From positions 1-37,338 of the IMG/VR virus record IMGVR_UViG_3300009514_000058: a stretch of 37,338 nucleotides of DNA; one strand, 5' to 3'. This document shows positions 1 through 37,338 of this stretch, piece by piece. The translations under genes and the position numbers were made by a program. The notes beneath the pieces are model-generated. The model searched no databases and was not told the origin of the DNA. It saw only the letters and a program-made list of their open reading frames with translations. The number at the start of each line of letters is the position of its first letter. The stretch's first letter is position 1. The DNA is from a virus.

Positions 1-23
1 GGAAAGAACGAAAGGAGAAGTGA

Positions 24-215
24 ATGCAAGGATTGCAAATGAAGTATTTCGTTTTGAAGCCAAGGGGAAACAGTGTTTATGCAGAGGCGAGTAGGCATGC
101 CATGCGGGAATACGCTGAAGCTATTCGAGGTAGCGATCCTAAGCTATCGCAAGAATTGCGAGACTGGGTATTTAAGGAAGTAGCAAAATTACAGGAGGAA
201 AGGGCCAATGGTTGA
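24..215 (+). CDS. small conserved phage-type protein, 63 aa
   Basis: This is a short soluble protein of unknown function. The ATG at 24 has an AGGAG ribosome binding site six bases upstream. A second methionine at residue 6 (position 39) would give an N-terminus starting MKYFVLKPRG, which resembles a small family I recall from phage genomes with the pattern 'Y.KASR.AM..YA', but no function is known to me. The protein is charged and mainly helical in appearance, with no cysteine motif or membrane segment. Its end overlaps the next gene by 8 bases, so the two are probably translated together. The window starts only 23 bases upstream, so its promoter is not visible. Confidence 0.75.
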   Translation: MQGLQMKYFVLKPRGNSVYAEASRHAMREYAEAIRGSDPKLSQELRDWVFKEVAKLQEERANG

Positions 216-594
216 CATCTCAAAATACACGGACGGATTCTTTGACGATTGGGTGAACGATCCCGATGCCCCAAGCGGAATGGACGGGCTAATGGAATGG
301 CCTATACAAAAAGTAGCCATGCGTTTGGGGCAATCGATCAATCGGCTGTATGATTTCCTAAAGCTTGAAGCTCCCGACTTTGCCGTGAATAACGAAATCA
401 AGATTGCAAAAGAACGGCTTGGCATTATCCGCTTGCGCAGTCAAGAATTCATTGATTGGGTAAATCGCATTGACACAAGGAACGGATTTCCCGATGAATA
501 TATCGTAAATCACATTACAGAAATCTGCGCAGGTATTGTCAGAGAACTAGATAGGAGAGATAAAGATGACCCCCGAAAAGATCAAGGCGATTGA
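208..594 (+). CDS. hypothetical protein, 128 aa
   Basis: I do not recognise this protein. It is acidic and tryptophan-containing, with a mostly helical appearance. It has no signal peptide, membrane segment or metal-binding motif. The start is supported by an AGGAGG site about nine bases upstream, lying inside the end of the preceding gene. It overlaps that gene by 8 bases and the following gene by 29 bases, which is typical of a compact phage operon and argues that it is a real gene. The last ten residues are very rich in Asp, Arg and Lys. Confidence 0.75.
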   Translation: MVDISKYTDGFFDDWVNDPDAPSGMDGLMEWPIQKVAMRLGQSINRLYDFLKLEAPDFAVNNEIKIAKERLGIIRLRSQEFIDWVNRIDTRNGFPDEYIVNHITEICAGIVRELDRRDKDDPRKDQGD

Positions 595-799
595 GGAGTG
601 GTGTAATTCCATATCGGATTACATGGAAAAATACAATGACACACCACTTATAGATGGACGTGAAGCGTTCGGATATGTAGTTGATCTTCTCGAAGAAAAC
701 GAGCGACTCCAGAAAGAGAATAAATCACTGCAGGCAAAAGTAGATTTACGCGATCAAGTATTAGAGAGAATACAAAAGGAACTGTCAACGAAGCATTGA
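566..799 (+). CDS. small coiled-coil protein, 77 aa
   Basis: The function is unknown. The C-terminal half (about residues 42-75) has a heptad-like run rich in Leu, Glu, Lys and Gln, beginning LLEENERLQKENKSLQ, which predicts a parallel coiled coil and probably a dimer. The N-terminal half has two tryptophan/tyrosine-rich helices. A GGAGAG site sits about seven bases upstream of the ATG and the gene overlaps its upstream neighbour by 29 bases. A 33-base gap separates it from the next gene. Small coiled-coil proteins are common in phage early regions, where they act as adaptors or inhibitors; nothing here says which. Confidence 0.7.
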   Translation: MTPEKIKAIEEWCNSISDYMEKYNDTPLIDGREAFGYVVDLLEENERLQKENKSLQAKVDLRDQVLERIQKELSTKH

Positions 800-832
800 A
801 GGAATTCTCAAAATAAAGGACAATCGCATGGC

Positions 833-1141
833 ATGAACGGTCATAATGTTCTACCATGTGCTTTATGTAAGACAAAGAAGCGTGTGAATCCAAAATGGAC
901 ACATCAGAAGATCAACGACACGGTATGGAAGTTTTACATAGACCATGCAACGTGCCGACAGAAATTAATTCAGAGAAGATTACAAACAGGAAAACGATGT
1001 ACATTATGTGGAGGGCCAATAACCAGTGTCTCAAGCAACGCCAAATACTGTAACGAAACGTGCCGACGATCAGAACATAGACGCCAACGCGATCAAAGAC
1101 GGAGCAATCGTCCTCATCGGATACGGGCCGTTACTTGCTGA
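833..1141 (+). CDS. Cys-rich zinc-finger protein, 102 aa
   Basis: The protein probably binds zinc. Cysteines occur as CALC near residue 8, a lone Cys near 41, CTLCGG near 55 and CNETCRRSEHRR near 73, the last resembling the C-terminal knuckle of small DNA-binding zinc ribbons. It is strongly basic after residue 70. Its last 116 bases overlap the start of the next gene in another frame; because the final cysteine pair and basic tail lie in this overlap, the overlap looks real. The nearest ribosome site (AAAGGA at 815-820) is better spaced for the ATG at 828, which opens a two-codon frame (ATG GCA TGA) ending on this gene's own ATG, so translation may start by reinitiation. Confidence 0.6.
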   Translation: MNGHNVLPCALCKTKKRVNPKWTHQKINDTVWKFYIDHATCRQKLIQRRLQTGKRCTLCGGPITSVSSNAKYCNETCRRSEHRRQRDQRRSNRPHRIRAVTC

Positions 1142-2633
1142 TAAAATCGCACAGCTTGATTCGTCTATTTGGATCGGAGTGGTGGATCGTCCTATTCAGG
1201 AATCCTACCCTAAGAACGTCCACGTCTTCCGGGGGGAGTTAAAAGATTACCCGCAATGGGTATCCGCGTTTATGCATGAATCCGTCTGTGATACGTTGTA
1301 TGTTTCGTTGGCGAAACCAAGTCTGATGAAGCATGGGTATTATTCGAGTATTGTGGATATGACTCATGACGCCGTGGCGCAGAGGAAAACCGAGGTCCAT
1401 ACTTTGTTACGATACGCCGAGCAGTTAGAAGAGAATAGCGTCAAGAATATTCGATCATTGAAAGAAGCATACGGAGTCAAAGACATAAAAGGATATGAAG
1501 GAGTGCCGGGGATTCTTGTAGGAGCGGGTCCATCATTGGATCGGGAAGCGATTAGCATCTTGAAGAAATTACAGAACAAGTCCGCTCTCTTTTGTGTTGG
1601 AAAGGTTCTGGATCAATTAAATCGATCCGGTGTCTTCCCTCATTTTGTGGGTCATTTGGATATGCTTGCAGAAGGGCTTGCTTATTTCAATCAAGTGAAT
1701 CAAACTGGTACAACGCTAGTTTACGATCACGACGCGAATCATAAAATCATTTCTCAATACAAAGGCCGTAAAGTCACATTCGATACAGTCGTTCCCGTGT
1801 CCAAATGGATTGCAAAAGAAACTCGAGAGAGGGGGAAACTCGATAAGGGGATGAGTGTCATGCACACGGGGTTTTATTTCTTGAAAGCATTGGGATGCAA
1901 TCCGATTGTTTTAGTTGGGGTGGATTTATCTTTACCATCAGACACAACTCATGCAGAGGGATCGATTTATACATGGGGTGGCCAGTTGGATGCTTTATCG
2001 GAACAAGTAACCAATCAAATGACTGTTGCGGTATCGACACAAGGAAAGAATATTAAATCCTTGAAACAGTTTGATGTCTTCCGTACTCTCTTAGAACATG
2101 AGATTGCAAAGACAGATGTAAAGGTAATCAATACCAGTCAAATCGGAGCGAGGATTAACGGGGCAACGGAACAGTCTCTAAGTGAAATAGAACTCAAGGA
2201 TCAAAAGATTCAGCCAGATTGGAGACGACATGGCGATGAGGGAAAGATTGATGAAGCCATCTTAGAATTGAAACGGATTATGAATCGGTGTATCTATTTA
2301 TGTTCAGATGGTCTAAAGAAACTCAGACAAGTTGAAGCACAAGATCCGACGAATCCCTTTGATCGGAAAGCAGGATTGAGACGAGCACGGGCATCACAGA
2401 GAATTTACCATGAGTTAGTAACTTCACCTGCAGAGGAACTTCTAAAAAGATTGTGTTCAGAAGATTCGATTGAAATCCAGAAGTTATTGAAAGATGGGGA
2501 CCGGACATGGCTAAAGCGCATGCGATTATACTTTGAGAGTCATTTGAAGTCGGCCAATTTATATCTGGATTGGTTGAAATGTGATACAATAGCAACGAAG
2601 GATTACGAAGCGATTTCTGATCCAGAGGATTAA
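1026..2633 (+). CDS. DUF115 / MptE-like (MAF_flag10) protein, 535 aa
   Basis: This appears to be a member of the DUF115 family (6-hydroxymethylpterin diphosphokinase MptE-like; also called the MAF domain in flagellin-modification loci). Key features are GILVGAGPSLD near residue 165, then a segment with FVGHLD near 209, MSVMHTGFYFLKALGCNPI near 278, and VLVGVDLSL with a following T-H-A near 300; together they form the usual Rossmann-like nucleotide-binding core. The C-terminal 150 residues are helical. The start is GTG at 1026 with GGAGGG ten bases upstream; it lies inside the preceding gene by 116 bases, but the strand AIVLIGYGPL just downstream belongs to the fold and supports this early start. 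The role in a phage is unknown; cellular members act in archaeal pterin synthesis or in surface-sugar transfer. Confidence 0.7.
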   Translation: MSQATPNTVTKRADDQNIDANAIKDGAIVLIGYGPLLADKIAQLDSSIWIGVVDRPIQESYPKNVHVFRGELKDYPQWVSAFMHESVCDTLYVSLAKPSLMKHGYYSSIVDMTHDAVAQRKTEVHTLLRYAEQLEENSVKNIRSLKEAYGVKDIKGYEGVPGILVGAGPSLDREAISILKKLQNKSALFCVGKVLDQLNRSGVFPHFVGHLDMLAEGLAYFNQVNQTGTTLVYDHDANHKIISQYKGRKVTFDTVVPVSKWIAKETRERGKLDKGMSVMHTGFYFLKALGCNPIVLVGVDLSLPSDTTHAEGSIYTWGGQLDALSEQVTNQMTVAVSTQGKNIKSLKQFDVFRTLLEHEIAKTDVKVINTSQIGARINGATEQSLSEIELKDQKIQPDWRRHGDEGKIDEAILELKRIMNRCIYLCSDGLKKLRQVEAQDPTNPFDRKAGLRRARASQRIYHELVTSPAEELLKRLCSEDSIEIQKLLKDGDRTWLKRMRLYFESHLKSANLYLDWLKCDTIATKDYEAISDPED

Positions 2634-2642
2634 GGAGATGAT

Positions 2643-3644
2643 ATGAGCAAGCGAACGATACAAATTGAGGTGGAGATAGATGACAGTAATCAAGATGTGA
2701 TGAAGGCTATAAAAAATAGGGTCAAATGGACGGCAGTAAGGACTGATTTCTATAAGCCAAGCAATTATGGTCCGCTTGAAATCTCGATGAATATAGAGGC
2801 GACTGCTCCACGCAATGAAGAGAAAAAAGAAAACCCCAACTGGAAAGACACGAAACGGTATGTGGGGGAAGAAACAAGAGAAGAGGTGGCATGCGGGAAA
2901 TGTCTTAGGAAGTTTATTGACGGCGACAAGCATATCTGCAAAACAGAAGATAAACTCCAAGGCGTCACCATCAACGGGATCACCTATCCCCACTCAAGCA
3001 TGCTTAGTGATTGGGCGAAGTTTGTGGCAATGGACGGCGATACTGGAGACTGGTATGAATATTCTGTGAAGCCTGAAAAAGATCATCCTATATGGGATTG
3101 TCCCGTATCTAAAAGAACGTCGGCACTTTCTCACGAAGCAAAAACCAACGAGGAGCAAGACATGTGGGAACACTCTCTCCTCTCCGTAGAGGAATTGAAG
3201 AGGCGGGAGAAGGATATAGACTACGCTTACGAGCGAGAGAACAATCCGAACTGGAAAGAAAAGAACAAGTCCTGCGCCTGCGATCTGAATGGAGGTTGTA
3301 AGTGTGGATCGATTGAGCCGTACAAGAAACCGCATGAGCGATGGGGTAACAAGGCTATCTGCATGGAAACCGGAGAGGCAATCCGAGCAATGTATGGCAA
3401 GCCGACGCTCTGGGTTAAACCCGAATCCTCTTGGCAAGCCCAAGAACGCCAGCGAGAGATCGACGAGGCGATAGAGAAGCAGAGGGCCTTGGCTATGAGA
3501 ACAGAAAGAGAATGGCCCCGAAAGAACGGGGAACCGCTTATCCTTGCCTGTGACGAAACTCATTATCAATGGATAGATGGGGAACCCCTAAACCATATGC
3601 CGGGGTTCAAGCTCTTCCACTACGGCCCCGGAGGTGAGGCGTGA
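2643..3644 (+). CDS. hypothetical modular protein with Cys clusters, 333 aa
   Basis: I do not recognise a family. The protein looks modular: an N-terminal beta-rich piece (residues 1-55), a CGKC...HIC cluster near residues 84-98 that could bind zinc, and a second cysteine cluster CACDLNGGCKCG near 211-222. The phrase NPNWK occurs twice (near residues 65 and 202), each time after a charged stretch, which suggests an internal duplication or repeated short binding motif; HPIWDCP near 148 is a related phrase. The remainder is hydrophilic and rich in Glu, Lys, Trp and Pro. The ATG has GGAGATG just upstream and the gene ends overlapping the next start by 4 bases. Confidence 0.6.
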   Translation: MSKRTIQIEVEIDDSNQDVMKAIKNRVKWTAVRTDFYKPSNYGPLEISMNIEATAPRNEEKKENPNWKDTKRYVGEETREEVACGKCLRKFIDGDKHICKTEDKLQGVTINGITYPHSSMLSDWAKFVAMDGDTGDWYEYSVKPEKDHPIWDCPVSKRTSALSHEAKTNEEQDMWEHSLLSVEELKRREKDIDYAYERENNPNWKEKNKSCACDLNGGCKCGSIEPYKKPHERWGNKAICMETGEAIRAMYGKPTLWVKPESSWQAQERQREIDEAIEKQRALAMRTEREWPRKNGEPLILACDETHYQWIDGEPLNHMPGFKLFHYGPGGEA

Positions 3645-3925
3645 TCAAACGAACAGTTGACGGAGTACCTATTGTTGGGATTTCCATAAAGTCAAAGTTT
3701 TCTGAAGATGCAGAGTTTGAAGCTATCTTAGATTTATCCGAAAAAGACTTAAAGATTCTGGTTGAAGGCCAACAGAAGCTAAGAAAAGGAGAAGATGTAT
3801 CAGAGCATTTCAAGAGAAATTATAAATTCATGAGAGAGCGAGCAGAGGCAATGGGATTCTATTTTCTTGTTGCATGGTTGAGATGGCTACACGATCCTAA
3901 TTTTGATAAGGAAGGTGAGGCATGA
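3641..3925 (+). CDS. hypothetical protein, 94 aa
   Basis: The function is unknown. The start is a GTG that overlaps the stop of the previous gene (GTGA) and is preceded by GGAGGTGAGG, a strong ribosome binding site, so the start is well supported. The protein is acidic in its first half and has a helical C-terminal half with an aromatic-rich stretch (GFYFLVAWLRWLHD near residues 72-85) that may be an amphipathic helix; it is too short and interrupted to call a membrane segment. It overlaps the next gene by four bases. Confidence 0.65.
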   Translation: MIKRTVDGVPIVGISIKSKFSEDAEFEAILDLSEKDLKILVEGQQKLRKGEDVSEHFKRNYKFMRERAEAMGFYFLVAWLRWLHDPNFDKEGEA

Positions 3926-4128
3926 AGTTAAGAAATAAGATCGGGTCAAAAATACCCATAACAAATGATCAAGGAAATGTAATTGGTGAAGGAACATATA
4001 AAGGTGACAAGGATGGAATGGCCGTAATGGATATAAAACTGCCAGAAGATGTAATGGCGAAAGTAGAGCAGCAAATTTGGGCACAAAACAAAGAAGCCTT
4101 AATCTACCAAATGGGGTTTGTGAGATGA
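3922..4128 (+). CDS. hypothetical protein, 68 aa
   Basis: The function is unknown. The ATG is overlapped by the previous gene's stop and follows an AAGGTGAGG ribosome binding site. The sequence has a small beta-like N-terminal part with NDQGNVIGEGTY and ends in a short amphipathic helix. It lies in a run of tiny genes coupled by ATGA overlaps (3641-4627), which are probably translated as one unit. Confidence 0.6.
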   Translation: MKLRNKIGSKIPITNDQGNVIGEGTYKGDKDGMAVMDIKLPEDVMAKVEQQIWAQNKEALIYQMGFVR

Positions 4129-4235
4129 CCTGTCCAAAATGCAAAGAAGAAGTCCGGGCAAGATTAATACTCACATGGCCACCCCAAGCATGTTACACCT
4201 GTCCATGTGGGAACCATTGGGACAAGGAGGAGTAA
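4125..4235 (+). CDS. tiny zinc-ribbon protein, 36 aa
   Basis: This gene encodes a 36-residue protein with two cysteine knuckles, CPKC near residue 3 and CYTCPCGNHW near residue 23, so it is probably a minimal zinc ribbon. The ATG overlaps the stop of the gene before it (ATGA at 4125-4128) and its stop directly abuts the ATG of the next gene at 4236. That close packing, plus the cysteine pattern, is the support for it being real. Partner and function are unknown. Confidence 0.6.
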   Translation: MTCPKCKEEVRARLILTWPPQACYTCPCGNHWDKEE

Positions 4236-4526
4236 ATGAGTAGAATCCAAGAGCGCGGAGTACATAGAATAAAACAGCTCATAGATAGCGGGGCCAGGCA
4301 TGTCGTAAGAGACGGGCAAATCTTTTTTTACTGCGCTGAGTGCGGGAAAGAGTTTATCGTAGCCAATGATGACGCAGATGCTTCGTTCATCTTCCATGCA
4401 TCAGTCTGTATGGACACCCAAGAAGTTGTCAAGAAAATCGACCGGCTTATAGCAGAAGGGAAAAAGGATGAAGCCGTAGCGTATGCCAAGAGCAGGATGA
4501 AACCAAAGACAATACAACCAAAATGA
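4236..4526 (+). CDS. putative zinc-finger protein, 96 aa
   Basis: The protein has a central FFYCAECGKEFIV segment (about residues 30-42) followed by a histidine and cysteine in FHASVC (near 53-58), which together form a likely C2HC zinc site. The N-terminus is basic. The C-terminal third is a charged helix with EGKKDEAVAYAKSRM, resembling a small helical tail found in several phage proteins. A GGAGGAG ribosome site overlaps the previous gene's end. It overlaps the next tiny membrane-protein gene by four bases. The role is unknown; nucleic-acid binding is a guess from the fold. Confidence 0.65.
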   Translation: MSRIQERGVHRIKQLIDSGARHVVRDGQIFFYCAECGKEFIVANDDADASFIFHASVCMDTQEVVKKIDRLIAEGKKDEAVAYAKSRMKPKTIQPK

Positions 4527-4627
4527 AACCTGAAACAAAAACAGAACTGAAAATATTGGCTAAGATCGCCATCCCCTTGATTATCTTCATGGGGTTGATA
4601 TTGGTTTTACTGAAGGCGGCGGGATGA
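4523..4627 (+). CDS. single-pass small membrane protein, 34 aa
   Basis: This gene encodes 34 residues: a charged N-terminus (MKPETKTELK) followed by one hydrophobic stretch of about 20 residues (from ILAKIAIPL to LVLLKA). It is therefore a likely one-span membrane miniprotein. The ATG overlaps the stop of the preceding gene (ATGA), indicating translational coupling. Its function is not known. Such miniproteins in phages can alter host membranes, but nothing here shows this. Confidence 0.5.
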   Translation: MKPETKTELKILAKIAIPLIIFMGLILVLLKAAG

Positions 4628-4645
4628 TTGTTAAGTAGGTGAACA

Positions 4646-5233
4646 GTGAGCAAACCTTGGGAAAGACAAGACGGTGAGAGTGCAAAAGCCTTCGAAGCCT
4701 TCAAAATCTATCGTGATATGGGTCCAGAAAGGTCTTTATCAAAACTTGAACAGAGCTTTAACGGAACTAAGAGTAAAACATGGCTTGGTGAATGGTCCAG
4801 AAACAATGGATGGGTTGAGCGTGTAGAGGCATTTGATAGTTGGTTAGATCAGCAAGAACTTCAGGCAATGATGCGAGGACGACTTAAAGCAAAGCAGAAA
4901 CGAATCGAACGAGCAGGGCTGATGCAATCCGTAGGAGAGAAGAGCCTGAAAAAGAAAGACACCCTATTAGACAAGAAAACAGATTACACCCTAAGTGACG
5001 ACCGACAACTCATTGCAGATGGGATGAAAGCCGAACGATCAGAGTATGGGGAGAATGATGAGAATCAAGCACAATCAGGCGGGGGAGTGAATTTCATCCA
5101 GATCAATCTAAACGGTCAAGACATCCAAGATATCATCAAGACAGCTAAAGAATGCGGAGTAGAGAAGCGTATCGTTGAAGTAGTGGAGAGTTCCAATGGC
5201 AATCATCATAACGGGGAAAACGGCAAAGATTGA
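4646..5233 (+). CDS. terminase small subunit-like protein, 195 aa
   Basis: This is the probable DNA-recognition subunit of the packaging motor. The first 70 residues fit a pattern I know from phage small-terminase-like proteins: a WERQ.GESAKAFEAF opening, then RSL..L, then a short helix-turn-helix region with WLGEWSRNNGWVERVEAFD. A long basic helical segment follows (residues 75-110), and the C-terminus includes a beta strand (NFIQINLNG) that may mediate oligomerisation. The start is GTG at 4646 with a GTAGGTG site upstream. It sits just before and overlaps by 38 bases the large terminase gene, the usual order. Confidence 0.7.
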   Translation: MSKPWERQDGESAKAFEAFKIYRDMGPERSLSKLEQSFNGTKSKTWLGEWSRNNGWVERVEAFDSWLDQQELQAMMRGRLKAKQKRIERAGLMQSVGEKSLKKKDTLLDKKTDYTLSDDRQLIADGMKAERSEYGENDENQAQSGGGVNFIQINLNGQDIQDIIKTAKECGVEKRIVEVVESSNGNHHNGENGKD

Positions 5234-6554
5234 TTTGCCTTGGAGTTCTTACATTCCGTACAAGCCTCATTCCAAGCAGGCTGTGTTCCTCTTGCTTCCC
5301 ACACTCGAAGCCTTCTTTGGTGGATCAGTAGGAGGGGCGAAATCAGCATGCCTTCTGATGTCTGCCCTACAATACGTAGGCTATCCAGAATATCGGGCAT
5401 TGATTCTCAGACGAACATTTGCACAGTTGGCTAAATCAGGTGCGTTGATTGATGAATCTAAGAAGTGGCTTCTCACAACAGACGCAGAATGGAGAGCGAC
5501 AGATAAATACTGGGAGTTCCCATCAGGTGCAAGAGTGGAATTTGGATATCTTCAGCACGAAGACGATAAGTACAACTATCAATCCGCTCAGTATCATTTC
5601 ATCGGCATTGACCAGATCGAGCAATTCAGTGAATCTCAATATCGGTATATGTTCAGTCGTATCAGAAAGACCACTGACTCTAAGATTCCTCTAAGAATGC
5701 GATCCACGGGGAATCCGGGAGGAGTGGGACATGAATGGGTCAAGCAATATTTCGTTGATCCTGAGACTGCTGACCTTGAAGCCCATCCATTCATTCCATC
5801 CAGACTTGAAGACAATCCTTCCCTTGATCGAGAATCCTATCTCAAAGGGTTGGATCACTTAGACCCCATCACCAGGAGGCAGTTAGTTGAAGGAGATTGG
5901 TCTGCTCGGCATGGCGGGAGTATATTCAAGCGTGAAAACGTCAAGTTCGTAGATGCTATCCCTAATCCTCACAGGAGAATCGTAAGGGCATGGGATTTAG
6001 CGGCGACCGTATCAGAGGATTCTAAGAGGACATCAGGAACCAAAATGTCGCGGAGTATGGATAATGAGTTCTGCATTGAGCATAATATCGCAGGGAAGTG
6101 GACACCGGGCAAGAGAGATGAAATCATTCTTGAGACAGCCAAGCAAGACGGAAGAGAAGTTACAGTGCTTTTGGAAGAGGAGCCGGGATCAGGAGGGATT
6201 GCTCAATGTGATTCAATCATTAGAATGCTCACTGGATACCACGTCGAGACAAAGAAAGTCTCAGGAGATAAAGCACTTCGAGCCGGTCCCTTGTCCACTC
6301 AATGGGAGCGAGGAAATGTATACATCCTTCGAGGGGCATGGAACCAGGATTTTGTAGATGAATACGAAGCCTTCACAGGAACTAAGAATGATGGCTATGT
6401 AGACCGGATCGATTCAGGATCACTTGCCTTTAATTGGTTAGCTGACAAAACATATCGCCCACCCTCTAAAACTCTCATCGCAGGACCAAAGCGTGCCTCT
6501 CCCGGAGACAAGATGCGCGAGACATTCGGCAATTCCCGGCAATACCGACCCTGA
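5196..6554 (+). CDS. terL: terminase large subunit (packaging ATPase/nuclease), 452 aa
   Basis: This is the motor that cuts and pumps phage DNA into the prohead. A Walker A motif GSVGGAKS lies at about residues 43-50, an arginine-rich LILRRTFAQL segment near 69, and a Walker B-like FIGIDQIEQF at 135-144. The position after the Walker B Asp is Gln rather than the more common Glu, a variant I recall from other phage terminases. The coupling motif is RSTGNPGG near 168. The nuclease domain follows: AWDLAAT near 264 (first Asp), VLLEEEPGSGG near 323, and GYVDRIDSGS near 399. The length fits the Terminase_6 type. A GGAGAG site precedes the ATG, which lies 38 bases inside the small-subunit gene. Confidence 0.93.
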   Translation: MAIIITGKTAKIDLPWSSYIPYKPHSKQAVFLLLPTLEAFFGGSVGGAKSACLLMSALQYVGYPEYRALILRRTFAQLAKSGALIDESKKWLLTTDAEWRATDKYWEFPSGARVEFGYLQHEDDKYNYQSAQYHFIGIDQIEQFSESQYRYMFSRIRKTTDSKIPLRMRSTGNPGGVGHEWVKQYFVDPETADLEAHPFIPSRLEDNPSLDRESYLKGLDHLDPITRRQLVEGDWSARHGGSIFKRENVKFVDAIPNPHRRIVRAWDLAATVSEDSKRTSGTKMSRSMDNEFCIEHNIAGKWTPGKRDEIILETAKQDGREVTVLLEEEPGSGGIAQCDSIIRMLTGYHVETKKVSGDKALRAGPLSTQWERGNVYILRGAWNQDFVDEYEAFTGTKNDGYVDRIDSGSLAFNWLADKTYRPPSKTLIAGPKRASPGDKMRETFGNSRQYRP

Positions 6555-6587
6555 CATTCTGCCGATATATCTACAGAAACATTGACA

Positions 6588-6617
6588 TGCATCTTCAGAT
6601 GCAGTACTCTTTTTTTT
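6588..6617 (+). terminator. possible weak intrinsic terminator between terL and portal
   Basis: A perfect 6-base-pair hairpin (TGCATC, loop TTCA, GATGCA; 6588-6603) is followed six bases later by eight T residues (6610-6617). This resembles an intrinsic terminator, but the stem is short, AT-rich and not adjacent to the T-run. It sits in the 79-base gap after terL, just before the portal ribosome site AGGAGAAG. It may only partly reduce readthrough. Confidence 0.35.
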
Positions 6618-6633
6618 AATAGGAGAAGCTGTC

Positions 6634-8001
6634 ATGGGCATCGTCCGATTACGAGACCGATCTGCTAACAATCACATCGACCTATACAACTTTGCCGTTG
6701 CCAGTATCTACGAATCCGGGGCCAGAATCCCTGAGCAGGATTATGCACTCGCCAAAGACGCAGAGATTGAAGACAAGATCATGCGTGATATCGATGTCTA
6801 CCAGGCCATGCAAATCCGATCAGGTAAAGCAGTAGGAACGGATTCTAGAATCGTCCCCGGTGATGATCAAGAGATCAGCGCACGCGCCGCGCAGATTATG
6901 AAAAAGCTTCTCGGTCCATTGGAGATGAATGATTTCGATGAACAGCAACAGGAACTAATGACAGCCATCTTCTTTGCCCGTGCCTATGCGTACATAGAAG
7001 GCACGCGGATGTGGATGAATGTTGACGCCGATGGACCGATGCTCAACTGGTGGATTCCCACAGGGTTAAGAGATATCCCACGATCTCGGTTTGCATGGTT
7101 TCCTATTAATTCGGTCAACGCTGAAACCGGAGAGCGACAATTTGATACAGAACTCAGATTATTCAGTTACACCCGCAGGGAATGGATGCCCATTCAACAC
7201 CCGGAGCACTTCGTCAAACTGATTTATGGAAATTCCGAACGGCGTCTAGGGTCAGGATTCGGATTGCTTGAGGTTATCTTTTTCCATTATTGGGCGAAAC
7301 AAATCATCTGGGAAGAAGGACTCAATGGATTCGAACGATGGGCGAACGGCTGGATCATCGGGAAGGTGGATGAGGAACGTTCGGGATCAACCGGGAAAAC
7401 AAATGAAGACATCCGCGATCAATTTCAAGATGAACTCGAAAAGCACCGCAGTCGTCACACCTTCGTACACGGGAAATTAGATGAGGTTCAAGTCGTTGAA
7501 GGTGGAGGTCAGGGACATCAGATGATGATGGATCTCTTGAAGCACATGCAGGAGAGCATCATTCGGGTCATCCTAGGTGCAATCTTACCCACGGGACTGG
7601 CTGAAGGCCAAGGCTCACAATCCCGAGCAGAGACCGAAGCCGACTCCACTGAGTCTCTTGTGCAGGGTGATAGAAGGAAAAAAGATCAAGCCTTGACTCG
7701 GGATCTCATTCGATTGATCTGGAGATTGAATCAAGCCAACTTCGCTAAGATGGGTCTTGCGGGCGCGGCCATGCCTAAGTTTGAAACCATTCATCAAAAG
7801 ATTTACGATCCTGTAATCAATTCTCAAGTGGTAGCAACGTTACACAGCGCGGGTTATCCCATGAAGTTAGACGAGATATCTGAGCGGACAGGATTCTCAG
7901 TGGTCACTGATGAGGACCGAGCAAATAAGAACGTCTTGGAGCCAGCCAAGGAACCCCAAGCCTTCCCATTCGGGAATTTAACTAATGTACGGAACCCATG
8001 A
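6634..8001 (+). CDS. portal protein, DUF935 (Mu gp29-like), 455 aa
   Basis: This is the dodecameric ring at the capsid vertex through which DNA passes and to which the terminase docks. The sequence fits the DUF935 portal group: an N-terminal segment with DPY-like spacing, an IPRSRFAWFPI motif near residue 148, a repeated helix region with FHYWAKQIIWEEGLNGFER near 212, and the diagnostic C-terminal AEGQGSQSRAETEADSTE followed by a long helix near 327-370. Its length is normal for the family. AGGAGAAG precedes the ATG by six bases. The gene follows the terminase and precedes a gpF-like gene, which is the Mu-like head order. The last 17 bases overlap the next gene. Confidence 0.85.
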   Translation: MGIVRLRDRSANNHIDLYNFAVASIYESGARIPEQDYALAKDAEIEDKIMRDIDVYQAMQIRSGKAVGTDSRIVPGDDQEISARAAQIMKKLLGPLEMNDFDEQQQELMTAIFFARAYAYIEGTRMWMNVDADGPMLNWWIPTGLRDIPRSRFAWFPINSVNAETGERQFDTELRLFSYTRREWMPIQHPEHFVKLIYGNSERRLGSGFGLLEVIFFHYWAKQIIWEEGLNGFERWANGWIIGKVDEERSGSTGKTNEDIRDQFQDELEKHRSRHTFVHGKLDEVQVVEGGGQGHQMMMDLLKHMQESIIRVILGAILPTGLAEGQGSQSRAETEADSTESLVQGDRRKKDQALTRDLIRLIWRLNQANFAKMGLAGAAMPKFETIHQKIYDPVINSQVVATLHSAGYPMKLDEISERTGFSVVTDEDRANKNVLEPAKEPQAFPFGNLTNVRNP

Positions 8002-8245
8002 ACTCTTCTCAGGTCATCCGGGCAATAAAGACTTGACCCTGAAACGGCGTCAGGCTCTATTAGTCGTCCGGGGATGGGAGCGAGCGCATCGGGCCATGTT
8101 TTGTTTGAAATGGTATGACGGGTTTTCTGACGAAGATATCGCTGAGATATTCGAGATGACACCTTATGAGGTTGAAAAGCTTTTGAACGAGATGAAGGCA
8201 AACCTAGAGAACGAATTGATTTGGTATAACTATGTGAGATCGTGA
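7985..8245 (+). CDS. small sigma-70 region-4-like HTH protein, 86 aa
   Basis: The central part reads like region 4 of a sigma factor or a LuxR-type helix-turn-helix: an initial helix, the segment CLKWYDGFSDEDIAEIFEMT near residues 40-59, then YEVEKLLNEMKANLEN. The conserved spacing of 'G.S...IA......V...L' is visible. No region 2 is present, so it is not a complete sigma factor. Similar short proteins in other phages act as late-gene activators or RNA polymerase binders; that role is an inference here. It overlaps the portal gene by 17 bases and has only a weak ribosome site, so expression may depend on portal translation. Confidence 0.6.
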   Translation: MYGTHELFSGHPGNKDLTLKRRQALLVVRGWERAHRAMFCLKWYDGFSDEDIAEIFEMTPYEVEKLLNEMKANLENELIWYNYVRS

Positions 8246-8255
8246 AAGGAATGTT

Positions 8256-8663
8256 ATGACGGAAAAATGGAAATGGATCATCACAAACGTCAATGTCAAA
8301 GAGGGGTGTATGATGCAAATCCCCGAAGAGTTAGACATTACAAGCTTGCCGGAGAGCTTTGAATTCCGTCGTAAGATGTGGTTTTTCATTGACGAGAACA
8401 AACAAGTTAAATTCCTTCCTGGGCTTTTGACCCGATATGACGATCTCGCGGAAGAAGCTGGAAGAATGTTCAGGCGTGAAGTTGGAGATATCTACAGACC
8501 CAATCAGAACTTCTCTGACCATGCCGATAAGATATTCAATCCCATTCAAGAAGCAACGACCATCCCCCCGGAGCTACAAGATCACGTAGGCAAGGCAAAG
8601 AAGATCATTGATTCTGTGAATGCTGGAAAGACAATGAAATTCCCCGGTATCTTAAAGAAATGA
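8256..8663 (+). CDS. hypothetical head-region protein, 135 aa
   Basis: The function is unknown. The protein is mixed alpha/beta, acidic, and lacks recognisable motifs. The start at 8256 follows AAAGGA with five bases of spacing; alternative in-frame starts at residues 19 and 20 (MMQIPEE...) follow AGAGGGGTG and are equally possible. Between portal and minor head protein genes, phages often carry small connector or minor structural proteins, so a virion role is plausible. A two-codon frame ATG TTA TGA overlaps the start at 8251. It overlaps the next gene by four bases. Confidence 0.6.
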   Translation: MTEKWKWIITNVNVKEGCMMQIPEELDITSLPESFEFRRKMWFFIDENKQVKFLPGLLTRYDDLAEEAGRMFRREVGDIYRPNQNFSDHADKIFNPIQEATTIPPELQDHVGKAKKIIDSVNAGKTMKFPGILKK

Positions 8664-9595
8664 TAGACCAACAAGACGAACTCCATAAGTTATTCAATCG
8701 CTCCACCATCCTCTTTACAAAGTTCATTACGGGAATGGCAGAAGGGCAGATTCGCGGTGCTCCAAATAAAGAGAAAGAGAACCTCTCAGAGTTAGCCGAC
8801 CTCATTCACCACAGTATGATGCTTGCAGATATCCTCGGAAGGAAACGAGTCTATATGCAAGTAGATCACATCGAGAGGACGGAACTCTCGAGTGAAATGA
8901 ATCGACTGATCACAACCTCTATCCCTGATGTTGTGTTGAGCGAGACAACCCCCATTGTCCCACACGTTCCCTTTCAAGAGGCTATTGACGATCTGATATC
9001 CCGTGAGCCGAGAATTGCCAACTCAATTGCGGAGATGCAGGAGGTCTATAGGAAACACGGACTCAGTCTTGCACGTAGGGCGAACGATCAAATGATTTCA
9101 GAGATCCAAGACAAGATCGTTCAGTTTCGCAAAGAGGGAGTCACAGTCCCACAGGCCGCAGAGTTACTCGAAGGAATGGGACAACGGGCAGGGGTGAAGG
9201 ATTTCACGCGAGCATATGGTGAGACGGTCTATAGAAATGCCGTCTCAACCAGTTATTCAGCGGGAATGTTCAGACTCGCTCAAGATCCTGAAGTATCCAG
9301 TGTCATGCCAGCTATGGAATATGCGGCCACACGTGACGCAGATGTCCGAGCCAATCACTTAGCGGCTGATGGGTTGATTGCACCGACGACCCATGATGTG
9401 TGGCTTCGATTCAGCACCCCTATGGGCCATAATTGCAGGTGCAGTCTGTTAATGGTGGATCGGTTCGATTACGCCAAACTTCAAGACGATGGAAGATTGA
9501 CCGCTGATGGGGTGTTTTACCCGCCTAACTTCTCTCAAGCCGGACCGGATCGAGGCTTTGAAACAGGCCGACCCGACACAAAAATCTACAGTTAA
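8660..9595 (+). CDS. minor head protein, Mu gpF / SPP1 gp7-like, 311 aa
   Basis: This protein belongs to the phage head morphogenesis family that binds the portal and helps assemble or eject. The hallmark is in the C-terminal third: YGETVYRNAVSTSYSAG near 188-204, then AATRDADVRANHLAADG near 220, and a Cys-rich MGHNCRCSL near 262-270, matching the usual 'D.RVR..H..LDG ... P..H.NCRC' pattern. The N-terminal half is helical and less conserved. Its start overlaps the previous gene's stop by four bases. It follows the portal, as in Mu-like and SPP1-like head clusters. Confidence 0.85.
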   Translation: MIDQQDELHKLFNRSTILFTKFITGMAEGQIRGAPNKEKENLSELADLIHHSMMLADILGRKRVYMQVDHIERTELSSEMNRLITTSIPDVVLSETTPIVPHVPFQEAIDDLISREPRIANSIAEMQEVYRKHGLSLARRANDQMISEIQDKIVQFRKEGVTVPQAAELLEGMGQRAGVKDFTRAYGETVYRNAVSTSYSAGMFRLAQDPEVSSVMPAMEYAATRDADVRANHLAADGLIAPTTHDVWLRFSTPMGHNCRCSLLMVDRFDYAKLQDDGRLTADGVFYPPNFSQAGPDRGFETGRPDTKIYS

Positions 9596-9650
9596 ATTTA
9601 ATTTTCCTCACCTCGACCTCATTTCATGCCGATAGATTCTATAGTTTACG

Positions 9651-9702
9651 GCTGACTAGGTGTGATGAGAGATTTTTGCCTAGTCAGCTTTTCTCTTATC
9701 AC
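9651..9702 (+). promoter_or_regulatory. interleaved complementary arms: terminator or switch upstream of protease gene
   Basis: In the 139-base gap after the minor head gene, GCTGACTAGG (9651-9660) is perfectly complementary to CCTAGTCAGC (9679-9688), followed by TTTTCTCTT, which resembles an intrinsic terminator. A second pair, GTGATGAGAGA (9662-9672) and TCTCTTATCAC (9692-9702), forms 11 pairs with one G-U. The arms alternate (A, B, A', B'), so the two stems cannot nest: they are either mutually exclusive hairpins or a pseudoknot. The second stem would consume the T-run of the first. The protease gene starts 33 bases downstream, so a role in readthrough control is plausible. Confidence 0.6.
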
Positions 9703-9734
9703 GCCAGAAAGCCGGTACTTTTGAAAGAATCACA

Positions 9735-11027
9735 ATGCCGGCAGACACTAAGAATCAGAGCGAACACATCAAAGGCGCAGATATAACTGCATCCAATGAG
9801 AGCAAGTCTATTAAGGTCAAAGGAACTGCTTACACAGGCGCAAAGGTCAGTGTCGGTCAATTCGAACATCCGATTGTCATCGACTTACAAGGCCTCGAAG
9901 TTCCCAAAGAAGTCCCCATCCTCACTGATCATTTCAACGCCGTCTTTAATCGAGTCGGAGTCGCCCAGGCCACGAAAGACGATACAGCTGTTTATTTTGA
10001 CGGGAATATCTTCAAAGCTGAGGAAGGGCCATCACGTGAGATCATTGCTCAACTCGAAGAAGGAGCAAACTGGCAACTCTCCATAGGGGCGGACGTTGAG
10101 AAGTACAAATTCATTGATGAGGGTGAATCCTTAGAAGTCAATGGGCAGACATTTGAAGGCCCGTTTTATCACGTCAAGAAAGCAAAATTAAGAGAGATCT
10201 CTGTAGTTGCCGTCGGAGCCGATGGCGAAACGGAGATGAAAGTAGCGGCAAAAAAGATTGCGGCAAGTTTTGTATTTTCATTTTCAGGAGGAGCGCACAT
10301 GCCTAAGAATAAGAAGGCTCAGTTACAAGCTGAAGAAGAAAAAAAGGATCGTGACGAGGAAGAGAAAAAGAACGCAGAGGCTCAGGAAGAAGACGAAGAG
10401 AAGGCCGAGATGCAAGACGAAGAGGCACCGGCATGGGCCAAAGAGCTGATGAAAGGAATGGCTTCTATCGCCAAGGCTGTTGGCGCAGAAAAACCCGAGG
10501 AAGCCGATGAAGTAGCAGAACCTGCCGATCAGCCCGAAGGCGGACCGGTAGAACAGAAAGCCAACCTCAAAATGCTTGCTAAATTGTCCGCTAAGGTAGA
10601 CAGCTTGGAGAAGAAGACGAATGACAGAGAGAAGAAGGACAAAGAGACGTCCCTTTTTGAAAGTGCGATGGCACAACTTAAAGGCTATCACGTCGGTGAT
10701 ACCACAAAAGAAATGCTTCAGCTTCTAAGCAAAAACGGCGATGAAGCTGGAATCAAAACGTATATCAAGGATTATAAGTCTACAACTCCGAAAGATCCCG
10801 AAGATACGTTTGCCAAATTCGAGCGAAGCAACGTCGGCAGTTCCGATGATCCTACAGTCATGGAATATCAAAGCCAAGGGCCGGATGTCTTGAAGCAGGT
10901 CCGTGTTTATGCGCGGATGTGGGACAAGCTATCAGAGAAGGCCAATGGCAAGCCGCGTTGGACCTTGAAAGAGTTCATTGACATTCAGATGAAAGACAGT
11001 CTGGCTCTGAAGAACGGAGGGAAATAG
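9735..11027 (+). CDS. prohead protease fused to scaffold, Mu gpI-like, 430 aa
   Basis: The N-terminal domain (about 1-175) looks like a Mu gpI-type serine protease that matures the prohead: the likely catalytic His is in LTDHFNAVF (His66), the Ser in ANWQLSIGA (Ser116), and the terminal AKLREISVVAVGAD near 150-163 is the family signature. The second half is an extremely charged, Glu/Lys-rich helical scaffold (residues 190-300), then a more ordered C-terminal segment. At codon 189 a strong AGGAGGAG site and in-frame ATG allow a separate scaffold product. The ribosome site for the full-length ATG (GAAAG) is weak, so the scaffold may be made in excess. Major capsid follows two genes later. Confidence 0.85.
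   Translation: MPADTKNQSEHIKGADITASNESKSIKVKGTAYTGAKVSVGQFEHPIVIDLQGLEVPKEVPILTDHFNAVFNRVGVAQATKDDTAVYFDGNIFKAEEGPSREIIAQLEEGANWQLSIGADVEKYKFIDEGESLEVNGQTFEGPFYHVKKAKLREISVVAVGADGETEMKVAAKKIAASFVFSFSGGAHMPKNKKAQLQAEEEKKDRDEEEKKNAEAQEEDEEKAEMQDEEAPAWAKELMKGMASIAKAVGAEKPEEADEVAEPADQPEGGPVEQKANLKMLAKLSAKVDSLEKKTNDREKKDKETSLFESAMAQLKGYHVGDTTKEMLQLLSKNGDEAGIKTYIKDYKSTTPKDPEDTFAKFERSNVGSSDDPTVMEYQSQGPDVLKQVRVYARMWDKLSEKANGKPRWTLKEFIDIQMKDSLALKNGGK
10299..11027 (+). CDS. scaffold protein from internal in-frame start, 242 aa
   Basis: Within the protease-scaffold gene, AGGAGGAG lies about five bases before an in-frame ATG at 10299. The product would start MPKNKKAQLQAEE and contain the whole charged, coiled-coil scaffold region but no protease. 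This is the same arrangement known in lambda (Nu3 inside C) and Mu (gpZ inside gpI), where scaffold is required in many copies and protease in few. The ribosome site at 10286-10293 is stronger than the one before the full-length start. The nested gene is inferred from this; its protein product is not directly visible. Confidence 0.65.
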   Translation: MPKNKKAQLQAEEEKKDRDEEEKKNAEAQEEDEEKAEMQDEEAPAWAKELMKGMASIAKAVGAEKPEEADEVAEPADQPEGGPVEQKANLKMLAKLSAKVDSLEKKTNDREKKDKETSLFESAMAQLKGYHVGDTTKEMLQLLSKNGDEAGIKTYIKDYKSTTPKDPEDTFAKFERSNVGSSDDPTVMEYQSQGPDVLKQVRVYARMWDKLSEKANGKPRWTLKEFIDIQMKDSLALKNGGK

Positions 11028-11029
11028 TT

Positions 11030-11884
11030 ATGGCTTTATCAGCAAATGCAACTGGCCCAGTGGTACGTGATCGTAACCAACAGGCATGGGAAGCGGTCAA
11101 CTCCGCTGAGATTTATTTCGGTGGATATGCAATGGTCGGAACGCGCAGTCATGCCACAACCGCCACACGTGGCCGGACACAGGCATGGAACGACGAAAAC
11201 GGCGCGGCCCCGGCAGGATTCTTCACAACCCGTGAAACGGGAAACACTTCGGGTACACCCGTCCCGACCGGTAAGGTTTCCATTGACGGTGGAATCCATG
11301 AAGTCTCCGTAACGGGTGCGGGAGCGGTTTCAGACGCAGGTCTGGCTTATGTCTACGCAACCGACGACAACACGTTTACTCTGACCCGTCCGACCCTGGG
11401 AATTCCTATTGGTTCAGTTGTGGAATACAAATCCGGGACCACGTGCATGGTGTATATGTTCAGTCTCGGTGAATTGATCGTCATGGCCGCCGGTGGAAAC
11501 GCACAGGAAACGATCTGTTTGGGTCAACTGACGTTTGTTAGTGGTATCTCAGATGGAAACGTACTCACTGGATGGCAGGCACCGTATCACGCTCAGATCC
11601 TTGATTTTTACTGCATCACCGACCGTCCGATTCAGGGTGACGGATCAGGTGCGACAAGCTTGAATCTGGAAATCGGCGGAACCAACGTGACCGATGGAGT
11701 GATCACGATTTCTGAAACCAGTAACGACGTGGCAGGTGAAAAGAACTCTGCCTCGGCGATCACTGGTGCAGATATTATGCACGAAGGTGACTTGATTGAT
11801 GTCGAAGCCGCAAGCTCGGCAGGGAACTTCACTGCCGGATCGGTTCGCTTGTATATCGAAGTCTTAAAGTTACCGGGCGTCTAA
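11030..11884 (+). CDS. probable capsid decoration protein, 284 aa
   Basis: The position directly before the major capsid gene and the sequence suggest a head decoration or capsid-associated protein. The N-terminal 60 residues are low-complexity with many Thr, Ala and Arg, the middle (65-150) is beta-rich, and the C-terminal segment (about 175-284) contains LDFYCITDRPIQGDG and several beta strands ending VRLYIEVLKLPGV. No catalytic motif or signal peptide is visible. The start follows GGAGGGAAATAGTT. It abuts the previous gene by two bases, so it is part of the same transcription unit. Confidence 0.55.
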   Translation: MALSANATGPVVRDRNQQAWEAVNSAEIYFGGYAMVGTRSHATTATRGRTQAWNDENGAAPAGFFTTRETGNTSGTPVPTGKVSIDGGIHEVSVTGAGAVSDAGLAYVYATDDNTFTLTRPTLGIPIGSVVEYKSGTTCMVYMFSLGELIVMAAGGNAQETICLGQLTFVSGISDGNVLTGWQAPYHAQILDFYCITDRPIQGDGSGATSLNLEIGGTNVTDGVITISETSNDVAGEKNSASAITGADIMHEGDLIDVEAASSAGNFTAGSVRLYIEVLKLPGV

Positions 11885-11907
11885 ACTAGAATTAGGAGGA
11901 AACAGAT

Positions 11908-12897
11908 ATGCCTTTCTTGAATCCAGTAGAAGGTGGAGCGTTAATCGCGGCACAAGTACGTGCTGATTACGCAAAAACCTATGAACCGATGGTCAAGACG
12001 GTAGATGAAGATTTATCTCCAGCCATGGAGATGGGTGTCTCTGCCAAGACCATTACCGAAACGTTTGGTTATCCTGAGAGTCCGGGTGACATTCGCAGAA
12101 AGCCTCGCGGCACGGATGTTGCAACGGAAGGATTCCGGTCAATCAGCTACACCGCGACGAACTATGAGTGGGCGATTGGTTGTGAATGGTACTACTTGGA
12201 TCGGATGACGGATCAAACCGGCTATCTCGTCCAACAGGCCAGAAACACCGGAACGAAAGCGGCTCTCCTGAAAGAGAGACTCTTTTATCAACTGCTTCTA
12301 AACACCACGGACCCGGATCTGTTGCCGACGATTTCGAATGCACCCGATGGAAATGCTATCTTCCTCGGAACTTCGAGATTCGGTGATTCAAACGGAAACA
12401 TCCTCAGTGGTGCCGGTGTTACCACGGGTAACTTCCAGACAGATTACTTTGATGCCCTTGAGAAGTTCATGGGCTTCCAAGACACCAAAGGCCAGCCATT
12501 GATTCCTGCGGGACTCATCGCTCAGGGCGCAACGATCTATGCCGGAGTGCATAACTCTAAAGCATTGAAAGAAGCGTTCAAGCAAGGCATTACACACAGT
12601 GTTGTGTCTTCAACGGGTGCCGGTGTGTCCAACATCATCCTGGAATCAGGCGATAAGGTGAAGCTCGTCTTCACCCCTCGTATTGCCTCGACCAATGATG
12701 ACTGGTTCATCGTGCTCAATGGAATTGAAACCAAGCCCTTCGGACACATGGAATTGATGCCTTTGACGCCGACGGAATACAGCCGTCAGACCGGATCAGA
12801 TAAGTCCCGGTCCTCGGGTGTGGAAGGCGTGCAGTGGGAAACCGTAGGCGGTGTGGTTGTCAATCTGCCGTTTGGAATTATCCAGGTCGATAACTAA
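11908..12897 (+). CDS. major capsid protein, Mu gpT-like, 329 aa
   Basis: This is the probable shell protein. It has the right length for the Mu major head subunit gpT or HK97-fold proteins, and follows protease, scaffold and decoration genes. Visible landmarks are an N-terminal arm (residues 1-60), the segment YTATNYEWAIGCEWYYLDRM near 92-111, a P-domain-like helix VQQARNTGTKAALLKERLF, and a C-terminal beta part with FIVLNGIETKPFGHM near 270. An excellent AGGAGG ribosome site (11895-11902) precedes the ATG, as expected for the most abundant virion protein. No delta-domain is visible; the separate scaffold would do this work. Confidence 0.8.
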   Translation: MPFLNPVEGGALIAAQVRADYAKTYEPMVKTVDEDLSPAMEMGVSAKTITETFGYPESPGDIRRKPRGTDVATEGFRSISYTATNYEWAIGCEWYYLDRMTDQTGYLVQQARNTGTKAALLKERLFYQLLLNTTDPDLLPTISNAPDGNAIFLGTSRFGDSNGNILSGAGVTTGNFQTDYFDALEKFMGFQDTKGQPLIPAGLIAQGATIYAGVHNSKALKEAFKQGITHSVVSSTGAGVSNIILESGDKVKLVFTPRIASTNDDWFIVLNGIETKPFGHMELMPLTPTEYSRQTGSDKSRSSGVEGVQWETVGGVVVNLPFGIIQVDN

Positions 12898-12917
12898 GAA
12901 CTGATTTTTTTGTCTCT

Positions 12918-12961
12918 TGATGCTGACTGTCTGACGTAAGTCACCTCATGTCAGCACATCA
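12918..12961 (+). promoter_or_regulatory. bulged hairpin in leader after capsid gene
   Basis: The 80-base gap after the capsid gene holds a hairpin: TGATG-CTGAC (12918-12927) pairs with GTCAG-CA-CATCA (12950-12961), with a two-base bulge. Its loop contains TGAC GTAA GTCA, a small hairpin with a GNRA tetraloop. The T-run lies before, not after, the stem, so it is not an ordinary terminator on this strand. The structure ends 3 bases before the AAGGAG ribosome site of the next gene, and could affect its translation. Confidence 0.4.
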
Positions 12962-12977
12962 CAAAAGGAGTGTTATC

Positions 12978-13433
12978 ATGGCTAAGACAGTAGAGAAGAC
13001 GATTGAGCCGAAGACGCAGGCGTTAACGATTGACCCGAAGAAGGCGAAAGTTCCCAAGGCTGAACCCAAAGAGACGTATTACATGGGAACAACTGACGAC
13101 TCACCGATACAGAACGTGGTGATGGGCGGGAAGACTTTTCCGAGTTACCACGAAGAGATTAAGGTAGAGGAAGCAGGCGGGGTAACCCGAATACGCAAAA
13201 AAGGTCATTTCGCTCCATTAACGGAACGCCAAGTCAATGCGGTTTTAACCGAAGTCTCTAGGCATGTCGTGGATAAACATAACCGAATCCAGAAAGTGGA
13301 TCATGAGAGCTATCGATGGGATGAGAAGCATAAACCCCTGGGGCAGTATCTGTTCATGATTAAGTTGGGTGATTCGCTTCCGATTGATTGGAGAGAGAAC
13401 GACCCCCCAACGTTGATTCCAAAAGAGGAGTAA
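12978..13433 (+). CDS. hypothetical virion-region protein, 151 aa
   Basis: The function is unknown. I choose the ATG at 12978 because AAGGAG (12965-12970) lies seven bases upstream; an in-frame ATG at 12948 would put that ribosome site inside the gene and has no site of its own. The N-terminal 40 residues are Lys/Pro-rich and likely disordered, and the remainder has a compact alpha/beta look with ERQVNAVLTEVSRHVV near 86. Placement between capsid and head-completion genes suggests a head or head-tail joining role. Confidence 0.6.
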   Translation: MAKTVEKTIEPKTQALTIDPKKAKVPKAEPKETYYMGTTDDSPIQNVVMGGKTFPSYHEEIKVEEAGGVTRIRKKGHFAPLTERQVNAVLTEVSRHVVDKHNRIQKVDHESYRWDEKHKPLGQYLFMIKLGDSLPIDWRENDPPTLIPKEE

Positions 13434-13437
13434 GTAA

Positions 13438-14715
13438 ATGGCGAGCCCGACACGAGGAGAGCTGGAAACACAACTATCCAATATCTTTCGTGTGTTGGAT
13501 GAATTCCGTCGTTACGCTCACGTCAACGCTGAGAACTATCTTGGTCACGAAGACACACTCACTCAATCCCTTGAGGGGGATGTTCCGTTTGCCCGAGATG
13601 TTTTAGACGGGTTAGCCAGCTTCCGAGAGAGTCTGGCTTCTGCTATCGTTCTCGGTGAGTCCATGACCACACCTATCCTTCGTGCGTACATGCGTCTCAT
13701 TCAAGAACCCGAGACCGAACCGCAGGAGATGATCACCCGGATTTATCAGTATATGGTGGATAATTCCTTATCCGTCAATTCTCGCAGTATCACATTCGGG
13801 GCCGTCTCGGCGGGTGGATCGAATGTCGGAGACGGGACGATCAACCGCTTGACGGTGGATGAGAACAATGAACCCATAGAGAATGTCCACGTTGAACTAA
13901 AAACCTTCCGATGTATTCAAGACGAACACTCAGGCGCAAATGAACACGAAGAAGTGTTTGAAGTCCGGGGAGAGACTCGGGAGCCGGATGATTTGTTTGT
14001 CTCGGGCAGTGGATTGATTTCAACGATCCGGTCATGGTCGGCAAGAGATAGTTTACTGAGTAATCCCTCATTTTCGAGTGTAACCTTATCCGGGACAAGC
14101 ATCACCACCTTAACCGATTGGACCGTTTCAGGATCAGGGAATTTAACGACTGCCACGGGCGCGGCGAATATCTACCGGGATTTTGTGGGAGATGACACAC
14201 CACGGTCATTACAGTTCGATGACAACGAGCGGATTTCCCAGAATCTCAATGTGAATAATATTACACTTCAGCCGAATGTACCCTATTATCTTCAGCTTGC
14301 ATACAACCGTGCTGTGGGAAGTGGTGATGGGAATTTGGTTTTAAGATTCGGATCTCAGTCTGTCACGGTCGCTCTCTCTGCTCAAGCGGGTTGGAATATT
14401 CTTAGGATAGCCATTGATCAAAATCAGTGGTTCGATAATTTCAACGAGGAAGATATCGACGTTGAGATTGAATTGAACTCTCGCACGACCGGGACTCTGT
14501 TAGTGGATGACGTGATTCTGGTCCCGTATGAACAACTTGACGGTGCCTGGTATTGTATGGTTGGAGGGGCGACGCCGTTCTTACGTGAAGATACCTTTAC
14601 CTATACGGACACGGAGGGGACATACGCAATCATTCAAAATTGGTTTGCACGGATTTATGGTCGGCATCTTCCGAGTGATGATGGCGGGTCAGAAACATGG
14701 TCCGATCCGTCGTAA
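13438..14715 (+). CDS. virion structural protein with beta-sandwich domain, 425 aa
   Basis: The function is inferred as structural. The N-terminal 120 residues are helical. Residues 125-200 are beta-rich and contain VRGETREPDDLFVSGSGL near 174. Residues 205-360 have the spacing of a carbohydrate-binding-like beta-sandwich: LLSNPSFSS, then NLNVNNITLQPNVPYYLQL, TGTLLVDDVILVP. Such domains occur in capsid fibres and decoration proteins. The C-terminal segment has FARIYGRHLPSDDGGS. A weak AGGAG site at 13427-13431 precedes the start. Confidence 0.5.
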   Translation: MASPTRGELETQLSNIFRVLDEFRRYAHVNAENYLGHEDTLTQSLEGDVPFARDVLDGLASFRESLASAIVLGESMTTPILRAYMRLIQEPETEPQEMITRIYQYMVDNSLSVNSRSITFGAVSAGGSNVGDGTINRLTVDENNEPIENVHVELKTFRCIQDEHSGANEHEEVFEVRGETREPDDLFVSGSGLISTIRSWSARDSLLSNPSFSSVTLSGTSITTLTDWTVSGSGNLTTATGAANIYRDFVGDDTPRSLQFDDNERISQNLNVNNITLQPNVPYYLQLAYNRAVGSGDGNLVLRFGSQSVTVALSAQAGWNILRIAIDQNQWFDNFNEEDIDVEIELNSRTTGTLLVDDVILVPYEQLDGAWYCMVGGATPFLREDTFTYTDTEGTYAIIQNWFARIYGRHLPSDDGGSETWSDPS

Positions 14716-14724
14716 GGGGGTACA

Positions 14725-15201
14725 ATGGCTACCTTAGTAGCAGAAGTTCAAAATCGTTACTCTGCGAAGACGTTACGCTCACTTACCAATCCTCATTTAG
14801 CTACAGCGACATCAAGCGATTCTGATCGACTTCAAGAAGCCGCAGACGATATTGAATCCGCATACTTCCCCATGTATACAGGCGTTGCGTATGATAGTAC
14901 CGATGCGCGTCATGTTGCGGTCGCGGTAGACGGGGTAATCGTTCTCCTCCAAGAGCGATCCAATCAAGCCTCGGGATTGGGAGAGCGATTTGATGCATGG
15001 ACGAATCGGGCTAAAGTTCTGGCATCCGTCACATCAAGAGATCGGGTCAGTCCGAAATCCTCTTCAGTCCTAACGCCTTCCCCTGAACAGGTGGGAAGTG
15101 AAGTTGTCCGGCCGAAACTGGATCAACAGAATTTTGATGATGTCAAACCCGATCCGCCAAGAGGGAGTGAGAGAAGTGATATTAACTCAGGTGCGGTATG
15201 A
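14725..15201 (+). CDS. head-completion/connector protein, gp36/DUF1320-like, 158 aa
   Basis: The first 100 residues fit the small helical connector group related to Mu gp36 (DUF1320): an opening RYSAKTLRSLTNP, a short acidic loop, RLQEAADDIESAYFPMY, then two long helices including GVIVLLQERSNQASG. Such proteins bind below the portal to close the head. The C-terminal 55 residues are Ser/Pro/Asp-rich and likely disordered. It precedes the gpG-like gene and overlaps it by four bases; the gp36-gpG order matches Mu-like phages. A GGGGGTAC site precedes the ATG. Confidence 0.6.
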   Translation: MATLVAEVQNRYSAKTLRSLTNPHLATATSSDSDRLQEAADDIESAYFPMYTGVAYDSTDARHVAVAVDGVIVLLQERSNQASGLGERFDAWTNRAKVLASVTSRDRVSPKSSSVLTPSPEQVGSEVVRPKLDQQNFDDVKPDPPRGSERSDINSGAV

Positions 15202-15821
15202 CCACAGAAGTGACAACCACATTCGATCTCGGAGATATCACCCGCATCAAGCGGATGTTTCGCCGACCCTCTGATATTGGAGCGAAGGTTGCTAAGCTCT
15301 ATATCCTCAAAGATGCCACCCGATCCTTTCAGCTTCAACGCTTAGGGGATTTCAAGTGGAAGCAACGCTATCCCACTCAAGATGACCCCTTTATCAACAT
15401 TGCCGGAGCGGTTCAGGATTTGAATCGCGGTCGTGAACCCCTCCCCCGGAGATTTCAACGACGACCGGCACTCATTGACACTCGGACCCTTGCTAAAAGT
15501 ATCGGCGTCCGGGCAGTGAGTGAGAATACCGTTGAAGTGGGGTCGGTCCTCCCCTATGCGAAGTATCACCAATGGGGGCTGAAACCACCTCCCATTCGGA
15601 TTAAGTCCCAAGCCCGCGATACATTGGAAGCCATGTTGAAAAAGAAAAAATGGCGGGATAATAAAGCAGTTGCAAAGTTAAAGTTTATCACCAGAGAAAA
15701 TGAATTGAGATTCAATCGAGGCGTGGTCCAGAGGCCATTTATTGGCTTAACAGATGAGTCCAGAAAGAAGATCCCCATTGAGATTGAGCGGTTACTAACA
15801 GAAGAGGCTGAGAAGGCATAA
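15198..15821 (+). CDS. virion morphogenesis protein, Mu gpG-like, 207 aa
   Basis: This is probably the tail completion or virion morphogenesis protein (Phage_tail_S / Mu gpG family). The main signature is RRPALIDTRTLAKSIGVR near residues 88-105, then a beta hairpin ENTVEVGSVLPYAKYHQWG near 108-126, and RPFIGLTDES near 178-187 at the C-terminus. These match the family pattern where the protein folds around the YA..HQ.G core. An internal basic helix (about 140-165) lies between. It overlaps its neighbours by 4 and 1 bases. Confidence 0.75.
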   Translation: MTTEVTTTFDLGDITRIKRMFRRPSDIGAKVAKLYILKDATRSFQLQRLGDFKWKQRYPTQDDPFINIAGAVQDLNRGREPLPRRFQRRPALIDTRTLAKSIGVRAVSENTVEVGSVLPYAKYHQWGLKPPPIRIKSQARDTLEAMLKKKKWRDNKAVAKLKFITRENELRFNRGVVQRPFIGLTDESRKKIPIEIERLLTEEAEKA

Positions 15822-16372
15822 TGGCAACTAAGAATCTACAGAATATTGTCCGATGGCGTGCGCGGTTGGTCAAAGATCCATCGAATCTATCTAATGCCTT
15901 CCCTCATGGGGGTACAGAATTAGGGATTGTCCGATCAGTACGATTCCAGCCGAATATGAAGATGGAGCACAATCTTGCAGTAGAATTTGGAAAGGTCCGA
16001 ACGGAAACCTTTTACACGGGCGAGGCTCCGGTGATTGCATGTGTGCTTCGTGAATTCGATGCAGATGCTCTATCGACAATCTGGCCGAACACAGCGAATT
16101 CTGGGTCAACCATGCAAGGACGAGTCTCAGGAGCATTTAATCGATCCGGGTATGCAATGAGTAATAACAAGCTGACTTTGTTGTGGAGTCCTTACGCAGT
16201 GGATGATCACAAGCATATTTTATTTCACAATGCCATTCCCATGGTGGAGTTAGCAAATGAGATCCAAGCGAGTATTGGTCAAGAGGTAGGGATTGCAGTC
16301 GCATTCTCAGCGAGTCCCGATTCCACAGGACGGACCTATGATGTTGGCTTACGAGCGAATTTAAGTTTATGA
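15821..16372 (+). CDS. putative tail tube protein, 183 aa
   Basis: The length and all-beta look fit a tail tube subunit: strands with LGIVRSVRFQPNMKMEHNL near 33-51, VRTETFYTGEAPVIACVLRE near 58-77, a helix near DADALSTIWP, and a C-terminal RTYDVGLRANLSL. It lies between the tail-completion protein and a small helical protein that may be the assembly chaperone. The alternative is a head-tail adaptor. No diagnostic motif is visible. Its last base positions overlap the next start by four bases. Confidence 0.4.
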   Translation: MATKNLQNIVRWRARLVKDPSNLSNAFPHGGTELGIVRSVRFQPNMKMEHNLAVEFGKVRTETFYTGEAPVIACVLREFDADALSTIWPNTANSGSTMQGRVSGAFNRSGYAMSNNKLTLLWSPYAVDDHKHILFHNAIPMVELANEIQASIGQEVGIAVAFSASPDSTGRTYDVGLRANLSL

Positions 16373-16692
16373 AATACTACGATGACTTTATATTACAGAC
16401 CGGTCTCATTGAAGGGGATTTCTCCGATGAAGCCCGAGAGGTTCTGGTTGATCAGGCCGAAGCCTTTTTGCGGGGTGGGGGTGTGGTTTCATTCGACCAC
16501 TGGAAGACGTGGAACCCGGACACCCGGGCGGCGTTTATTAAAGCCAAACAAAAGATAGATATGGAACAGTTAGGATTATTACTGATGTCTTTGAAAGCTT
16601 TGTTGCATCCTTCCGAAGAGGAAGCGAACGAAATCACGGATGATGGATTGGATAAAATCTTACAAGAGAAAATGAAACGTGTGGAGGAATAA
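16369..16692 (+). CDS. putative tail assembly chaperone, 107 aa
   Basis: This is a small acidic helical protein without family motifs. Tail assembly chaperones normally sit between the tail tube and tape measure genes, which is where this gene lies; that position is the main support. The segment SFDHWKTWNPDTRAAFIKAK (near 41-60) is a helix-turn-helix-like unit, and the end is strongly charged. I looked for a slippery sequence near its end that would fuse it to a second frame and saw none that is convincing. Adjacent genes overlap by 4 and 1 bases. Confidence 0.4.
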   Translation: MKYYDDFILQTGLIEGDFSDEAREVLVDQAEAFLRGGGVVSFDHWKTWNPDTRAAFIKAKQKIDMEQLGLLLMSLKALLHPSEEEANEITDDGLDKILQEKMKRVEE

Positions 16693-17204
16693 TGGCATCA
16701 GCAAGTACACGTCAATTACTGGAAGATTTGAAAGATCAACTCCAGGCGGCAGTCTGGACGGGATCAAGTAATGTCATCTTCCAAGCTGACAGTGTTCTAG
16801 TTTCCACATTAGACGCCAGTGATGCGGCACTGAAAACCCGATCATGTCCCATTGCGATCATCGCTCCGGGACCAGAACAAGTCGACCCTGAATTCAACGA
16901 AGAGCCGGGGTTGATTCAACGTGAGATCACCATTCGTATAATCGTAGCCGTCGAAGGGGATGACGTGGGAGAGCATGCCATTCTGGGAGCAAACATTGCC
17001 GATAGCGATTTGAGTGAAGGGAAAGGACTTTATCACCTACAGGAAGAAATCTTTAATAACATCGAATACTTCAACCGACACGACAATGTGCATATTCAGT
17101 TCCGTGCTCAAAGTGAAGCGGCGACGTTTCTAGATGATACGAATAGACATGTCGCATGGGTGGATTATACCTTTACGGCTCAAACGACAACGGATGATAT
17201 TTAG
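16692..17204 (+). CDS. putative tail terminator/completion protein, 170 aa
   Basis: The protein begins with a helix (RQLLEDLKDQLQAAVW) followed by a beta domain with CPIAIIAPGPEQVDPEF near 53-69, QREITIRIIVAVEGDD near 76-91, then HLQEEIFNNIEY near 114. This alternation of an N-terminal helix, strand, and REITIRIIV strand resembles tail terminator or neck proteins that cap the tail tube. I am not certain of the family. It begins right at the stop of the previous gene and is followed directly by the tape-measure candidate. Confidence 0.4.
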   Translation: MASASTRQLLEDLKDQLQAAVWTGSSNVIFQADSVLVSTLDASDAALKTRSCPIAIIAPGPEQVDPEFNEEPGLIQREITIRIIVAVEGDDVGEHAILGANIADSDLSEGKGLYHLQEEIFNNIEYFNRHDNVHIQFRAQSEAATFLDDTNRHVAWVDYTFTAQTTTDDI

Positions 17205-17867
17205 ATGGCTACAAAACTAGAAGACGCAAAAATACAGGTTAAGATCGACACCGGAGAAGCCCAGAAGACATTGGGTGAACTGGAAGAGAAGCTCAAAAAA
17301 CAGGACAAGGGCAAAAAGGAAAAGAAGAAGGAAGACCAAGACGATAAGCGTAAGACGGATAAGATCAAAAGCCGATTCGGAGCTTTGAAGGGGATTGCAT
17401 CAGCAACCTCTGCAAGCGATGTCCTACAGAAGATTCTGGGTGTAGCGGGATCAGGGATTTCTGCCATTCCTGTAGTTGGTCCGATTATTACCGCAGGAGT
17501 TAAGGGAGCTAAGCTAACTGCTGAATTGGGGCCAGCAATCACGGCAGTTATTGCAAAGGAATTAACCGAAGAAGGCGGAATTATTGGTGAAGGGATCGCA
17601 AAGGCTTTGCAGGCCACAACTGAAACTATCTCCGATACTGTAATTCGGTTGGAAGCCAAGTTAGAAGCTCTCGTACCTGCGGCGAAAGATGTTGAGACGA
17701 TTGTTGCGACCCGTGGAATGTTGGGTGGAGGACTCAAAGAACAAGGCGATGTATGGGAAATCTTTCAAAAATTCCGTGAGTTCAATGACAAGGAAGCTCA
17801 ATTAAATAAGACACTAAAAATTCACAAACGATCTTATATTGCCAAGGGTTTATTTTCAGGAATGTAA
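17205..17867 (+). CDS. possible short tape-measure protein, 220 aa
   Basis: The protein starts with IQVKIDTGEAQKTLGELEEK (near residues 9-28), the sort of strand-helix opening seen in tape measure proteins, followed by a lysine-rich coiled coil (28-55). A hydrophobic glycine-rich stretch (about 72-125) has two possible membrane-active helices, as in tape measures that insert into host membranes. At 220 residues it would be very short: the usual 0.15 nm per residue would give a tail of about 33 nm. It is followed by the large hub-like genes. An alternative is a membrane-penetrating minor tail or ejection protein. Confidence 0.4.
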   Translation: MATKLEDAKIQVKIDTGEAQKTLGELEEKLKKQDKGKKEKKKEDQDDKRKTDKIKSRFGALKGIASATSASDVLQKILGVAGSGISAIPVVGPIITAGVKGAKLTAELGPAITAVIAKELTEEGGIIGEGIAKALQATTETISDTVIRLEAKLEALVPAAKDVETIVATRGMLGGGLKEQGDVWEIFQKFREFNDKEAQLNKTLKIHKRSYIAKGLFSGM

Positions 17868-17870
17868 TAG

Positions 17871-19610
17871 ATGCCGAATGTCACACGTGAATGGTTAATT
17901 ACATATGGTGGATTGGAAATCGCTTCTGTAGCTTCCGGGACAGGAGTCTATACGATGGATGCCGCACCACCGGCATGGGTGAAAGTCGATACCTATATCC
18001 ACTTCATCGAGTGTACCAATTCGGCGAATGATGGAACCTATAAAGTGACTGCCGTTTCAGGGAATGATATCACGACAGATAATTCAAGCAGTGTCTCAGA
18101 GGCAGGGAGTCCGGGTGAAGGTGGATTCCCCATTGGTGGGTCAAGTGAATTCCTTTTGCAAGATAAGATTGACTTGAGAGATGACTATGACGCCCGGTCA
18201 GTGACGTGTCAAGTCATCGTTCATTCTGATTCCAGCGTAGAAGCCACATCAGAGCGGGAGTTTGTCAATCGCTGTGCCTCACTTGAGGAGGCTTTTCGAA
18301 CACCACGACAACGTTTGAGGGTTTTACATGGCAGTAATGTTTTATTTGATCTGGACCCCGAGGCGGCGGCGGGAAAGAATACGGGATTCAATCAAAACCC
18401 TAACGCGACAAAAGCAGATGAATTTGATTCCGGCAGAACACGGATGTATAACGTAACCATAGATTGTGAAGTCCCTGCTGATTTAACCGGACAGGCAGGC
18501 CGGAGAACATCCAGTATTGAGATTTCTTATGAACCGAATCGCGTTAAAACTATGACCATCACCGGGCGGTATACTGCGTTAGACGCGAACAATGCCCGCG
18601 CTCAGTATACAGCGGCAATCGCGGCGTATGTGACAACGGTACAGACCAATATTCCCGCAACGAATGTATGGGAGAAGCAGACAGAGACATACAATCAAGT
18701 TGATGACACAGATAAGAACGTAGACTTCACATTGGTTTACAAGGACATTGCATATGATCAGAGCTTGGGTGGGAGAGATCATGCCTCTATTATTGGACAT
18801 AGTTTGAGGATCAGACGGAATCGGATTGCACCTGGAGATTTTCAGAATGTTCCGGGAGGATCAACCGGTTCAGGAGGAGCAAATCAACCCAACAATCTCT
18901 TTGGTTTTGGATCATCAGGGTCGTTCATCGGAGGATTTGGAAGGGCAGGAGCCGGAGGTGGTAATAATGTTCAAAGACTTGTCACATTAACAGTCGAATA
19001 CGATGCGTGGATAGACAGTGAAGAGACGCAGGATTTACGCAGTCTCTGGACGAACACCGTTAGACCGTGGTTAGTTCAGAATCTCAAAGACACACTTGAA
19101 GGCGGTCAGGTTGCCATCACAGAGGAGACCCCTGATTTCGATTATGCAGATAATCGAATCTCATGCACGATGACGTTATTAGGTGCGAAAACATCCGTTG
19201 TTGAATTTGAAGTGATCTGGACTCAACAAGATGAATTTGGATGGGTCATGAATCCGGTCTGGACAGGAAATCCTTATTCTAAATTTGCTTATCGCGGTCC
19301 GGCTGTTCGAAGATGGATTGAACAACAACGGGAAGTGAGGATAGGCAAATTTAATGCGAGAGATTTGGGCGGTCAGCCTACTGGCACACCGTCTGTTAAA
19401 AATTGGCGTCTGCAAACAGCTACTCCTACTGCTAAACCGCAAACGGTTGGATTGAAAGGAAATCAATTTGACTTAGTTGAATATAATCGACGTTGGATGT
19501 GGGAATATTTTGAACCTGTTCCAGGATTGCCCGCGCCGGGAATTCCGACAGGCGGACAAGGTGGCGGACAAGGTGGCGGAAGTGGAACCCATCAAGTTCC
19601 GGGGCAGTAA
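17871..19610 (+). CDS. large distal tail/baseplate-like protein, 579 aa
   Basis: The function is inferred from order: it follows the tape-measure candidate, where distal tail and hub proteins lie. It is beta-rich through most of its length. Two low-complexity Gly/Ser/Asn regions occur, one at about 322-365 (with GGSTGSGGANQPNN and GAGGGNN) and one at the C-terminus (GGQGGGQGGGSGTH), probably flexible linkers. A region near 400-470 is a regular alpha/beta fold with VRPWLVQNLKDTLEGGQV. No enzyme motif is evident. It may be the distal tail protein or a baseplate component. Confidence 0.5.
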   Translation: MPNVTREWLITYGGLEIASVASGTGVYTMDAAPPAWVKVDTYIHFIECTNSANDGTYKVTAVSGNDITTDNSSSVSEAGSPGEGGFPIGGSSEFLLQDKIDLRDDYDARSVTCQVIVHSDSSVEATSEREFVNRCASLEEAFRTPRQRLRVLHGSNVLFDLDPEAAAGKNTGFNQNPNATKADEFDSGRTRMYNVTIDCEVPADLTGQAGRRTSSIEISYEPNRVKTMTITGRYTALDANNARAQYTAAIAAYVTTVQTNIPATNVWEKQTETYNQVDDTDKNVDFTLVYKDIAYDQSLGGRDHASIIGHSLRIRRNRIAPGDFQNVPGGSTGSGGANQPNNLFGFGSSGSFIGGFGRAGAGGGNNVQRLVTLTVEYDAWIDSEETQDLRSLWTNTVRPWLVQNLKDTLEGGQVAITEETPDFDYADNRISCTMTLLGAKTSVVEFEVIWTQQDEFGWVMNPVWTGNPYSKFAYRGPAVRRWIEQQREVRIGKFNARDLGGQPTGTPSVKNWRLQTATPTAKPQTVGLKGNQFDLVEYNRRWMWEYFEPVPGLPAPGIPTGGQGGGQGGGSGTHQVPGQ

Positions 19611-19613
19611 TCT

Positions 19614-21872
19614 ATGGCTCAAAATCAAACACCTAAAATCTATTTGAATGGTAAAGTCCCTCTCTCTGCCACTGCTAATGTGGCGTGGGAACTCAATGAC
19701 GGGACACTTCCGTTTGTCAACACGTTTGATCTTCCGAAAGGATTTGAGAAGGTTGTTGATCGGACTCTTCGAGGGAAAGAACCCGTTACGCTAACCATAC
19801 AAATTTTTCATCCTGTTAAACGAAAAGTGACCATCAAGAATTTATGGGTACTTGAATTCGTTCCGGGTCCGAATGAACATATCCGTAGAATCCGCGTAGC
19901 AGATCGGAGGTGGTTCTGGTCCTATCCCATGAGCTTCCATCGATACAATCACACCAAGAGGACGGGGTACAAGGGAATTTCACGAAATGATTTATTTGAT
20001 CTTCAAGATGTCATTCAAGATATCCAGTATGCTAGGTGGTCTACTCAGGATGAAAAAACCAAACCATGGACTCCCGATGAGATGGTGCAACAAGTTATTA
20101 ACGAGGTCATGCAAGCAGAGAAAGAATACCGGGGCGGGTCGGCTGAATATAAAATCATTGTCGATCCTGAAATCAAAAAAACAAAGAACACGCTCCCTCT
20201 TCTGAATACATCCTTACAGGATTCCGGGAATACTGCGTTAGATCGGGCGATAGCGTACTTCCCTGAAGCCGCGATTTCGATCACAGAGGATGGAGATATT
20301 CACATTCGCAGTCGAGTCAATAACGCTGAAGTCGCGGAGATGAAGAAAGTCTTCAAGGTTGGCGCGAAAGACATCCAGCATCATATCGTGGGAGATGGGC
20401 ATATTCAATTAGTGGACAATCGGATCACCGGGCCAAGCCAGATTGATGTCTATTACATCCGTGAACCGGAATTAAGATTTGATTATTTTGAAGAGGACAA
20501 TCGACCAGCCGGATTTACAACAGCAATTGGTGATCCCGCAGAAGATAATTTTATGGAGAATGTCCTACCTGTTCCTGATGTGGGGTTAAAGATAGACGGT
20601 GTGGAAGTTCCTCAAGGGACATGGATTACTATGGATCAAGCATTTAAGGCATGGGGTGCTCCTCCGAGAATTGGCCTCACTCAATTAACCCATGAATTCG
20701 TCAGACGGGCTATGGTGCCGTTTATGGACTTCTGGAGTGCTTTGGGACTCGCAGGTTTACTCTCACCCGATGCCGATTGGATGGCGAGAATTGCGGCAGT
20801 CCAACAACACTACAGACAGACATTTAGAATCAATCAACGGTGGCTGGATCGGCTTCTATCCATTCACGCTTTCAGAGTGGCAACGATCAATCCTTTGGAT
20901 GGATCACGTGGACCAGCAGAAGCGTTCAGTGATTATGCGGTCTTAGGAACACAGAGGAGCTTTCTGGCTAAGAGCACAGCCAATGCAAACGAGGCTCAGT
21001 TTGGGATGAATGTTTCTGGATATCCCTCAGATGGGTTGATTGATTCAAATACCAAATCCACCCCTGCGGATGTTTCGGTTTTAGATTCCGATCAAGGGAT
21101 CATTCGGATTTCTTATCGTCAAGATAACTTAAGACAATTAGGAATGATTCTACCGAGTCAGATCAGCGTAGAAGATGAGGCGGGGAATTCTGCACAGATT
21201 CGTTTACCGAGTGGGAATATTCGCCCACTTCCGGGGAAATTGATCGGATATGATGCTGTGAGTACAGGAGTGAAGTATAACTCCATTGCCTTAACAAAAC
21301 ATTTCAAGCTATCTGTTATTGTGACAGGGATTCCGGCTTCACCGAATAATAAGCGACAACTTCAGAAGGTTTCCCTGAAGCCAAACGATGTTAAAGATAT
21401 CATCTCTCTTCCGAAGTTCCAAGGCCCGAGAATGGAGATCTTTGTAGGTCAGGGAATGGAGACAGCCCGGATGATGTGGCGGGATTCTAAGAAAGCAGAG
21501 ATTGAAAAGATGATGGGAATCAGAGACGCTGAACCCAACGTAGAGGATTTAGTCATCAACCTCAGAGACAAGGGCGGATTCCGTGGACTCCTTGCGGGAG
21601 CATCTCTAAATTCTATCTCCAAAGGAATCGTGGCACGGGTATGGGCGCAATTCATTACCCGATTCGAAGGCTCAGCGAGTGGGATTTTAACTCCAGGCAT
21701 GGGGCCGGCAGGATGGATTGAAAGAATCATTCACGAAGTGACTTCTAAGGGAGAAGCGAAAACAAAAGTAGCGATGCCCGATAAAGTTCCTCCTCTGGAT
21801 ATTATGGGTTGGATTCCTGAGCCTGCTCGCAGAATTCTTGCTAAACAACCTCCTGCAAGAGGTGGTGGGTAA
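19614..21872 (+). CDS. putative tail hub / baseplate protein, 752 aa
   Basis: This large protein has an N-terminal beta region (1-110), a central helical region around 150-190, a hub-like set of strands (200-310), and a helix-rich segment with AALGL/AGLLSPDADW near 380. Near 455-520 it has an alternate beta domain, and the C-terminus is helical. Order after the distal tail gene suggests it is the tail hub or baseplate protein that carries the fibres. I see no lysozyme or protease catalytic motif. It overlaps the next gene by one base. Confidence 0.45.
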   Translation: MAQNQTPKIYLNGKVPLSATANVAWELNDGTLPFVNTFDLPKGFEKVVDRTLRGKEPVTLTIQIFHPVKRKVTIKNLWVLEFVPGPNEHIRRIRVADRRWFWSYPMSFHRYNHTKRTGYKGISRNDLFDLQDVIQDIQYARWSTQDEKTKPWTPDEMVQQVINEVMQAEKEYRGGSAEYKIIVDPEIKKTKNTLPLLNTSLQDSGNTALDRAIAYFPEAAISITEDGDIHIRSRVNNAEVAEMKKVFKVGAKDIQHHIVGDGHIQLVDNRITGPSQIDVYYIREPELRFDYFEEDNRPAGFTTAIGDPAEDNFMENVLPVPDVGLKIDGVEVPQGTWITMDQAFKAWGAPPRIGLTQLTHEFVRRAMVPFMDFWSALGLAGLLSPDADWMARIAAVQQHYRQTFRINQRWLDRLLSIHAFRVATINPLDGSRGPAEAFSDYAVLGTQRSFLAKSTANANEAQFGMNVSGYPSDGLIDSNTKSTPADVSVLDSDQGIIRISYRQDNLRQLGMILPSQISVEDEAGNSAQIRLPSGNIRPLPGKLIGYDAVSTGVKYNSIALTKHFKLSVIVTGIPASPNNKRQLQKVSLKPNDVKDIISLPKFQGPRMEIFVGQGMETARMMWRDSKKAEIEKMMGIRDAEPNVEDLVINLRDKGGFRGLLAGASLNSISKGIVARVWAQFITRFEGSASGILTPGMGPAGWIERIIHEVTSKGEAKTKVAMPDKVPPLDIMGWIPEPARRILAKQPPARGGG

Positions 21873-24800
21873 TGAGGAATACAGACTCACGCGATTTGAA
21901 TGGTCCCGGATTTTGGCCCATGCAACATTGGGGATTCCCCGCCGAGGGAAGGGACCTCGATTTTCGCAGGATGTGGATCGGGGTCAGGCTTAAGAAATGG
22001 CATACTGATGCCAATCAACCATACGTTATGGGCGGGATGGAGTACGACCCCGAAGGGACCGGGGATATTATCGGCGGGATGTTGTGGCCCAACCGTAAGG
22101 GATTAATCACTCAAGCCGGTGCGCCTAAAGTCGCGGCCCGTCCGATCCCGGCATGGAGCTTTGGATTTCCTTCGTCAATTTTTTCTGTTGATAAGAAAAA
22201 GAAGATTTCCCGAGCTATTCCCACGTGGAATGGATTCTTACAACAAGACTTAAGATTTGATCCTCTGGCTGTCGTTCCCGCAACGAAACAGCTCTACCCC
22301 GTAGGGACGCCGGGGATTGTACTTAAATCCACCGAAGAGACAACACAGGAAGAAATCTTTTTCCCTGCCGATGGGAAGCTAATTGCGGTTCATGCAGACG
22401 GTGAACCGACTATGGGGAGTTTGGTTGCGGATCTGGATAAGGATGACAAGATCGATCCCGAACGTTTAGCGAGATTACAATCCGCATTACGTGTTATCAA
22501 AAATCCCAAAGGAATTGGAAGCCTGAGACTCGCTAGGAAAGAAGACAATCTATTGGCTCTACACATGGGGCTTTCAGGGAGACAGGACAGCATCGGAGGG
22601 TTCTTATCAGATGGAGATGAACCGATCATCGGCGGGATGAGCTTAGAAGATGGCGGTCCCTTTCTGCCGGGATTCGATGAGAAGGACACCCATAATTTAG
22701 GGAAAGATGATGACGATCATCCGATTCATTCTCTCCACTTCCACACAGATGCTTTATTTCATAGCGGACAAAAGGCTTTGATCCCTGTGGCGGGGAAGTT
22801 TAACAACCCTCCTGCGGGGCTTCAACACGGCTTTACTCGTTCAAGTGAATTAGAACAGGATGCACCGTTAGAGTTTGATGAAGATAATGCTTACATTGAA
22901 CCGCCTCCCTATTCTTTGACGACAAGAGTTCATCTCAGATTCGATACCGGATCAGAGCATAACTGGTTTCCCTTGACTCAGCTTGCCGGACCGACTCCTG
23001 GAGTCACTCCCAAGAAACCCGGCTTGTGGAGATGGATTGCAGAAGTCTTAGAGCATATTATCATCGATGACCGACCGGGGAATATGGAGCAGAAACAACT
23101 TGACACTGATAAAGCTCCAATAGTTAAGAATCGTCTTCCGGGAAGTGGACATAAACCCATTAAAGGAGCATTCCTAGATTCGGCTTATTCAGCTATTCTA
23201 GCCCGACCCCAGAGGATTGCAAATTGGGAACCGGATCACAGAAATTATCTCCATCCCTCTCCATCGCTGATTCGTCATATCGATCAGACTACTCCCATCA
23301 CAGGCCGGATTGAGGCATGGGGTCATCAAGATCCGAAGGGGTGGAATTACACTGAAGATCCATCACGGGGTCGATATGTAGGTGGGACGGCTTGCGGTGG
23401 ATTTGCGCTCATGTCTCCTGAGTGGGATCTATCAGATATCTCTCACGAATTCGGAGCCAGCGGGACATCCTTCTCTGGAATATCCACATCAAAATCATTC
23501 TTTACCTTTACCCCGAATGAAACACGGCTTGCATTTGGACTTCCTGATCTGAATAATTGCACGATCTGTAAGGGGTTTTCCGCAGGTCCAGACTCAGCGT
23601 CTGGGGATTTGGTCTTTTACCGCCACATTAAGAAGGTTCACGAATTAACCGCTTCGGAAGATACGTATGTAGATGAAGCAAATGCCGGAACAAATTACGG
23701 ATCAGACACAACCGCTCAAGCGAGCTTAGGAAAGTCAGATGATGAGACAGAAGCGTTATTTAAGTTCGATCCCTCTGCTTTATCGGGGACAGTGACAAAG
23801 GCTCGATTGAAATTAAACGCCACATCAGGAACGGGGAATGTGTGTGTCTTGATTGCGCCGGGATCATGGAGCGAAGGGACGGTCACATGGAGTACGCGTC
23901 CGACTTATTCAAGTGCATCGGAAGTATCAGACAGCGATTGGCATGATTCGTTCACTAACGAAACCCTTCCCAATGCCAACAACAATCAATCTGGGATAAG
24001 CGTTGTATCCTCCGGTGGTGGATCACCCTTTCATTATGGCTGGATTAGACCGGATGAGAGTCTTGTTCCGTCTGGGGCGACTATTATCTCTGCTCGGATA
24101 AGTGTTTTTAAGGAAGTAGCCAGCACAGATGCCACGGGAACGATTAATGTTCACGAAGCAGATGCGACATGGGACGAAGCAACGCTTACATGGAACAACC
24201 AGCCAGGCGTAGGATCTCTTATATCTACCTTCAGAACGAATCAATCTGATGCTATTGGAACAGAATACAAATTTGACATTACATCGGTTGCTCAGAAATG
24301 GGCAAATGGTCAAACAAATAACGGCTTTAGATTGTCATGGGCTGAAAACGGAAAGGACATTCAATTTACACAACAAGATCAAGCCGCACCTGCTGGCTCT
24401 GATCCTGAGATTGAAATCGTCTACACATTCCAAGACTATCTCGTCGTTTGTCGCGGACCATTGATTGTTGGGGATAATTACTTTGATATCCCCGCACGAA
24501 TGGTTCAGGGTTGGGTGGATGGGACGGTCACGAATGACGGATTTATCGTCAAGACATTACATGAAGATGATTCCGTAATCAATACCAGCGAAAATGCGGA
24601 TTCAGCTACGCATCCGATTTTAGAGTTGACTATCTGTGAAGATGAGGCAGAAGCATTCCGTCATCAGATGGATGGAGGGTATGCCCCAAAGCATCAGAGT
24701 CCAACCCAATTAAGTGCTGGTCAGGATGATTACGATATCGGCGCGGGGGAGACGTTCCGACTCTCATCTACTTCAGGGGTAACAATTACAGGGATTCAAT

Positions 24801-25003
24801 CAGGGGATACCTCACAAAGTCGGAGAATGCGAATCTTTAACACAGGGAGTAATGATATTACATTTGCAAATCAATCGACTAGTTCTGATCCGGGAAATAG
24901 GATCATCACTGGAACGGGGGCAAATAAGACTGTCTCAGCAGATGAGTCGATAGATCTAGAATATCACCCCGATGACTTGAGATGGAGAATTTTAACCGGA
25001 TAG
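21872..25003 (+). CDS. tail protein with two DNRLRE-like domains, 1043 aa
   Basis: This very long protein is probably a surface-exposed tail or fibre subunit. The N-terminal ~590 residues are unfamiliar and rich in Gly, Pro and aromatic residues. Two modules follow that read as DNRLRE domains: the first (about 590-690) has ASEDTYVDEANAGTNYGSD, LFKFDPSAL and WSEGTVTWSTRP; the second (about 705-860) has ISVFKEVASTDATG, ATWDEATLTWNNQPG and FDITSVAQKWANGQ. These domains occur on cell-surface proteins and are beta-sandwiches. The C-terminal 100 residues form a beta-solenoid-like tip with the FNTGSNDITFANQS pattern. The first ATG overlaps the preceding stop. Confidence 0.6.
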   Translation: MRNTDSRDLNGPGFWPMQHWGFPAEGRDLDFRRMWIGVRLKKWHTDANQPYVMGGMEYDPEGTGDIIGGMLWPNRKGLITQAGAPKVAARPIPAWSFGFPSSIFSVDKKKKISRAIPTWNGFLQQDLRFDPLAVVPATKQLYPVGTPGIVLKSTEETTQEEIFFPADGKLIAVHADGEPTMGSLVADLDKDDKIDPERLARLQSALRVIKNPKGIGSLRLARKEDNLLALHMGLSGRQDSIGGFLSDGDEPIIGGMSLEDGGPFLPGFDEKDTHNLGKDDDDHPIHSLHFHTDALFHSGQKALIPVAGKFNNPPAGLQHGFTRSSELEQDAPLEFDEDNAYIEPPPYSLTTRVHLRFDTGSEHNWFPLTQLAGPTPGVTPKKPGLWRWIAEVLEHIIIDDRPGNMEQKQLDTDKAPIVKNRLPGSGHKPIKGAFLDSAYSAILARPQRIANWEPDHRNYLHPSPSLIRHIDQTTPITGRIEAWGHQDPKGWNYTEDPSRGRYVGGTACGGFALMSPEWDLSDISHEFGASGTSFSGISTSKSFFTFTPNETRLAFGLPDLNNCTICKGFSAGPDSASGDLVFYRHIKKVHELTASEDTYVDEANAGTNYGSDTTAQASLGKSDDETEALFKFDPSALSGTVTKARLKLNATSGTGNVCVLIAPGSWSEGTVTWSTRPTYSSASEVSDSDWHDSFTNETLPNANNNQSGISVVSSGGGSPFHYGWIRPDESLVPSGATIISARISVFKEVASTDATGTINVHEADATWDEATLTWNNQPGVGSLISTFRTNQSDAIGTEYKFDITSVAQKWANGQTNNGFRLSWAENGKDIQFTQQDQAAPAGSDPEIEIVYTFQDYLVVCRGPLIVGDNYFDIPARMVQGWVDGTVTNDGFIVKTLHEDDSVINTSENADSATHPILELTICEDEAEAFRHQMDGGYAPKHQSPTQLSAGQDDYDIGAGETFRLSSTSGVTITGIQSGDTSQSRRMRIFNTGSNDITFANQSTSSDPGNRIITGTGANKTVSADESIDLEYHPDDLRWRILTG

Positions 25004-25045
25004 TGCCTTATTTTTTGCCGATAAACTAAGTGAAAGGAACATAGC

Positions 25046-25387
25046 ATGGGAAGCATTTCACGTCCTGTAGATGTCTTTAATGGAACCGCTGTTGCCTCTG
25101 GAACCTCTTTAATCACCGCTGGGAATATTACTCCGAGCGAACCGGCATCTAAAATAGATATTAATCTTGTCTTGGATACTACTACAGTTTTAGAGCTTTT
25201 AGAAACAGACGGCACAACGACCTATCTCCATGAGCTTAATAACGGAGTGGCCTTTACTGCTAACAGGCTCTATGGTTTCACAATCGAAGTCTCTGGAACT
25301 CTATCATACAACTTGAGACATCGAGACTCGGGTAATGTAGCACTCAAGTCATGTAAATTCACTGAAGTTTTTGGCGGGGGAAGATAG
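25046..25387 (+). CDS. virion-associated small beta protein, 113 aa
   Basis: A 113-residue, almost all-beta protein: PVDVFNGTAVASGTSLITAG, NLVLDTTTVLELLET, GVAFTANRLYGFTIEVSG, LRHRDSG. This repeating strand pattern is common in phage fibre-associated or baseplate proteins. It is preceded by a 42-base gap with a TGCCGATA motif and AAAGGAAC ribosome site, and followed directly by the long fibre gene. A structural role in the tail tip is likely; the exact one is unknown. Confidence 0.55.
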   Translation: MGSISRPVDVFNGTAVASGTSLITAGNITPSEPASKIDINLVLDTTTVLELLETDGTTTYLHELNNGVAFTANRLYGFTIEVSGTLSYNLRHRDSGNVALKSCKFTEVFGGGR

Positions 25388-27877
25388 ATGTCCTATCCAG
25401 GTCCACAGGGTGCAGGTGGATACCCTACCGTTGGCGGGGAATTGCTTACTGATCCTACCGTTGGAGCGGATCAGGGAGCCCTCTTCTGGCAGGATGATTC
25501 TGGAACGACTAACATCCACTGGAGCACCTCAGCCGGTGAGATCCAAATCACTGACGGATTAGCCTTAAACACGGCCCTCATTTCTATGCAGTTGACTGAC
25601 TTAACGGATGTCACTGCAACCATTGGAAGCGGCAGTTCGGTTTTATTTCAAGCCGCGCCGACAGTTAGTAATCCTCGTATCGCAGATATATATGGCGGGA
25701 CGGGATCGGGTGATGATCTAACACTCCACTCAACCGTTCACGCAACAAAGGGAAGTATTTTATTTGGCAGTTCAGACTACGATGAAGTAAACAATCGTTT
25801 AGGATTAAGACTCTCGCCGACAGTGGCAACACTCGAAGTCGATAACGCAGGGAACGCCGGGGCTGGCGGGGTGATTGCGATCATGAACGCCTCGACTGGA
25901 ACATCGCCAGTATTCTTTCGAGCAACCGGGGCGGTAGCAGATGGATCGTTACAAGTCTTAACAGACGCATTAAGTGGAACCGGACAACGAGATAGTTATA
26001 AAATGGATATCCGTGGCGTAGCTCATGACGGCGCAACAGCCTACAGTGCGGACTGGAGATATTTTGTTGATGTCACGTCGAACGTCGGGGTAAGTCAATT
26101 AACATGGCAAGAGGGAATAGATGGAATTGATACCCCTGCTAATTTTACCACACGCATGCGCTTATTGAGTACGGGAATTCTCGCATTAGGTGGTGAAACG
26201 TTCACTCCGAATACAAATGCATTACTTCATGCACAGACAGCCAAGTCTGGCATTGTGGACATCATCCTTGAAAACACAACGAATGCAACGTCAGCGATCA
26301 ATGAAATACGAGTGATCAATAACGTTGGATCGGGCGGGGCGACAGACTTAGGAACAACGGCAACGGGATACACCGACTCAACAGTTGGTGGAGACATGGG
26401 TTTTGTTACTGCCGAGAGCGGCTTAGCAGGATTACGCCTCCGTCATAACGCAAACAACTTTATCCAAACTCAAGTAGGCGCAACACCCATTACGCTCCTA
26501 AGCGTTGCCAATGACGGATCAACGAAGAGCGGTGTGCTGGTCACAAATAAGGATTCTGGAATCACGGCCTTACAGGCAAACACTATCTTTCATGTCTATG
26601 GCGATGCCGATGTCAATCAGCTCATGGTTGTTGGAAAGATCACAGGAACAAATGATGAAAATGGATATATCTCATTCACTAACGGAGCGGCGGCGAACAC
26701 ATCTATCGGATTTATCGGCGGATCACATCATGGAGGATCAAGCGGGTCACCGTTAATTGATGCGGCGGATGCCTTAGTCGATAGTATCGTTATTAGATCC
26801 CAAGCGGCCTTTCAGGTGGCAACGAATGGTGGGACGCATGCTCTTACGGTGGATACCAGTCAGCAACTCGGTATCAACACAACAACTCCTGATAGGCGTT
26901 TTCATGTCGAAGATGACACAGCTCTAACGAATACTGTTACTTACGCTCAGAGACTAAGCCATATCACCTCTGGAACGCCTGCGGCAAATATCGGTGTAGG
27001 GATTGAGTTCGAGGTAGAAACGTCTGCAAGTAACAACGAGATACTTGGAACGATTGAGGTGATTGCCTCAGATGCAGGAGCCGGGACTGAGGACGGGGAT
27101 ATTGTTTTTAAGAACATGACAGGCGGAGCCGCGGCCGCTGAGAAGATGAGGCTGACGGGAGACGGTCAGCTTGGCATTGGGGTCACACCTTTACATAAAT
27201 TACATGTATCCGACACGACGGCTGGATCGACAACGCGCTTCCGTATTGACAATCTAGACAACACGAACACAGATAGTCATACGCAAGTTACGATTGCCGC
27301 AGGCGGAACATCGGGTGGCGATCCATATCTATCTTTTAATATACCGAGTGGCTCGCCGAATACATGGTCTGTTGGGATGGACAATGACGCGGGTGACGTG
27401 TTTAAGGTGTCGAGGGCAGGGACAATCGGAACTAATGACGCCATGACTATCAACGCAACGAACGACACGACATTTGGCGGGACGGTAACCGCAACCGGAA
27501 ACCTAGATGTTAATGGCGGAAACGGCGTTTTCGTTCCAAGCGGATGGGTTCGGTCGGGAGGAGTGGCGGCAAGTAGCTACATTGCCGGTCAGCTTGTTGT
27601 AGGGACGTCTAGCACCTCGCCGTCGGGTGTTATTGATGCAGATCAAGATAGCGCGTCCGGTGCGCTTCCTGTTCATTATATTCGGCAACGTGATATCTCG
27701 GAAGAATTTGCACATTATCACGGGTCGGCGGCGGCGGGTGTACTGACTCAATCTATTGTAGATAATGGTGACGTGACAACTCCAACGCTACAGGGCTGGC
27801 TAAAAATATTCGTCACGGATGACGGAAACCAGATTACCGATCAAGCGTATTTTCTTCCGATCTACACGATAGTATAG
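25388..27877 (+). CDS. long tail fibre protein, 829 aa
   Basis: This is a repetitive, Gly/Thr/Asn/Asp-rich protein with the look of a trimeric tail fibre. The N-terminus has GADQGALFWQDDSGTTNIHW, then many short strand-turn units. Phrases such as LLHAQTAKSGIVDIILEN, GINTTTPDRRFHVEDDTA and LGIGVTPLHKLHVSDTTA recur at irregular intervals, a pattern typical of fibre shafts (related to 'GIGTTSPxxxLHV' repeats). The last ~60 residues (FAHYHGSAAAGVLTQ to QAYFLPIYTIV) form a compact end, probably the receptor-binding or trimerising tip. No peptidase S74 auto-cleavage motif was seen. Confidence 0.75.
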   Translation: MSYPGPQGAGGYPTVGGELLTDPTVGADQGALFWQDDSGTTNIHWSTSAGEIQITDGLALNTALISMQLTDLTDVTATIGSGSSVLFQAAPTVSNPRIADIYGGTGSGDDLTLHSTVHATKGSILFGSSDYDEVNNRLGLRLSPTVATLEVDNAGNAGAGGVIAIMNASTGTSPVFFRATGAVADGSLQVLTDALSGTGQRDSYKMDIRGVAHDGATAYSADWRYFVDVTSNVGVSQLTWQEGIDGIDTPANFTTRMRLLSTGILALGGETFTPNTNALLHAQTAKSGIVDIILENTTNATSAINEIRVINNVGSGGATDLGTTATGYTDSTVGGDMGFVTAESGLAGLRLRHNANNFIQTQVGATPITLLSVANDGSTKSGVLVTNKDSGITALQANTIFHVYGDADVNQLMVVGKITGTNDENGYISFTNGAAANTSIGFIGGSHHGGSSGSPLIDAADALVDSIVIRSQAAFQVATNGGTHALTVDTSQQLGINTTTPDRRFHVEDDTALTNTVTYAQRLSHITSGTPAANIGVGIEFEVETSASNNEILGTIEVIASDAGAGTEDGDIVFKNMTGGAAAAEKMRLTGDGQLGIGVTPLHKLHVSDTTAGSTTRFRIDNLDNTNTDSHTQVTIAAGGTSGGDPYLSFNIPSGSPNTWSVGMDNDAGDVFKVSRAGTIGTNDAMTINATNDTTFGGTVTATGNLDVNGGNGVFVPSGWVRSGGVAASSYIAGQLVVGTSSTSPSGVIDADQDSASGALPVHYIRQRDISEEFAHYHGSAAAGVLTQSIVDNGDVTTPTLQGWLKIFVTDDGNQITDQAYFLPIYTIV

Positions 27878-27885
27878 GAGGCGGC

Positions 27886-28209
27886 ATGGCTATCACATAT
27901 AAAGTATCTAGATTTTTGCCTAGGAGCGAGAATGGAATTCTTGCTGGATATCTTGTTTCCGTTGAAGCAAAAGAGGATTCAACAGGACTGGCTATCGTTC
28001 AGGATTATTACTTTGATAAGGCCGACTTTGCTACAGACCCCCCGACAGACGTGGAGATTCAGGCGGGAATTCGAGATAGGATGAACTCGGCGATTCCTGG
28101 ACGGAGGGGAGTGACGTACAAACAGGATGCCGATACAAGGGTGGCCCAGGTACTACCTAGCTACGCGGAAGATGCTACTAGAATAGGCTTAACTATTACA
28201 TTTGCATAA
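27886..28209 (+). CDS. hypothetical protein after fibre, 107 aa
   Basis: The function is unknown. The protein has several beta strands and a short helix with ADFATDPPTDVEIQAGIRDR. The AGGAGGCGGC site upstream is strong. Proteins directly downstream of fibre genes are sometimes fibre assembly factors, so that is a possible job, but it lacks the known tail-fibre assembly (Tfa) motifs. Confidence 0.55.
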   Translation: MAITYKVSRFLPRSENGILAGYLVSVEAKEDSTGLAIVQDYYFDKADFATDPPTDVEIQAGIRDRMNSAIPGRRGVTYKQDADTRVAQVLPSYAEDATRIGLTITFA

Positions 28210-28219
28210 GAGGTGAACC

Positions 28220-28579
28220 ATGGCAAATCATGAAATACACATTGCAGGAGATATTGACCAGGATCAGTTTTGCGCCTGCACTCCTATCACATGTAAAGAT
28301 GCGGATACAGGAGAAAAGATCAAGCGAGTCATCCAATTGGACAAACCCTATTTTGATGCTGTAGGAGTCGAATTCCTCCCGACAACCATGGACAACGTAC
28401 AAAAAGCCCTTGAGTTTTATCTTAATGAGGAAGCGGGACTTGACAAAGATGGTAAGATGTTGACTAAAAAGGATGCCTTGATTGCTGAGATTCCAAAAGG
28501 CGATCCCAACCAGAAATACAAAGATGTGCCATTGAAGAAAAAGAAAATCAAGGATGTCAACAAGAAACTTAATCTCTAA
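28220..28579 (+). CDS. hypothetical protein, 119 aa
   Basis: The function is unknown. The protein has a strand-rich N-terminus with CACTPITCKDADTG (three Cys), a helical middle (TMDNVQKALEFYLNEEAG), and a lysine-rich C-terminus (KDVPLKKKKIKDVNKK). The start follows AGAGGTG. Between the fibre gene and the lysis cluster its job could be structural or regulatory; the clustered cysteines may bind metal but are not in a standard zinc-finger spacing. Confidence 0.5.
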   Translation: MANHEIHIAGDIDQDQFCACTPITCKDADTGEKIKRVIQLDKPYFDAVGVEFLPTTMDNVQKALEFYLNEEAGLDKDGKMLTKKDALIAEIPKGDPNQKYKDVPLKKKKIKDVNKKLNL

Positions 28580-28593
28580 TTTTAGGAGGACCG

Positions 28594-28959
28594 ATGAAGT
28601 CGATTACCATTCCCGATCCGGTTACTATTCCAGCCAAGACGGGCCGAGCAGAAGCAACAGTTTCATTCTATCAATTCGTCGAGCATGCGATTGATCAATT
28701 CCCGGAATTTCAAAAACCCGTTTCGAGTTTGTATCAAGCCGGAAAGATTTTGAATGCAGTTGAAACGGCTAATGGATCGGTGATGCTTGAAGGAGCCGAT
28801 TATACAAAACTTAAAAAAGCGGTAGACGCACGGGCGCAGATCCCTTCCATCGCTCGGTATGAAAAACCGTTTTATGAAGCGATTGACAACGCCGAAGAGA
28901 CAGTCATCAATACCGACGTGGATGTATCCGAGAAGAAAGATGAGTCAAAATCAACTTAG
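28594..28959 (+). CDS. hypothetical helical protein, 121 aa
   Basis: The function is unknown. The protein is largely helical: EATVSFYQFVEHAIDQFPEF and VEKP-like turns followed by ANGSVMLEGADYTKLKKAVD (near 67-86). It has no membrane segment or catalytic motif. AGGAGG precedes the ATG by five bases. Its final 20 bases overlap the next, membrane-protein gene. Tail assembly chaperones and small tail accessory proteins sometimes have this look, but the location at the edge of the lysis region argues against a firm call. Confidence 0.5.
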   Translation: MKSITIPDPVTIPAKTGRAEATVSFYQFVEHAIDQFPEFQKPVSSLYQAGKILNAVETANGSVMLEGADYTKLKKAVDARAQIPSIARYEKPFYEAIDNAEETVINTDVDVSEKKDESKST

Positions 28960-29191
28960 CGGAACGTTTAGTTCATGGTATTGGAAAATTTCCATACCAA
29001 TCATGGTCTTGCTGGTTTCGTTTCTCTTATCAGGGTTTGTCTCTGAAGCGAAGCGGGCGAATGAGAACTTCAACCGTGTTGAACCCATGATCTACAAGAT
29101 GTCTCTTGAGCAAGCCGTGCTTGAGAATCGGATTCAGAACATCGAACGCACACAAGACGAGATTAAAGACCTCATTAAGAAAAACCACTAA
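28940..29191 (+). CDS. single-pass membrane protein with coiled coil, 83 aa
   Basis: The protein has one strongly hydrophobic segment (ISIPIMVLLVSFLLSGFV, about residues 18-35), then a helical segment ending in LENRIQNIERTQDEIKDLI, a likely coiled coil. I chose the ATG at 28940 because MSQNQLSGTF is a natural start and an upstream start at 28859 would extend into a charged, unlike sequence with no ribosome site. One-span membrane proteins with a periplasmic coil in phage lysis regions may be holin-like, antiholin or inner-membrane spanin subunits. It overlaps the previous gene by 20 bases. Confidence 0.5.
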   Translation: MSQNQLSGTFSSWYWKISIPIMVLLVSFLLSGFVSEAKRANENFNRVEPMIYKMSLEQAVLENRIQNIERTQDEIKDLIKKNH

Positions 29192-29194
29192 AGC

Positions 29195-29222
29195 TTGACA
29201 GTGATTCATATCTCAGTATAGT
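29195..29222 (+). promoter_or_regulatory. sigma-70-type promoter for lysis genes
   Basis: TTGACA (29195-29200), a perfect -35 element, is separated by 16 bases from TATAGT (29217-29222), a 5-of-6 -10 element. Transcription would start near 29229, giving a leader of about 14 bases that contains the GAAAGGAG ribosome site of the holin-like gene at 29243. The promoter lies in the 51-base gap and would allow the lysis genes to be expressed separately from the late transcript. Confidence 0.7.
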
Positions 29223-29242
29223 AATCTTGAAAGGAGAAGTTT

Positions 29243-29548
29243 ATGGAATGGAATGCAATTTGGCAGGGAGCATTGATCGGATTAAGTGCGTCGGTTCTCG
29301 GATATCTCAAGAACGGCGTCACAAAGGAAAAACCATTTGAACTCACCCGTGCTTCAATTAAGGTTGTCCTCGGTACGTGCTTTGGTGTTGTGGCTGGATT
29401 AACGGGCCGATCCTTTGAAAGCATCCAAGCATGGGGTGCAAGTGCTGGCCTAGTCGTGATTATCGAACAGGCCATCAAAGGTGGATGGAAAAACGCTCTG
29501 GGTCCGGCGTGGGCGTCGATCAAAAAGGCATTCACAGAAGCAAAATGA
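29243..29548 (+). CDS. holin-like membrane protein, 101 aa
   Basis: Two to three hydrophobic segments are visible: WQGALIGLSASVLGYL (residues 8-23), VVLGTCFGVVAGLTG (41-55) and SAGLVVIIEQAIK (67-79), with charged loops between and a basic C-terminus. The size, spacing and position beside other membrane proteins of the lysis cluster suggest a holin that would permeabilise the inner membrane. The start has a GAAAGGAG site seven bases upstream and a sigma-70 promoter just before it. It overlaps the lipoprotein gene by four bases (ATGA). Confidence 0.6.
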   Translation: MEWNAIWQGALIGLSASVLGYLKNGVTKEKPFELTRASIKVVLGTCFGVVAGLTGRSFESIQAWGASAGLVVIIEQAIKGGWKNALGPAWASIKKAFTEAK

Positions 29549-30021
29549 AATTTCTCATTCTACTCATTGTTCCGTTTGGTCTCCTTGGTTGCATCAGTGC
29601 TTCGTCCTCTGCGGGGGGCGAAGCCGGTGCATCCGCGAAAGCGAAACAGCAATCTGAACAAGATACCTCGATTGATGACACATCCGATATTGACATCCAA
29701 CCAACCATTATTGAGATCCCGATTGCGGCTTTGACCGGGAAGACACCCCCGGCTCCGCTTCTATCCATGGGCGCGACGACAACGTTATCCTATCAAGGGG
29801 ATGTCATGAGGGTCGTAACAAGTGGATTGAGGATTAAAAGCGGAACGAAAACTTCTTATAAGAGTGAGGACAGCCAAGATGCCTCAGCCGATGCCGTCGC
29901 TAAAGCTCAAGCCGATGCCGATGCGTCAGCGCGGTTATCTATGTGGCTGATGATTGCTTTAATCGTGTTGATCGGCTTTGAGGTATTTAAGTTTGCCAAG
30001 AAGAAGGGATGGATTAAATAA
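29545..30021 (+). CDS. lipoprotein with C-terminal membrane segment: candidate unimolecular spanin, 158 aa
   Basis: The N-terminus is a lipoprotein signal: MKFLILLIVPFGLLGC, with lipobox LLGC ending at Cys16. The C-terminal 25 residues contain a single hydrophobic helix (MWLMIALIVLIGFEVF) and a basic tail KFAKKKGWIK. Such a molecule would be anchored in both outer and inner membranes, the architecture of the u-spanin known from T1. The central part is Ala/Asp/Ser/Lys-rich with AVAKAQADADASA, a rod-like helix. I chose the start at 29545, which overlaps the holin-like stop, over an upstream in-frame start at 29431, as it creates the signal peptide. This implies a Gram-negative host. Confidence 0.6.
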   Translation: MKFLILLIVPFGLLGCISASSSAGGEAGASAKAKQQSEQDTSIDDTSDIDIQPTIIEIPIAALTGKTPPAPLLSMGATTTLSYQGDVMRVVTSGLRIKSGTKTSYKSEDSQDASADAVAKAQADADASARLSMWLMIALIVLIGFEVFKFAKKKGWIK

Positions 30022-30248
30022 TGTTCACTAAAGACGAATTAGAGTTCATCATGGTCCTCTGTGAATTGGGATGGACGGATATTAATATGTTAGCCAAAGC
30101 CGGTCGGAAACATCCCCGAGAAGTCACCCATTACATCGAAAAGTTTGAATCGAAGGCTCTGAGCATTCTCAAAGAAATGCCCAAGAAATCCGAACCCCCG
30201 AAAGACACCCCGGATAAAATTGTTCCCCCCTCTCCTGCAAAGGCCTAA
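30021..30248 (+). CDS. hypothetical protein at end of lysis cluster, 75 aa
   Basis: The function is unknown. The start ATG shares its first base with the last base of the spanin stop codon. The N-terminal 50 residues are helical, with DELEFIMVLCELGWTDINML and KHPREVTHYIEKFE. The C-terminal third is Pro/Lys-rich (KKSEPPKDTPDK) and probably disordered. It is followed by a strong terminator at 30269-30306, so it is the last gene of the late unit. Confidence 0.55.
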   Translation: MFTKDELEFIMVLCELGWTDINMLAKAGRKHPREVTHYIEKFESKALSILKEMPKKSEPPKDTPDKIVPPSPAKA

Positions 30249-30268
30249 CCCTCCTTTGCAATCCATAG

Positions 30269-30306
30269 CACGGTAAGATTTATCCCGTCTTGCCGTGTGT
30301 CTTTTT
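30269..30306 (+). terminator. intrinsic terminator ending the late operon
   Basis: CACGGTAAGA (30269-30278) pairs with TCTTGCCGTG (30288-30297) to form a 10-base-pair stem with one G-U, closing a 9-base loop. The stem is followed by TGTC then five T residues (30302-30306). It lies 20 bases after the last lysis-region gene. This is a convincing intrinsic terminator. Confidence 0.85.
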
Positions 30307-30319
30307 ATTTGACAAGCTA
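30302..30319 (+). repeat. 18-base direct repeat, copy 1 (T-tract plus -35)
   Basis: TTTTTATTTGACAAGCTA occurs here and again at 30823-30840. It joins the T-tract of a terminator to the -35 element of the following promoter. Nothing similar was seen elsewhere in the window, so this looks like a duplicated terminator-promoter junction. Confidence 0.75.
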
Positions 30320-30338
30320 CCCCCCATTCCTATACAAT
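30309..30338 (+). promoter_or_regulatory. sigma-70-type promoter for structured RNA
   Basis: TTGACA at 30309-30314 is followed by a T-rich -10 region TATACAAT (30331-30338). Spacing is 16 bases to TATACA or 18 to TACAAT. Transcription would begin about 30345, which is the first base of a long inverted repeat. The promoter follows directly from the terminator of the late operon. It is the only evident driver of the 30344-30457 element. Confidence 0.65.
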
Positions 30339-30343
30339 TCCTA

Positions 30344-30457
30344 ATGACAGGAGCCCCAAAGTAAGTGTTAAAAAATATTCCTTGCGGTGAACTGTAAGGC
30401 AAAGACCCTCACGCACAATCCTGAACTTTGGGTTGTCCTGTCACGTGGGGGTTTTTT
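30344..30457 (+). ncRNA. candidate structured RNA of about 114 nt with own promoter and terminator
   Basis: No supported gene lies here. TGACAGGA (30345-30352) pairs perfectly with TCCTGTCA (30436-30443), and CCCAAAG (30355-30361) with CTTTGGG (30426-30432), giving 15 pairs closing a 64-base loop. A competing terminator has CCCTCACG (30406-30413) with CGTGGGGG (30444-30451), extended inside by ACAATCC/GGGTTGT (30415-30421/30430-30436), then six T residues. The predicted 5' end coincides with the first arm. The two structures overlap, which suggests a switch, riboswitch-like leader or a pseudoknotted small RNA. I cannot assign it to a known class. Confidence 0.55.
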
Positions 30458-30829
30458 GTTGGACGTATCTATGTCACAATCTCGCAAGAGCCGTGAAAAA
30501 CAACCTGACGTGTTTGGTTGCGCATGGATACAGAGGGAAGAAAGTAAGGGGAAGCCGGATCACAAAACCCAAGCTCTGTCAGCCTACAACTTGGTCCGTA
30601 TAACGCAATTATACGATCCGGCCCCCCTCACGCTTTATTGCGAGTTATGTTTCGGGAATTGTACTCAAAAACATAAAGCGGGTCAAGATACGGGACAGGG
30701 TAGCCTAACCCACTACCTCCCTTGACAGAACCCCTCAACCTTAGCAAAGCAATTCTTTTTCAGGAGCCCGAACATTAATACGGGACATGGCAGGGTTGTA
30801 TCTAGTCATTCTCTGGCGGGGTTTTTTAT
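30458..30829 (+). ncRNA. candidate structured RNA region, chain of hairpins
   Basis: No ribosome-bound gene was found in these 372 bases, but inverted repeats are dense: a three-way junction with GCCGGATC/GATCCGGC (30554-30561/30615-30622) enclosing CCAAG/CTTGG (30569/30590) and GTATAA/TTATAC (30598/30609); TTATGTTT/AAACATAA (30645/30669) overlapping CGCTTTAT/ATAAAGCG (30631/30673); GTCAAG/CTTGAC (30682/30721) with GGTAG/CTACC inside (30699/30713); CCCG/CGGG (30767/30781); and ACCCC/GGGGT (30730/30818) plus CAACC/GGTTG leading to a T-run at 30822-30827. An 84-codon frame from 30468 exists but has no ribosome site. Confidence 0.5.
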
Positions 30830-30840
30830 TTGACAAGCTA
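30823..30840 (+). repeat. 18-base direct repeat, copy 2 (T-tract plus -35)
   Basis: This is the second copy of TTTTTATTTGACAAGCTA (first at 30302-30319). Here it joins the T-run of the second terminator-like structure to the early promoter at 30830-30859. Confidence 0.75.
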
Positions 30841-30859
30841 TGCACCGGAGTGCTATACT
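30830..30859 (+). promoter_or_regulatory. early promoter, probably leaderless transcript
   Basis: TTGACA (30830-30835), 18 bases, TATACT (30854-30859): two strong sigma-70 elements. The predicted start near 30866 lies only two bases before the ATG at 30868, and there is no ribosome binding site. The transcript therefore seems leaderless. It probably opens the early operon of small zinc-ribbon genes. Confidence 0.7.
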
Positions 30860-30867
30860 ATCCAACA

Positions 30868-31056
30868 ATGAAAACAGTCGAACGTTATATCCACAAATGC
30901 AAAAGGTGTAAGAAGGGTACAAAGGAATTTGTATCTCAGTTCAAAGACCCTGCCAGATGCGGAAAATGTAAGTCACCCTATTGGAATAAGGAGCGAAGGG
31001 GGAAGCATGGCGATATGCGGACGGTGCGGAAGGGGAAGGCTGGAAAGTCCGGTTAG
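30868..31056 (+). CDS. small zinc-ribbon protein, 62 aa
   Basis: This basic, Cys-rich protein has two knuckles: CKRC near residue 11 and CGKC near residue 32, typical of a zinc ribbon. I use the ATG at 30868 because the promoter -10 element ends at 30859, so an upstream in-frame ATG at 30787 would lie ahead of the transcript and inside the terminator-like region. With that start the mRNA is leaderless. The C-terminus is very basic (KAGKSG). It overlaps the next gene by 50 bases. It may be a nucleic-acid binding or host-takeover factor. Confidence 0.55.
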   Translation: MKTVERYIHKCKRCKKGTKEFVSQFKDPARCGKCKSPYWNKERRGKHGDMRTVRKGKAGKSG

Positions 31057-31375
31057 GCACGTTTTGGAGTGCCGAGCTAGTTACAAGTCGATCTACAAGG
31101 CCCATAGGACGAAACGACCCTGCGATTCTGGCTCAAAAACGCAGGTTTTTGAAGCAAAAAATGGAGATAGGTATCAAACTACCTCCCCGTCACGAAACGC
31201 GATTCTCGAAAGAGTTTGGGGTGATTGCGTGAAGAAGACGGATCGGATTGCCAAGCGTCTAGACAGGGTGAAAAAGAAGAGGGAAGTGTGGCTCAAGAAA
31301 TTAGCTCTTGCCCAAGCCAAGGAAGATCGGGCAAGAAGAGAATATGTCAAAGCAGGCGGGCAATTACCAGCCTAA
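31007..31375 (+). CDS. basic Cys-containing protein with coiled coil, 122 aa
   Basis: The start chosen, ATG at 31007, has a GGAGCGAAGGGGGAAGC ribosome region and gives an N-terminal CGRCGRGRL zinc-knuckle-like motif with Cys at RHVLEC later; an upstream in-frame ATG at 30929 is less supported. The C-terminal half is strongly basic and helical (KKREVWLKKLALAQAKE), which may be a coiled coil or nucleic-acid binding helix. It begins 50 bases inside the preceding gene. Its role is unknown; DNA or RNA binding is likely from the charge. Confidence 0.55.
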   Translation: MAICGRCGRGRLESPVRHVLECRASYKSIYKAHRTKRPCDSGSKTQVFEAKNGDRYQTTSPSRNAILERVWGDCVKKTDRIAKRLDRVKKKREVWLKKLALAQAKEDRARREYVKAGGQLPA

Positions 31376-31385
31376 TTATTTTTCC

Positions 31386-31401
31386 AAATTCGAACGAATT
31401 T
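31386..31401. promoter_or_regulatory. 16-base perfect palindrome, operator candidate
   Basis: AAATTCG-AA-CGAATTT is a palindrome of 7-base half sites with a 2-base spacer, just before the -35 element of the next promoter (31404). Perfect palindromes of this size in front of phage early promoters are typical repressor operators. TGCAT TTGT ATGCA (31405-31418) overlaps the promoter -35, a second smaller dyad. Confidence 0.6.
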
Positions 31402-31403
31402 AC

Positions 31404-31432
31404 TTGCATTTGTATGCACTATGGTGTATAGT
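31404..31432 (+). promoter_or_regulatory. early promoter at 31.4 kb, leaderless
   Basis: TTGCAT (31404-31409), 17 bases, TATAGT (31427-31432). Transcription would begin near 31439, which is itself an in-frame ATG. No ribosome site is present for any start in this gene. Hence the downstream mRNA may start at its own ATG. Confidence 0.55.
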
Positions 31433-31438
31433 ATGAGT

Positions 31439-31639
31439 ATGGAAAACAAACAAGATACACAACGAAAGGAGGACTGCCAACATCACCACCTTAAATTCAA
31501 AGGGGATCAAATGGGCATAGACGGGAACTATGCCTTCAGTCTGTTTAATTGTGTTACTTGTGGCACCACGATTGGGTTGATTGATAAAAGAAAAGGGGGA
31601 TCAGATGATTCTATTTTCGGAGATGAGAATGGATTATGA
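31439..31639 (+). CDS. small Cys/His protein, 66 aa
   Basis: I take the start at 31439, as it matches the predicted transcription start; in-frame ATGs at 31421 and 31433 lie within or before the promoter -10 element. The protein has a His cluster in CQHHHLKFKG and a C-terminal knuckle LFNCVTCGTTIG (two Cys), so it may bind zinc. Its end is overlapped by the next gene. Function unknown; it is in the early region and may be a host-takeover protein. Confidence 0.5.
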   Translation: MENKQDTQRKEDCQHHHLKFKGDQMGIDGNYAFSLFNCVTCGTTIGLIDKRKGGSDDSIFGDENGL

Positions 31640-31769
31640 CAGGGATTTAGAGATACCGGATTACGTAAAGTTCTGTCCATGCGGACATCCAGAAGATGCA
31701 CATGATCTAATGTTTGACCATTGCATGGCAGATGATTGCAAATGTGAAGAATTTGATAAAGGAGATTGA
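31629..31769 (+). CDS. tiny zinc-finger-like protein, 46 aa
   Basis: A CPCGHPEDAHD segment (residues 15-25) and C...C.CEEF at the end, in the pattern C.CGH..DAH ... C ... C.C, strongly suggest a metal-binding minidomain. The ATG at 31629 has GGAG six bases upstream; an alternative start at 31605 has AAGGGGG upstream and would add eight residues. It overlaps the previous gene by 11 bases. It is immediately followed by the Gam/Gp157-like gene with its own AAGGAG site. Confidence 0.55.
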   Translation: MDYDRDLEIPDYVKFCPCGHPEDAHDLMFDHCMADDCKCEEFDKGD

Positions 31770-31770
31770 C

Positions 31771-32280
31771 ATGAAAGTTATAGATGTATTACAGGATATG
31801 TTCCAAGAGAAGTACACGGAAGATAAGGACATCGAAGTAGTCAAGCGTGAATCTGATCTGACAATCAACGATGAGGCCACGGCAGAGGCCATTGTTGGGA
31901 AGATTGCCATGTGGGAACGAGAGATTCAGAGACGCAAGGAAGCATCGGCAGATTACATAAAAGATGCGGAGAGCATGAAAAACCGTCTTGAGTTTCTCTT
32001 CGGTGCGGAGTTAGCAAAGTATGCTCAAAAGCATCTCCCCAAGGGTAAGAAGTCGATTAAGTTCAAAAGCGGGACCGTTGGCTTTCGTTCACTCAAAGAG
32101 AAGGTGAAGATCATAGACAAGGATGCTTTCGTGACATGGTGTGATAAGAATGAAATCGACGGGTACGTGGTGGAAACCCGGCCCCTCGCCACTCCCGCAA
32201 CTGAATACTACCAAGAGCATGGGAAGGTGCCGGAGGGATGCGAGCTGGTCGAAGCAAGTGAGAAATTCTATACCAAATGA
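31771..32280 (+). CDS. Gam/Gp157-like nuclease-inhibitor protein, 169 aa
   Basis: The helical N-terminal part (residues 28-80) is followed by HLPKGKKSIKFKSGTVGFRS near 90-109 and then a conserved KVKIIDKDAFVTWCDKNE segment, the pattern I associate with Mu Gam-like or Siphovirus Gp157 proteins. Mu Gam binds DNA ends and blocks RecBCD-like nucleases; Gp157-like proteins are found with phage recombination genes. The next gene encodes an ERF recombinase, so the pair could protect and recombine phage DNA. I choose the ATG at 31771, seven bases after AAGGAGA; an upstream ATG at 31714 lacks a site. Confidence 0.6.
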   Translation: MKVIDVLQDMFQEKYTEDKDIEVVKRESDLTINDEATAEAIVGKIAMWEREIQRRKEASADYIKDAESMKNRLEFLFGAELAKYAQKHLPKGKKSIKFKSGTVGFRSLKEKVKIIDKDAFVTWCDKNEIDGYVVETRPLATPATEYYQEHGKVPEGCELVEASEKFYTK

Positions 32281-32294
32281 TGAAAGGAGATTGC

Positions 32295-32987
32295 ATGAGT
32301 AACAACGGAACATTTGCAAAAGCAATGGTCAAAGTACAGAAGTTAATTCGTTCGGCAGTCAAGGACAAGGAGAACCCATTCTTTAAGTCCTCTTACGCCG
32401 ACCTTACAGCGGTATGGGGCGCATGTAGAGAAGCTCTCACAACAAACGGGTTCGCAGTCCTACAAAAGACAGGTTTCAGCGACGACGGAGAATTCGTGTT
32501 AAAGACGAAACTCTTACATGAGTCCGGTCAATTCGAGGAAGGTGAGTATTTACTTAAACCCGCCAAGCCAAACGATCCACAAGCAATGGGATCATGTTTG
32601 ACATACGCACGTAGATACTCTCTCGCCTCAATGGTGGGAGTGGTAACAGACGATGACGACGGCGAAGGGGCAATGGATCGAAATAGCAAAGTTAAGCAAA
32701 CTTCGACAAAGAATGACAAAGTAAAGAAAAAACCTCAAGAGAAGCCAAAGCAGGAATCGGGCCTCATCACCTCTGAGACAAAAGAGAAGCTACGCAAGGT
32801 ATGCGAGGTCACAGGGTTTGAGGATCATCACATCGTCTCTTGGTATCGAAAAGAATACAAGAAACCCGTTGCCAACATGACTGAAGTCCAGGCAGAAGGA
32901 TTACTGACTTTACTCAAAGGCGTTGCGGATGACGCTTATGACTTGACGTTTACTGACAAAGGTATTCCGATGTTTAAGAAGAAATAA
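32295..32987 (+). CDS. erf: ERF-family single-strand annealing recombinase, 230 aa
   Basis: ERF proteins anneal complementary single strands, allowing recombination and genome circularisation. The diagnostic features are seen: PFFKSSYADLTAVW near residues 29-42, a YLLKPAKPNDPQAMGSC region, and SCLTYARRYSLASMVGV near 103-119, matching the GS..TYARRY..... signature. The tail after residue 130 is Lys-rich and then has a small C-terminal helical domain. I use the start at 32295, with AAAGGAG eight bases upstream; an upstream ATG at 32277 adds only six residues. It follows the Gam/Gp157-like gene. A terminator-like hairpin follows at 33000. Confidence 0.85.
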   Translation: MSNNGTFAKAMVKVQKLIRSAVKDKENPFFKSSYADLTAVWGACREALTTNGFAVLQKTGFSDDGEFVLKTKLLHESGQFEEGEYLLKPAKPNDPQAMGSCLTYARRYSLASMVGVVTDDDDGEGAMDRNSKVKQTSTKNDKVKKKPQEKPKQESGLITSETKEKLRKVCEVTGFEDHHIVSWYRKEYKKPVANMTEVQAEGLLTLLKGVADDAYDLTFTDKGIPMFKKK

Positions 32988-32999
32988 CTCTCTCTCAAG

Positions 33000-33033
33000 G
33001 TGGGGCGGGCGCAATGCCTGCCCTGCCACTTTT
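33000..33033 (+). terminator. GC-rich hairpin after erf, likely intrinsic terminator
   Basis: GTGGGGCGGGC (33000-33010) pairs imperfectly with GCCTGCCCTGCCAC (33016-33029) around a 5-base loop and is followed by ACTTTT. The stem is very GC-rich with small bulges. It lies 13 bases after erf. The short T-run makes it only a probable terminator. Confidence 0.6.
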
Positions 33034-33038
33034 AAGCT

Positions 33039-33191
33039 ATGAAAATAAACGAAACAAACAGAACTGAACAGACCAAACGTAGACCACACTGGCCAAAGAA
33101 AAAGTTTGCAGAGGTGTTACTACAGGAGATACGAAATAGGAGGGGCTATGATAGCACGATCACGACGAACCGACCCCGCGACAAGTCATGA
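33039..33191 (+). CDS. possible small basic protein, 50 aa
   Basis: This 50-codon frame encodes a very basic, Arg/Lys-rich peptide (KRRPHWPKKKFAEVLLQE). The start at 33039 has no convincing ribosome site, and its last 44 bases lie inside the following gene, which is far better supported. The basic character is suggestive of nucleic-acid binding, but I cannot separate this from chance. It fills an otherwise empty gap of about 160 bases. Confidence 0.25.
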   Translation: MKINETNRTEQTKRRPHWPKKKFAEVLLQEIRNRRGYDSTITTNRPRDKS

Positions 33192-33465
33192 AGTTGCAAA
33201 CGATGTAGAGAAGTCAGGCAAAGCAGAAATCCATAGGGAAATCTGCTTGTCTGTCGTCTCACGAAGAGAGGGATTGACTGCCGCCGAAATTGCCCAGATT
33301 GCTGATCTTGAACGGCACGTTCCTTCTCGAAGACTCCCAGAACTCCGATCAAAAGGGATTGTAGAGAACCGAGAAGTCCGGGTGTGTAAGATCATGGGAA
33401 CGAAAGCGATGACATGGTATATGGCGAGTCCGAAAGAAGTTAAACAGGAGGAGTTATTCAGGTGA
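33148..33465 (+). CDS. winged-helix type regulator-like protein, 105 aa
   Basis: The start at 33148 follows AGGAGGGG. The N-terminus has RRTDPATSHEVAND, resembling a 'TDPxTSxEAA' opening common in small phage winged-helix proteins, then an HTH-like segment REGLTAAEIAQIADLERHVP with PSRRLPELRSKGIV, matching a wing helix pair. This is a likely DNA-binding protein. It may regulate the early genes. An upstream in-frame ATG at 33106 has no ribosome site. It overlaps the next gene by 4 bases. Confidence 0.65.
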   Translation: MIARSRRTDPATSHEVANDVEKSGKAEIHREICLSVVSRREGLTAAEIAQIADLERHVPSRRLPELRSKGIVENREVRVCKIMGTKAMTWYMASPKEVKQEELFR

Positions 33466-33659
33466 GCATTAATGATGTTGTCATCAGAAAACCCCAGGAT
33501 CAATGCAGACGAGGTTATGGTTGTGAAGAGTTGATACTGGATCAGTCAATGGTAGATGCCTTAAAAGCTGGATATATTCTTGATGTTCCGGTGAATGAAG
33601 GAGAATATTACATACAGATTGCCATGAGAAAGGATAGCAAAGAAGAGGAGAGTGCATGA
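33462..33659 (+). CDS. hypothetical protein, 65 aa
   Basis: The function is unknown. Start is GTG at 33462 with GGAGG in the preceding gene (33449). It has two cysteines close together (QCRRGYGC) and is otherwise beta-rich with ILDVPVNEGEYYIQIAM. It overlaps both neighbours by four bases, which supports translation. Confidence 0.5.
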   Translation: MSINDVVIRKPQDQCRRGYGCEELILDQSMVDALKAGYILDVPVNEGEYYIQIAMRKDSKEEESA

Positions 33660-33775
33660 AGTGTATTCAATGTAATAGATACCGAGGAACGATTGACGGC
33701 CTTTGTGATGATTGTACCATTAAAATCAAAGGAAAATTATTGCCATGGTTCAAACCAAAAGAGGATAAGCAATGA
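33656..33775 (+). CDS. tiny zinc-ribbon protein, 39 aa
   Basis: This short gene has two knuckles: CIQCNRYRG at residues 3-11 and CDDC near 17-20, so it is likely a minimal zinc ribbon. It has a basic C-terminus with KLLPWFKPKEDKQ. The ATG overlaps the previous stop by four bases and its own stop overlaps the next ATG likewise, so it sits in a coupled chain of genes. Confidence 0.6.
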   Translation: MKCIQCNRYRGTIDGLCDDCTIKIKGKLLPWFKPKEDKQ

Positions 33776-33966
33776 GAGTTAAGTGTGAATGTGAAGGCAA
33801 GATTCAATGCAGTCTTTGCGGGGAATATTACGGTTTAGCAATTTGTGAAAAGCATGATCCTCATTTTACTTTTGGGAAATTAACGCTTCACATATATTGT
33901 GCTAATCAGTTATTAGAGGTGTTCAGAGGTATGATGCCATTATTGATCGAGGATGAAGATGGATAA
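33772..33966 (+). CDS. small zinc-binding protein, 64 aa
   Basis: Cysteines and histidines are spaced as CECEGKIQCSLCG near residues 5-17, then CEKHDPHF near 25, a likely zinc-binding fold similar to a B-box-like or ribbon knuckle. The rest is a short amphipathic helix (NQLLEVFRGMMPLL). Function is unknown. It is the third gene in the chain 33462-33966 coupled by ATGA overlaps, with GAGGATAAG before it. Confidence 0.55.
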   Translation: MRVKCECEGKIQCSLCGEYYGLAICEKHDPHFTFGKLTLHIYCANQLLEVFRGMMPLLIEDEDG

Positions 33967-33981
33967 GGAAAGGGAATTATC

Positions 33982-34149
33982 GTGACCCCCAAAGTACAAG
34001 CAGAACTCAAACGCCGTCACGATATTATCATGGGCAAGACGAAAGGTGAGTTGGGACCGTGGCCATTTGTGGAGCCGGATAAGCGGGTGGAGGCGAGGAA
34101 AAAAGAATTGATCAAGGAATTGTTGGAGTTGAAGCATGAAAGTCGGTAG
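33982..34149 (+). CDS. small helical protein, 55 aa
   Basis: The frame opens with GTG at 33982 after GGAAAGGG. The product has an N-terminal helix (PKVQAELKRRHDIIMG), a short Pro/Trp linker (GPWPFVEP) and a C-terminal helix (ARKKELIKELLELK). It overlaps the methyltransferase start by 14 bases. Its function is unknown; the position suggests co-expression with the methyltransferase. Confidence 0.45.
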   Translation: MTPKVQAELKRRHDIIMGKTKGELGPWPFVEPDKRVEARKKELIKELLELKHESR

Positions 34150-34933
34150 CCTATTCAGTGGCGGCGGGCTAGGTGACTACGGCCTTGAACTCGCAGGAAT
34201 GGAGATTGCGTTTCAAGTTGAGGTTGACGAATATTGTCAAAAGATATTAAATTTGAGGTGGCCCAATGTCCCAAAATGGAAAGATATTAAACAAGTTAAA
34301 GCAAAAGACCTTCCCAAAGTCGACATGCTTGCCGGTGGGTTCCCATGCACAGACATATCCCTTGCAGGAAAAGCAGTTGGTATTGAAGGAGAAAGATCCG
34401 GTCTTTGGTCTGAAATGTTTAGGCTTATTTGCGAAGTTAGACCCAAATACCGCATCGTGGAAAACGTCTCAGCTATCCTTACTCAACGAGGGGGAATTGG
34501 AATCGTATTGCGAGACTTTTCCCAGATCGGGTTTAATGCAGAATGGTTTACTTTTCGAGCAAGTAGCATCGGAGCCCCACACAGACGAGATCGAACATGG
34601 ATTGTGGCCCACACCTGTGACGACAGATTATTTCAGTCCATGCCATACAGACGCACTGAAAAAAGAACGTGGGGAGAAAAGACCATCTGGAGCAAGTATT
34701 GGGATGAAGTTAGGGCAGGATTTACGGGTCACGAACCAGTACAGCCAATGGAAAAAACCAAAGCAAAGGCTATGGATAAACCCTGGGTTTGCAGAATTTC
34801 TGATGGGGATTCCTCAACAATGGACAGACTTAAACTGCTCGGAAACGGCCAAGTCGTTCAAGTTGTCGAGTGGATCGGGAAAAGAATTTTAGAAGTCGAT
34901 CAAAAGCTTGACGGCGAGGCGTCCACTTTGTAG
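34136..34933 (+). CDS. C5 cytosine DNA methyltransferase, 265 aa
   Basis: It methylates cytosine at C5 in DNA, probably to protect phage DNA from host restriction. Motifs are clear: motif I GSLFSGGGLGDYGLELAG (residues 4-21), motif IV GGFPCTDIS with catalytic Cys71, motif VI ENV at 109-111, motif VIII GAPHRRDRTWIVAH (146-159), and the C-terminal RLKLLGNGQVVQ (231-242). The target-recognition domain is small (about 160-225), so it is a compact version. It starts inside the end of the previous small gene. A 208-codon frame in +1 phase lies inside this gene (34266-34892). Confidence 0.9.
   Translation: MKVGSLFSGGGLGDYGLELAGMEIAFQVEVDEYCQKILNLRWPNVPKWKDIKQVKAKDLPKVDMLAGGFPCTDISLAGKAVGIEGERSGLWSEMFRLICEVRPKYRIVENVSAILTQRGGIGIVLRDFSQIGFNAEWFTFRASSIGAPHRRDRTWIVAHTCDDRLFQSMPYRRTEKRTWGEKTIWSKYWDEVRAGFTGHEPVQPMEKTKAKAMDKPWVCRISDGDSSTMDRLKLLGNGQVVQVVEWIGKRILEVDQKLDGEASTL
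34266..34892 (+). CDS. overprinted protein in +1 frame of methyltransferase, 208 aa
   Basis: This frame lies wholly inside the methyltransferase gene, in the +1 phase. Its start has GAGGTG five bases upstream, a good ribosome site. The translation itself shows a motif set I recall from separately annotated phage proteins: SWKTS at residues 64-68, ETFPRSGLMQNG at 83-94, GLWPTP at 112-117 and NPGFAEFLMGIPQQW with TDL at 172-189. These match the methyltransferase motifs of the other frame (VENV, IGFNAEW, HRRDRTWIVAHT, RLKLLGNGQ). No other same-strand shadow frame here exceeds about 97 codons. Whether it is translated is unknown. Confidence 0.45.
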   Translation: MSQNGKILNKLKQKTFPKSTCLPVGSHAQTYPLQEKQLVLKEKDPVFGLKCLGLFAKLDPNTASWKTSQLSLLNEGELESYCETFPRSGLMQNGLLFEQVASEPHTDEIEHGLWPTPVTTDYFSPCHTDALKKERGEKRPSGASIGMKLGQDLRVTNQYSQWKKPKQRLWINPGFAEFLMGIPQQWTDLNCSETAKSFKLSSGSGKEF

Positions 34934-34985
34934 TATATGAGAACATTAAGAAAGGCGCGCTAGTGGAACCAAACGTAATTTCAAT

Positions 34986-35065
34986 GACCCTCTCAACGCC
35001 TGCCAAAACAGGTCGCCGTTTATTCGGTGATGCCATTAGCGTGCCATTGTTGAGGGGGTCTTTTT
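34986..35065 (+). terminator. terminator-like structure directly before replication gene
   Basis: GACCCTCTCAAC (34986-34997) pairs with GTTGAGGGGGTC (35049-35060), 12 base pairs with one G-U, followed by five T residues. Inside the loop are CCTG/CAGG (34999/35009) and TCGCCG/CGGTGA (35013/35025), and TGCCATT twice (35031, 35042). The T-run ends only 15 bases before the ATG at 35081, with no room for a promoter. It is therefore likely an attenuator regulating the next gene. Confidence 0.65.
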
Positions 35066-35080
35066 ATATCCGGGGGAAGC

Positions 35081-36289
35081 ATGAAGGGAAACTTCATTGA
35101 AAATTATATTACTTATGCACAAAAAATGACCGATGCGCCCGCCTTCTTTCACGAAGCGATGGCGTGGATGTGCGTAAGTACTGTAGTCCACAGGAAAGTA
35201 TATCTTGATACGGGCTTTAGGACGTATCCTAATTTGTGGCTTGTATTGCTTGCCCCGTCCAGTCGGTTCAGAAAGTCCACCTCGCTAAGTATTGCCGAGT
35301 CCATTCTGGATAGGATAGGCAGGCCATGTAATTCAAATGATCACGTTGTAGGTGTGCCATGTACTGATATTCATAGATACGTCTACCCGAATGACTTTAG
35401 CAAGGAGCAGTTATTTTCAATGCTTGCCCGACAGCCTTCAGGGTTATTCCTGTATTCTGAGGTAGCGTCACTAATTAGCACGTTAAACAGTAATTACAAT
35501 ATGGGAACGATGAGTCTGTTAACGGACCTTTTTGACTGTCCTCATATTCGAGAGCGTGAACTCAGGGCGGAGAAGTTCACCATTAAAGATGCCTACTTGA
35601 ATATCGGATCGGCGTCTACTATCGACTGGTTGAGTGCGGTAGCTAAAGAAGAGCATTTCCGGGGTGGGTTTCTATCACGGTTCTTATATGTTGTGTGTCA
35701 GACCAAAGAAGAAGATCGAAGCCCGTTTGACAATGCCGAGCCGGATATTCAGGCTACAAACCAACTAGTCAGTCAATTACGAGGTATAGCTCAATTAGCG
35801 GCAAGTGGGGCAAAAATGGAAGCGACAAAGAACGCAATTAAAACTTATGATGAGCATTACTTTGGAACGAAAATGGCAAAAATTGGCAATTTATTGACAC
35901 CACTACTAGAGCGACATAATGTTTATATCCTTAAACTGAGTATTCTATTCGCCCTGAACCGCAACTCGTTGACCGTAGAAGTTGAGGATGTGACTAGGGC
36001 AATAGATAACGTCACAGAGTGTCTTTCAAAGCTATCCGATGCATTTCATACGGACTTTGCTTTTAACCCTCACCAGAAGGATATGATCAAAATTACAGGC
36101 ATTCTCAGGTCAGAAGGCAAACGACTTATGCGATCCGACCTATTATACCGTAGCCACATGAGTAAAACTTACTTTGACCGGACTATTGAAACCCTGATCG
36201 AGAACGGAAGCGTTGATAAGGTACAGGAAAAGAACGCTAAAAATGGCAAAATGACCGTATTTTACAAGCTGAATGGACGGGAAAAATGA
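35081..36289 (+). CDS. DUF3987-like replication protein (primase/helicase type), 402 aa
   Basis: The protein is read as a DUF3987-like ATPase. An opening FFHEAMAWMCVSTVVHRKVYL precedes LVLLAPSSRFRKSTS near residues 55-68, a Walker A-like loop with variant Gly residues. LFLYSEVASLIS near 123 resembles Walker B, and GGFLSRFLYVV near 203 is another conserved block. The C-terminal ~75 residues contain MRSDLLYRSHMSKTYFDRTIE, a winged-helix. Such proteins act at phage replication origins, and an iteron cluster lies immediately downstream. GGGGGAA precedes the ATG. An attenuator-like hairpin precedes the gene. Confidence 0.65.
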   Translation: MKGNFIENYITYAQKMTDAPAFFHEAMAWMCVSTVVHRKVYLDTGFRTYPNLWLVLLAPSSRFRKSTSLSIAESILDRIGRPCNSNDHVVGVPCTDIHRYVYPNDFSKEQLFSMLARQPSGLFLYSEVASLISTLNSNYNMGTMSLLTDLFDCPHIRERELRAEKFTIKDAYLNIGSASTIDWLSAVAKEEHFRGGFLSRFLYVVCQTKEEDRSPFDNAEPDIQATNQLVSQLRGIAQLAASGAKMEATKNAIKTYDEHYFGTKMAKIGNLLTPLLERHNVYILKLSILFALNRNSLTVEVEDVTRAIDNVTECLSKLSDAFHTDFAFNPHQKDMIKITGILRSEGKRLMRSDLLYRSHMSKTYFDRTIETLIENGSVDKVQEKNAKNGKMTVFYKLNGREK

Positions 36290-36498
36290 TCTGTGAAGTT
36301 GGTGAATTTGTGAAGCTGGATAGGGGAACTTCACGTGAAGTTGGAAGGCGGTTTGAAGTTGGATTTTTCACGCAAGTGCTTGGTAGTTATATACTTATCA
36401 ATCCAATATCCAATATTTATAAATATATATACAAGAAAGAAGATATGAATATACGGCTTAAAAACAAAGAATGTATGGGGGTACTAGGAAATGCGTGA
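36286..36498 (+). CDS. possible protein over origin repeats, 70 aa
   Basis: The frame starts with ATGA overlapping the replication gene's stop and runs through the repeated GTGAAGTTGG sequences and the AT-rich region. The repeats translate as EVGEFVKLDRG and REVGRRFEVG, and the AT-rich part as a Tyr/Ile/Lys-rich stretch (NIYKYIYKK). That composition is better explained by origin DNA than by a selected protein, though translational coupling makes a product possible. I give it low confidence. Its end overlaps the next gene by eight bases. Confidence 0.3.
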   Translation: MICEVGEFVKLDRGTSREVGRRFEVGFFTQVLGSYILINPISNIYKYIYKKEDMNIRLKNKECMGVLGNA

Positions 36499-36512
36499 AG
36501 TTGCGAAGTTGG
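36293..36512. other. candidate replication origin: iterons, palindrome and AT-rich region
   Basis: A 10-base repeat close to GTGAAGTTGG occurs at 36293, 36310 (one change), 36335, 36353 (one change), 36495 (one change) and 36503 (one change, offset). The third forms with an upstream inverted copy the perfect 16-base palindrome AACTTCACGTGAAGTT at 36327-36342. Between the iteron groups lies a strongly AT-rich stretch (36385-36445) with a tandem ATCCAAT repeat (36400-36413) and the palindrome ATATTTATAAATAT (36413-36426). Iterons plus an AT-rich unwinding region beside a replication gene are a typical phage origin layout. Confidence 0.6.
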
Positions 36513-36895
36513 CTAAAAAGCTCAATTCCATTGCGGAATATTACGCAGACGAAAACCCCGTTTATTTTCAAATGGCAAAGGACTATTCTTTATCTTTAAC
36601 TAGACCAACGGTCAGAAAGGAATGCAAAATGTTCATTCGAGAGGTCATTGCCGAGCGGATCGACAAGGTGATTAAGGGGGTTGTGAATTCAATTCCCGGT
36701 CAAGCCCGGGCGTGGGATATTGACGACCTGAAAAAACTCTATACAGATCTGATCGAATACACCCAAGTGTATATCGAGTCTTTACAGATATATGACGTGG
36801 GTGACGGTGGGGAATTGGCAAAGGCGTTAGTCCACTACGGATTTTACAAGAAGTTTGGTTACAAGGGATATGTATTGATCCGTGAGATAATGTGA
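36491..36895 (+). CDS. hypothetical helical protein, 134 aa
   Basis: The function is unknown. It is helical: REVAKLAKKLNSIAEYYADE, YSLSLTRPTVRKECKMFIRE, DDLKKLYTDLIEYTQVYIES and a C-terminal LVHYGFYKKFGYKGYVLIRE. Its N-terminal codons lie in the last two iterons. The upstream region is GGGGGTACTAGGAA, a possible ribosome site. Proximity to the origin suggests a replication-linked role, but there are no recognisable motifs. Confidence 0.55.
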   Translation: MREVAKLAKKLNSIAEYYADENPVYFQMAKDYSLSLTRPTVRKECKMFIREVIAERIDKVIKGVVNSIPGQARAWDIDDLKKLYTDLIEYTQVYIESLQIYDVGDGGELAKALVHYGFYKKFGYKGYVLIREIM

Positions 36896-36904
36896 GGATA
36901 GAGC

Positions 36905-37006
36905 ATGGGGGACAGAAACGAAATATCTTTGACGATGTACGTGATCCTAATCATAGGGGCGTTGATCTTGGCGGTCGCAATCTCTGCATTATCGGGAACA
37001 TTATGA
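36905..37006 (+). CDS. single-span membrane miniprotein, 33 aa
   Basis: A 33-residue protein with a charged opening (MGDRNEIS) and one hydrophobic stretch (YVILIIGALILAVAISAL), so a likely one-pass membrane protein. The ATG has GAGGAT nine bases upstream. It is short and might be chance, but a ribosome site and strong hydrophobicity support it. Function unknown. Confidence 0.45.
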   Translation: MGDRNEISLTMYVILIIGALILAVAISALSGTL

Positions 37007-37044
37007 ACTTACAAATTTAAGGGAATTTAATTTAAGGAGGCTAT

Positions 37045-37338
37045 ATGGATAAGAAATATACACTGACGGACGAGCATCGCAAACAGCTTGACCCGTGGAG
37101 AGATAAGTGGATTGCCAATGCAATGAGTACAAAACACATGGGAGATGATGAAAAGAAAATTGTAGTTGATGCGGTGAAGCGGCTTTATAAGGCCGCTGAT
37201 CTAATCCCACCACCGGACCATAGAATTATTTTCGTATCGTCTCCACTCGTGATGCGTTTTGCCGGGGGGTTTGCCTCGGCTATTTGGCATATGCGTAAAC
37301 ACAATAAAGCCACAGCCGCCGCCACACGCGACGCCACA
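37045..37338 (+). CDS. partial gene, unknown protein, at least 98 aa
   Basis: The gene begins at an ATG with AAGGAGG seven bases upstream and runs off the end of the window without a stop. The visible part has a helical N-terminus (TDEHRKQLDPWRDKWIANAM) and a segment with FVSSPLVMRFAGGFASAIWH near residues 68-87. That phrase resembles one I have seen in uncharacterised proteins from phages, but I cannot name the family. The rest of the gene is absent, so its size is unknown. Confidence 0.6.
   Translation, partial: MDKKYTLTDEHRKQLDPWRDKWIANAMSTKHMGDDEKKIVVDAVKRLYKAADLIPPPDHRIIFVSSPLVMRFAGGFASAIWHMRKHNKATAAATRDAT

Follow-up and report, generated by a model that had tools for sequence, protein, structure and literature searches.

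A gene nested within a phage methyltransferase gene

The window, the whole stretch of DNA that we analyzed, is a virus record of 37,338 bases. It encodes a C5-cytosine DNA methyltransferase, and wholly inside the methyltransferase open reading frame (ORF), offset by one base, lies a second ORF that we call ALT (Table 1). The methyltransferase gene sits among genes for phage replication and recombination (Mu Gam-like, ERF, and DUF3987), and no restriction gene was seen among the window neighbors checked. A first-pass annotation had read ALT as a 208-codon frame preceded by the ribosome site GAGGTG, 5 nt upstream of its ATG, and direct reading confirms both the length and the site. Measured from stop to stop, the +1 frame of the methyltransferase extends for 211 codons. 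Among 20 window genes, the runner-up same-strand shadow frame has 118 codons (in the gene at 5196 to 6554) and another has 99, so the ceiling of about 97 codons that had been given for other shadows was too low.

The first-pass annotation had also described four conserved ALT blocks, each over a methyltransferase motif. By coordinates, SWKTS does lie over ENV, and ETFPRSGLMQNG and LWPTP lie over DFSQIGFNAEW and motif VIII, both under the VII-VIII region. The last block had been placed over RLKLLGNGQ. Instead, NPGFAEFLMGIPQQWTDL lies over PWVCRISDGDSSTMDRL, directly 5' of motif X, which is the position expected for motif IX.

Table 1. Features of the methyltransferase locus in the window
Feature	Position	Strand	Remarks
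C5-cytosine DNA methyltransferase ORF, large (alpha-like) chain	34136..34933	+	265 aa; PF00145, E = 4.7e-42
Nested gene (ALT), proposed motif-IX (beta-like) subunit	34266..34892	+	+1 frame; ATG start; 208 aa
Shine-Dalgarno sequence of ALT, GAGGTG	34255..34260	+	Direct reading; 5 nt upstream of the ALT ATG
ALT block SWKTS	34455..34469	+	Over motif VI, ENV (34460-34468); conserved in A2-A4
ALT block ETFPRSGLMQNG	34512..34547	+	Over DFSQIGFNAEW; synonymous constraint 1.76 (codons 121-135)
ALT block LWPTP	34602..34616	+	Over RTWIVAHT (motif VIII); WPTP units repeated in many relatives
ALT block NPGFAEFLMGIPQQWTDL, motif IX	34779..34832	+	+1 frame; synonymous constraint 2.44 beneath
Motif X of the methyltransferase, RLKLLGNGQVVQVVEWIGKR	34826..34885	+	Main frame; motif mapping; includes LLGNGQ (34835-34852)

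Selection on the nested frame

We retrieved viral relatives with a methyltransferase pattern (GFPCQ[DP][IF]S) and by tblastn of the main frame, making no use of ALT. All 80 viral loci chosen on the main frame alone carried the ALT frame (E values from 1e-17 to 1e-63 with a 13-sequence profile), in collections that are biased toward relatives of the query. We then compared each gene with synonymous shuffles of itself, which keep the protein and its codon usage and treat codons as exchangeable within the gene. Scores against the ALT profile averaged 163 bits for the natural genes versus 66 bits after shuffling, and every one of the 80 loci scored above all 50 of its own shuffles. Of 50 shuffles of the window's own gene, none went beyond 169 open codons, compared with the 211 observed.

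The first-pass annotation had proposed that a mere shadow should show stops appearing freely in relatives. We counted stops in the 134 distinct loci with a +1 motif IX. From ENV to that motif, a mean of 125 codons, the +1 frame contained no stop in 133 of them; the +2 frame averaged 5.9. Across these 134 relatives, 0.13 stops were observed in the +1 frame versus 3.84 in synonymous shuffles.

Constraint at the synonymous sites of the methyltransferase, another expectation of that annotation, was strong within the overlap and neutral upstream. Using 56 sequences less than 60% identical, we expressed synonymous codon identity as the ratio of observed to expected. In methyltransferase codons 1 to 60, upstream of the overlap, the ratio was 0.97 to 1.05. 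Inside the overlap it was mostly raised, reaching 1.2 to 1.8 in codons 91 to 165 (1.76 under TFPRSGLMQNG) and peaking at 2.44 under motif IX (codons 211 to 225), and it dropped again to 0.83 to 1.10 at the C terminus of the methyltransferase. The flat N-terminal profile argues against mere relatedness as the cause of the constraint.

The nested frame also has its own starts. An in-frame ATG stood upstream of the conserved ALT core in 87% of loci versus 24% after shuffling, and an ATG with a Shine-Dalgarno core was present in 45% of the 134 loci versus 5% of shuffles. In three loci (L003, L010, and L104), the main and nested genes start four bases apart, as ATGAATG.

We had considered a +2-frame profile as a negative control. 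It was dropped because it also beats the shuffles (137 versus 81 bits), since constraint on the bases is visible whatever the frame; in its place we used stops, N-terminal codons, and full-length enzymes. Given that the +2 shadow gains similarity too, the coding frame is named by stops, starts, and regional constraint and not by profile scores alone.

Bacterial loci and full-length enzymes

As a further control, we listed all PF00145 matches in 30 bacterial genomes. None of the 25 full-length enzymes, defined by a match to the whole profile or to both its ends, had the nested frame (ALT score, ≤45 bits), and in nearly all of them the +1 frame was no more open than in shuffles. All 25 enzymes whose PF00145 match ended early had the nested frame, with motif IX in +1; 18 of these truncated enzymes had been picked from truncated rows blind to the nested frame.

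We also scanned bacteria with the nested-frame motif alone and took the best 80 matches to one consensus motif. These represented 76 distinct bacterial loci, 73 of which had a methyltransferase ORF spanning ALT in the frame one base back, and no stop was found in any of the 67 that were scored. Their titles name Alphaproteobacteria, Actinomycetota, Bacillota, Bacteroidota, Synergistaceae, Planctomycetota, and Paceibacterota. Stand-alone homologs, which the first-pass annotation had suggested as a check, did not turn up: among these 76 loci, picked by the ALT motif, none had ALT without a methyltransferase. De novo overprinting of an independent family would call for such homologs outside the host frame. 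Their absence does not refute coding, because ALT seems to serve as a subunit of the methyltransferase itself.

Part of the similarity among nested frames is indeed a shadow of the methyltransferase, as the residual score of shuffled genes indicates, and high G+C content often opens the +1 frame by chance (for example in L328, P = 0.42). It could therefore be proposed that the +1 frame stays open only through the conserved residues and codon usage of the methyltransferase and yields no second protein. Yet all 80 loci outscored every shuffle, stops were missing from 133 of 134 loci and from 67 of 67 bacterial loci, synonymous constraint was restricted to the overlap, starts and Shine-Dalgarno sequences were enriched, and full-length C5 methyltransferases from the same genomes lacked the nested frame. 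As the sole explanation, the shadow is refuted by the scores, stops, regional constraint, starts, and full-length controls, and we assign it practically no probability. ALT is a conserved overlapping coding frame under selection, with its own motif series and ribosome site, as had been suggested from the window alone.

Motif IX is encoded in the nested frame

Motif mapping located motifs I to VIII and X in the main frame of the window, and motif IX was absent from it; the PF00145 match on the window enzyme spans only positions 1 to 180 of the 324 in the profile. The terminal block of ALT follows the pattern NPxFxEWLMGFPxxWTDL and occupies residues 172 to 189. In L040, a similar viral enzyme with this block in its main frame, Pfam coverage extends over positions 1 to 323 of 324. 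In that enzyme, the block plus motif X gives a gap-free phmmer alignment to residues 270 to 314 of M.HhaI, as a weak second domain of 3.9 bits, and the C terminus matches plant DRM2 (E = 0.007). The nested-frame profile aligned with the in-frame motif IX of another enzyme, L100 (hhalign, E = 3.7e-10, 25 columns). The predicted model of L187, an in-frame enzyme identical to L100, superposes over its full span on residues 12 to 327 of M.HhaI (Z = 23.0, root mean square deviation of 3.6 Å over 239 residues); a long variable region of the model has low confidence. On the strength of the M.HhaI alignment, the profile match, and the predicted model, the ALT block NPGFAEFLMGIPQQWTDL is motif IX of a C5 methyltransferase.

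The first-pass annotation had left the choice between a second protein family overprinted on the methyltransferase and a shadow. The gene is real and not a shadow, but the independent family does not stand, since the C-terminal part of ALT carries motif IX, which belongs to the methyltransferase itself. Overprinting needs to be invoked only for the part of ALT under motifs VI to VIII, and ALT appears to be one half of the methyltransferase, not a family apart.

Other searches were mostly silent on ALT. There was no significant Pfam match for 13 ALT proteins, no PADLOC match for three of them, and no sequence match in the PDB to the ALT profile; the ALT body, with TWPRSGMMRNG and WPTP repeats, was without a Pfam or PDB match. 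Predicted alone, ALT was mostly of low confidence or disordered (pLDDT of 57.5 overall, 80 to 83 at motif IX), which fits an obligate partner that folds on the other chain, and a BFVD fold search with a low-confidence model returned nothing significant. No stretch of A2 was conserved enough to serve as a search query, and a search for related loci with P0001 alone gave no matches. ALT did match phrog_1008, a cluster labeled "DNA methyltransferase" (E = 3.6e-20). In 13 of 13 A2 members, it is ALT and not the main-frame protein that matches this cluster. A database cluster only, phrog_1008 carries a label that says nothing of members lying inside another methyltransferase gene.

Natural frame swaps and variants

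In natural variants, the two frames trade motif IX. Motif IX was in the +1 frame with motif X in frame 0 in 94 of 106 loci. When the best motif-IX match was sorted by frame across 296 loci, 235 fell in +1, 60 in frame 0, and one in +2, and every locus long enough to cover the region had the motif in some frame. The frame of motif IX changed at least twice, and six times by parsimony on a core tree that was built quickly and has weak support.

A second group of viral contigs (L040:2001-3014 and L107 to L135) carries both motif IX and motif X in the main frame, and the nested frame ends just before motif IX. It is nevertheless still open for 118 to 178 codons with a good Shine-Dalgarno sequence (for example TTTAGGAGGTTAATAAATG in L123), and the longest nested frame in this group came to 164 codons observed versus 80 shuffled. 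Because it persists without motif IX, this nested frame must do more than supply that motif.

The actinophages BellusTerra, Smooch, ArV1, phiBT1, and Kabreeze show another layout. Their first ORF ends past motif VIII, and a +1 ORF carries WPTP repeats together with motifs IX and X. In IrishSherpFalk and its relatives, all parts are in one frame. The number of WPTPTAxD units in the nested frame, in the target-recognition region, ranges from 1 to 8 in L010, L099, L105, and L106, and in actinophages such a unit can change frame. In Streptomyces phage phiBT1 (L102:1130-2177), gene 9.1 is annotated "DNA methylase may be inactive," and an unannotated +1 ORF (1248-2177) contains the WPTP region and motifs IX and X; this enzyme may be two-chain rather than dead.

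Some loci are broken or distant. The methyltransferase of Mycobacterium phage Seabastian (L002) is annotated as two genes, gp75 and gp76, owing to a break that disrupts the main and nested frames alike; both are intact in relatives such as Spikelee. A distant group of methyltransferases from an Enterobacter plasmid (L297) and Escherichia coli prophages (L299 to L301) starts with YYNEIDPFAAQWLRNLI and has GEQV for ENV, and its +1 frame is open for 297 to 343 codons with QLNPALSRWLMGLP. In the prophage of E. coli PCP07014 (L298:1500-2261), a RefSeq pseudogene with an internal stop, the main and nested frames both stop in the same region.

The actinophage layout bears on whether programmed ribosomal frameshifting from the main frame yields a fusion and not a separate subunit. 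In five actinophages (L095, L096, L098, L102, and L106), motifs IX and X both lie in +1 after the first ORF ends past motif VIII, and a single shift would complete the enzyme. In enzymes of the window type, however, the main frame again carries motif X and a fusion would require two shifts, and most loci have an ATG, nearly half with a Shine-Dalgarno sequence, placed for a direct start of the nested frame. We regard frameshifting as highly improbable.

The persistence of the L040-type nested frame after the loss of motif IX, together with an ALT body lacking Pfam and PDB matches, would fit an overlapping gene with an unrelated job, such as methyltransferase regulation or anti-restriction, whose terminal likeness to motif IX is incidental. 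Against this, the main frame misses motif IX exactly where the nested frame has it, variants move the motif between frames, and the match to motifs IX and X of M.HhaI is free of gaps. An unrelated function thus appears unlikely, if less so than frameshifting.

A proposed two-chain methyltransferase

Taken together, we think it very likely that one stretch of DNA encodes, in two frames, two proteins that together make one C5-cytosine DNA methyltransferase. The long frame would give the catalytic chain, with the AdoMet site, the PC catalytic loop, and motifs I to VIII and X. Translation of the nested +1 gene would begin at its own ATG and Shine-Dalgarno sequence, and ALT would be a second chain consisting of motif IX and a mostly unstructured WPTP body. 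In one-chain enzymes, motif IX links the target-recognition domain to the core, and it is plausible that the WPTP body joins in DNA recognition. We infer that ALT is translated, that it associates with the long chain, and that methylation depends on it, so that the two would form an active heterodimer. The phage probably uses the enzyme for self-protection from host restriction, by analogy with the general role of phage methyltransferases.

The one-chain enzymes M.HhaI, M.HaeIII, and Dcm (PF00145) share the core fold and motifs I to VIII and X with the window enzyme. They differ from it in having motif IX in the same chain and no nested frame, whereas the window departs from the single-chain order of motif VIII, target-recognition domain, motif IX, and motif X. 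M.AquI, a two-polypeptide C5 methyltransferase, resembles the actinophage variants L095, L096, L102, and L106. A second chain of the M.AquI type, with both motifs IX and X, occurs only in those variants; in the window, motif X is in the large chain and the second gene is nested.

The closest likeness is to M.EcoHK31I. Its small-chain gene lies inside its large-chain gene in another frame, as ALT does in the window. As described in PMC3404938, M.EcoHK31I recognizes YGGCCR and has two polypeptides, a large chain with motifs I to VIII and X and a small chain with only motif IX. The same motif split is seen in the window, in a large chain with motifs I to VIII and X but not IX and a second polypeptide with motif IX; the likeness drawn here is one of motif layout, and the two second chains may or may not have the WPTP/TWPRSG body in common. 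M.EcoHK31I (sequence X82231) was described from E. coli, and its presence on an E. coli island has been reported too, while the window carries what is apparently an orphan phage gene. When E. coli genomes were searched for EcoHK31I, we found prophage relatives, none of which was identified as EcoHK31I.

A broader proposal is that ALT also supplies sequence recognition, with the WPTP body as a target-recognition subunit, such that the catalytic and specificity chains are written on the same bases. The nested pair would then be ancient and widespread among C5 methyltransferases, in phages as in many bacterial phyla, its frames having been swapped, split, and fused repeatedly. We consider this a serious candidate, though slightly on the doubtful side of an even balance.

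Annotation and implications

Many phages and diverse bacteria have the nested arrangement in their methyltransferase genes, where it mostly goes unannotated. Close relatives of ALT are annotated separately in some phages, as the first-pass annotation had noted: besides phrog_1008, Paenibacillus phage Diva has Diva_50, described as "g49 internal gene." The databases hold either frame, both, or pseudogenes for such loci. The main frame is annotated in the public records of L001 and L003. The nested frame, or part of it, is annotated instead of the methyltransferase frame in Virus Rctr197k_201 (L008) and Microcystis phage Mwe-JY08 (L005). Both frames are annotated in Arthrobacter phage ArV1 (067a/b) and in Diva (Diva_49 and Diva_50). 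For the E. coli locus L299, RefSeq gives two partial pseudogenes although the main frame is open.

Long same-strand nested genes are generally considered rare in prokaryotes and double-stranded DNA phages. The nested pair described here is conserved across methyltransferases less than 60% identical and on contigs from many bacterial phyla. In the open-licence literature, we found no account of the overlap as a general feature; the known precedent that we found is one isolated case, M.EcoHK31I (Lee, Kam and Shaw 1995, as described in PMC3404938). Dual-coding constraint can be measured here in hundreds of natural replicates, frame swaps included. Such C5 methyltransferases of phages and bacteria may miss a subunit when they are cloned or annotated as one ORF.
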